Position numbers and translations under genes: made by a program
NCBI GenBank assembly: GCA_016748015.1
Contig: JAAOMT010000494.1
Coordinates: 211,156-275,155, forward strand
Direction: 5' to 3'
Source: Geosiphon pyriformis
Taxonomy: Eukaryota; Glomeromycota; Glomeromycetes; Archaeosporales; Geosiphonaceae
DNA: 64,000 nt
The notes under the pieces: generated by a model
The model's input: only the letters and a program-made list of their open reading frames with translations
What the model was told of the DNA's origin: nothing
The model's database searches: none
Shown here: positions 1 to 64,000 of the stretch, piece after piece
Position numbering within the stretch: the first letter of the stretch is position 1
Layout of the letters: each line of letters starts with the position of its first letter

Positions 1-179
1 TGCCAAATTTTCACACGGTGCAGATTCATGAACATCCTGACGAAACCCTCAGCCCCCGGATTTAGTTGAGCTGGGATCCTACTTGAATCAACAATCCATT
101 CCTTAAAAACGAACCCTTTAACCAAATTAACATACAAATCCATCACCAAATCAGCGCATTCCACCAAATCGGGATACAT
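1..179 (-). other. open reading frame fragment running off the left edge, unrecognised
   Basis: Read on the minus strand, a frame opens with a methionine at 179 (MYPDLVECADLVMDLY at its start) and stays open to base 1. Base composition is clearly less AT-rich than the DNA to its right and resembles coding sequence. The frame also extends a few codons upstream of this methionine, so the true start or upstream exon boundary is unknown. I do not recognise the family. It may be the 3' part of a gene, or a decayed mobile element, continuing into 338-690. Confidence 0.3.
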
Positions 180-337
180 CAACGAATGCAAACTTGGCAA
201 ATGCTAGACCGAATCCAAGGTCTCATAAGAACATCTCCCAAACTCCGAACTTTCGCGTGATATATCAACTCTAGTGTCTCTATCAGAACAGTAGACGATT
301 CCACCTCACCGCACTTCACTATCATAAACTTTTTCTC

Positions 338-690
338 TCAGCAACTAGTAAAAGGCTGTGTAAAGTCATCATAGCGTATGTATGGAAACCAGCCGTTATT
401 CGACTCGTCGTTCCCGATTTCAGATGCGAATCTTGATGCCATACTGCTGTCGTACTTTCCCAATCGATTCCCATACATGATTACCATGTCGAGCCTCTTG
501 TGCGCCTGGTCCACCCCCTTCTCCGTACACATTTGAGCGCGTCATAAATGCCACGAACGTACTGCCTAGCGATGTGCGAAATTTGTACACCGAAAGTGTT
601 GACTAAAATATTTCTCGAGAGATTGTGAGGTAGGGTTCTATCACAAGTGCCAGATTCCCCAGCTAACCTATTTGCCTTGTCATTGCCCAC
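338..690 (-). pseudogene. broken coding remnant in two overlapping frames, unrecognised
   Basis: Two minus-strand frames overlap between 481 and 532. The upstream one (690 to 481) contains FGVQISHIARQYVRGIYDAL, and the downstream one (532 to 338) contains KGVDQAHKRLDMVIMYGNRL before a stop. Both share the GC-richer composition of 1-690, which suggests one original protein interrupted by a frameshift or an unmodelled intron near 520-545. No catalytic motif of a transposase, polymerase or helicase could be recognised. It could be a spliced gene, a degenerate transposable element or an expanded-family fragment. Confidence 0.3.
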
Positions 691-699
691 ATCTCCTAA

Positions 700-3600
700 A
701 TGGTTTGTATTTGAATTTGTAACTTATTCAACACTTTTATTTTTAATTAAAAAGTTATAAATTAAAATTCAATCTTTATTATTTTAGTATAAGGTTTTTA
801 AAATTGTTAATAATAATAAGAAAGTTTGTCGAAATACAAATAATATTTATTATTAAAACCTTTGTTTTCTGATAGTCAAATATTTAATATTAAAATAATA
901 AAATCTTTTATTTATAATAAAAGTTTCTAAATGCTTTGATAAAATTAATTTAATGAAGATATTGAAAAAAACCTTTGAAATAATATAATGCGAAATCAAT
1001 TTGTAGAAGTTATTAAAGACCAAATAAATTTATGTGGGAGTCTTGACTTTTCTGACCCTTTAATAAATGCGATGTCATTATAAAATTTTCAATCATGATT
1101 TCCAACTTATTGAGATCTTGGTAATTGTAGCTGAAATAAAAAATATACATGAACAAAAAATGCCCATGCACATCCCTTAAACACCATAATTTTTAGTTTA
1201 AGAAAGTTTCAATTTTAGTTTTTTAAATCAATTTCTCTTTTTCTAAACCAGTGTTTTTGCTTTTTAATTTATATTAATATTTTGCGAGCATTATTAATTA
1301 CCATAAAGTCTCTAAAGTAGACAACACTTTTTCTTCAATTTTAAAAGTTGAATAAGTAACTTTTAAAAATTAATATTGTCAGATAAAAAATATATTTTAT
1401 ATTCATTTTCTAATTCTAATTCTTTAACATACTATCTTCTTTCAAATAAATCTTAAATTTCATCTCTTTTATTAATTTCTGAACCAGAAATATATAATAA
1501 ACTATTTTCAATTTTGTTTACATTTTTTAAATTATTTAACAATGATTTTTACAAGATATTCTTCTATATCTCTAAAATTCATAGACAAATCAAATTATAA
1601 TCCGATTTTGTAAATTTTTATCTTTATTTAATTGAAATTCTTTATTACTCATTTATACATACCATATTTCTTCCAATTTATCTTTGAATATCTTAAAATG
1701 ATTATTATATATATTTACTAGCATTGTATTTTGACATATTAATTTAGTTTTGTGTTCCTTAAATAATTTATAAATAATATATTTTATTATATGTTATCAT
1801 AACAAAAATATTATATCATTTAAAAACCAATAACACAAAAAATTTAATTATCAGTATTGATATTCATTGTAATATTATTAATTAATAAATATAAAAAGAT
1901 TATATTATATTCAAAATATTAATTTGTTTAACTTCATAAATAAAAATAAAATAGTAAATATTTCAAATAAGCATTAGAAAAACTTTAATTCACTGTGTTT
2001 ATATAATTTGAAATTGCAATTATATAACAATTAACATCAATTTATTGAAATATAATTTTATTTACAAATATTTTATACAAATATTTTAATTTTGGATACT
2101 TGGTTATTAATATTGACAAATTATTAATTATTTTTATATTAATAAAAAAGATAAAAAACACTTACATAAAATAAACAATAAAATGTAAAAAGGCAATTAA
2201 AATTTGATTTTGGAAATTTGATTTTTTAAAATAATTAAAATTAATTAAAATCATAAATCATAAGTTTGCAAGAATAATTATAAACTAAAAATCGTTAATT
2301 TGTATTCTACTTTTAAAGTTAAGAAACATGTTTTAGTAAATATATATATAGATATTAAAAAAAATGTGAATGCAAGCACCAAAAGTAATTTCGATTGATT
2401 CAAATCCAATTACATGTTTTTTAAATAAATAATTTTATATTAATTGGAAAAACTACTTAAGCATTCATTAATATGCATAGTTAAAAAATGACTTGAACAT
2501 GATGCATCTGGATGAAAATTTAAATTCTCTCATTACTTTTTACTTTTTTTTTATAAGCTTATTTTACTTCCCAAGTAATTTTCAAAATTTTAATTTATGC
2601 AATAATCTACAACCATATTTTCACTTACTAAAAAGATTCTTTTAGGTAAAAAAATTAATCAAATTAACACTCTTTCCGTTCGCCTGACCAAGTAAGAAAA
2701 AAAATTTCGCAGAGTTTTCTCTCCTTAATTCAAACTACAATAGCAATTAAATTTTTTTTGATCCAAATTAAAATTTTTTAAAATCCAACTAGAAACACTT
2801 GAATTTCTTAAGCTTGGCAATTTTTATACTCTTTCGAACATACTTTAAACATTTTTGAGACTAGATTTAGGGTTTTCCAAACCTTTCTGGAATCCTATTA
2901 TAAATTTGTTTAACCAATCCTTAAAATTTTATGCGATTAAAAATTCTCTTGGTAATTTCAACACATTTTATTGTTATATTAAAAAAATGCTAGTCCAATT
3001 AACTGAAATTTTATGATAAACCTTGAAGTGTATCTCGTTGCCATATTTTCTTTAGGATAGAAAAATTCTTTGTTGAAATTTTTATTTGCAGCTTCCAAAA
3101 CCGATTGGAGTTCAAATTTAAAGGAATTCTTTTGAATTTACCAAAAAATTTTTGAAAATTAACAATTGAAAAAGTCACTATAGCAAGTTTATTTTTTAAT
3201 TGACCACATGTTTTGCTTTTTGAAGCATTTTTATGAACAAGGCTCTTCGAGAACAATAAAATTTTCTTTCAATTTAAATTATTTTAATATATTTTTTTTA
3301 ACTTTATTTATTCAACACGTTCAAGAACCAATCTAAATCACAAATTTTTTAATCACAAATTTGATTAATATTTAACATTTTAGGTTTTACTATCATAATC
3401 TTTTAAATTCACTGCATTTGTTAAGATTCCTAATAGCCACATCCAATTATATAGGATAATTTTTAAAATTGTACCCACATGTCTCAATTTAATATACAGC
3501 ATGCAGGGGTGTGCCTATAATACGCAGTGTAAAGATCACTTTGCGGACGATGTTTTAATAACATGGCTACCATTTTCTTTCGTCTCTCCCATTTTTGATG

Positions 3601-5454
3601 ATGAGAATTGGAATTCATATCATTTTTGTGTGATACATAAGTGGTTACAATCATAAAAAATTTCCTTAGCGACATAAATGGTTAACAATCTCAATCATTA
3701 CTAACATTGATAAGATTTCTATTTCGCTTCTATAGTGTGAAACATTTTCATAATTGCTCAATGACAATTAAAATTTGAATGAAATTAAAAATTAAAATTA
3801 ATTACTTTAATATCCCTAATTATAAATAAAATTTGGAAGTTTTCAACTCTTAATAAGTCATATTAGGAAAACATCAAACAAATCCCTTTTGTGATTCTGA
3901 TGATTCAATAAAATCTTTTTTACTTTTATTGAATGAAAATCTCATATCTCTAATGATACATAAAACCTTTATTAAATTTAATCATTGACAATTAGAAGTA
4001 TGAAATTAGTCTTTTTAACTTAATAAATATTCTTGATTAGCATTAAAAAATATATATACATATTTCAATTACTTTCATTTTTTTTTTTCTAGGACTTGCC
4101 TAATTAAGCTGTTTGCCCGAAATTTGAAACTAATAACCCCGTAAAAATGAGTCTGCAACCCGAAAATCTTTATTAAATATTAATTGGATCAAAAAAATCT
4201 CATTTAATTAATTATTTTCATTAATAAAATCAAATATCCATTTATTTTCAAACAACAACAACAACAATTTTTAAAATTTCAAATTAAGGTTGAGATTCAT
4301 TACACTTTAAATGACCAGAAATTATTGAATAAAAAACGTTTTTTGCCATTTTTCTTTTATAAACACTAATTTACCACATTCAAAATACAACCTTGACTGG
4401 ACTTTGTTGTCTCAAAACAATCCATTGATTATATCTCAAATTCTATTCTTTATAATTGGAGAAATTTTTCAAAAATAACAATGTCATCATATCTTGTCAT
4501 GTTGGTGAGAATGAGCTCAGATTCCCGTTTCTTTCCTTTTGTGGCTATCTTGCTTTAGGTTCTAAAGTAATGATCTCAATTTTTATACATTTCTTTTGTG
4601 AAATTAGTAAAAATACTTTTTGAGAACAATGATTATGTTTTTGAATATGAATTTTTTTATATTCTTCGCTCTTGACCCCATAATTTCTTGTTTCATAAAA
4701 ATTCTCAAAGTATTATACCACGCTGATTGTTTATGAAGAAAAACCTCTATGGTAAGGAGAAAAATATTGATAATAATTTTTATATATATGTCGGCTATAG
4801 CTACTATTCTAAATGTACAAATAAACCAAAATCCCTTCATGTCGAATTATCATTTTTGTTGTACAATATTTATCGAAACACAAAACTTTCTCGACGTATT
4901 CTCTCTAGCTAATGTTTCACTGAAAAAAAAAAGCCTTTCTCTCAATAAATGCATGAATACATTTATAAAAAATTTCCGAAATTGGAAGTAAAGTTGGAAA
5001 AATGGTTGAAAAATGTAAAAAAGAATTTGTGGTATAAAATTATAGAGTCTTGGCATTATCATAAATTTAATTGTGTGTGCAAATTACAATTTTTAATTCG
5101 ATCAATTTGGACTGCACATGGAATGCTACATATGACGCTTTTTGAAAGAAAATTCTATCCTTTACATGATTATCACTACGAGCTTATCCAATTTATCGAA
5201 TCACCAATCAATATTTTTGTCTCGAAATTAAGGTTACATGCTACACGCCTAATTAATTGAAAAGAATAAATGCCTCCTCGGATGCCATTTTGAATATTTT
5301 TTTTCATGTCCCTAATCCGAAGATTTTTCTCTCGTTCAGTGGTTGTAACCAACGGTCGTCCTTTCTTTCCTTAATTTTTGCCTCTAGTTTACACTTTATT
5401 GTGTTAGGCTTCCTTGTCAAATTCCTCACCTTCCCTAACTTCCAACTTTCTAAA
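700..5454. other. AT-rich intergenic region, no convincing gene
   Basis: Very AT-rich sequence with poly-A/T runs. The few short open frames (for example around 3011-3256, 3484-3675, 4604-5260) lack domains and are rich in codons expected from AT-rich noncoding DNA. Nothing else is supported. Confidence 0.6.
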
Positions 5455-5841
5455 ATGGTTTCAAAAAAGAATCCTATCCTCTCAACGCTTCTTCTTCTCC
5501 TTTTCTCAACAACACTTCCCTCCATTGTTCAGGCTGGCTACAGTATCTCCCAACCATCATCAGGGCAAGTCTGGAAAAAAGGAGACGCCGTAAAAGTAAA
5601 ATGGTCAATTGACGGTCAAGCAGACACTCTAGTAGATGTACTTCTTGTCTCCGGGAAACAAGATAACTTGCAGCTTTTTACAAAGTTATGTACTGGATTG
5701 AATCCCAGTGTGGGTGTATGTGACTACACAGTTGCTGCAAATATCCCCTCAGGTTTGAATTATGCCATTGAAGTTGGAAATTCGAATAATGGAAATAATT
5801 ATGGATACTCTAGTTATTGTAAGTATTTGAATGATGCATAA
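5455..5841 (+). CDS. secreted Kre9/Knh1-domain (Ser-Thr-rich GPI-anchor family-like) protein
   Basis: A 128-residue reading starts at MVSKKNPILSTLLLLLFS, a clear signal peptide ending near VQA-GYS (residues 1 to about 27). The upstream in-frame extension to 5257 is rejected because only the ATG at 5455 puts the signal peptide first. The rest matches the N-terminal beta-sandwich of the Kre9/Knh1-like family: I-x-x-P-x-x-G-x-x-W followed by G-x-x-V-x-V-x-W, then SGLNYAIEVG near the C-terminus. Members are wall-associated and linked to beta-1,6-glucan assembly in yeast; the exact role here is inference. A perfect donor (GTAAGT at 5819) lies just where the family normally continues with a Phe-x-Ile strand. 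The nine-codon tail to the stop at 5841 may therefore be intronic and a further exon missed. A similarly secreted gene follows 188 bp downstream. Confidence 0.7.
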   Translation: MVSKKNPILSTLLLLLFSTTLPSIVQAGYSISQPSSGQVWKKGDAVKVKWSIDGQADTLVDVLLVSGKQDNLQLFTKLCTGLNPSVGVCDYTVAANIPSGLNYAIEVGNSNNGNNYGYSSYCKYLNDA

Positions 5842-6028
5842 ATTTAATTTTTGATGGCCATTTTACAATAGAAAAGAAAACTTGCATTACTTTGAAATTT
5901 TTATCAATTTGCCAAGTCCTCCAAGTAAAACCAAATTTTCAAAAAAATTTCCCAATTAATTTTTATGAACGTTTGCAAAGAAAATACAAAAGTCAATTCC
6001 TATTAAGAGACGCAAAAATAAAAATATT

Positions 6029-8071
6029 ATGATTCTTCTAACCATAAAAATCTTCTTTTTGATAATAGTTACAATCGAGTCACAAGGACCATTACCCGAA
6101 AGTAAAGGATGTCCCAATATGGTAATTTTAACTTTTTAGATTCAATTGATTTATTTTCACCAATTGAACGACCTTAATAAATTTTAAAAATTTTAGGGTG
6201 GCAACGATTGCTCAGAATCACTACCTTGCTGTAGTGCCTCCGGCTATTGTGGTAAAACTAAGGACTATTGTGGGGAAGGCTGTCAAGCAAAATATAGTTT
6301 CAATGGTGTATGTGTTTTGCCGGGTCAAGTTAAATCGACATCTAGCAGCACAACCACTTCCTCAACCACCACATCAACATCCAGCAGCACGACCACTTCC
6401 CCAACCACCACATCAACATCCAGTAGCACAACCCTTTCCCTAACCATCAGTACTACGACCACTTCTTCGACCACAACATCAAAATCCAGCAGCACGACCA
6501 CTTCCCTAACCACCCCTATGACTACTTTTCCAACCACCACATCAACATCCAGTAGCACAACCCTTTCCCTAACCACCCCTATGACTACTTTTCCAACCAC
6601 CACATCAACTTCCAGCAGCACGACCACTTACTCGACCACATCAAAGTATTCGTCAACCACCACTTCACCCTCAACTACTACTACTACTACATCATCCTCA
6701 ACCACATCAAATTTATCGTTAACTGGTATTCCTTCGCTGACACTTATTCCAACCTCAACCACTACCACACCCTCATCATTGACTACCAAATCGTCTTCAA
6801 CAAGTACTTTATCATCAACCGCTACCTCATTGACCAGCTTAACTATAACATCATTGTCCACTGATCCTTCCTCATCATTCACCACCACTAAATATTCAAC
6901 CTTATTATCATCTTCTTCCTCAACCACTACTTCCGTATCAACCCCAACAAATGACCCGACCAAATGTGGTGCGGTAAAATGCACTGAAGGAAGTCCATGT
7001 TGTAGTGAATTTAATTACTGTGGCTCTACTCAAGAACATTGCAACGTTCGTTGTCAGCCTGGAAAGTCATTCGCTGGAAAATGCTTTGTTGATGGAATCT
7101 CTAAATCAACTTCATATTCAATTATCACATCATCATCAACATCTATCAAATCCTCAACTGTAATCCCGTCGTCAACAACTACCTCAACATCAACCCCAGT
7201 TAGCGATCCTACTAAATGTGGTGCGGTAAAATGCACTGAGGGAAGTCCATGTTGTAGTGAATTTAATTATTGCGGCTCTACTCAGGAATATTGCAACGTT
7301 CGTTGTCAGCCTGGAAAGTCATTCGCTGGAAAATGCTTTGTTGATGGAATCTCTAAATCAACTCCATACTCAATTATCACATCATCATCAACATCATCAA
7401 CATCTATCAAATCCTCAACTGTTATCCCGTCGTCAATAACTACCTCAACATCAACCCCCGTTAGCGATCCTACTAAATGTGGTGCAGTAAAATGTACCAA
7501 GAAAAGCCCATGTTGCAGTCAATATAACTATTGTGGCTCTACTAAAGAGTATTGCAACGCTGGTTGCCAGCCTGGAAAGTCATTCGCTGGAAAATGCTTT
7601 GTTAGTGGAATCTCTAAATCAACTCCATACTCAATTATCACATCATCATCAACATCATCTATCAAGTCCTCAACTGTTATCCCATCGTCAACGACTAACT
7701 CTACATCAACCCCAGTTAGCGATCCTACTAAATGTGGTGCAGTAAAATGTACCAAGAAAAGCCCATGTTGCAGTCAATATAACTATTGTGGCTCTACTAA
7801 AGAGTATTGCAACGCTGGTTGCCAGCCTGGAAAGTCATTCGCTGGAAAATGCTTTGTTAGTAAAGTTTCTAAAGCATCTCACATTCCTAAATTACCAAAA
7901 CTTCCTCATGGTGTCATTAAATGCGGCAAAGTTTATTGCACAGCAAAAAAACCTTACTGCAACCAAAATAACAAGTGCACTAAATCTCTTAAAGGTTCTA
8001 AAAAATGTCAACCAAAGAAGAGTTTCATGGGTGTTTGTGACAAAAAAGCTCCGATCTTCCAACACTATTAG
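6029..8071 (+). CDS. secreted mucin-like protein with multiple hevein-type chitin-binding domains
   Basis: Model: exons 6029-6121 and 6197-8071, intron GTAATT...TTTTAG, 655 residues. Exon 1 encodes a signal peptide (MILLTIKIFFLIIVTIESQG). Residues about 32-72 form a first type-1 chitin-binding (hevein) module: CC-SASGYCG, then YCGEGCQ. Then comes a Ser/Thr-rich stretch of about 200 residues, probably O-glycosylated. Four more modules begin near Cys288, Cys372, Cys459 and Cys544, each with CGAVKCT, PCC, YNYCGS or FNYCGS, C-Q-P-G-K-S-F-A-G-K-C-F. Ser/Thr linkers separate them. A fifth C-terminal copy near residue 607 is degenerate: the adjacent Cys pair is reduced to one Cys (PYCNQNNKC). No transmembrane segment or catalytic domain is visible. 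Known modules of this fold bind chitin or GlcNAc oligomers. A wall-binding or apoplastic role is inference. Confidence 0.85.
6330..6950 (+). repeat. low-complexity Thr/Ser codon repeat inside the chitin-binding gene
   Basis: The DNA is dominated by imperfect ACC/TCA/ACA/AGC codon repeats encoding Thr and Ser runs. Longer units such as the one beginning CCAACCACCACATCAACATC recur several times between 6380 and 6625. Such sequence is prone to copy-number change between strains. Confidence 0.85.
6955..7870 (+). repeat. four tandem chitin-binding-module repeats, units about 252-261 bp
   Basis: Homologous cysteine codons start at 6965, 7217, 7478 and 7733, giving unit spacings of 252, 261 and 255 bp. 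Units 1 and 2 share EGSPCCSEFNYCG and C-N-V-R-C. Units 3 and 4 share KKSPCCSQYNYCG and C-N-A-G-C and are almost identical at DNA level. This indicates at least two rounds of duplication, the latest recent. Confidence 0.9.
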
Positions 8072-11000
8072 ATAAAGTATTAAATGAGTTTAGTTATTTA
8101 TTTTAAGTTTTTAATATTATATAAATACCATGTAGAAAATACTGTCACGATGTACTTTTAGATTATATTGATTAGGGTCTCGCTATATTAGAGTTAAAGA
8201 GCAGCAAGAACATTTACAGAAACTTCTTGGCTAGCTAGTAACTAATATTGCTGTGTGTGAGTAAAATAAATTTTGGGATATGATTGAAAAAACTACATCA
8301 ATAGACATAAAAAATTTGGGGTTTTTGTAAACTTCTCCCAAATGAAAAAATATTTAAGTGTTTTTACTTTAATTTTTATTTTGAAAATAGGTTTTTTGAA
8401 ATAAAATGTCTAAAAAGTTTAACAAAAAAAATCTCAAACCTTTCCCGGTTTTCATATTTTTAGTACTTCTATCAAATTGATTGAGAAGGGTTATTATTTA
8501 TAATATTACATGATTAATTATTTAGCATTACAATTTTTATATTATTATAATTTATAAAATTAAAAAACCAGAGCCTTTGAAATTCTGCCATTCAAGTACA
8601 GTTAAAATTTTCAAAAGCTTTTAAAAAATTTAAACTAAAAAATCTTGAGATTGTTTGTCAAATTTGTCAATAATTATTACAGAAAAAATTAAGAATTAAA
8701 TAGAAGAAATCTTTAGAAATTATTAAAATTGTGAAAACTATATTAATATGTTTTATACCAAAGAAAATTATCAATCGTTTTTTAAAATTCATAGAATTTT
8801 AATGTTTGTACAATAGTTTAAATAAAAAATTAAACGTAAAGATTTTCTTAAAATGAATACTTTTTTTGAAACCAAATAAAAAAGAAAAAAAGAAAAAAGT
8901 GGATTATTTATTCAAAAAAAGCAAGCTAAATCACAAAATTCTGAACTCTGTGAATAAGTTTAAAAAGACTTGATAAACTTTTCATTAGAAGTATTAATTG
9001 TGTAAATTTTTCCAGAAATTTATATAAATAAAACTGTCACCAAATAAAAAAAAAAGAAAATGCATTTTAAAATTAAGTAAAAAGGATATGAACAAGATGA
9101 ATAAATATATTTTGAATTTATCAAGTTAATTTTTGACTGAAAGTTGGTAGAAAAACAGGATAAATTTTCAAAAAATGTATTAAATTAATTCAATAAATTT
9201 AAAATGCTACATTAATTATTAATTTTTTTTCAATAAATCTAAAAAATAGTTGTAAAAAATGGTATAGAAATATTATAATTACAACTTAAAGTATTGCAAT
9301 TGGATATAAAAATATTAACCATAATGAAAAGTTGGTATTTTTTTGTAATTTTTTTTTTTAAAGAAAACATTTTTTTGAGCGATACTGTATTACCTGGTTC
9401 TCAAATTGCTATACAAAAAAAAACTTTACAACTTAAATAACTTTTATAGTTGCTATAGCTCGAGAATAAGGCATTTGCTTTTCAAATGATTTGTTTCAAC
9501 ATTGTTATAAATTTTCATTTTAAAAAAGTCATATTTTGAATTTATATTCAAGAATTTGTTAAAATCTCTTTTTTTTGCAATAAATTAAATACAATAAACA
9601 CTAATTTCATTTTTTTGCCAAAATGGCTCTTGAAATTTAAAACCATTTTTTTGAAGCAGATCATATTCTTAAACTTGTTTATTTGAAAGAATAATAAGTC
9701 AAAAACAATTTTTTAAATTTTCATAAAGAAATTAACGAAATTCTATTCAATAATGCAATTAAATTTACAAAAAAAATTTTCAACAAAGTAATTTCTGCTC
9801 TATAGATAAAAATTTAACAAAATCAAACTTTAAAATTGTTAGAATATGGATTGAAGCAGTTAATATAAAAAAAATATTATCATACTTGTTAATTCTAAAA
9901 ATCATAAAATCCCAAAAATCTTTTTTTTCCATTGCAAGATTAATTTTTTTTTTCTTTTACTCAGTCTTGGTGAAAATTTTAAGCTTGTTTTTTTAAAATT
10001 TAAACATTGGACTTAACAAAACATACTTGATATCTGTTATCTTTTTTTCATTGAAAAATTAAGATTGAGTTTGCAACAATGCAAGATTTGATTTATTTTC
10101 TAAACTGCCCTTTTCCTTTTTCTAAATTCATTGTTAATAATCGTGATCAAAAAATTAAACCAAGACAGGAAAATTGATTTGTATTCACATTTCAATTTTA
10201 AGCAATCAAGTTTTTATGTAGTATATGAACTAGAAAAAATCTCAAGTAATTTTCTAAAACGAAATTTAAAATCCTTCAAAAAAAATTTATATCATTAAGA
10301 ACATGATTTTTCTTGGAGATTTCGAGACAAATTATATTCATAAAAGTTAACCCAAAGCAGAATTATTGAGCTCTCAAAATATTGATGAAATGAAGAAGAG
10401 CTATATAAGTTTATATTTACTTGAAATTTTATTTTAAACTTACAATTACAACAGCTTAATAAAGAATACTCCAAATTTTTAATTAAAGTATTTTTTTGAC
10501 ATTCAAAGACTTTATATATCTGTATAATTCTGAAAATGACCAGCGGATTTCACAATATTTTGAGTTGGTAATTAAATTATATAAATATTTGCTCTTTGAT
10601 TAAAGTCAAATCTTTTAAAGAATGTATTGAAAAACGAAAATTTGACAATTGAAAGCTTTCTTTGATGATGAGTGATACAGAAAATTGCAATCTCTCAAAA
10701 AAAAAAAAAAAAAATTGCAAGACAAATGAAAAAAAGGGTCATTTCAAAATAGAATTCATTATTTCAATTGTAACAATAGTTAAAAAGAAAGATAATTTTA
10801 CAGAAATTGTTATTATGTTTGATTTTAAAATTGGTTTATCAGATCAAAAAAAACTTTAAAGTCTTGGCATTTAAAAAATTGTAAAATAAACATTTTCCAA
10901 ATTTGACTAAAGATCATTGCGAAAAAAATTGATCTTCAAACAACTTATCTTGTTTCACAAATATTTTATATGAAAAAAAAAATTATTTACAATTTTATTT

Positions 11001-11891
11001 TTCCCAAGAAAAATTTTCCTGCTTACAGATCGGATTTAATCTTCAATGCAGTTCTTTAACAAAACATATGTTAGTTTCATTTGTTTGTAAAGTTCTATTA
11101 ATGAAATGCGTGATGTTGAATATCAATTTTATATGTTTATAAATTAACCCTGAAAAAATATAATTTGTACAAACATTTGAATTAATCTTTTTATACTCTT
11201 TTGGACAGAATTACAAATATTTATTGATTCAATTTCTGAAATGATCTTCTAGCGGGATATTTTAACCGATTTCAGAATTCCATATTCCGAATTTTTTCCG
11301 TTTTAGGTTAAAGATCGAAAATTAAATTTAAAGTTTTTTGAATATAATACAAATCTCTTCCTTGGCGAATTTTTATTGAATCATCTTCTAGTATGGATCG
11401 TATAGTACACCAATGCTGACTAACTTGTGCAAAACTATCCGAATTAGTCAATTTTAATCGTAGATTGTGAAGGATTGTAGATGTTTATCGATTATTTAGC
11501 CGATGGTTTTACCGATATTTTTAAGGTATTTTGAATATCACCACAAGGGCATTCATACGTATAAATTAAGGTGAATCAAAGTATATTTTTGAGCTTCTCT
11601 CATTTTATTACTTAATTCCTGCTCGTTAGTTATTAATTTGTAAATTAAGAATGAATAAAATATATTTTTAAAAAACCTTTTTTCATTACGAAGGATTAAA
11701 TTATTTTTATAAAAATCTTGAAAGACCTTACTTCTCGAGGCCAAGACAAGATTTTCACGTTTTTACAAAGCGTATTTTGGTTAAAAAAAATTTTGATTCG
11801 AAGAGCAAAAAAAATCGCTTTTTCAATTCAAACTCATAGAGAAAAAACCAAATTTTCAAGTTAAAATTAAATATTAGCAAATTTCTAATAA
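8072..11891. other. AT-rich intergenic region
   Basis: About 3.8 kb with no recognisable coding sequence. A 65-codon frame at 10662-10859 is Lys-rich and spans a poly-A run, so it is not credible. A slightly less AT-rich patch at about 11230-11540 may be a decayed repeat but shows no inverted ends. Confidence 0.6.
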
Positions 11892-14089
11892 ATGGCATCT
11901 AAAATTGATTCAAATAAATCCGAATCCGAATCGGATAACGGAAAACCAACTTCTAACACGACGACAATTATAACTGAAGGAAATACTGATCTCAATGACC
12001 CGATTGATTCTACTCTACCTTCAACAGTTTCAAGTACGGCTGAAAAGACATATTCAGAAAAATCAATCGATCCAAATAACGATATAATCTCAGAGAGCAA
12101 TCCGAATAAAGATCAGGATTTAGAGAAAGGAGAAAAAGAATTGACACGAGAAATTTCTTTTGATAATGGAGTGGTTCAATTAGGAAAAGGACAATTTACT
12201 CTTGTTTTGATTGGGTAAACATTTTAATGTTTTCATTTGACTGGGATATTATTAATTTTTTAGTTTATCAAAGATAATAATTCTCTTCTCAAATTCCTAA
12301 TTTTCTAGTCTCGCATTTGGTGTTTTTCTGGCAGCGCTAGATCTAACCATCGTTGCAACTGCTTTACCAAAAATCGCTTCAGACTTTAATTCATTAAATC
12401 AAATTGCGTGGGTAGTTACTGCATATCTTCTCACAACGGTAGTTATTTTATTTATTTATTTTATTTCCTAGAAAAAAAGTTTTCGGCATATTCTAAATTT
12501 TCATGTAAAAATTTGGATATATATTTCATTTTCTATCACAAAGACTGCCTTCCAACCAACCTACGGAAAAATGTCTGATATTTTTGGTCGAAAAGCTGCC
12601 TTCTTATTTGCCATTCTCACATTTGAACTCGGGAGTTTGCTATGTGGTATCGCCCCAAACATCATTTCAATGATTTTATTTCGTGCAATTGCTGGTATTG
12701 GAGGCGGTGGAATTTTTTCCATGACGATGATCATAATATCTGACATTGTGTCCTTAAAAGATCGTGGGAAATATCAAGGAATTATTGGTGCATGTTTTGG
12801 AATTGCTTCATTAGTTGGACCGTTGGCTGGTGGTGCTTTCACTGATCATCTTACTTGGAGGTTGGTCATGAATGATATGCCTTTTTGTTTTTATTTTTTT
12901 CTAGTTGTTCTACTAATGACCAAAAATTATTGATTACAGATGGTGCTTCTTTATCAATTTACCATTCGGAGTCATCACAGTATTGACAGTAGTTTTCGTG
13001 CTTAAACTCCCGAAACCTCAAGGTTCCCTCAAAGAAAAACTAAAGCGTATCGATTGGTGGGGAACTATCACAGTCATCCTTGCAACCGTTACTCTTCTTC
13101 TTCCTCTAAACTGGGGTGGTGATGAATATGCTTGGGACAGTCCAATAATAATAGCTCTCCTAATCCTCGGTGGTTTTTTTTTTATTCTTTTCGGATACAT
13201 CGAAGGTTGGATAGCAATTGAACCGGTTGCATCACCACGTTTATTCAAAAATAGAACTGTAGTCGCGTGTTTCGCAGTAAACCTCTTCCAAGGAATGGCA
13301 TTTTTTTCTCTAGTTTACTACATCCCAATTTATTTCCAAGTCATTAAGGGTGAAACGGCCACCATCTCGGGATTAGAATTATTACCATTTGTACTGGGAG
13401 TCGTAATTGCGTCAATCTCTTCGGGCCAATTTATTTCTCGAGCCAAAAATGCCAGTAAACAAATACTTTGTTTATTTGGTGCTGCGTTTATTACTATCGG
13501 TTCTGGATTGATTAGCACGTTGAATGAAGATTCAAATCGTGAAAAACAGATTGGATACCTAATGATTGCTGGACTTGGCGTGGGTTTGATTATGCAGACT
13601 ACTTTGTTGGCTGGACAGGCGGCTGTAATGTACAAAGACGTTGCTGCTGTGACTTCGATGTTAAACTTTTTCCGTTCGAGTACGTGTTGGCTCCGATTAG
13701 AAATTTTTTTAAATCGAATATTGTATACTGATATATAAATACTTTTTTTATTCTATATTACTTTCCTGACAGTCGGGTCAGTATTTGGCGTAGCAATTAT
13801 CGGAACAATTTTCAAAAACGAGCTCGTCAAAAATCTCAAAGCTTTAAATAACGGAATTCCCATCGAAGCGATAAAAAAATCTTCAACCTTTATCAAAAAT
13901 ATTGACAATCCATCTGTAAAAGCTGATATTATACATGCTTATGTTCAAGCTTTGGATGCCGCATTTCGGGTAGTTATTATTCTCGGTGCTCTTTGTTTTA
14001 TTTCGGCATTAGCTGTTGGTAAGAATAAAAGTCGGCAAGCGGAACATGATAAAATGGCGGTTATTATTGAAGGTAACAAAGAATTATAA
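11892..14089 (+). CDS. MFS drug:proton antiporter-type transporter, copy 1
   Basis: Five exons: 11892-12214, 12309-12438, 12544-12860, 12940-13679, 13773-14089; all introns GT-AG, 608 residues. The first roughly 100 residues are a hydrophilic Ser/Glu/Asn-rich cytoplasmic tail. Then follow many hydrophobic helices with hallmarks of the 14-helix DHA2 group: [17 protein letters not shown] in helix 1, motif A as [11 protein letters not shown], and antiporter motif C as [12 protein letters not shown]. Exon 4 carries the later helices, including [14 protein letters not shown] and KGETATISG. The last helix precedes a Lys-rich C-terminus. Family members export drugs, siderophores or small metabolites across plasma or vacuolar membranes; the substrate is not readable here. 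A paralogue with identical internal exon lengths lies at 53981-56144. Confidence 0.88.
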
Positions 14090-15465
14090 TAATTAGTCTA
14101 AAGAACGTACTCGAATAAAAAAAGTGTATCATAAAATTTTAGATAAGGCACTTCAAATGTATTATATATAATACATCAAAAAAAAATTTTGTACCGTCCA
14201 GAGTAGAGATTTCAAAATCAACCATTTTTTGGCTACTGCTGTATATCTTCCTTTGGAGTGCCAATAATAGTAATGAAAAGAAAAGTATGATACGAAATTT
14301 AGAGATTGGAAAATAATCTTAATATTTAGATCTAGATATTACGAATCTGAATACTTTAATAAAACAAGGATAAAGTGAATAGTTTTTATGAATATTAAAT
14401 TTAATGAAAATCAAATAGGCTATTGCGATAAGGTTTACCAAAAGAGTTTTAATCAACTTATTATATGATGAAACAATGATTTCCGAAATGATAGAATTAA
14501 TACTTAAAAACATGTAATTTTTGATGATTTATATCTGATTTTGAATGATAACAAATTACACTATTTGAGTACTTTTTCAATAAAACTTTTAATTGGGAAT
14601 TATATAGCTTTTGATATTTGAAAAAGAATTCTGAATGTATTTTAATTTGAATCATTTTTGTGTCTACCTCTTTGTATTGGTAATTTACAATAAACTTTAT
14701 AAGAGATTTTAATTCCTTGCTGTTGAACCAATTTATATATTCCTTTATCAATTTCTCAAAAAATCAAACTTGTGAGAAAAAAAATTTCACTTGACAAAAT
14801 TCAGTAATCGAGAACTCAAAGTTTTTAATTAATAAAGTTGATTACAGCAGCACCATTTATTGAATTCGAAGAAAAGGGTAATGGGATATTGATTTTAATT
14901 ACTTAAAATTGAATAAAGAGCGAAAGTTATTTGCAAAATAATTTGTAAATAATCTTTGTAGATTCAATAAAATGTTTTCATAGAAGGTAATATTCCATAG
15001 CCAATTTTGTAATTTTGTAATTTTCTAACAAAATATAATAATTAATATGTACAAATTTTTACATTATATTATTTTAATAAGTTTAAACTCAATTTCTCAA
15101 TTTTTTTTATTTTTTTTTACACTTTTTGTAAATACCATAAAAATTTTCTTTGAATTTAGAAATTCTATGAAATATTCATAATTGGTATTAAAATTTTACC
15201 TCGTTATATTGAAGAAGGTTTGAAATTTATATCAAGCACTTGAGATCGAAAAAGTAATGCAAGAATGAATTCTGTTTTATTTTTGCACATCCCTAAGTCA
15301 ACGTAAAAAAAAAAATGAAAGTTATTCTCTTTCATTTAAACTTGCAAAATGTATCAAAAAACCGAAATCATTATATACAATGTTTGTACTTGGATAAATG
15401 TGGGAAAAAAGAAAAAAATATATGATCACAAAAAGCTGATCCAAAGATTTTTATCATCTGAAAGA
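14090..15465. other. AT-rich intergenic region
   Basis: Separates the MFS gene from a convergent membrane-protein gene. Short frames at 14319-14751 are AT-driven and have no domain. No other signal was seen. Confidence 0.55.
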
Positions 15466-16596
15466 TCAAGGCGTGTTTCGAGCGCAAAGGTGAAAAAAGA
15501 ACAGATCGAAGCATTTTTGGGGTATTAATGTCTTTGAAGAATCTCCTTGATATGTTGGTTCGGTGGTTGCTGAAATAACGATTTCTGTATCGCAAATCCT
15601 TGGTGAAGACAATTCTGACAAATTTATAAGTTGAGCATACTCCGTTTCTTTCACCGCGTAGAACCCAAGAAATAAAACGAAAAATAAACATATAATAATA
15701 ACTGTGAAGAATAAAGTATACTCTTTTCTAGTGAAAATATGAAAATTGTCTGGACTCAAAGGAATTTGTGGATTTTTAAGGATTTGTGACTCTAAATATT
15801 CTGAATTATCAGTAAACAAATAAGTTGTCTTCCTTTTTAGCGAGTTGTATTCCCTTAGAAGTATATCATATTTCGTCTCAATATCATCATATTGTTCCAA
15901 AACTTGATGAATATCTTCAATTGGTTCTTCAACGAAACTACTATTTTCTTTTTGCCATCGATCTATATCCCCCATTAGTTGATTGAAAATGTTATCAATG
16001 TTACCATAATATTCGAATGGTGATGGTCCATTTCGGCATGAGCATTGATTAAAAATATCATCATCAATAGATTCAACAAATTTATGGTTATCGTCATCAC
16101 AAATTTGGGGATCAAGATCGAATCGTATTTTTTTGGTTTTTGTTGGCATCTTTGACAATTTTACTTGATAAACTTCATTTGTAGAAATTTGTGTTTCTTC
16201 TTTTGGAAGAAACCTAGTAGTAGATGTAGTGGTTGTGGTAGTGGTAAAAGGATAATTTTCCCCTTCTATTTTGTTTTGATGAAAAGTAGCCAAAAATTGT
16301 TCTTTTGTCTCAAAATTCTTTCTTTTACCCCTGGCATCAAAATTTCCTAGGGCAAGCACGTCAATAGAATGCTTTTTTTCTTCAAATCTTTCATTTCTAG
16401 TGTTTTCAACCGGCCAAGCTTCCTTAACTATTCCAATCTCGAAGGCATTCATAATGATAAAATGGAAAAGAAAGATATTAAGAATTACTTTGGTTGTTGA
16501 TCGTCTTTTATAGAGACCTAATTTTAATATGTCCAGGGTTAGATGTGGCATGATGCGAGCGATCGATGCCACCTGATTGGCATTCATCCCACACAA
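15466..16596 (-). CDS. hypothetical single-pass membrane protein with coiled coil
   Basis: A single 376-codon open frame, long for such AT-rich DNA. The first Met is at 16596. A later Met at residue 49 (16452) or 150 could be the real start. Visible parts: a hydrophobic patch at residues about 37-56, a poly-Thr run near 118-127, an acidic region with DDDN and a Cys-x-Cys, a Glu/Asp/Leu coiled-coil-like stretch at about 222-255, and a strong transmembrane helix at about 294-314 (TLFFTVIIICLFFVLFLGFY). A short tail with Cys and Thr follows. I recognise no family. The topology suggests a tail-proximal anchor with most of the protein on one side of a membrane. Confidence 0.6.
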   Translation of the reverse strand: MCGMNANQVASIARIMPHLTLDILKLGLYKRRSTTKVILNIFLFHFIIMNAFEIGIVKEAWPVENTRNERFEEKKHSIDVLALGNFDARGKRKNFETKEQFLATFHQNKIEGENYPFTTTTTTTSTTRFLPKEETQISTNEVYQVKLSKMPTKTKKIRFDLDPQICDDDNHKFVESIDDDIFNQCSCRNGPSPFEYYGNIDNIFNQLMGDIDRWQKENSSFVEEPIEDIHQVLEQYDDIETKYDILLREYNSLKRKTTYLFTDNSEYLESQILKNPQIPLSPDNFHIFTRKEYTLFFTVIIICLFFVLFLGFYAVKETEYAQLINLSELSSPRICDTEIVISATTEPTYQGDSSKTLIPQKCFDLFFFHLCARNTP

Positions 16597-19500
16597 ATAA
16601 ATTTCTCTGCCACGATTGCAACATTCCTGTCTCTAGATGGGGAATGTAGAAAAAACAATTGTACAAGGCTTAACTATATAAACCCATCTCAATTGGTTCC
16701 AACCTGTCATAAGGTTACACAATTGTAATATCAAAGTCCATAATAGCTAAGATGATTAGGAAATTTGAGACAAGATCTCATGAACGGCGAAATGACGAAT
16801 AAAAACGTGGTATTTCCCCAATGTGTCGAAAGTACATTTTACTTTCATCTCATGGAATTCGTTGAATTCCTTTTGATTGGAACCAATTACATCATCTGCA
16901 GGTATTCTGTCTCTGAAATGAACTTGTGAATTAAATTTCGAGGCCCAAAACTTTACAAGGCCGCTGTCGTTCTGTGCATTAATCAAGAAAAGTGTTTTTC
17001 AAAATGATTAATCCATTCATATATTGAACGATAAATAAGTACTTTATTTAACCTATTCTTTTGTAGAGATTACAAGTTTTTCAAATATATTTTCACAGTT
17101 TTATAGAACATTGGTCAAATTTGGTAATTGCATTATATTTTAATTTTGGGGAAAATTTTGTATATAAACCTAAAAGTGGTCGTTAATTAAAACAATTGAT
17201 ATTGTTCAGCAAGAAAATATTTTTCAAACTTTGATAAATATATCATTTTCTCGGTTATTTTTGTTTGAAATAATTTATGATTAAAAAGAAAACTTCAAAT
17301 AAATATTTCATTGGTAAAAATTTAAAAATAATTAATATTCATATTTAAATTAGTACCTCTTGATATTAAAATTATAATCAAGTTAATTGAAATGATTCCT
17401 ATTTTTATTTATATATATTTTTTTAAATCGAATTAAATTGCATCAAAATTTTTTTAAAATTTATTTCTTAAAATATCACACTTTAATTTTCAAATAATGG
17501 TTTATTTAAATATGTAAATAACTATATTATTTGAAATATAACTTAAAAAGCTTTAAATTTTGGTTAATTAATTAATCACAATATAATTAATTTTATTATC
17601 ATAATTTATATTTGGTTTGCTATTATTTTTAAGATTTTTTAAGATTTTTTAATTTTATTTTATTAACATAAAGCAATTGACAAATTTTTTTATATGTAAA
17701 AATTATCAATAAATACTTTTATTTTTATAATAAATTTTAAAATATATTACAAATTATAACAATTTTTATTAATTTTAAAAATAAAATATAATTCTTATAA
17801 TTTTAATTGAATATAAAATAAAATAATGCTATACAAATATATCTTTTACAAAACAAGTTAAAGTAAAAATTGAATTTAATACTATTTTTTTTAATAAAGC
17901 TTTTTATTGATATTGTAAATATTTTTATAATATTTTCAAAACTGATTTCAATTTTTGTTTAAATAAAAATATTCACATTACCAAAAATTAATTTGTGGTT
18001 ATTTTAATAAACTACCTTTTTGTTTCTGTTGTCTAAATTAAAAACATATTATTATTTATACTTGAATTAAAACTAATTGCTATTTTAATAGCTAATAAAA
18101 CAAATTAATAAAAAATCTAAAAACAACTTTTTTTTAAAAAAAAAGAAAAACAAGTTAAAAGCAATAATTACAGAATTAAAAACCTTTTTCCGAAAATTTG
18201 TTGTTTTTATAATTTTTAATTGTTTTTTGGTTGTTTTATTTTTTGAGTAATAATAATAATAATAGTTATTATAAAAGTTTTTTAATAGTAAAAATATTAA
18301 AATTTTTTTTAATGTGTTTTTTTTTTTTGAAAAAACTTCAACTAAAGAAAACCCGTAATTTAAAACAGAAAAAATATTTTGTTTAACTGTTTTTACTATC
18401 AAGAAAACGTTTTTAATTACAGTTTTTCAATTATAACAAAACTTATAAATTTTTTTTAATTTAATAATGTTTTATAAAAATAAATTTGTAAAAATAGATA
18501 TTTAATTTTAATTTTTCTTATTTTTTTTTTGCTTTGACAAAGTATAATCTTTTTATTATTTATGTTAAATATATCAAAAATAACTATAAATTTAATTTAT
18601 GCGATTTTAACACTTAACCAGTAAATTATTTTTGCAAAAAAAAAAAATTTATTTAATAAATTTGTTATTAATTTTATTATTTTTAGTTTTTATTTCTAAT
18701 TATAATTTTTTTTTTTATGTTTAAATTTTGGTTTGGTTTTTTAAAAACTTTATTATTATTTGTTAATTTATTTGTAATTTTTAATTCAAGATAAATAAAT
18801 TTTTACAAAAATATTTAAATATAATAATTTAATTAGAAATGCTTTAACAAAAACTTAATAACAATAATATAAAATAAAAAACAGAAATTAAATAAATTAT
18901 TTAAATTTGTTTAAAATATTTTTCTTTATCAAATATTTTTTTTTTAAAAAATTAATATTTTTTGCAAAACAATAATACTTAATTTTAATTTATAATTAAA
19001 TTTAAAATTTTAAACAAACAAGATAATTATTAAAAAAAGCAATTCATAATTATTTAATTTAAAAACTGATAAAAACTTAAAAAAACTTTTTATATATAGT
19101 ATAGTTTTAATGTTTTTTTTGTATTAAAACAAAAAAAAATATATTTTATATATGAATATTTTTTGATTTATTTTTATTTAATAATAAAAATACAATTATT
19201 AAAAATACAACAAAAATTTTATTAATTAATCTGTTTTTAAAAAATTTATTTATTAATTCTAATAAACTTATTTAAATTCAATTATTAATTCAGTTCAAAT
19301 TTTTGACAATTCTAAATTAGCAAAATTTCAAGTTTAAAAATATTTATTAACTTATATTTAATAATCAAAAAATAAAACCGCAATTTTAATTCTGTTATTA
19401 AAATTTTTAATCTAAAAATTGCAATAAAATAAAAAACAAATAATATATTGTTAAAATTTATCAGTATCATCATGTTATATTTAATATTATATACTTAAAT

Positions 19501-19835
19501 TTTATTTAACATTATGCATATTTATTGTATATATGTATTGTGTAAATATTATATAATGTTATAATAATATGGTATTACACATTTGCTAACATATTTATAT
19601 AATAGTAAAAATAATTTTTTTTTAAATATTGACAGTCAAAATCTGATAATATTTCGCTTGATCAGTACTCACTTAGTCATATGATTTATAGTTTTTAGAC
19701 TAGGGTTGATCTTTGGTTTTTTAAACAGAAGCCAAAAAAATCAAAATAGCAAATGATTTAATTAATCTAACACTATACCCTCTTAATATAATTAAATCTA
19801 AATCTTAATTTTATTACCCAACATAGAGTTTTCAA
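16597..19835. other. extreme AT-rich island
   Basis: From about 17000 to 19650 the sequence is nearly all A and T with only scattered G or C, dense in poly-A/T and AAT/TTA motifs. No gene is visible. A 76-codon minus-strand frame at 16756-16986 lies in more normal composition but matches nothing I know. The boundary near 19650 is sharp. Confidence 0.7.
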
Positions 19836-20665
19836 TTAGATAAATGTTCTACCAACCCCACGACACCTTAAACATATCCCAGTACTGAAAAATGATGAAG
19901 ATTGACCAGAACCTGAGTAAAAGAAATAAAAATTGTGAATTAGAATATTTGCAATTAATCCTTTAAAAGTGGTGATAAACACAAACCTTGACAGGTAGCA
20001 CATAATAAACCACCAATTGAGGCATCACCAGGTTTCACTAGGATCACATTATTCCTAGAATTGTTAAGCACTGTAGAGCTTCCTCCAGGGTATAATTGTA
20101 AGGAGATACCGTCAGTATTGTTATAACAAGGCCTGACACTCTGGGCTGGATGTCGCGTATGTGGTCGACTGTGTTGATTATGACTCACCGATGAACAATA
20201 ATAATTAGAATGGCCACCACCCCGATATAATTGTAACGTTGATGCAGGGCCAAATAACTCCCAACACTTTCGACAGGGTTTCCCAGGTTTTTTATACCCT
20301 GAATTCTGACATTTAGAGCATATGTACCCAGAGGGGTATCGTAATTGAGTTGCTAAAAAGCTATTAGGCATTTGCGAATTATAAGAAGCTGCATGACCGT
20401 GATAATATGGTTGATGCAGAGGGGTGGGTTGTGGATTTTGATGATAATACATTGATTGAGGGGTATTTGGGCGTTGTTGTGTTTGTTGTGAAACTTCCCC
20501 GAGTTGTTGTTGTGAGCGACCCCAAGGGCGTTGCGGTCCAAAACCTATAGATTGCTCACCTTGTGTTGGATATGGACTGTAAGCTGGCGATGGTTCTTCA
20601 TTGATTATGTCTTGAACTAAATTGCTTGTTCGTGAGCCCGAGTCTGTTGCGATTGGCACTTGCAT
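19836..20665 (-). CDS. HUA1-like Pro/Gln-rich protein with Cys-x2-Cys zinc motifs
   Basis: Two exons on the minus strand, 20665-19987 and 19912-19836, joined by a GTTTGT...CTCAG intron; 251 residues. The N-terminal 110 residues are rich in Pro, Gln, Ser and Tyr. Residues 116-134 give C-x2-C-x11-C-x2-C (CSKCQNSGYKKPGKPCRKC). After a His/Ser linker comes VKPGDASIGGLLC, then a second set, C222-x2-C225-x14-C240-x2-C243. The second set is completed only across the intron (CATCQGSG before and after, then CLRCRGVG). This arrangement fits fungal HUA1, a cytoplasmic protein with DnaJ-like zinc motifs linked to cortical actin patches in yeast. The function in this organism is inference. Confidence 0.75.
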
Positions 20666-21613
20666 AGATTGAAGAAGTATTCAAGTATATATTATTAGGG
20701 TTTATATTTATTGTTGTTAGTCAAAACTGCAATTGGGGTTTTTGAAAGAGGCTTCCAATGCGATACATTAGGTTATACTGCAGGCTGGCACAATGTTAAT
20801 TTATACATTTATGCAATTTCACGTGATAGACTAAAGTTAGGATTTAGCTTTTAAGGAGTCACATGTATAAATGATAACAGACATAAAAAGATGTTGATAT
20901 TATTATAATAATTGGTCCAAAAAGATATTACTTCAGTCAATAAATCAATCAATGAATCGCTTTCAGATAAAGGATTGTTTATTGTACAAAGTGTTTCTAT
21001 GCTACAGATATGCTTGGTTAACAGCCATAGACTAGCTCATCCTTTAGCGGGCGCTAAAAATTTGGTAATATTTCAAAAGGTCAGTGCCGATCTTCAATTT
21101 GGCAATGCGCTTTTTCCCATGGTTTCCTGGGATTTACTCTGTGATAAATTAAGTCACCCAACATCACACCACCAATTTCCACCCCCTCATTACTCTCAAT
21201 GAAAAAATCTAAGCAAAAAAACTAATATCACCTGAGAGAAATCTACACCCACCGATCAACTTCCTTAGCTAAAAAGCAAATTCTTGGACACAATAAAGAG
21301 CGAGGCAAGATAAATGCCTCCCAAATTCGTCAACCAATCGCTTTCCGCTGTTGCTCGAAAAGAGTAGAGAGAATTAAAAATGCAAGGCTCCACATTTTTG
21401 ATGCCAAAATTGTTCGTTGGATATAAATGATAATATAACCAAAAAAATTTTGGTCTTTAAAAGTGATAACCTGCTGTCGAGCCTTCATTCAGCTATCATC
21501 TTGAATAAACGTGGAGAGTTGCCAACTCGCGAACACCTGGAGAAAGTTTTGATCGCAACACACGAATGTTTGATGATTGCTTCTGGGGATATAAGAATTA
21601 GGAGCCTGTGCAA
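20666..21613. other. intergenic region between two minus-strand genes
   Basis: Moderately AT-rich. Open frames at 20912-21202 and 21417-21674 on the plus strand have no domain. The second lies mostly over the 3' end of the neighbouring gene's antisense strand. I see no supported gene. Confidence 0.5.
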
Positions 21614-22799
21614 TCATGTTGGATATACCTTGTTGCCTGTTCGCTTGTTGAGCGATGCGTCATCCTGTAAATAGTCACGAACTACAGTTGCTTGCCGGAC
21701 AATTCGTTCGATTCCTGACTCACTCGGAAGACTATAAAAATCTTGTAATTTTTTTTTTAAATTTAATGTCTTTTACGACTTTTAATTCTAAAACACTTCT
21801 GTTTTTTTCAATATAGGTACTTACATAGTATAGCACTGTTGATTTCATCTGCCAATCTATCCCGATGATCCTGTGCTAGAAAAGCACCGACTGGAGAAGT
21901 TTCAGGTTCAAGATATGCGATCAAAGCAGCTATTTCTTCGATTTCTTTGAGGTATTTCTGTTCATTGAGCTTGTCTTTTAATGGAAACTCGGTTAGAACT
22001 GATTGGGCGAAAGTTAATGCTTCATTAGCGTCTCCTCCACGGATAAACTCCACAAATTGTTGGCATTGAAGTTTAAAACACATCTCAATTGATCTTGGTG
22101 TTGTTATATCATCATCCAGATCTGCGGAAATGACGCGTGGAAAAGTCGCTTGGCATAGTAATATCGCACCATGTATATCTCCTGATATTATGAGGTCGCG
22201 GATTTCTGAATCGCATAATAAAAAAGGTCTAGCTTAGTAAATATTGAAAAGACCCTTTTTCCATTTAAAAATAAAAAAGATGCATCATTTCTCAAGATTT
22301 TTGTGATCAAGATAGAAAGTAGAAATTTTAACGCACGTTTCCTCGCGTCCAAACTTTTTAGGGCAATCGATGTCGCGTCATAAACAATGGCATCAGATTC
22401 CTTACTACCAAGTATTTTTAGTGAACTTGCTGCCTTGCTATCACCATTGGTCAAGGGACAGTCAACATGCATTGGATCATCACCGTTCAAGTCAACCATT
22501 TCTGAATCACCTTCTACGTCTATTTCGTCGGACATTTCCATAGGAATCGCTGAGGTGACAAAACCATTGCCATTATGTGACCCATTGGTTTTTGTACCAT
22601 TTTTACTAATACCATTTGTAGGGTTCGGTGTTGTATCTATGTTTTTGTTGAGCAACTCTTCACGGTCTTTCAAGAAAGCTTTTGCGGTTTCACCATAACA
22701 ATTGTAAACCAAATAGTCAAGAACCAAATGACACACCGTTGAGTCATCAGGAGTATCTGCACCTGGGTAAACTTCCGCATGGGCATCCATGGGTGGCAT
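21614..22799 (-). CDS. LisH-CTLH-CRA domain protein (RanBPM/GID complex family, no SPRY)
   Basis: Minus-strand exons 22799-22337, 22205-21825 and 21741-21614, with introns GTGCGT...TTCAG and GTAAGT...ACAAG, encode 323 residues. A LisH motif lies near residues 20-50 (LVLDYLVYNCYGETAKAF). An Asn/Gly/acidic linker follows, then CTLH from about residue 152 (KQIRDLIISGDIHGAI) and CRA (FVEFIRGGDANEALTFAQ, then NSAILYFYSLPSESG). RanBPM-type proteins scaffold the GID/CTLH E3 ubiquitin ligase, normally with an N-terminal SPRY domain. None is present upstream of Met1, where another gene's promoter begins. The last exon may use a donor at 21628 rather than the read-through stop at 21614, so the C-terminus is uncertain. 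Confidence 0.75.
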
Positions 22800-23088
22800 A
22801 AGGGAATCAAATAAAAAGACGAACTTTTGTTTATAAAGGTGGATTTTGTGTTTTGATAGGAATAAATGGGAACTACTCTTTCAGGTGAAAGTGTAAATAA
22901 AGTTGGAATGTTGGATGTCAATCTAAGTGCACTTGTGTAACTTCCCAACTTGAGAAAGATATCATATGTCAAATCTCACTTGATCACACCAATGACGTAT
23001 TATGTCTAAATACTATGTCCCTATTATTAACCTTTATATTTTTCCATTCCCAAGTTAGTGATTGAAACGCTTGGGAATCTAATAAAAC
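22800..23088. promoter_or_regulatory. compact divergent promoter region
   Basis: Only 289 bp separate the start codons of the CTLH protein (minus) and the WD40 protein (plus). Any core promoters for both must lie here or in their 5' UTRs. No specific element is identified. Confidence 0.45.
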
Positions 23089-25261
23089 ATGAATATGGAC
23101 GTACCTTTGAAAAAAACCCCAGCTACAATTCCGGACCGTGACCAGCTCGAAAAACTCATAAAAGAAACAAAACAATTAAAACAAAAAGTTGACGCGTTAG
23201 AAAAAGAAAACATGTTACTCAAGAAATCCATTCATGATTTATCGGTTACCTATAGTGTAGCACACCATCAAAAATTAAGCCCCTTTATGCTTGATTTCGA
23301 GGAACCACTTCAAGAAAATGACAACGTAGGAGGGGGAGGCTCTATTGGGAATAGTAACGGGGTAGCCGGAAAAGAAATTAATTTGGAAAATTCTTCAAGT
23401 ATGATGTGCCAAAACATCGTGGATTTCATTATTTGACCAATTAAGTCTGATTGGTGTTTCTCGTGGCCTTATTTTAGGTAATAATACACGTGATAAGCAT
23501 CGTGAAGGGCGAACCTTTCACCTAAAATCAGAATTCAAGGTTAGGTATATTGATTGTGAACCTGATCTTTTTTGTGTCTTTATATTCCTTTGGTATTTAC
23601 CATTTTATCTAATACCCAGGGTCATGTAGGAGCTGTATACGCAGTACATTTTTCACCATGCGGGAAAATGCTCGCATCAGGATCTTTCGATAAAACCGTC
23701 CGGATATGGGATACCATAGCTTTACAAAAAGAGGTTTCGTATGATTCTTTAAATCCTTATTCCAATTAGGTATTACTTACTATGATAAATATTAATTCTT
23801 AGACTGCTTGCTTGAAAGGCCATTCCCTTAACGTCTCGGATGTCTGTTGGTCCAATGATTCTACTGCTTTACTATCAGGCGCATATGACCAGACTTGTAA
23901 AGTTTGGGATATAGAATCGAATAAGTACTCATGTTCTTTTGAAATTGAAGGATTCGTTCAGTGTGTCATGTTTGATCCTCAAGGTATTGGGAGTTGAAAT
24001 TTGAAATTTGAATTGTATAGCCTCATCAAACTGCAATTAATTAATAGATAATAATATATTTGCGAGTGGTACTTCACGCAAAGTATTGGCTATTTTCGAT
24101 ATTCGGAGTCAGGATGCCACCTTGATAATAAAAAATTATGGAATGATCAATTCCCTTTATGTTTGTGGCGATGGACAAACTATTATTACGGGTGATTCGT
24201 TGGGCTATATAAAAACATGGGATATCAGAGCGGGTATGAGGTTTGATTTCAATTGATGAGTTATATTATCTCATCGAAACCTCGTTGTTTTTAAACGGAA
24301 TTTCTGACCTTAGGAAATTCATTTCAGTCTAATTCTAACGAGCCAACTAAAAAGCCAATATCCCATATATCGGTCACTCGGAAAAGTCCAAGTAATGAAA
24401 TTTTGGAGATTTTGTACATCCAATTACAATTCTGACTAACAAACCATACTACTTGAATTGCATAAATTTAACATAGATGGGGATGAAGAACCTCGGCATA
24501 TGGCGGTGAATAGCTATGATAATGGCATGTTATATGTTTGACTAGACTTTGAAATATAAGCATCGCTAACTCTTATAATATTCCTCAAATAGTAATACGT
24601 GTATATGATCGCGGGTTTCAACCCCCCAAAACGCCGCTGCGTTTACAGCATGCCCTAAAAGGCTACAAAAATAAAGGCTGGCCTATTAAAAGTTCTTTTT
24701 TCCTGGGAAAAGAATGTTAGTCTAATTTACAGGACGAATAATTGAAATCCATATCTTTTACCTAAAATATTTGACTCCCAATAGATGAAATTTCAACGGG
24801 CCGTCGTTCGACCCACCATAAAGAAATATATGAAAATGGCGAATCGCGAGCAGACGTCGATGATACAGCCATGTGAGCATGTTTAAAATTTTCTTCATGA
24901 CCTTTTACTAGTTTCACTAATCCTCATCTGCGTTTCCTCCAAAAAATAAGCTTGGAGAAAGACAAACCACTTGAAGAAAATTTATTGCTAGCTACTGGCA
25001 GTGCCGATCCATATGCTTATCTATATAATGTTGGGGGGCCAGAGGTAATAATGATTTCGCTCTAGAATATTGTTGAGCTTATATTTAATATGTTGCTTTA
25101 TTCTGCAGGGTACGGGTGAGTTGATACAGAGGCTTGAAGGCCATACTGATTTTGTATACGCTGTTGACTTTCATCCCATCGAGCCGATCTTGGCGACTTG
25201 TTCGGCTGATTGTACAATAAAAATTTGGGCGCCAAATGGACGTGGGAAGAAGAAAAATTAA
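23089..25261 (+). CDS. WD40-repeat protein with N-terminal coiled coil
   Basis: Eleven exons: 23089-23398, 23478-23539, 23620-23733, 23803-23983, 24048-24233, 24314-24391, 24477-24524, 24593-24715, 24785-24872, 24951-25044, 25109-25261; 478 residues. The start is [20 protein letters not shown], and residues about 18-50 form a Lys/Glu/Leu coiled coil. Repeats follow with typical GH...WD signatures: [15 protein letters not shown]...[19 protein letters not shown]...[30 protein letters not shown], and a final [13 protein letters not shown]...IKIW. A seven-blade propeller is likely. WD40 proteins act as interaction scaffolds; the RbBP5/Swd1-like flavour of the later part is only suggestive. The intron after 24524 appears to be GC-AG, because only that keeps frame into IRVYDRG. 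Confidence 0.78.
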
Positions 25262-25395
25262 TCAATGTGATGAAATGCCAAGAGGTTGCCGCGATCCTTG
25301 TGTTTTATATTGCGCTTCTTTATGTGCATAAAGTATGCATCTCTGTTGAATCACGTGGCTACACCTTTCAACCTTGAAATATATACAGTTGCTCA

Positions 25396-25545
25396 CAGAA
25401 GAAACTGAACACGAAAAAATGGGAGATTCGAATATCTCGTCATTGAAAAATTGTAAGTGGCAAAAAGTGAATAAAATACATTCGTTAAAATGATAAATAT
25501 CTTTTAATGCAGTTTTTATTTCCGCTATTATTTAAATAAAAATTT
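25396..25545 (+). repeat. left terminal inverted repeat of the first Tc1/mariner element
   Basis: It runs from CAGAAGAAACTGAACACG through ACATTCGTTAAAATGA to GCTATTATTTAAATAAAAA. The same order is found inverted at 26518-26670 with scattered mismatches and small indels. Confidence 0.75.
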
Positions 25546-26517
25546 TGACCAATTTGGAAAATAATATTTCAAGACGAGTTTCTTATTAAATAAGTGTCAG
25601 AAAGACAGATTACATATTACAAAATTAAGACTTATGATCTGTATTTCCACCTCTTGCTTCTATCACCTTCCTAACCCTTTTTGGCATCGAGTCGATTAAC
25701 CTTTCACGAAAATTGATTTCGATCTAATTTTCGCGAAACCAAATTTTCGGTTTTTCTGGAAAAAATTTTGGCCCTTCTCCAGCATTGTCTCTAAGAGCAA
25801 ATCTAATAGATTTTCATTGAATATATCAACACAGTCATGCCCATTCACTTTGCCGTCAATTTTTCAGAACCACCACCAAATTTTACAGTTGGCAATCTCA
25901 CCGACAGTTTCGTCCATCTTACCCGAATAACTGGTACTTGGTTTCATCGACCAGACTCATCGCCAGTAATCAACCATAAAATTTCGGTATTTTTTTGCCC
26001 AAGCGAGTTTGTGTTTTTTGTGCGTAGGTGTGAGCCGTGGTTTTTTGCGTTTAATTCTGGGACATAATCAATGCTCTCGGAATATACACTGCGCGCGTTC
26101 CACTGATAAATGGACTCTTAGGTAAATTTAGAGTTGGTGTTGGACTTGAACAGTGGTGGAACATTTTCCGGATGTTATTAATCAAACGACATTTCGTTTA
26201 TAACGATTCGAAAGAGTGGATGGGTGACCAGGTTTTGGTTTGTCATTAAAGCTTCCAGTTTCTTTTTTATTTTTGCAAATGTTTAAACCTGAAGATAGGG
26301 CTACCTGGTTTGATGCAGATTGTGCTTGTATCATTCTCGCAGCACATATATTCGAGAGCGGTTTTCTTGTGAAATACGAGGCATTGAAATAAAAAAAAAT
26401 TGGTTAAAAATCTTGGTGAGATGAAAAAATTTATTTTATTTACAGTTAGTGAACTTTTTAAAGCAGTTTTCTTCATTGACTGATTTGGTTATAATTAACT
26501 GAATGCAATAAAAATTT

Positions 26518-26670
26518 TCATTATTTTTATTTAAATAATAGCGAAGAATAAAACTGTATTAAATGATATTTTCATTTTAACGAATGTATTTTATTTACTT
26601 TGGCTGCGTAAAATTCTTCACTCGCGAGACATTCGAATTCGCCATTTTTTTTCGCGTTCAGTTTCACTGA
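26518..26670 (-). repeat. right terminal inverted repeat of the first Tc1/mariner element
   Basis: The reverse complement reads CAGTGAAACTGAACGCG, then ACATTCGTTAAAATGA, then GCTATTATTTAAATAAAAA. It matches the left repeat over about 150 bp. Confidence 0.75.
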
Positions 26671-27023
26671 ATGAAATTTTCTGACGCAATTATCATGATA
26701 ATCATCATTTGATCTTTAGAACAATAGCCAAGAAACTTTAAACTGGATAATAATCTGAGAGCACTCAGTTTTTTTACGTTTTTAAAATAACACAACTCAA
26801 TTACAGAGGGTTGAATTATTGTTCATTGCAAAATTTATTTTTCGTTAATATGGATAGTTTTTTCAATTAGTAAAGCCCTTTTATAATTTTTCAAATTTAA
26901 AAATTTTGAACCACTTTTTACTGTACAGGGGGGTATAAAAAATATTGGAAACTTTTATAATATGTTATATAAAAGAACTAACTTATGAATCGTTAATTTT
27001 TTATTATTATATTAAAATACATG

Positions 27024-27825
27024 TTAGTAGTTTGTTTGACCCCCATTTGCTTCAAGAATAGCTTGAACTCGACGTGGCTAGACTTGATCAAATTACGATA
27101 ATAATTTACAGGTATCGCATCCCATTCTTCCTTAACCCAATGTTCCAATTGTACAATATTTGAGGGTTGTGAATTATGTTGACGAATTTTAACTTCAATA
27201 TATGACCAAAGATTTTCTATTGGAGTAATATCAGGACTTTGTGGTGGCCAAGGAAGTAATTCAACATTTGAAGAGGTAAGAAAAGAACGCGCGACTTTTG
27301 ATGTGTGGATTGGTGCATTGTCTTCCTGAAAAAAAAAACTTTTTTTTAGTTTTTTTTGCTTGAAGTTTTACTGTAGAAATTGCATAATTAGCCAAGGTTT
27401 TNNNNNNNNNNNNNNNNNNNNNNNNNNNNNNNNNNNNNNNNNNNNNNNNNNNNNNNNNNNNNNNNNNNNNNNNNNNNNNNNNNNNNNNNNNNNNNNNNNN
27501 NNNNNNNNNNNNNNNNNNNNNNNNNNNNNNNNNNNNNNNNNNNNNNNNNNNNNNNNNNNNNNNNNNNNNNNNNNNNNNNNNNNNNNNNNNNNNNNNNNNN
27601 NNNNNNNNNNNNNNNNNNNNNNNNNNNNNNNNNNNNNNNNNNNNNNNNNNNNNNNNNNNNNNNNNNNNNNNNNNNNNNNNNNNNNNNNNNNNNNNNNNNN
27701 NNNNNNNNNNNNNNNNNNNNNNNNNNNNNNNNNNNNNNNNNNNNNNNNNNNNNNNNNNNNNNNNNNNNNNNNNNNGAAATAATCCCTCCTTTTTGGTATT
27801 CAGAAAGTTCTTTTCCAAGACACAT
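27024..27825 (-). pseudogene. Tc1/mariner transposase, frameshifted and interrupted by Ns
   Basis: N-terminal part MCLGKELSEYQKGGII at 27825, catalytic region about 27330-27100, C-terminal tail ending at 27024. The expected transition from NLIKS to the PRRVQAIL tail requires a frame change near 27080. The middle, including the first catalytic Asp, is hidden in the unsequenced gap. Confidence 0.8.
27402..27775. other. assembly gap (374 N)
   Basis: A run of N inside the second Tc1/mariner element. Its length may be an estimate. Repeat-induced assembly failure is the likely cause. Confidence 0.99.
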
Positions 27826-28046
27826 TTGATGCGGTAAATTTTTTCACGACAAGAATGTTTGATATTTTATATATACGCGTATAATCCACTGTTGTGTTTT
27901 ACAAGGACGCGATTTATGTTGATTTGTAGATTATAACTATAAGTAATTATAAAAAAAATTATGGCTTAAATTGGTAATGGTATTACAATATATAGCCTTT
28001 TTTATATATTATATTAAGTGTCCAATACTTTTTATACCCCCCTGTA

Positions 28047-31000
28047 TATAGTAAGCAGTATTTTTTTTAAATAAATTAGAAATATATTTTGTTAATTAGA
28101 ACCTTGGAAAGAAATCTACAACAACTTTTAAATTTAGGTGTATTTTATATTAGATTCAAAAAAATAAAATCAAGTTTTTTGTTTTAAATAAATTCAATAG
28201 AATATCTATTTTTACAATTAATTATTTTATATTTGTTCAGCCTAAATATTTTTGAGTGTATTTTCTATCAAGGTTTTATACTTTCCTTATTCTTTTTCTT
28301 TCATCATTTCAAATCTTTGTATAAATAGATCTGAAACTTAAGAGAAGATACCGCTTTTTATTCGAGTAAATTGTTTTAAATAATTTTATTTGTAATTTTT
28401 TGATTTTTTTCTTATTTTTTAAAATTGTAAAATATAATTTATTAGGCTCAAAATCAAATAAATTCCAAGATGTAAACTTATTCCATATTTTTATTATTTA
28501 ATTCTTTGCTTTCAAAGTTAAAATATTGGGCCTTGTATATTGCAATTTTATTTACTTCAATGGTTTATTATAAGATATAGCTACTTGAGTTTATATTTTT
28601 TAAGAAAATACTCAATGCTAGATATATGGTTTTGTTTTCAAAAGAGAAACCTAAAAGAAACAAAAAAAATAATGATTTATTAAACCGTTATTTATTTTTA
28701 AACATAATTACTAAACTTTTGAACTTACTAACCACAGAACATATTATTTGAAATTTTTATGATAAATTAATAGCTTTGTGAGATTTTCAAATGAATTAAG
28801 TTTTGTCTTAAAAATTTAAAATATACTTTACTTATATATTAATTATTTGAACTGATTTAAGTTTTTTTAGCACTCTAATGTAAATATACTGGTGCTAAAA
28901 ATCTTCAAAATTTACTAAAGAAATTGTTTTTCTATAATTTAAATATCAAAAATGAAGAAATACCATTTTCTTATAAAAAAATTAGAAAAAAAAGAGCCTA
29001 AAAATTTGACAGAAAAGTCTTTAACATTAAAATAAAACTAGTTTTAATTATCGTGGTTTAAATAAAAGAGTTCAAATTGTTTTAAAATTTTAGAAAAAAG
29101 ATTTTGAATTTTTTAGTAAAGTACATAATAACCAAAATGGGTTTGGATAATAATAATTTGAATTATTCGGATGAAATAAATAGTTTCAATAATATTTTTT
29201 AAAGCATTTTTTTATTTTGTTGTTTTTTATCTCTGTTTTCAATAGTAAACTTTTGAAATTGAATTTAAATTTGAATATAATGTCTCTTTTTGAACAAAAA
29301 ATTTTATAAAATATTCTAATTCTGAATTTTGTTTTATAAAAATCAAATCTTAGCATAATAATAATAATAATAAAAATTGAATGTGATTTGTTGAAAATAA
29401 TTGGAACTTTTGGTTTTAAAAAAAATCATTTATCTTTTAACAAAATTCTAAACTATAAAAAATTCTACTTTTTGAAAGAACAGTTTAATAAACAAGCAAA
29501 ATTTTAATTTTATAAGGTTCACATACATTATTTGTCTAATGTTTTGCTTATTTGGAATTACAATTAAGTCTGTTTATATTAAATTTGAATGCACCAAACT
29601 TTAAGTATAGTAAACAAAAATTGCCTTGATCAAATTTTTATAATTAATAAATCTACTCATAATAAACTTTATTAATAAATCTGTTTATAATGAATTTGAA
29701 CTTATCTTATGAATTTTCATATTTAATTTGCTCTTCTTATAACGAATTTTCATATGAGCACATGTAATATTATATGTAATATAATGCAAAATTTCGTTTT
29801 TGATAATCATATTATATTTATTATTTATTATTTAGGATTAATAATATTATGTTATGGCTTTTTTGTAAAAAAAAATTATTATAAACACCTTTAATTTTAG
29901 GATAATTTAATATTAATTATATTTAACAATAGTAAAAAGCAAGTCTTTTTACTGTTTAAAAATGTGAAATTTGTAAAGTAAAAAAACAATTTAAGTTTAA
30001 GTCATATAAAGCTTGTCAACAATACAATATTAAAAAAATAATAATAATTGATATTTTAAAAAAAATATATTTGCTTGGCATTACAATTAAACAAGATGAT
30101 TTAAAAAAATTTTGAAAAACTGCAAATTTATTATCTGTTAAATATTAAAAATAAATATATTTTTATTATAAATATTTTTTTGTGCTTATAATTTTAAAAA
30201 TATTTAAATTACTAATAAAATTGGTATTTTTTGAAAAATAAAATCTTTATATGTTTTGATTTATATTAAACTATTAAATTACGATTTTTTGTACTACAAA
30301 TTTTTTGAGAACAGAAAAAAATAAAGCTTAGTCTTATTTACAAATATGAAAAATATTGAGCAATATAAAACTTATATTACTATTAAAATAAGACAGCTTA
30401 AATGTAAGTTAGTATTTTTAAAAAAAAAAAATTTATATTTAATAAAAATGTGAAAAAACAAAATAAAAATATTCTATTATTAATTGACAATAAACTAATA
30501 TATAATGCAAAAATTAAAATTTTCTACTAAATATTACAACTTTTTTGATACTAAATTACTTATTTTTTTTAAATGTAAATATAAGACTTTATTTATTTAA
30601 AATTAAATTAAAGCATATAAAAATTTTTAAAATAATGTTGTAATTCTTGTTAATTATAAAATATATAATGTTTTAATAAATACAGCAAAAAAACATAGTC
30701 TAAAATATTACAACAAATAATACATAACTGTTAATTTAAAACTGGTATTTTTAAAAAAGAACAATTATTGAATTTTTTAATATTAATGAAAATAAAATTT
30801 TTTTTTGGAAATGCTTCTTAAAAATTTACTAAATAGTAAAAATTTTTTAGTAAATAAATATTTAAACAGAATTTATTGATAAAAATATAAAAAAAGTAAT
30901 TAAAAGAAAGTTAAAACAGTGAAATAATAAGTAATATAGTAGTTAAAACATCAGTAAATATAGTTTTAAAGTATTTGTATTAGCAAAAATTAGAATTGGT

Positions 31001-32361
31001 AAGATTGATAAAGAAATAAAAATTTTAAAAAGATTAAATAGATAAATTGAGTTAGTCATTCAAACAAACTAATTTCAACTATTATTTTGAAAATAAAATA
31101 ATAAAGTAGTTTTAACAGTTTATTAATATTTATATCTGCATTTTATTATATTTGTTTTTATATTTTTATATTAATAAAAGTAATTCTTACAAGCTTTTTA
31201 TTAATAAATATAATAAAAATTTATTTTCTTTTAAAGTCATATCTCTTACTTATTTTAAACTTCTTAAATAAAATAAAACAATTGTTATTGTTATTTAATA
31301 AAGAAAATTTCACCAAAATTGAATAAATTATGTACGTTACCATTACATAATACATCTAGCTGGCTATAACAAACAAATGATAGGAGATTCTGTATAAATA
31401 GAGTCCATTATCTTACTGTAAGTCTTTTTGGAGATTTCAATTTCTTGATGATTTTTTTACATTCTAAAATATAAAAGAAAGGCATTTTCTAGCAGCAATC
31501 TTGTCCTGTGTGACAAGATGCAACTTCCAATTATTTGAGACTAAATGAGATAATATTATTTAATTAATTATTAATCATAACAAAGAATTGAAATAAATAT
31601 ATAAATAAATTATGTAAAGTTTATATGCAAATAAAAAAACATTCAAAATGATATTTGGCAAAACAAATTTAAACTGATTCAAATTTTTTAACCTTATTTT
31701 TTAAAAATGAACAAATTTTTGTCAATATTTCCAAGTTTTTTGATTTCGGTTTAGTTTTTTCATTTTAAAAATTGTTGTTTTTAGAGGAAAAAAATACAAT
31801 TAAAGTGTTTTTAATGTATTCTTTCAATTTAGCAGAATTTCGCAAGGTAGAATTGATTAACCATTTGTACAATCAATCGGTTATCATTACCAATTAACTT
31901 TGAATTAGGTAAGTTTTATCTTTCTATTTCTCCGATTCATAGATGCAACTCAAATTTTTACATATTTTTACAAAAAATATGGTTCATTCTTTTATTTGAA
32001 AATTGGAATTAAAAAAATTACATCCATTAAATAAATTATTTAAGTAGAAAAAATAGCTATTGAAATTACCTAAATTTATAAGGGAAGAGATATTTCCCCA
32101 TAACATCTCTTCTATTTAACGTCCCTTTTTATATTAAAAATTTTCCCGTTCAAAGTAGAACATATGTAATTTCTCAAATCATGCATGTATTTCTGAAATA
32201 AATGCCTGATACATAAATATAAAATATTGCATGATTAAAATTAATGAATTCCAATTATATTTATTCAAAAATTACATATGGCTATTTATCGACATAGAAC
32301 TTTGAAACAAATATAAATTGACCTGTAACCATTGTCCAATCATACACCTTCAAGGTGTTTA
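28047..32361. other. AT-rich desert
   Basis: About 4.3 kb of highly AT-rich DNA with poly-A/T and short TAA/AAT arrays (for example near 29350). No open frame, tRNA or element end was seen. Composition becomes more normal from about 31300. Confidence 0.65.
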
Positions 32362-33204
32362 TTAATAACCTCCATGTGGGGGAGGAAGGGGGGGTTGTGA
32401 TCCAGGCACTAGTGAAAGTGGTAGAGAAAGCCGAGGTTGTGACCCAGGCACTTGTTGATTGTATGGTTGTGGCGATGGATGTCCTACCTGTTGATTGTAT
32501 GGTTGTGGCGATGGGTGTCCTACCTGTTGATTGTATTGTTGTGGCAATGGATGTCCTGCCTGTTGATTGTATGGTTGATAGTATAGAGTTTCTAAACCGG
32601 TAATCTTACTATCTGATGGATATGTTATTGGATGCTGATATTCGGGATCGGGAGTGTAATTTTGAGATGATAATTCAGGGGGTAATGATGCATAGAATTG
32701 ACCGGAAGGTGGTGCACCTGGGGTTTGGGCATAGTGAGGGTATGAGTAACTTGATTGTAGAAAGTTGTAATCCGGTTGATGGCCACCGTTGTCATTATAA
32801 TCGCTTAGTGGAGGAGGTGAACTTAGATATGGAGAAGGTTTTAATTTATATTCCATTTGTCCACCCGGAATCAATTCATTATTAGTTTCAGATGAAGTTG
32901 GCGGAATCGTCTTTACTTTTTTGTGTCTTTTATAAATTTTCCAAAATAGCAACGCAGCAAAAATTGCTACTCCGACACCAACTACAACCCCTATTATTAT
33001 GGTCTTCGAAGAACCTTTTGTACCAACTGGTGGAGTAACAGTTTCTGTTTGAGTATAATAAACTGTGGATGTTCTTGTTGGAGTTAAAGTATTTTTTTTA
33101 GTTGCTGTTGGAATTTGAGCAAGGACACCAAAATCACCAGAACTAATTATACAAAATCCAGCCAACAATATAAAGGCTGATAATCTTGTCAATTTATTCA
33201 TCAT
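32362..33204 (-). CDS. type I membrane protein with Pro/Gln-rich repeat tail
   Basis: An intronless frame of 280 residues. Residues 1-30 are a signal peptide (hydrophobic core AFILLAGFCIISSG, likely cleavage after VLAQ). Residues 31-67 are a short Thr-rich outer segment. Residues 68-90 are one transmembrane helix (TIIIGVVVGVGVAIFAALLFW), followed by a basic stop-transfer stretch (KRHKKVK). The rest is a disordered tail rich in Pro, Gln, Tyr and Ser, ending in three and a half copies of a 12-residue unit (YNQQVGHPSPQP). The layout resembles fungal Wsc/Mid2-like sensors in outline (short Ser/Thr ectodomain, one helix, cytosolic tail), but no WSC cysteine domain is present. Function is unknown. 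Confidence 0.75.
   Translation of the reverse strand: MMNKLTRLSAFILLAGFCIISSGDFGVLAQIPTATKKNTLTPTRTSTVYYTQTETVTPPVGTKGSSKTIIIGVVVGVGVAIFAALLFWKIYKRHKKVKTIPPTSSETNNELIPGGQMEYKLKPSPYLSSPPPLSDYNDNGGHQPDYNFLQSSYSYPHYAQTPGAPPSGQFYASLPPELSSQNYTPDPEYQHPITYPSDSKITGLETLYYQPYNQQAGHPLPQQYNQQVGHPSPQPYNQQVGHPSPQPYNQQVPGSQPRLSLPLSLVPGSQPPLPPPHGGY
32453..32577 (-). repeat. 36-bp tandem repeat, 3.5 copies, within the membrane protein gene
   Basis: Units at 32453-32488, 32489-32524, 32525-32560 and a partial copy to 32577. Each encodes Y-N-Q-Q-x-G-H-P-x-P-Q-x on the minus strand, with a few substitutions. Confidence 0.9.
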
Positions 33205-35443
33205 GTTATTTCGTCAATAGCCACACATGAAATATGCAAGCTCCAATTATTTTAAAAAAAATGCTAAATTTTCCCTTGCTTGAAGTATGCAAAGGATGGG
33301 GTATAATAGCAAAAGCCAATAAGCTAGTTATTTAAAGTTTTTTAGAGGAATTGGTTTGACAATTTTTCTTCAATGGGTGTCACGTAATACCTAGGTCATT
33401 ATTGAGAAGGGCGTCTACTTAAAAGGTAAAATGACAGGGGTTTAGTAAGAATGCAGCATTTAGTTAATGAAACATGGGCAGGATTTTTGGTTGTGGATCA
33501 CAAATAAAATGCAAAACGCTGAAAATCATCTAATTCGTCGTCGAACCTGTTTTTATTCAGGGTTCCTTGTTAAACGAGATACGAATTTCCAAATAAATTA
33601 AAAGCCACAATCAATTAAGTTTGATAAGCACAATAATGTTGTGTAACTTTATCAAATCAGAAATGGTGGCTTATTTCTATAAACTTTATATAAAATTATA
33701 ATATAAAAATAGTTTATTTAAAAAAAAATTTCATGAACTTTAAAGTTACTATTACCAATAATTAAATTTTAATTTTAAGGTTTTATTTTAAGGTTATTTT
33801 CAAGACTATTTGATTTGATAAATTTAATATTAATTATTAAAATTTTGTTGTTAAAACTGTAAAATTTGAAATAAATAAATAAATATTTTATTTTTTAATT
33901 GGAGTTTTTTTTAAAAAGATTATTAAAAATATTGAATTTATAATAATTTTAATTAATTTACAATTTTTGATTTTTGAAAATTACTTTAAATAATAATATA
34001 AAAACAATCTTAAAAATATTTTTATTCTTAATTATATATTTGAATTTTTCTATTTGTAAAATAAATAAAACAATAAAATTATTGGTTTTTAATATATATA
34101 TATATATATAATATGTGTAATAGATTAATTATTATTTTTTAAATATTTTAAATATTTAGTTATTTTATTATTGTGCTACAATTTTCAAATATTTTGAATT
34201 GAAAAGTTGAAAAAAAAGTTGAAAAAAATAATAATTAATTTATATATTTTTACAATTTAATTGCATTAAAATGTTTTTTGAAATAAAAAAAATTTAAATA
34301 TATTATAAATAAAAGTCTAAACTAAATCGCTAATTCAATAATATTAAATACCAAATATTTCATAATATTAAAATCTATTAACAATTCTTTAATAATTAAA
34401 CACATAAATAAATAAATAAATAAGAAAGGAAATTTACCAAAACAATTATTCTTAATAAACAGGTTTCAGTAGTTATAGTGCACAAAGACCCCTCAAACAA
34501 ATGTCACTATTACATGTATTTGGTACACGAAGAAACTTATTGTGTAAGCATCTATACTAACTGCTATTAATTTAAAGGTATTTTTCTAAACGGTATTTGA
34601 TAAATATCAAGCCTATTATTATTTATCTTGAAAATAATTGCTTAGATAATTTTGCATTTGTTCTTGTAATTTGCAAAAACTCACAACTTTGATTTATTTC
34701 TTAAATACTTATTCCGTCAGAAAATTCTCCTATTTCTAGCTACTTTTTCATAGCAAATTTAAGGAATGGGATTAAATCAAACTGGTTTCATTCTATTAAT
34801 TTTCTTTAATTTTATTCCTTTACCTCCTAATCGGTAAGAAACTATTACCGTGAAAGTGCAAATTAATTAATTAATTAATTAATTTAATCTTTTATTTATT
34901 TATATTTTTAAAAAATATTACCAATTTCGTTTACATTAAGCTATTTTTTTAATTATTTAATGAAAAAAACTGAATAAACAAAATCAAATTAAATAAATTG
35001 ATTAATTCTATTAAACTTAAATTCGATCTAACGGCAAAATTTGTTAGCAAATTTGTGTAAAAAGAAGGATACCATAATTAGTTTTAAAGATAAATTCTTT
35101 TTCATGAAAACTTTTTGAATGCAAAATCTATTTTCTTAAACCAGAAGTTACAAATTCAAGTTGAAATTAAAACAGCAAAAAGATGTGATTATGAGAGATA
35201 ATACCAGAAACCCTTGATTGAAATTTCTTAGGACTATTAAGAAGTTCACAAAAATTCTTAGTATATGTTCCAGTTAATTAATAGAAAAATTTCCTATAAT
35301 GGTTAATGATTTCAATTGTCAAATATATATATATATATATATTTAGTTTAATTTTATTAGAAGAAAACTATGAAGGGTTATCTTAAATAATAGTTCAAAT
35401 TTTCAAACTTTATAGAACTCTAAACTAGATCCTACCTTCCCTC
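33205..35443. other. AT-rich intergenic region with TA microsatellites
   Basis: The proximal 400 bp has near-normal composition and would include the promoter of the minus-strand membrane protein. From about 33650 it is AT-rich, with TA-dinucleotide tracts near 34097-34113 and 35323-35342 and TTAA repeats near 34863-34885. No gene is supported. Confidence 0.6.
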
Positions 35444-36491
35444 TTAGTCGGAATATTCATCCTCACTTAATGAAGCAGTCTTAAGATTTTTTCCATAAAT
35501 TGTTTTGCGTGCGAATGTCTCTTCCTTTTTCGAGGATCTTGTAGGATTTTCAATTGCACCAAGTGAACCCAAAAAGGATTCAAGACCTTTTATGTGAATA
35601 ATATAAATTTATTCAAAATGTACTTAAAAAAATCGAGTTTATGAAAAAGGTAATTGATCGTATACCTTCTAAGGTCATTCCCATCCCGCCAAATCTTTCT
35701 GCTCCAACTACCTGTTCTTTGATATCTCCCTCGCCGTATATCAATAATGTAGGTAGATTTCGATCAGGATAATTTGGAATACATTGGTCACCAATGATTT
35801 TGATGAATTTTGTCAACCGATGTTTTGCCGCAAGACTAGTTAAATGTGTATTCAACAATTTACAGACTGGAACTCTAAAATGAATGAATTTGAGTAATGA
35901 TTACATAATCTTTGAACATGGCGATGATTTACTTACGAGTCTTTGAATAAATGTACAACAACCCAATCCACCTTACTAGCCTCTGTAACCTCCCTGATAA
36001 AATCAGGTTTCGAGATCTGTATCAACTGACCATACTTTGCACATTCGGATTCAGCTTTCATTTCGGCAATCCGTCTTTTCCTAAAAATCATGAAATAACC
36101 GAAATTAAATACAGTTCTTAAAAAAATTTATTGTATGGGTTCAATCTTGACTAAAAACTAACAAAAATTCACATACCTATATTCAAACAGCACTCGATCA
36201 TCCTCTTCATCCTCTAACTCATCTAATTCGTCAAGGGTTCTTTCCTCTAAACCTTTTTCATTTCGAGCGGCAATGACCTCGTCCATTGCCTCCAAGATCT
36301 CATCTTCTGTTGGACCTTCCTTTTTAGGGAGAATTCCATGTGCACGAAGAATATCGTTCCTATTCATGCCCGATCAAATGATCAAAGAGTACCATTATAG
36401 TTTTTTGCTTATAAGTCAGATTTTGGAATTCTCTTTTATTTTTACAAATGAAAACCATTACATACCATTCAGTGTCTGCATTTGGATCCAT
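35444..36491 (-). CDS. PLP2: phosducin-like protein (PhLP2/PLP2 family)
   Basis: Five minus-strand exons: 36491-36466, 36359-36177, 36080-35937, 35874-35666, 35586-35444; 234 residues, the usual size. It begins [20 protein letters not shown], a hallmark start of PhLP2/3 proteins (DTEWND-ILR). An acidic helix (LDELDELEDEEDD) and RRIAEMK follow. The thioredoxin-like fold contains VDWVVVHLFKDS and VPVCKLLNTHLTSLA. NYPDRNLPTLLIYGEGDI and ERFGGMGMTLEGLE follow. The C-terminus is acidic (SEDEYSD). Family members assist folding of actin, tubulin and other CCT chaperonin substrates in the cytosol. The gene symbol follows the yeast family name and could equally be PLP1-type. Confidence 0.9.
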
Positions 36492-37695
36492 GGTTGTTCA
36501 ATTAAATTTTCAAAATTAGATTTAATCTCAAATCCTGTCAAAAAAAAAAAAAAAAAAGAGTTTATATACAAATAACCAAGCATTTAGATATATTGGTCTG
36601 CGCAGAAAACAAGAATAAACACTGGGCGAGTTAAAAACAAAAGCTGTCAGCCAAGTATTTCTAAATTAGCAATAACGAAACTAGCCAAGAATCCAAGATT
36701 TTAAAAATTTGAAACTTGACCAACATGTTACAACAGGACTAGGCAATCTATCAATTGAGTTCGTTTTAAAGATAGAAATTCAAAGTAACTAACTGTCACT
36801 TATCTAGTTCGGAAATTAGAATCTGCATTGAAGTGATCAAACTCCTGAGTTGGGTATTTATATATATATATATATATATATACCATACTTTTTCATGGGA
36901 AAATTAGGTTAGAGCCAAATACAATGCATGATTATCCTTTATGTTAAATAAATTCCCAGTTTTAAAAGTTTCCTGATTGAAATATTTTTTCTTTTGGAGG
37001 ATTAATATTTCTTAATCATCAATCATATGACCCAACCCAAAAATCATCCATTTCCTTTGGTATCTCAACTTTAATTAGACATCAATACGTACCAAAACGT
37101 TGTGTATAAAATTAAGGTTAAGAAATTAAATAAATCTTTAACCGTTGGTCGAAAAATCGAATTCCCTCAAAACCAGTTAACAAATTTGTAATCAAAGGAA
37201 TTTTTTACTTAATCCTTATTAAGTTATAATAATGTTAAATATAATTTAAATTTGAAAAAGAAAATTGCAAACGTGTTACCAAGAAAGATTAAATGTTCCA
37301 TTATGTAACCCATGTGCTCTTAGCAGAAAATCGCATCTTACCGAATAAATTTCCTTTTCGCTCGATCACAAACAAAAAAATCGACAATTTGTTCTTGAAT
37401 CACACCAATGCTTTAATTTTTCAAAAGCTCAGATCCTTTTAAAGTATCCATCGGAATTAAGTTGTGAAAAAAAAAAGTATACAACATGACTTCATCAATA
37501 ATAAAATCATACATAATGCGAAGCAATAATAGGTTTAATTCTCATTACCTAATAACTTTTCTCCTAACAGCGTGGATATGAAACCAAACTATATCAAAAA
37601 AAAAAACAAAAAAACTCAAGAGTGCATATCAGACTCTTGTAAAAACTATAAAGGTCAACCCATTTCAACCTGATAAATAAATATACATCATCACT
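36492..37695. other. divergent intergenic region with TA tract
   Basis: 1.2 kb between the phosducin-like gene (minus) and the TPR-metallohydrolase gene (plus). It contains a poly-A run at about 36539-36556 and a TA microsatellite at 36859-36882. A TATA-like AT cluster near 37675 precedes the plus-strand gene. No open frame is credible. Confidence 0.5.
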
Positions 37696-39640
37696 ATGTC
37701 TATTTCTGAATCATTGTTTCGTAAGTCCGCTCCAAATGACCGTGCGTACAAAGCAATTTGTCGTGCTAATGAATTCTACGTGTCAAAAAATTATCGCCGT
37801 GCCATAGGTTTGTTGAGAATTAATGTGAATATAATAAAATTACATAATGATAATTATTTTGACTTTGTTATTTTCGCACTCCTTATTCTTGTTAGTTTTT
37901 TTCCAACTTAAAAGATGAATACTCAAAAGCATTAAGGCTATCTCAACCCAACATGGATCCTAAAAAGGCGTCAGACTTTTCAGCATTATTATTCGGTAAT
38001 CGTAGTGCGTGTTATTTTGAGAAGAAACTTTACCAGGATGCCGAGAAAGATGCCGCTCAAATGATTCGTATGCGGCCAGAGTGGGGGAAGGTACGTTGAA
38101 CAAATTTTTAGTAGTGAATAAATTTTGAAAATTCAATTTTGCGAAACTTTTCACTCTTTCCTTTCTAATTTAAATTTAAAAAAAGAACCTTATTGGCAAG
38201 ATTTTATTATGCCTTCAATATTTAATAATGATGGTTTAAGTGAAGGGAGAAAAGCAATTGTCCCGTTTTTTGTAATTTTAAACTATTCCTCACATTTATC
38301 CAATTATGAAATTAATCTTTGGTTAGGGATATTACAGACGAGCAGAAGCACTCATAGAACTCCAACAATTTGACGAAGCAATTGAATATTACCAAGAGTC
38401 ACAGCGACTGGTAAGTAAAACATTAAAAGGAACTCATTAAAAGTTTCCTTAATTTTGTGGTTGCCTCAATGATTCTTTTAGGAACTATCTCATAAAGTTC
38501 CAAAAATCTTACATTTAGGACTCACAGAACCCAAAAATTCCTCTCCGAATTGCACATTCGCTAATCCTAAAGGATAATCACGAAATGGGTAAGTCTCGAT
38601 TGTCAGATGACTTTGTTGCATTTCCCCGATTTGTCACTGCACGTTATTTTAATTTCCGATGTCCACTATAGATATTTATTGACAAAATCCTATTGTTACT
38701 TTTTCCTCTTTTTACGAAGGAATCGCCATATGCCCGCTTGTGCCCGGAAGAGATATATGCCTCCGAAAAACTGCCGTATCGAATCCAGTCCAAGCAAAGA
38801 TTTTTAAATTCGCGATTGAAATGAAAAATATGATTTATGTGATTGTTGACTTGGAGAGCCGAAAATGTTTGGTAGTCGATGCGGTAAGAAACGAGTTTCA
38901 AGGTTTAGATATTAAAAATAATAAAACGGTGCTGGTTGTTTAAATTCAAGATCTCAATGGTATTTATTCATTCAAGAAGTTGTTTTCGACAATTAGTGCT
39001 GGGACGTGAACGGAATTCTCAAATTTATCAAATCCAAAAAATGGAAATTAGTGGGAGCTATTGTAACACATTATCATTTCGACCATGTTGGAGGTAAATT
39101 GAATGTAACTGAAATCCTGTTTTGAATTATTTCTCAGTTAAATTTATTCTCCATCCAGGGAGACCCCCACCGCCATACGATCAATTTTTAATACAAGTCC
39201 CGGGACTTGCCACCCTTTTAAAACGGTTTTCTTCATTGAAGGCATATGTGCATCCTCTCGATCTTCCATATCTCCTTGAGGCGAACCCCGGCCTCGCAAA
39301 TTACAAAAATAAATTTGTAGAGACAACAGGGCAGCATATAGAAACTTTGGGAACAAAGGTGAAACTTCGATTTATTCATGTCCCAGGACATACCGAAGGT
39401 AGTCAAGCAATAATGGTGAATGAATGTCGTCTTTTGACAGGAGATACTTTAATGTGTGGTTGCATCGGTAGAGTTGACCTTCCAGGTGGTAACGCATGCG
39501 AAATTACAAAGACATTAAAGGAAAGATTGAGTCAATTGGAAGATGGGATAATTATATTACCCGGGCATGATTATGGTGGGGAGTGGACCACAATCGGAAT
39601 GGAGAGGGAACGTCAGATTGTCGGGAATATAGTGAAATGA
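37696..39640 (+). CDS. TPR + metallo-beta-lactamase-fold hydrolase fusion
   Basis: Seven exons: 37696-37807, 37915-38090, 38327-38410, 38519-38588, 38720-38883, 38997-39093, 39159-39640; all GT-AG, 394 residues. Residues about 17-130 are TPR-like helices (ANEFYVSKNYRRAIDEYSKA, GNRSACYFEKKLYQDAEKDA, GYYRRAEALIELQQFDEAIE). Residues about 150-394 are a glyoxalase II/LACTB2-like hydrolase with all metal ligands: T-H227-Y-H229-F-D231-H232-V-G-G, H312 in VPGHTEGS, D330 in LLTGDTL, H371 in LPGHDYGG. Between them lies ACWDVNGIL, typical of glyoxalase II relatives. The reaction is probably thioester or phosphoester hydrolysis, but the substrate is unknown. The frame is continuous across the domain junction (exons 4-5), so this is one gene unless transcripts show otherwise. 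Confidence 0.82.
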
Positions 39641-40371
39641 AAAAAGTGATAGAATAGTATTAAAAGATATTATTACTGTAAAATCGGTCGAATATTATTT
39701 AGACCAAAAATGTAATTGAGAAAATCAGAAATTAACCCCATTCAAACCTATAGCTAGCCCCAAATATTTCGATTCCTTTTCATTTGAATCGACTCCTTCA
39801 TTCCATCAGATGTTTGCCATGTGACCACTTCAATCCAATGAGTGAGCTATTTTTGAGAAAATCGGTTCAAATTATTATTGGTAACGGCAATCGATTGCTT
39901 TTTTAATCATATGAGAGAAAAATTTTCTTCGAGATGATTAAACGACGTACAATCAATGCTAATGAGCCAAAATCAATTCCTGGCCCATAGTTGTAATCCA
40001 TTCTTGGGTTGCGCAAGGCCTTATAAACTTTTTAGGCAGGATCTTAATTTCTGTTTTTCTCAGTAATTCGCATTCAGATACCAATCTATAGTAACTTTGG
40101 ATATGCAATTTGTGATCTCAACTTGAAATAAAATTAACACCAGTAAAATAGAATTACACCTTTCGTACAATGAATATCGCCCATATTTTGATTTTTCTTA
40201 TATGTGTTTCTATAAGATTTCTTAATTAATTCCATACAGAATCACAGGCGTCAATTATTATTTTATTTAAGGAAATCTCATGCTTCTGTCAACAGAAAGT
40301 CAGAAAAGACAGAATAATAATTTTCACCATTGATATATTAGGTTTTCTTGAAGCCATATAATCGATTTCCT
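39641..40371. other. convergent intergenic region
   Basis: About 730 bp between the ends of two convergent genes, holding their 3' UTRs. Several AATAAA-like sequences are present but none is decisive. No gene is seen. Confidence 0.5.
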
Positions 40372-40920
40372 TCATGATGTTTGAAAAGATTCTTCTGATG
40401 GCAAAGGATCTTTGGGATGTTTGGCCTTAAAGTATAGTTGAATCAGCAAAAAAAGATTATTGGTATGGGGTTAAAAGCATATGTGAACTGGTACCTCCAT
40501 ATGCTGAACTACAACTTTATAGTTTGCTGCTGGAATCTGTAAACCCGGGATTTCTCTCAATACGTTAGGAGCTTCATCATCATTCAATTAATGGTAAAAG
40601 ATCAAAGCTTGCCTTACAAACGGGGCATTTAAACTGTAACCCAGCTGCACGAGCGTTTAGCTGAGATTTGCCACCTGCCTTGGCATCAGCTTGTTTTTGA
40701 GCTTTCTCCCTTAAGATAGAATTAAAAAATACTGAGGCGATTATCACTTGAAAAATATTTAGAAATTCGGGTTCCTATAACCTACCTGGCTTGTTCCTAG
40801 AGAAAAGAATTTAGAAAAATGATAGATATTTCATGAAAAGAAAGAACAAGCGTTAATCTTTTTGCAATATGTCGGTTTATGAAAAAGTATTAATCAAACC
40901 TTTTGCTTTCCTCTAGCCAT
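40372..40920 (-). CDS. ZNF706/4F5-like mini zinc-finger protein
   Basis: Five minus-strand exons: 40920-40900, 40796-40786, 40709-40613, 40536-40495, 40425-40372; 74 residues. It starts MARGKQKEQAREKAQKQADA, the basic N-terminus shared by ZNF706 and plant relatives. It then forms one C2H2 finger: C39-P-V-C42, then NYKVVVQH55, then KH60PKDPLP. This C-x2-C-x12-H-x4-H spacing and the KHP tail match the family. The model needs an 11-nt exon (40786-40796) and a GC-AG intron after 40613. Reading through instead ends at once without the two His ligands. Relatives are small nuclear or cytosolic proteins, reported as transcription or translation regulators; the function here is inference. Confidence 0.82.
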
Positions 40921-41098
40921 ATTCAACCAACAAAAGTTTGTCGGAAAGAAAAATAATTTAGAACAAAGGGCGTGCCAGATCCCATTTTGCATTCAAATTT
41001 CTATTTATGGATGCCGAGATTGGATTTGACCAATTTCAGATTACCTGCGTGACGCCTAATTTTTAAATAGATAAATTTATCCTTTCCAGACACGTCCA
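40921..41098. promoter_or_regulatory. short bidirectional promoter region
   Basis: Only 178 bp lie between the start codons of the ZNF706-like gene (minus) and the PARN-like gene (plus), so their promoters must overlap. No defined motif was identified. Confidence 0.45.
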
Positions 41099-44000
41099 AT
41101 GGAGATCCTCAAAGACAACTTTCAAGAGCTTTTGCCCACTATTGAAAAGGCCATCAAAGAAGCCGATTTCATAGCTTTGGATACAGAACTTACGGGTAGC
41201 TAGAATTATAACTCTTAAAGATAAGGGCTGTTTTTAGCTTTATCTGATAAACTTCTCTCTCCAGGTTTAAATGACCGCATTGAACAAATAAAGATTTTCG
41301 ATGATCCTCAATCCAGATTCACTAAGGTCAGAACAGGGGCAACAAAGGCAAGCAACATTTATTAATGCATCAACGTTGTGAAGATACGTGTCTACCCAAA
41401 CAAATCCTAATTGTGAGTTATTCATGTGCATTTTTGCCAATTTATAGTTCCTCATCATTCAATTTGGTCTGTGTACCTTCACATACTCGGAGGCAGATAA
41501 TACATTTGTTGCGCGACCCTTCAATTTTTACATCTTTCCGGCTAATGCTGATCGGAAAGACTTTAACGATTTATGCTTCCTATGCAGCGGTTCTAGTCTG
41601 CAATTTCTCTCAAAATGTGGCTTTGATTTCAATAAGCTTATCAAGAAAGGTAAAAATGATTATCTAGAAGCGAAGACTGAACTCATCTGGCCTTATAACT
41701 TATAATTATGATTGTAATTATTATGAATCAGGAATTCCATGGTTAAATCGGACCAATGAGCGAAAGCTCACAATACGCAGAGAAAACTTTGCCCAGCGAC
41801 AAATTGGTGACTGTCATCTTTATTTGGTGGCACAAAAAACAAAAAACAAATTAAAACTAATATCATGAGAATCCTTATTTTCAGATAATCCACTCGATGA
41901 AGAAACAAAACTACATGTTGATAACGCCTTGTGAGTTTAGTTTTTTTGTGAGATCAATTTCATAATTGTACTAATTAAAACATCTAAATTGAAGAAAACT
42001 AGTCGAAGCTTGGGTAGAAAATCCACTAGCCGAAGAACTTGTAATAGAAACACCTAGCATTCGTCAAAAACGGTTGCTATTGCAAGAAACACGGGAAAGG
42101 TAAGGAATTACTCATTTTGCTTTGGGTGACTCCTCAAATTGAGTAAACATCATTTTTGTAATTAGATTCGATGGATTCATAGTTGGTGACAGTCGTCAAA
42201 AGAGCGTTATGTTTAGACAAATTAGTCAGGAAGAAAGACAAAAGCGTATAGATGAGGCTGCTGAAGAGGTAAGAGGACATTTCTTGCTTTTTTACATTTG
42301 TAACTTTAAGATTAAGTACATTATACCATGGCCTTAAACTTACGATTAATTGGATGATGGGCAAAGGCTGCCACTTCCCTAATCAATTTCCGTGTAGTTA
42401 TCGAATTGATGGTAGCAGCAAAGAAACCAGTAGTAGGACATAATTGTTTTTTAGACTTTTGCCAGTTTATTAATCAGTTTTGGGAGGAGATACCTGAGCG
42501 GATACGAGACTGGAAACAAATGGTCCATGAGATGTTTGAAATGTGTGTAGCTACTTTTTCACCCGTGTCTATTCCGAACAACAATTGACCCTCTTCTTCT
42601 TTCCCCGTCATATTTGATCTGATTGTAAAGAGTTATAGACACAAAACATATTGCCAGTAGCCATAGAAAATTACAGGTATGCTTTTAAATCATTTCTCAT
42701 TTACTTTCCTCCTCTGATATCGCTCATTCCTCTGTTTTCTTAATAGAAAATATTACCTAAAACCGGTGTCCAAGACATATTGCAAGCTGTCGAGAAATCC
42801 CCGTTCACTGAACATACCCCTAAAATTGGTATTTATTAAATCCTTGACTGAGAGGATAACCCTGTTTCATGGAATCCTTTTTATTTAAAATTTGCCTCAT
42901 TAGTTTTGGATCCGGCATTCAACAGATACACATTCAACGATGAAACCTACCTTCATGAGGCTGGATATGACGCCTATATCACGGGACACATCTTTATTTC
43001 ACTTACTGCCTTCATGTTACACCAAAGCGGTATGTAATTACAGCATTTAAAATAATAGTCCTCCCCTAAATTTATCTAAGGTTTTTTATTTTAGAGGAAA
43101 AGATCGACGCGTATTCTTCAGTTTTCGATGATAGCTTAGCAACACCAGAAATAATAGAGGAGGCCTCAACAATTTTGGTCGAGTCTAATTTTTTAGAATT
43201 ATTAATGACGTCTGAAAAGCTTACCAACCATTATAACAAGTTACATTTAATGAGATCCGATTTCAAGTATATTAATTTGGTTGGACTGGATGGAAGTAAG
43301 TACGAATGTATAGTAACTACCAGATACATGGACTTATTTACTATGCAATAGACTGATCTTAATTTTCCATTTGGAAAAAAATTCCATCCAAGTGCCACAA
43401 GCGAAACCAAACTCATTCCTGCTCTCCAACATTCCGCCGATGACAAAGCAGCAAACATTGTTTACTATTTTTGAAGAATTTGGTAGCATATTTTTTTCTT
43501 GGATAGATGATACGCATTGTTGGCTGACTGTGAGAGATGACCAAAAGCGTGCTAAATTAGTGGAAGGCAGTTTGAAAAAATCCAAATATTTCGCTAAATA
43601 CATGGAGGGTGGGTCAAAGCATGAAAAAGGCAAAGATAAATGTATCACAGTCGCAACTGGCAACATTATAGTAAAATCATGGAACACCTGGATCAAAGAA
43701 ATTACAAATGAGGATGAAAAGAATATTTCAGAAGAAATTCCCGTAGATGGTAGGAAGAACACCTACCAATATATTGATTTCTTTTTTGCCGCTTATGTCA
43801 GAATTCTTACTTTAAAACTTTCTGTTGAAATAGGGGAAATCATCAAAGTAGACAAAGAAATCCAAACCGAAGTATCGATTGAAGGAATGTCTGAAATAGC
43901 ATTTTCGCTCGTCGAGCCAGAACTTTTACCTTCATCTTGGTCATATCCACCTGTTGAAAATGAATGGCCACCTAATTCTGCAAAGTTTCAAAGTTGGTCA

Positions 44001-44186
44001 AAAGATGGCACTGATGATAATTGGGTAAAAAATGAATCCGAGGCTGATAAAGAAGCAGGAACAGATGAAACCACAAATTCAGCTGTCGAAAAACGTAGAT
44101 TATCTCTACCAGATACTAATTCCGCATCCAACAAGGATGAAGATCAAGAAGATGACAACATTGCTAAAAGAGCCAAAATGCGGTAA
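41099..44186 (+). CDS. PARN: PARN-like poly(A)-specific 3' exoribonuclease
   Basis: Thirteen exons: 41099-41195, 41265-41347, 41448-41649, 41732-41806, 41885-41930, 41995-42099, 42166-42268, 42367-42542, 42631-42676, 42747-42828, 42904-43029, 43095-43299, 43352-44186; 726 residues. It is a DEDDh nuclease of the CAF1/PARN group. D28 and E30 lie in FIALDTEL, D267 in VVGHNCFLD, and H356 with D361 in LHEAGYDAYITG. Other PARN hallmarks are QFGLCTFTY, FNFYIFP and CGFDFNKLIKKGIPWLN. An R3H-like stretch between the catalytic halves and an RRM-like region (EEFGSIFFSWIDDTHCWLTV) in the last exon also fit. The C-terminus is acidic and basic (EDQEDDNIAKRAKM). PARN shortens poly(A) tails of mRNAs and matures small noncoding RNAs. 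The second intron is GC-AG. Confidence 0.92.
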
Positions 44187-45601
44187 GGTTGTAAAAATTA
44201 ATTTTGCATATTAAGTGCACGCGCACGTCCATTTTTAGCAAATTTACATCATAGCCGAAATCAATTCCTCGACATAGCATTTGTCGTTACACGACTTAAC
44301 TAAACGAATAATAATCTATAATTTTTTGATTCAATGCGCAAAATGCTTACTCCTTTATAGGGCCCTGCGAATTCTCCGTTCAGTTTTTCCTTAAGCATAT
44401 GTTTCTCAGTTTGTGTATATCTATATCCGTGCATGTTGATTGGCTCACTTTTTAATATCACAATCTTGTATTTAAAGCGCATTGGCGCTAAAAACACGCC
44501 ATAGCCTTTGGTCATCCCCCGTTTGCGCTTTTTTTTTTCAGACTCTTGGATAAGCTTATTGACGCCAAATGTTTCTTTACTGTTCAGTATTTACTCACAA
44601 ATTTATTTTATATAATCAACGACCTAACCCAAAATGGAGCGCATTAAATGGAATGGCGTGGTTTTTATGTTTCAGGGTTATGGGTTTCTGATCCAAATAA
44701 ACTTTTATAATGCTATTTTTGGTCGACTATCTATAACACCACGTAATTTTTGCCATTACTGCGATCTGTAATAGTTGAGCTGCTGTTTTAAATTAGCTCG
44801 ATCTTGTTTCCTTGTAACAAAAAGAGCTTTAGAAGAGTAAGATTTTTTTGTGATTTGAACACAAACTGAAAATTCCTTATTTGCCCACTCGACGTCGCCT
44901 CTATACTTACTAGAAAACAAAAAACTGCAAGAAACTTATTGAAAGAAATAACAGAGATCAACCACTAACTCCTGGTCGCTTTGAACTTCATGTTAGAAAG
45001 GGTTAGCTTTTAAATTTCCCCTTCTTTTAGCCTACCTCCACAGCTCACCTGACTTTACCTTATTTGTTAAAACTCACTATTACCCCTTTTTTCACGTTCC
45101 TCTTGCATCTGGTACTGTTTGAAAGGCCGATACGATTTTTCATATAAAATCAAGTGCTATCGGGCACGTTTCCTCGCTAATTAAATTTTTCGAGTAGTCT
45201 ATGTATCATATACATAAGTTTTTCCTGGACACCTTTCACGCGCAAAGGCTAATATTGACACCTATATAAAAGCTTGTGAATAGTGAGTTCAAATTCATAT
45301 AAACCTTATCAATAATTCAGAAAATCTGCTATCCTGTAAAGTTTTTTCTGATAGAGATTCGTCGCCATATTGGTATTATCTTTGTTCAAAGTTTACGAAA
45401 CATTCCTCGCAAGTTGCCTTTGGTAGCTGATCCAACGCTTGGCGATTCTTTTTTTAGAAAAAATTAGCCGATCCTTCCGTTCTAAAGGTCCCGGGTTTCT
45501 CCATTTTTGGAGAATCCATTAATTAGACTTGATTAATCAAATTATCTTGCTGCAACACTCAAAACCAAAAATTAATTAGCCATTCAAACGAGTTGTTCGA
45601 A
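44187..45601. other. intergenic region upstream of a large gene
   Basis: 1.4 kb of near-genic composition with a pyrimidine-rich part near 45050-45200, plausibly promoter and 5' UTR. A 71-codon minus-strand frame at 44300-44515 (MHGYRYTQTEKHMLKEKL within it) looks coding-like in composition but I cannot name it. Confidence 0.45.
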
Positions 45602-48342
45602 ATGCAGCAACAATTAGACACAACTGCAAGTCTTGCATCGTCCCTATCTCAATCACCTTTATCAGCCTCCGCAACAACTGCTACTACCACAACCAATAAA
45701 CCTAAACCAAAAAAAACTTTTAGTCTTAGTTTCGATAAACTACTAAATTTCATGGCAGCTCCTCTTTCACCCTCCAACTCTGAGCCAGGTGGTTTAGGTA
45801 ATGGTGGTAACATAGGACATTGTACCTGTAGTTGTAATGCGTGTCTTTGTGCTCGAAAGTTTCGTGGCAGCGGTGGATTTTTCTCATCCTCATATCATGG
45901 CCAAATCAATCAATCAGGATGTGCATCAGGCTCTTCATTGGTTGATCTTGATGAATCATGCCTGATTTCAATCAATACACCTCTTGATATCTATGGCCTT
46001 CGATATTTATTGTCCTTAGATAGATATGCGCGTCAAGATGATTTTCGTGAATCCTTACAGTTGCACACCCATTTGCTTGGTATCGCATTGGCCGCTCGTG
46101 TCTATTATTCTTTGGACCAGGTATATGCACATCTCCATGATATGTTCAAACATGAGCAAAGAGCGGAATTTGCAGCATCATATAATTATTTGCAGGATAC
46201 TCAAGATGCGATACTCGAGTACGCTCTTGCTGCGCCACAACCGAGGTCTAGCTTCTTAGATTATATAAGTTTCAAATGTAGCAAGACTATATTAGAGTTT
46301 CTAATGTTTGTGAGGCAAACCCCCGATATTGTGGCTACAGCATTTCAACAAATGCATTCACAAGATCTCGACACCCTGTTGACCACGGAAAAGGTCACTC
46401 TCTACACGAATGGCAGTATAAATAATCGCGAAGCATTGCTTAATAATTTGCCTAGCATTAATCGATTCGATATTGTGGATATTTTGTTAAAAGGAATTTT
46501 CGGGCCATCGAGTTTTCTACAAGAGGATAGATTACGGATGCGAATGTGGGCAGAAATTTTTGCAAGATTGATCGCAAAAAAAAAAGGCGAAAGATTTCTG
46601 TTGGATGTTTTGGACCGATATGCATTTTTATCTCCATGGACAGCAAAGAAATCATTTGAGCTGCAATTAATGAAAATTTTACAGCGTGGTGACACTTTAT
46701 TGGAAAATGTGACTGATGAAGAAGTCCCCAAAGATGCCCCATACTCTGCATTTTCATTGCCCTTTTTGGGAATAATTGGTAATGGAATCGGAGTGACGAA
46801 CAATGGTGTTCCAAAACCATCGAACATTTCTATCCCTCTATCATCAACCTTTGAAGAATTAGGCCAAGAATTTACATCTTCTGAGCAAGAGTCTCAAGAA
46901 AAATCACAAGAAGATGAAAAACCAACAGAAATGGAGTTATTCCTTGATCGCGCCTGTTTAGAGTTACTTTTGGTGCTAGATCGGGATGATGTCATTCCGG
47001 CTCGTATTTTAAGTTTATCACGGGCTATATTAAAACAGGTTCCAGAGCAATTTCGCCATCATGCAACCGTATTTTTGATTGTTCAATGGTTTTTCCATAG
47101 GTTTCTAGGAAGAGCAATTACATATCCAGAGGTTTGTTAGTTCACCAAAATGAAAAATTTGATTATTCCCAGATCTTTTGACCATAAATTTTATTAGCAT
47201 TACGGGATGTTTGAGGAGTATTACATTTCTGATGAACAAAGGCAAAAAATATTGTTCATGATTCATCAACGTCTTTATCGTTACGTGACTGGAATCACTG
47301 ACGCTGTACCGGAATGGTATTTAGCTTCGCAATTCCAACGCTCATTTCATTCGAAATATTATTTATCTTATTTTTTACTCTTCGAAGGGCCCGACAAAAA
47401 ATTTTTGTTGATGAGAATATAAAAATGTTGGTTTACAAGATGGTGGCGAGGTTTTCTGAAGAATCAAATCACCCCGAAATCAATCATGAACTATTATCTT
47501 CCTCAAGTGAGTTCAAAAAATGCAAGGAAATTTTATCGAGCAATGTAATCGTACTGAACCTGACATAATCAGCTATTCATTCACACACAGTACCACAGAT
47601 GGCAACCCCAGCGTTGAAATCAGCGGCTGGGAGCCCTTATCCTTCAACCTCCCAATACCCTCCTACAATAACCCCAACCTTGTTAATTTGCCCTTCGGAC
47701 CTCACTACCTTATTTCACTTTTTGTGCCCGCGATATCGCCCACAACGTCTACGACAAAATATGTCACCTAGAAGTAGCAAATGGAATTCTGGAAGTACAT
47801 ATCACTCGCGAACAAATTCACCACGACCGTCATCAATATTGAGCTTAACGCTGGATGAGAAACTTTCAGCCGCTTCTTCTCTCTTTTTTCCCAGTAATAG
47901 TGACACTAGTTCAATATCATCTGCATCGAGTGTTGATTCAGGTGTGATTGATGGGCAGGTACATACAACAACACTTAAAGACATTAATCATGGTGCAGAG
48001 CATCATAATTTTCATAATCATCATCGGAATGGACATTCGCGTTCAACATCGACCTTTGCCGAAGATGAGCCCTTACCCCAAATCTATGAAGATGTGAAAA
48101 AGGCCATTGATGAAATTAATCGTCACTCAGGTTCTTCATCACAAAATAGCAGTCCTCATCCGATCTCGGAACCCTGGGCATTACTTTATGTGTCGCGTGA
48201 TGGCAAAGAAGTCGTTATGTCAGCTCCGTCAATAGCAGTGGATACATCGCAAACTAATCCATTATTTGTGACGACACCGATTCTTAGGGGTGCAAACGGG
48301 AGTAATGGTGGTTTACCCGAGTTAGAATTGGATATGCCTTTA

Positions 48343-48378
<36 letters not shown>

Positions 48379-51300
48379 TTGAATGAATTATTAACTGAAG
48401 AGGTCAGAACTATAGGCAGAGCTTTATTTCGAATCTTGAGAGAGTATGACTTTATAGGTGCTTTTGACGATTTAGACGTGGATGTAAACGAGTCTGTTTT
48501 GAATAGTGAGTCTACTGATGGATCGAAGCCAAAACGACAAGAAGAATCAGCCGCTTCTTCAATCAATAAACAAACTAAAGCTTCACGATCGGCCCAAAAG
48601 ACTAAACATCCCCCAACGACTATTACTATTTCTTCCCTTCTTTCAAAAGCCATCCAAACCGCACAAGCACATAAAGATTTTGCAGCTGCCCTTTTATATC
48701 ATCAAGCTTTGACATTATTATTGCATCAGCCAGTTCACCTTACCCATAATAATGCCGCTGGTCTTATTACTCTTCTTGCCAAACCTTTGCGTCGTGCCCA
48801 ACATCGTCGAATCGAAAGACACCAAAAGCGTCGTCACTGGTCTGTTTATGCTCATGAAGTACATCTTCGATTAGTTCAGTGCTTATCCCAAAAACGTGAT
48901 ATGATATCTTCATTAAGATTGCGTATGTGGTATGCCTCCGAAATCCGTACTTCAAAGGTTCTGGAAAAGTCAAAGAACTTTTTAAATGATTTAGTCTCAT
49001 ACACAAAGCAAATCTCCCACAAGAATACACCCAAAACGAAAAATAATATTTCAATTAATACGACGAGTAAGACTTCATTGCATAAAGATCCCCATAATCC
49101 AAATACAACGTCTAAAACATTTGAACCCGAATGGCCACCACCATTATCTGAACATGATTCCGAAATTGTTTCACGATGGTTGCATAATTCAGATGTTTAT
49201 AACTTTTTGCCTTGTGAAGAAAGATTTCATCGTTACTGCATAGAGATTGATTCAATACGTAGGAATGTAATGCAAACAATGCTTTGGACTAGTGATCTAT
49301 TTCGGAAAGAGGCAATGATATTCAAGATGGGATATTTTATTGATCGAGAAGAACGAGAAAGGAATAAAAAGTACAGTGGATTACATCATCAACTCCTTAA
49401 CAGTTATCAGAATCAACGTACTTGGCCTGCCACCGGAGAAATACGACGACATAATAGCTTAGCTGATGTATTTAGTGAAAAGTCTACCAATAAACGAGAG
49501 CGTCGTGGTAGTGCTTCAATAATTGGGAGTGCCCCAACTAATGCCGGCTCCAATATCCTATCAAATGGTGGTCGACCAAGACGTGGTAGTAGCAGTAGCA
49601 GTCTTGGTTTAAGCAGTTCAAATTTAGCGGCTAACTTATGCCATGTGATCGAAGATGAAATCATTGATCCAGTGGCAATAAAAAATCTAGAACCTAGTAA
49701 AAAGGGTGTCGGATGTTTTGGAGGAATTCAGGAACAATTGCTTTCAAATGGTAGATTCGATGAAATAATACCACCCTATGAACTTTACACCCCTCCAATG
49801 CCATTTCCACCATCATTTCTAATTGGGGCAAAAAGAAATCACGGGACGTCAATTAACTCTGGAAGGTCTTCATTTGGCTCTCCAATCACAAGCATGGATG
49901 AATTCAAGTTGCAAACCCAAATGAAGTTGACCGGACTTTTGTTGAGTGATTTTGGAAGAGGTTGGCAGAATGGCTGTGAAACTGATGCATGGTTTGAAGA
50001 GTTTGTAGGTGACATTCGTGTGCCAAAAGAACTCGATTTAAATTTTTTCAAACTTGAAAACCCACGCGACGAAAATGGAGAAAATGGGAACGAAGATTTG
50101 AATATTAGCTCTCTGATAGGAAAGGGAATAGCCATTCCAAAGCCACCTGTCAAAGATTTAGAGGTTATAGTATCACAGATGCCATCACTCAATCTATCTG
50201 ATCCCATAACTGTTCCTGAAAAAAAGTCGTTAGTTGATGGAGTTTCACTAGCAAATCTGGTTTCACCAATTGCGATTTCCGAAACAGAATCAGCTGAAGC
50301 CCAATTAGCTGAAGCTCTCGAAAGATCTCCATTCATTCCGCCTATAACCACTCTAAATAGTGAAAAAATACCTCCCTTAAATAATGAACTGAACAATAAA
50401 CCCTTTCACCACATGACTGAATATCCTTTCACAAAATGTTGCAAATATTTAATGGAAGAATTCTCGATTCAACCATCTCCCTATCAAAAGCTTCACGCTT
50501 TATTTGCGATTGAAATGTTGATTGTTGCTTCATTATCATTTGCGCCTCCATTGCCTCATCTAGCATCAGCTCTTTCCACACCTACCTCAGCTCCTTTATC
50601 TCCTGTGCTTATTGCATCGCCACTGGTCACCACCGTAACACCCGGGACTGATTCGATTGTTAATGAACTTGAAAGATTATTTCGCCAATCAAATCTTCGT
50701 CCGAAAAACTTGTTTCGTGATATGCAATTGGTGGCTACACTCATACCTAGCGTAATTCTTGATCTTCGAGACGAAGGAAAAGCTTTTTGGGACATGAGTC
50801 TAGCCGTATCAAGTCTTAAAAAAGAGGTGGTAGAAAAGGTAGTAGAACGTGGAGTTACTGTAATGGATGGGGGTATCATCGAACGTGATAATTCTATGCG
50901 CAAGGCTATAGAAAAAGAGGATGGAATGGGTGAGAAAAACGATTGGATAGAAGTTGATCAGGATTATGAAATGATAGCTGAAATGGAGGCTGTTCGATTA
51001 TTTACTATTGGTAAGTTTTTAATTCATATAAATTTCTAATTTATTCGAATTCAAATTTCACAAATTTAATTTTTATAAATTTTTTAATTCAGGTGCTAAA
51101 GAATCGAACCCTACTGCTCAAAGAGAACTTGCAATTCTTTATCTTTCCCTTCCATCACTTCCTCACTCCTCATCACCGCCACCTCCCCCATTTTATTATC
51201 AAACAAAGGCAACAAATGAGAAATTATCTCACAATAATATGTCAACCAATGGCAGTTTTGGGATATTTGGAAGTCTAAGTGCATTGTCCACCTCCACTCC

Positions 51301-51577
51301 GGCATTTACAATGTCACCATTTTCTAGCCAGATAAACTTAACATCGGATTTTTTCTCACCTAAAGGTAACAAGCAGAAGTATAATCCTTCAAATTTAACA
51401 GCAGCCATTCACTGGTTTCAATTAGCAGCACAGCAGGGAGATAAATTTGCTAAACGTTGGCTAAATCATCGAGACGGTAAATTGGTTGGTGCATTGGCGG
51501 GAAAACCATTCTTATTGGAAAGCGAGGATGAAGAAGATGAGGATGTTGAGGAAATTCGTGGGTATGCCAGTCCATAG
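45602..51577 (+). CDS. very large Ser-rich protein with Sel1-like C-terminus, unrecognised
   Basis: Five exons: 45602-47131, 47198-47316, 47388-47544, 47599-51010, 51093-51577; 1900 residues. The start MQQQLDTTASLASSL is the first ATG. The N-terminus is Ser/Thr/Asn-rich with a Cys cluster (CTCSCNACLC). Residues about 120-560 look helical and folded (for example ACLELLLVLDRDDVIPARIL, IVQWFFHRFLGRAITYPEHY) in a manner reminiscent of all-helical GAP or exchange-factor modules, but I cannot assign one. The long exon 4 has low-complexity Ser regions, an Asp run, a helical repeat-like part (KAIQTAQAHKDFAAALLYHQ) and a conserved-looking block (PYQKLHALFAIEMLIVAS). The end has Sel1-like units (AIHWFQLAAQQGDKFAKRWL). 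The protein is probably a cytosolic signalling or trafficking scaffold; this is inference. The 54-nt intron at 47545 is the least certain. Confidence 0.72.
48344..48376 (+). repeat. GAT trinucleotide run coding for poly-Asp
   Basis: A pure GAT array of about 11 codons within exon 4 of the large gene encodes an Asp run. Copy number is likely variable. Confidence 0.8.
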
Positions 51578-53980
51578 ACATAATGGGAGCTACGATTTTT
51601 TGATCAAGTTGGAACATTTTATGTATAAAATTGTAAAAACATTAATTATTATTTTCTATACTTTTTATTGTGTTTGTTTAAATTATTTATATTATTTTCT
51701 TTTTTTGAATGATTAATCATTTATTTTGAGAATTTTGCATTGGACACATCATTTAGTAATAGACCATAGCTTTTACTATTTCTTTAAAAAATGACATTGA
51801 TTGCAAAAACAAAAAGGATCAAAATAAATTTAAAGGTTCTGGGAATTCATGATTAATTTTATCATAAACTAGGAGGAAAGCTAAAAATTTTTTGAATTCA
51901 TCTAAAATTTATGATTTCAAATTGAACAGTTTTTACAAAGAAATTTAAATCTCTTGTTTATCGAAACTTGTTGAAAGCCTCCGGATAAATACCATTTAAC
52001 TTAAGGATTCCAAAAAATAAGCTCCATAGAAATTTACTATCGGGAATGAAAGTATTCTAGAAATTTGCTAATCATAACGTGTAAAATTTTCATGCTGTTA
52101 TGATGGTATTCAATTCGGAGTTTTTTTTTTCTTTGAAATCTATCTCAGAATTCTGAATTGAGCAATTTTAAAGCGCCCCCAAGTTGAAATTTGAATATAT
52201 TGAGCGTTACATTTGGCAAATATTCTTTTTAAAAAATTTTTAAAAATTTTTAAATTCCATAAAATAATGTAAAAATTTAGTTTTGAAAATCCAAACTGAA
52301 AAAAATGTATTTAAAATAATACATGTTTAGAATACGCCTCTTTCATCTTGAAAAATACTATGAGCTAATTATCAGATCAAAAAAGTGCATAAACTTTAGT
52401 TATTGTTTTTTTTTTTATTACTAAAACAAAGAATACTCATTGAACCAAATAGTGTAAAATTTGAATTCTTTTAAGACCTGTGATAATTCATGGTAAAATA
52501 AAATCTTTAAAGAAATTTGTATTTAAAATTCAAAATTTTGAGATCAAAAGAACAAATAATATTTTAAACTTTTATTTTGAAAATAAAAAAATTAATTTTT
52601 AAATTTCAATTCTTTGTTTTAAAGATTAGTTTTAATCTGGAAATAACTTTACAACAAAACAACCTTTTCTATAAGGAGTTCAATACTAAATTTTTTTTAA
52701 AAAAAAAAAAGTTCTCAAGAATTTATAAAAGCAATAAAATATATTTCATTACGAAAAACTATTCATTTAACTTAATTTCATAAATATTCTCCTATTTTTG
52801 TCAGCATTTTTTCATAGTAATCATCATATAATTAAAAAAATTTTAATTAAATAATTAAAAAGACTGCGCAAAGTTTTTTGGGAGAGATACATAATTTCAA
52901 TGCGGTGGAAGGGGAAATCATTATGACAAAAAAATGAGTGGCATAACATCTGTCTCTCCATCACACAAAACATAAATAATTTTGTCAAAAACCTTGTTAA
53001 ACATGTCAAATAAAATGTTTTATGTTTATAATCTTTTTTACATCAATCGTTAGCTGGTCTTTTTTAATCAACAACTCTTCATACAAATAGAAATGTAAAA
53101 AAATCTCGATATTTTTTTTATCGGTTAATCCTGATTTCATACTATGATATAATTCCCCAGCAAATCAATAAATCTATTTTTAAAATTCAAATATTCGAGA
53201 ATATTCTGAATTTAATAAATTTTAATGGTCAACAATTAAGATAAATAAAAAGTTTTTAACTCGTTTCTCAGTTCATAAACTCATTATTTTGCAAATGGTA
53301 TATCTTTCTTAAACGAAGAATTGGCACATATATACAAATTGCTCAGCATCGCGCAAAAATTTATACGCGCCCAACATTTGGAGGTAATTACAGAATCAAT
53401 AAAAATGCAGAGTTACCCAAATACTTTCCCTTTCCGTTTCCAGTAGGTTCGACAAAACAGGGGTAGATTTTCGATTGACTTTTACCAATTTTTAGGGACT
53501 ATCTGACATGATATCAACCTTTAATTTGTTTCTAATCAGCAAATATTTTTTATATAGCCATTATAAATTTTTATACTCTCCTTTCTCTATGATGTTTTCA
53601 GCAATGTGGAGTCTCAACTTTATTATTATCTAAAATCTGGTTCCTTATATTAGGCGTTTATTTATCGCGCACAAAATTAACAATAATGTGAATTTATGTA
53701 ACTGCTCCAATTGAAATTATTCAAAACACTTCATTGATCTCTTTCCCCAATTTATGAATCCAAACAGGCGCAGCTTTTTCGCTTTAGATTAATGCGAGAT
53801 GGGAGAAGATAGTGTCAATATAAATACAGACACTTGTACGCTAGTACTTGAGTGTTTTTCTTCAAATTACTTTGAAAAATTGAATCGTTTTTAAAACAGA
53901 TAAAACTTTTAGAATTAAAACAGATAAAACAAAACAAACAAAACAAAACAAAAAAAAGGACAACGAAATAGAAATCCAAT
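51578..53980. other. AT-rich intergenic region
   Basis: 2.4 kb without a supported gene. The last 40 bp before the next start codon is an AAACA-rich purine/C tract (53930-53960), probably the 5' UTR of the transporter. Confidence 0.55.
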
Positions 53981-56144
53981 ATGGGAGCAATAGTTACCAA
54001 AAAAGTAACAGTCACGAACATTGATCCAAAAGATCCAGCTGAAACCAATTCAATACACGTTATCACACAAAATGGTATAGAAGGTTATTACGAGAAACCT
54101 GGAAAAGGGTTGAATCAACGAAAAAAGCTAAAGAAATTACAGAAACCTGATCCGATCGAGAGGGTGAGGCAAGAGTTGGATTTGGAAAAGACAAACACAT
54201 TTGAATCAATTGCAAGTTGGACGAGTCAGAAAGCTGAAATTGAAAAACCATCAGAGTTGGCGATTGTTTTAATAGGGTAAGCAATGGTTGGTCCTAGTTG
54301 AAAAAATGAGATACGGAAAATATTCCTTCTTGATTTCTTTTTCGTTTACAAATCATCTCTAATCATAGGCTTGGGCTGGGACATTTCTTGTCAGCTCTTG
54401 ATCGATTGATTGTGGCAACGGCATTACCTCGAATTGCTTCAGATTACCATGCATTAAGTCAAATCTCTTGGGTTACAACTTCCTATTTACTCACCACGGT
54501 ACTTAACAATTTTAAATGCTATCACCTCTTATTTCACGATATCTACGTCATTTTATTATTCCCTTTTACCACTCACTTCTGTAATTAATCAATTTTTATC
54601 TGGCTTCAATAATTAGACGGCATTTCAACCAACCTACGGCAAAATTTCGGACATTTTTGGTAGAAAGCAAACATTTTTGTTTGCCATAAGTAATTTTCTG
54701 ATTGGAAGCCTATTATGCGCAATCGCTCCAAACATGGAATCTATGATAGCATTTCGAGCCTTTCAAGGGATTGGTGGAGGTGGTATTGTAAGTTTGGTCA
54801 TGATCATTATTTCGGATATCGTTCCCCTGAGAAATCGACCCAATATTCAAGGTCTTTTTGGGGCTGTCTATGGAATGGCTTCGCTTATTGGCCCTCTCGT
54901 GGGTGGTGCTTTAACTGATCATGCTACTTGGAGGTAATTCTCAAGCTTAACATGAAGTCTTTTTGAACCATCTAAATTTCTAGTAAACCTGAACTTTTTC
55001 ATTCCACTTTTTATCGGATAGAATGTGTTTTTACCTAAATTTGCCAATAGGAGCTCTAGCAATTGGAGCAGTTTTCTTCTTGCTTCGTTTACCCCAGCGA
55101 GAAGGATCTTTTATCGAGAAACTGAACAGGATCGATTGGCTCGGAACTTCGATACTTGTTTTAGCAACTGTTTCACTTTTGCTCCCATTAAGTTGGGGCG
55201 GTGATAGGTATCCATGGAACCATCCAATTATTATCAGTTTACTTTGTTCCGGGACAATTTTATTTATTTTATTCGGAGTTATTGAAGCGCATTATCCGAT
55301 TGAACCAATTTCACCTATTCATTTAATTCTCAATCCTGCAGTCCTCGCTTGTTATGGTGTCAGTATGTGCCATGGGATGATTTTCTTTTCGATGATTTAT
55401 TACATACCTCTTTATTTCCAAGTGGTTAAAGGTGAAACAGCCACAGTTTCTGGTCTGCAATTGTTACCATTTGTTTTAGCTGTTGGATTTGGTTCAATTG
55501 CCTCGTGTCAACTACTTGTACGAACTCAGAGGTTTAAAGCCCAGTATTGTGTTATTATTGGTAGCGCTTTCATGATGCTTGGTGCTGTGTTGGTTTCATT
55601 CTTGACTGAAAACTCGACCCGTGTAGAGCAATCTTTCTTTTTGATTGCTTCTGGTCTTGGTGTTGGATTCATCATGCAAACTATTTTTTTAGTTTCTGTG
55701 GCAGCTGTAGATGATGATGATGTAGCGATCTTAATTTCCCTTTTGAATTTTTTTAGATCAAGTAAGTAGTGAAAATAGAAATAGAAATCTTCATACGCGA
55801 TCATTTGAACCAATATTCTGACTAATTTCATTTATTGCGTTACAGTTGGTGCAATTTTTGGTATCTCAATCGTTGGTACGGTATTCAGAAACGGTCTAAC
55901 AAAACGTATCGTTGAACTCGGGATCAATCTACCTATTCAATCGTTGAAAACTTCAACTACTTTTGTAAAGTCACTTGATAAAAATCAACACAGTTTAGTT
56001 ATACATGCCTATGTTCTCTCTTTACAAACTGCTTTTCGAATATTAATACCATTCGCGGGACTTTGTATACTATGTTCATTGGGACTTTTGAGAACTAAAC
56101 GAGTGCATAAAGATGTTACCCTTGTTAATAATACTATAACGTAA
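53981..56144 (+). CDS. MFS drug:proton antiporter-type transporter, copy 2
   Basis: Five exons: 53981-54276, 54369-54498, 54617-54933, 55022-55761, 55846-56144; 593 residues, introns GT-AG. The hydrophilic N-terminus (about 90 residues) is Lys/Glu-rich and unlike that of copy 1. The core shares motif A (YGKISDIFGRK), motif C (GMASLIGPLVGG), KGETATVSGLQLLPFVLAV and the terminal helices. Exons 2, 3 and 4 are 130, 317 and 740 nt, exactly as in the gene at 11892-14089, so the two are duplicates with conserved intron positions. One difference is helix 1, which reads LDRLIVATALPRIASDY, with Arg where copy 1 and the family have a neutral residue. This may change substrate or proton handling. Substrate is unknown. 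Confidence 0.88.
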
Positions 56145-59100
56145 ATATAGAAAAGGAAACATTTAATTTTAAAATTCCCACATTATCATTGTACAACAAA
56201 TTAACAAACATTCAGTGCAAGTTAAGAATGTAAAAGGCTGATGCCAATTTTACCCAATTTTATTTTTTTAAATAGATAATCTCAGCATTTTTTATGTTTG
56301 AGCATAGAAGCCGATTTTTCACCGTTAAATGTAGTTGACAACGTGTTTTAGAGAGTAAATTTTTGAAGGGTTCTAACTTTGTTAGGACTTGCATAAACGC
56401 ATTTACCAAATAGAGTGTTAGACCATGTTTAGATATCAATTCATTCGTAATCATTTATCATCGCCGAAAGGATAATCATCATACATGTACCTGAGAGTAA
56501 GACAATAATAAGTATCAAAAGGTTTTTTCCTTTTTAGATTCTTTAAAAAAAATTTTTCTTGTTTTCCTCATTAATAGCTAAAATGTAAAGATGGTACAAT
56601 AGAATGCATGTGAAAAGTTTGAATTATTGAACTTTTTTATTTTCTTAACCTAATTATTTATTTTAGATCAGGGGAAAAGGAATGGTGTCAAAAATCCTTT
56701 GAAACAAAATTAAGTCTTAAAAAGATGACGTTAAAAATATGATACTTGAGATATATAGATAACAAAGAAAAGATTTGGCTCTTTTCTCTCTTCTTCTCCA
56801 ATTATTTGAAAGAAAAGAAATGATTTAATAATTTGTCATAAAATAGTAAACTTTATTTAGCTGTTTAATTAATGAGAAATAGGAAATAAAATTATGATTT
56901 TTTTTTTTTTTTTCATTTTTTTGAAAATCATAATTTTCTTGAGAATTTCTTTTGATGACAAATTTTTTATTTATCATCAGTTACAATAATTTTTAAGATT
57001 TAAAAAATTTTTATGTTTTTATTAAAAGTTTTAATTATGTTAATTTGATTTTTGTTGATGACTGAATAAAAATTAATTTAAAAAATGAATCGAGATGGCA
57101 ATTGTAAATATTAGATTAATTGTTGCTCTATTTGGTCCTTTTTTTAATATTCACTTAAAAAATTGATTAGTAAAAAAATTAAAAAAAAAAGAAAAAGTTC
57201 TTTTTATCATCTAATGGAACAAATGAATATGAAAAGATCAAAATTAAAAGTGGGAACCGTATTTTTTTTTTCAGTATGGTAAGATCCATCATAAAAAAAT
57301 CGAGAAACTTGAACGAAATTAGGATAGCAAAAATATGGACAGTGGTACGCAAAATTAAAATAGCTTACTTTTAAGGAGTGTCATTACAATATTTACTTTC
57401 AATAATCGAAAAGAATGTAGTTGCCCAAAGTATAAAAATATTGTCTAATTAATTTCTAGCTTGATCGACTGCGTAATTTCTATTTTGAAATTAGACATTT
57501 TGGAAATCGGCTAGACTTTAAAACTTGGAGATCTCTGTAACAAGCCATGCACCAATTGAGCTTATTGTAATTTTGACAAATCGAATAAATTTTTTCTTGA
57601 TATAAATATTGGATTTTTATTTTATTTTTTTTTGCCGAAAGTGTAATAGAATTTAAAGTAAAAAAATAAAATAAAATTTTAATCGATATTTTCTTTTAGC
57701 ATCAGCTTATCGTCAATTTTTTTTTTTAAAATGTTCATTATCTATCAGATTAGTACCCCAATTTCTTCTATAACTCTTTTTTCAACAATTTCCCTTAAAA
57801 CAAAGTTCTTTGCTCTAAATGACTTATCTAACAATATCCCATCTCAGATAACGCCTTTGATTCTGGATGGCTGTGTAAACTAACCCATTATGATTAATAG
57901 AGCTATTTTTGCCATAGTTTTTACTAATTAATAACAGACTACCAAATTTACTTTTGAATTCTAATCTCAACATGTTAAATGAAAAGAACAGATTAAAAAA
58001 TGGTTAATAGTTTTTCATATTAACTCTTTTGTTGCACAAAATCAGAAAAATAAAAATATTGACCATTTATACCTATAATAATATTTTTGCAATAACAGAT
58101 TTATTCACCGTTGTTAATTTGGACAGTTTCTCGAGAAATAAAAGTTGTCATTTTTTGGAATTTTGTTTCGCAGGTTTTATGGATAAAAGATTCGAGTCAC
58201 AAGATCAGGTAAAAATGAAGGTTAAAAATTTTGCAAATTTAAAAAATTAAAATCAATTAAATATATATCTATTTATTTATTTTGAGTTATATTTTTTTAA
58301 TAATCAAGTTTAAATTTAATTATTAAAAATAATTAATAAATTAAATCAATATTTTGGAAAATATGAACTTAACATAAAATGTTTTTCGTTTAACCTAATT
58401 CAAATTTGATTTATTTAACATGTCTCAAAAAATTAATAGAAAACTAAATAATCAAGTCTTTTTTTGTTTGTTTTTTTTGTGCTAATTTTTTTATAAAATA
58501 TATTAAAATATTGTTCCAAAATAAACCTAAAATTAACTTGAACTAAATATCATCAGATTACATAATTTATTAATTAATTTTATTTTAAGTTTCTATATAT
58601 ATATATAAATTATACATATAATATGTGTATTTCTAAAATTACAAAAAACATTTTTACCTAATCTTTTTATAAAAAATAATAATTTAAATAATTTATTTTA
58701 TATATAAATTAAAATTTAAAGTGTACATAGTTATATTTTTTATAAATTCCACCTTTTTATAATTTATTATTAAACAATAGTTTTTAACAGTTTATGTAAA
58801 TAATTTTTTTTTATTTCAAAAACACCAATTTAATTTGTTATTATATAAAAATTTTATTAAAAATAAATTAATAGAATTTGGACTGCACTCGTTAAATAAA
58901 AAAATAATAATAATAATAAAAAATAGAATTTTGGTTAATAACAAAAATTAATACGTTTAAAAATAAGCAAAACTAAATAAATAATAATTAAATAAAAAAA
59001 TTTATTAATAATAATAATAAATTTGTATATATAACGCAATAGTAAATTATTGTAATATAACGTGTTGTAAAAATAATGTAAATAGTTAAAAGAGTAAATA

Positions 59101-59245
59101 ATTAAAATAATAATAATTTAAAAGATAGTTAATTATAAAATAATTTTAATTTATTGATAAAAATTATTAGTTTAATAAACTAAAAAAACTCTTTTTTTTC
59201 TTATTTTTCATAAATCATAATTAGAACAAAGAATAAAGAAAAGTA

Positions 59246-59331
<86 letters not shown>

Positions 59332-59739
59332 TATAGTTTTTTAAAATATTATTAAAAGGTCTTTTTAATTATAAAAACAATTAAACAAACTATTATAAAA
59401 ATACTTTTTTAAAATATTTCTTGTAATTTATTGTTTTTTACAATTATTTTTTATTATTATTACTATCTAAATAATCAAAAAAGTCAAAACAACAAAAAAA
59501 TCTATTTTTTTTTATTTTTTTTTATTACTATTATAAATTAAGAAAACATGCTAATAAATAACAAATAATACAGATATTATATTATAATAAAAATAATAAT
59601 AAAAATTTTATTAAAATAAATGAATTGAATTGAATAAATAAATAATTTAAAAAAAATAAAACTTCTTTCTCTCCTATATCCCAAATTCCCCAAAGAACAC
59701 ATTTTTAAAAGTAGTTTTTTTGTTTTTTGTTTTTTTTAC
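56145..59739. other. AT-rich intergenic region with microsatellite and possible short repeat
   Basis: 56.1-58.2 kb is moderately AT-rich. A patch at about 57340-57560 (starting near CAGTGGTACGCAAAATTAAA) has the look of a decayed DNA-transposon end, but no partner inverted repeat was found. 58.25-59.7 kb is almost pure A+T and holds the ATT array listed separately. No gene is supported. Confidence 0.6.
59246..59327. repeat. ATT trinucleotide microsatellite, about 27 uninterrupted copies
   Basis: A perfect ATT/TTA array of about 82 bp, followed by imperfect copies to about 59335. It lies in the AT-rich block just upstream of the LINE. Confidence 0.95.
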
Positions 59740-61688
59740 TTGCTATATTTCACTATTTCTCTTACAAATAATCCATTTATTGTGGACCTGGAAGCTGCTC
59801 CTGGCAGTAGTATGTTGAATAAGAAAGCTCCTGTTGGTGCTTTTTCTGGTTCTACTGATGGCCCTTCCTCTCAAAAGAAAAGGATTTCCCTTCGCCATAT
59901 GAATCAGTCTGGTGATAAGAAAAAAGCTGCTTTGGCCAAACCTCATTCTAAAGAAAGTCAATACTCAGATATGAAAAGTGATTCTGGTAACAGTGTTGCT
60001 GGTGACATATTGGTTGGTGGTGGTGATGGTTCTCTCTTCGGCTCAGCTGCAACGACTTCTAAGGCAAAGAGAGTTAAGAATAATTTGGACTGTGGTTCCT
60101 CTTTTGGTTCCTTAGATTATAACATAGACAATAATGATGGTGGTCCCCTCTCTTCTCCTCTTGGTATTTCTCTGGACAGGATTTGATTAGACCCTAAAAT
60201 TATTAAGACTCAAGTTGAAGTAGTGGTTAAGAAATCATTTGCTTTGGATATCAATATATCAAATGTGGAAGACAAATCGGTGATGGTGAAGACTCAGCTC
60301 ATAAGAAAAATTTTCTCAAAAATCAATGGTTTTGGGGGGGCCACTACCCTCTCAAAATTTGAAGGGATCATTAGATCTATGTTCACGTCAGAAGAAAGCA
60401 TGAAAAAAGCTGCATCATTGGCTGGAGAAAATGGGATTATCATAAACACCGATCTCAAGAGACAAGAAGTGTATTTAGATTGGGCTGTGGTTATAAAAGA
60501 GATTCCCATGAACACGCCAAAAGAGATGATTGTCACTGCAGTATCCGAGTATGGTCAGATTGTGTCTATAAAAATTCAGTTAATTGGGCTGTGGCAGAAG
60601 ACTGTGGTGGAGTTTGCCGAATCTAGCCAGGCTGATCTGTTAGCATCAAAATGGTTGTTTCTAATTGGGAAGAATTCTGTGCATGTGGCCAAGGCTGTGA
60701 GAGATCGTAAGACATTGGCTTTTAGAGATCAATTCAGGATGCTTCTGTTCACATTGCCAGTGAGAATGACAGCTCATAATTTTGGAACTCTTTTGGAAGG
60801 AGCCGGTGGGAAAACTTGTGTCATCAATTGTTCATTGGAGACTGGCAATAAAACTTGCTGTGCTGTAGTCTGTTTTGAATCTGATAAAGCTATGGAATCA
60901 GCTTTTTGTATAGAGCCAATCTTTGGTAGTATGAAACTCTCATGGACTAGGTTGGATTTAGTTCGCTGTGAACGGTATGGGAAATTTGGTCATTCTGCCT
61001 TGGAATGTGATGTTGAGGTTGCGTCAGCTTCTCAGTCACCTAAGTCATTTAAAAAGCCTGCTAACTTGGATATTCGTCTCCAGTTGGCCAAATTATATGC
61101 TAAAAAAAGATTCCAATCTCTCGTCCTGTTACTTTTGGAGGCAAATCCTGGGCCCAAGTGGTCTCAGTTGCTTCAGTCTTTCATGGTTCTCGTGATGGCT
61201 CTGGTTCTGGTTCTCTGCCCTTTGGTGCTTCAAGTTCTGGCAGTATTCCTCCCCCTCTTTCTGTGGTCAATCCCTCCTTAGATATATGTTTGACACATCT
61301 GGAATGCTCTGTAGAGCTCTTATCTAATCAAATTTCGAACATTCTTCTTTGTCTTGACAATCTCAGTTTGGTGCCTTCAGCTCCTTCTTCTAGTGTAATT
61401 CCTTCTGTGAGTACTCCTCATCTATCCATTTCTGGTTTTCTTATGGTAGCTGACTCTGACTTGGGTTCCAACATGGTGTTAAATGTTCCTTTGATTCAGT
61501 CTATTTCTCTCTCTTCTGGCAATGACAATTCTCAATTGGGTCTAAGCAGTTCCAAGATGCTGACTTTTAAAATTGGCATTTTAGAGTCGAAGTTGGTTGC
61601 CTTTGATGCCTCCATTGGCTCAATTTTGGTGAAGTTAGAGCAGATGTGTGCTGGTTCAGGTCCTCTGGTCCTCTTCTCGTCTCAATGA
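59740..61688 (+). pseudogene. LINE ORF1 (gag-like, zinc knuckle) remnant
   Basis: Three frames make up one former protein. 59740-60186 is Ser/Gly/Lys-rich and ends at a stop (ISLDRI). 60223 onward holds an RRM-like part (VVIKEIPMNTPKEMIVTAVS) and a zinc knuckle near 60965-61010. The knuckle reads CERYGKFGHSALEC, with Tyr in place of the second Cys. An A7 run at 61102-61108 coincides with a frame change, after which IPISRPVTFGG and the region 61158-61688 continue in another frame to a stop at 61686. Family ORF1 proteins bind RNA. Confidence 0.78.
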
Positions 61689-62572
61689 CTGGTTATATTT
61701 GAAAAATTACTATGTGTAATGTTAGGAGAATGAACAATCCTGCAAAACAGGAGGATATTATTTGTTGACATAAAGAAAGGAACAATATTATTTCAATTGT
61801 TACTGAGACTAAGTTGAAAGATGGGATTTGCTCTTGGATCATGAACAAGTTTATTGGCATTTAGGTTTTTACTTCTGGTTTGAATTCTGGTCACATGGGT
61901 TCTGGGGTCGCAATCATTATAAACAATTTTTTGGCTCAGCATGTGTGTAAGGTTTTGGACATTCCTGGCTGGTTTCTTTCTATTAAGCTTCTCTTCAAAA
62001 ATAAACTGTCTGTGTCAGTTTTGGGGCTGTATGCTGGATCATCTTTGGTGGTATGTTTCTTTTAGGCAGATGATATCAATTTTTTGATTGCAAAGGCAGT
62101 AAATGAGTCTTCCTTCATTATCTTGGGTAGTGATTTCAATGAAGATGGTTCTCACAAAAGTGCCAGCTTCAGAAAATGTTTTGATTTGGGTTTGGTCAAC
62201 TCCTTGGGTGGAAGCTTGTCTGGAAAGGAAGCTACGTGGGCCAATTCTCATAAAGTGGCTAAAATTATTGATTACGTGTTTGTGTCGTCAAGTCTAGTTA
62301 ATGCAATTCTGGATTGTGATGTGTCTGGTGTTGAAGAGTATTTTGATACTGATCATAAAGCTGTTTCTGTTTCCATGGGTCTTGGTGGTTTGCTGGATGC
62401 GCAGTTGACCTTATTGTGCAAACAAGTGAATAAAGATCGTTGGAAGTACAATTTTGTAGATGCTGGTGATACTGAATGGATCAAGTTTAAAGAGGATATG
62501 TCAGCAAATGCTGCCATGTTTCATGATGAATTTTATGCTGCCAAGATGAGTTTGGACCTGGACACAATGTGA
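61689..62572 (+). pseudogene. LINE ORF2 endonuclease domain remnant
   Basis: An apurinic/apyrimidinic-like endonuclease. It opens near MTGYI with an early TGA and has further stops near 61768, 61862 and 62064. Motifs still readable: SIVTETKLKD (catalytic Glu block), GSDFNEDG (Asp-Phe-Asn block), IDYVFVSSSLV, and FDTDHKAVSV (terminal Asp-His). The last uninterrupted part is 62084-62572. The enzyme nicks target DNA in target-primed reverse transcription; this copy cannot be translated intact. Confidence 0.82.
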
Positions 62573-64000
62573 AATCACCTTCGTCAAGTGGTGTGTTTGT
62601 TGGCTGAGAATGTTTTCAAAAAAAAATGGTTTAAGGGTTTTGATAGTGTCTATAATAAAGTATCATCCAGATTTCACAAATTAGAACTTTTGGTGTCGAA
62701 GATTGTCAAAGCCTCTCATCTGGTCGCTCAAGAGGAGTTTGTTTCTCTACTTGATACATGGAAAGAAATTGATCCTGCTAGCTTCTGTTGTGGATTCTCT
62801 GTTTCTTTTGGGTTCTCATTTTGATACCATTCATTCAGCTTTGGCCAAGATCAGGAAATCCTACCATTCATCTAAGTTGTCCGAATTAAACCGTGCCAAA
62901 GAATCTCAGATCAAATTGGCAATTGACAAAAGAATGGAGAGTTTTGAGTTGAACAAAGGTCATACTGTACGTAGTGTTTTGGAGCGACCCTTTTGCAAAG
63001 TGGTTTTGGACTATTTGGTGGTGGGAGATGAGCTGGTGTTGAATCCTGCTCCAGTAAAGTCCAAGGTGGATGAAATTATGGAAGGTTGGACTAGAAAGTA
63101 AAGGGTGGTGCTCAACATTAATGATGAGTGGTCTCACCAGTATCATTCTTTAGGTTATGTTTTCGATGAAGCTTTTTTTGGTGTGATGGGTTTGATCAAC
63201 TTTGACAAACTGTTTGGGGTTGTTTCCAACCTGCCGGATGGCAAAGCTGCTGGCCTTTTAGGTATCTCAAATGAGCTTTGGAAACATTGCAATATTTTGG
63301 TCCTTAATATGCTCTTGGTGCTTTTGAACTCTTGTTTATCTGAGGAATCTGTTCCTGGCTCCTGGAGGAAAGCTTGGGTTTCAATAATTCCCAAACCATA
63401 TGAATGGGAGGGTGTTTTTACAAATACTCATCCTATTGCACTGATTGAGACGGCTCACAAGATTCTCTTCAAAATACTCTTAAACAGGATTTCTTCAGCA
63501 TGCAGCATTCATAATGTCCTTTGCAGTAACAATTTTTTGGTTTTGAAAGATACAATGACACAGTCTCCCATTTTTGCAGTTGGTTTGGTTATTGAGAATG
63601 CTCTGAAAAAGACCCGAGAACTTTAGCTGGTCTTGTAGGATATAAAGAAAGCATATAATTCAGTTGGCTGGGAGCATTTGGAGAAATGTCTGGTCAGAAT
63701 TAAAATGTGCAACAAGTTCATTTGGTTTTTTGGTGGCATTCACAAAGGTCACATTAATTGAGTCATGACAAATTTTGGTTTGACAGATGGTTATCAGGTC
63801 CATAATAGTTTAGATCAAAGAGAGGTCTTTTCCCTTTTTCTGTGGCGCATTTTTTATGGTCCCTTTTTGTGCGAAGTTAAGTGTCAAAAGAGTATGTATG
63901 AATACAAGCTGATTTTTTATTTCATTTCCAAGAGTGGTTGTGTCGAGTCGCAGGCTGGGCTTTCTTCCTGTTTTGCTGCTGGCATCTTTGTTGATGATAC
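62573..64000 (+). pseudogene. LINE ORF2 reverse transcriptase remnant, cut by window edge
   Basis: The linker continues after a stop at 62570, changes frame near 62780, and stops again near 63099 and 63624. RT blocks visible: NLPDGKAAGLLGISNELWKH, WRKAWVSIIPKPYEWEG, IALIETAHKILFKIL, DIKKAYNSVGWEHL (first catalytic Asp), LDQREVFSLFLWRIFYGP, and FVDDT at the very end (the Y/F-x-D-D box). The thumb and any 3' tail lie beyond base 64000. Confidence 0.85.

Follow-up and report, generated by a model that had tools for sequence, protein, structure and literature searches.

Joining of a TPR module to a metallo-enzyme has a precedent in PP5. Among TPR modules that contact chaperones, TPR1 of HOP binds through a carboxylate clamp formed by K8, N12, N43, K73 and R77. 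On the enzyme side, persulfide dioxygenases (PDOs) of Type I/II carry the motif THxHADHx(T/S), and two GSH-binding positions, the Arg of GRxD and the Tyr of GHDY, are said in PMC6060420 to be conserved across all PDO types. A description of a protein fusing a TPR to a metallo-beta-lactamase (MBL) fold was not found in a literature search of titles and abstract openings. The combination of a TPR with an MBL hydrolase appears unusual, both parts being of well-known kinds.

Such a combination is encoded on the forward strand of the window, i.e. the whole analyzed stretch of 64,000 nucleotides from Geosiphon pyriformis (contig JAAOMT010000494.1). Seven exons between 37696 and 39640 splice into a single frame of 394 codons plus stop (Table 1). 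The gene is intron-rich, all six introns are of the GT-AG type, and the GC3 values of the two halves are nearly equal (0.36 and 0.38). A second close copy of either the TPR half or the MBL half was not found in the 124.7-Mb genome. An open frame at 40580-40940 on the reverse strand of the window contains CPVCKASFDLL and, by eye, is reminiscent of small ZNF706/SERF-type zinc-finger proteins.

Table 1. Features of the TPR-MBL gene, with positions in the window.
Feature	Position	Strand	Encoded part	Signals and matches
Exon 1	37696..37807	+	residues 1-37; first half of TPR1	start codon ATG at 37696; GT donor after 37807; residues 23-49 align with HOP and SPAG1 TPRs
Exon 2	37915..38090	+	residues 38-96; remainder of TPR1, TPR2	AG acceptor, GT donor; GNRSACY block aligns with HOP TPR1
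Exon 3	38327..38410	+	residues 97-124; TPR3	TPR_2 match 96-128
Exon 4	38519..38588	+	residues 125-148, final codon split; end of TPR3 and probable capping helix (helix predicted)	GT-AG
Intron 4	38589..38719	+	TPR/MBL boundary	131 bases, phase 1; GTAAGT donor, CGAAG acceptor
Exon 5	38720..38883	+	residues 148-202; N-terminal MBL block with PGRD and IEMKNMIYVIVD	tblastn from residue 154 against actinobacterial MAG MBL; profile from residue 177
Exon 6	38997..39093	+	residues 203-234; THYHFDHVGG metal motif	Lactamase_B 186-235
Exon 7	39159..39640	+	PPPPYDQF loop; ligands H312, D330, H371; stop codon	open frame; matches PDO and GloC-type structures

Both halves of the protein match known families far above chance. 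The TPR module spans about residues 16-132 and consists of three consecutive repeats of the 34-residue TPR type, which were recognized by Pfam TPR_2 with an E-value of 6.4e-12 (45.1 bits, curated cut-off 27). The second half, about residues 150-394, contains a complete MBL fold and was matched by Lactamase_B above the curated cut-off (E 1.6e-12). Together with the splice model, these matches bear out the continuous seven-exon frame of TPR and MBL that had been proposed in the initial annotation. Within the Lactamase_B domain the HxHxDH, H, D, H ligands of the MBL-fold hydrolase superfamily are present as T226-H227-x-H229-x-D231-H232, H312, D330 and H371, so that every ligand named earlier is indeed kept and was numbered correctly. 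Behind HxHxDHVGG, residues 236-247 in exon 7 form a proline-rich expansion, PPPPYDQFLIQV, which is absent from the aligned bacterial relatives.

Among solved structures in the PDB, the TPR module was best matched by HOP (7kw7, 1elw), SPAG1, TOM70 and PP5, with TPR1 of HOP being the closest. As read from the alignment, N25, N66, K96 and R100 of the window protein occupy four of the five positions of the carboxylate clamp, and I21 replaces K8 of HOP. With four clamp positions kept, chaperone docking by this module is a plausible prediction, against which the isoleucine at the fifth counts. The earlier suggestion that the TPR could tether the enzyme to a chaperone thus gains support from the likeness to HOP TPR1, at the level of a plausible prediction.

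In the PDB the MBL half matched a protein of its family (9rhq), GloC-type hydrolases, persulfide dioxygenases and ETHE1, and by sequence its affinities within the superfamily lie with the ETHE1/persulfide dioxygenase side. When prokaryotic genomes were scanned, two relatives came to light in MAGs that bear the title Actinomycetes, and 24 of 296 sampled genomes from the phylum of the first relative contained matches at 32-37% identity. The resulting bacterial set, which comprises actinobacterial and related MAGs (loci L024-L052), consists of stand-alone MBL proteins that share a GL..LL segment after the metal motif. A profile of these relatives scored the window protein at 140 bits and the next reference, a plasmid PDO, at 123, whereas the best of 200 shuffled copies reached 3.0. 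Among the reference sequences tested, the window MBL thus appears to fit the bacterial stand-alone subfamily best, with a modest margin over the PDO; this subfamily and the persulfide-dioxygenase relatives suit it better than glyoxalase II does. Its branch in the MBL tree is long, and the tree does not group it firmly with any of the others. A relative of the window protein was not found in viral contigs, either by protein search or with the DNA pattern for HYHxDHxGGxPP.

A PDO query found no better match in the genome than the window gene, and R339-D341 (GRxD) and Y373 (GHDY) correspond to the Arg and Tyr of the PDO GSH site; both observations would suit a true persulfide dioxygenase, i.e. 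an ETHE1 orthologue with an acquired TPR that would be the only ETHE1 of this fungus. A TauE/SafE sulfite exporter adjoins the bacterial MBL relative in three of about 23 loci (L034, L038, L047), which would fit the same identity and offers a hint, and only that, of a sulfur function; all three loci share one clade of the MBL tree and therefore may represent a single event. Against ETHE1 orthology, two positions of THYHFDHVG differ from THxHADHx(T/S), the GRVDLPGG loop is nearer to GloC/YcbL-type enzymes, and the exon-by-exon search of the genome can overlook a diverged ETHE1. We regard this identification as unlikely. A similarly low chance is given to a glyoxalase II-type thioester hydrolase with a dinuclear zinc site, for which seven of seven dinuclear-site ligands are kept and the GSH_gloB model matches at 7.1e-19; this match scores 68 bits, below the curated cut-off of 200.8, and the protein has no space for the C-terminal GSH-binding domain. 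By GSH_gloB, two glyoxalase II-like genes are present elsewhere in the genome (G000 C320:319383-320234 (+) and C354:2108267-2109127 (-)), and the C320 gene covers the model's C-terminal half (positions 125-248), where the window protein shows no match. At G000 C373:233152-233655 (-) (L001) the genome has a LACTB2-type gene that continues past PGHG with a C-terminal extension. LACTB2 orthology of the window gene was ruled out, as it has no such extension and its product ends 23 residues past H371. Of the label "LACTB2/glyoxalase II-like" given in the initial annotation, the LACTB2 part is consequently dropped and the glyoxalase II part stands only partly, since the genome has separate genes for both, whose C-terminal domains are missing from the window protein.

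Whatever its enzymatic identity, the MBL half might belong to a gene of its own, if two neighbouring genes had been mis-joined across intron 4, with exons 1-4 specifying a TPR protein and exons 5-7 an MBL enzyme. The junction falls on the domain boundary, the bacterial relatives are stand-alone proteins, and an internal start at M182 would leave most of the MBL core, which counts against a single protein. Read-through of intron 4 meets a stop at once downstream, and a TPR-only product is therefore possible in principle. As TPR homology stops near residue 132 and MBL homology starts at 154, the joint itself (about residues 133-153) is predicted from the splice signals alone. However, just 131 bases would lie between the two putative genes, and their donor and acceptor are canonical and agree in phase. 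Upstream of exon 5, its frame stays open as far back as a TGA at 38680 but contains no ATG, which makes it unlikely that a separate full-length MBL gene has its start there, and the first ATG inside exon 5, M182, lies downstream of the aligned N-terminal block. Most bacterial relatives begin 4-12 residues ahead of the block that tblastn aligned with the start of exon 5, which suggests that the PGRD block is matched in these proteins; the match is suggestive rather than firm, because the profile alignment begins later than the tblastn one, only at residue 177. Mis-joined genes are considered quite improbable, and we favour that exons 1-7 encode one protein, a candidate fusion.

Taken together, the locus is best explained as a single-copy nuclear fungal gene whose 394-residue product would combine a partner-binding TPR with a soluble metallo-enzyme of the ETHE1/glyoxalase II branch, a reading to which we assign a probability of about 0.6. 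The N-terminal TPR would bind a partner; a possible one is an Hsp70 or Hsp90 chaperone, contacted at its acidic C-terminal tail. The C-terminal MBL would act as a soluble, metal-dependent enzyme and, among the sequences tested, is presumably closest to the bacterial stand-alone subfamily; its substrate is probably a thiol-linked small molecule, e.g. glutathione persulfide or a thioester. A far bolder proposal, which we hold to be quite improbable, is that in this lineage of fungi the fused HOP-like TPR anchors an enzyme of the ETHE1/glyoxalase II branch to Hsp70 or Hsp90 and so couples the detoxification of sulfur or thiols directly with the chaperone machinery. Should the fusion prove real and conserved, it would provide a compact example of a metabolic metallo-enzyme with a chaperone- or partner-docking module, and its substrate would tell how persulfides are handled by this fungus, in which the genome search found no other ETHE1; if orthologues widely carry the fusion, it would be a routine domain combination.

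Compared with TPR1 of HOP/STI1 and the TPR of PP5, the window TPR shares the repeat pattern and, as read from the alignment, four of the five clamp residues but differs in I21, which stands in for the clamp lysine, and in about ten additional residues between the helices of TPR1 and TPR2. The MBL fold is common to the window protein and LACTB2, which differ in the C-terminal extension that the genome's own LACTB2 has. With glyoxalase II (HAGH/GloB) and GloC/YcbL it shares the metal ligands, and its GRVDLPGG loop is like that of YcbL/GloC; relative to HAGH, the C-terminal domain is missing and a TPR is added. ETHE1 and the persulfide dioxygenases resemble it in the overall MBL core and at the GRxD and GHDY positions, but it breaks their THxHADHx(T/S) motif and has a TPR where fused PDOs have, e.g., a rhodanese domain. 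To the bacterial YFRQLL-GRD-type MBL subfamily it is at best 33% identical over 224 residues, the additional GL..LL segment after HxHxDHxGG being common to both, whereas the bacterial proteins begin just ahead of the MBL and have neither the TPR nor the PPPPYDQF expansion of the window protein.
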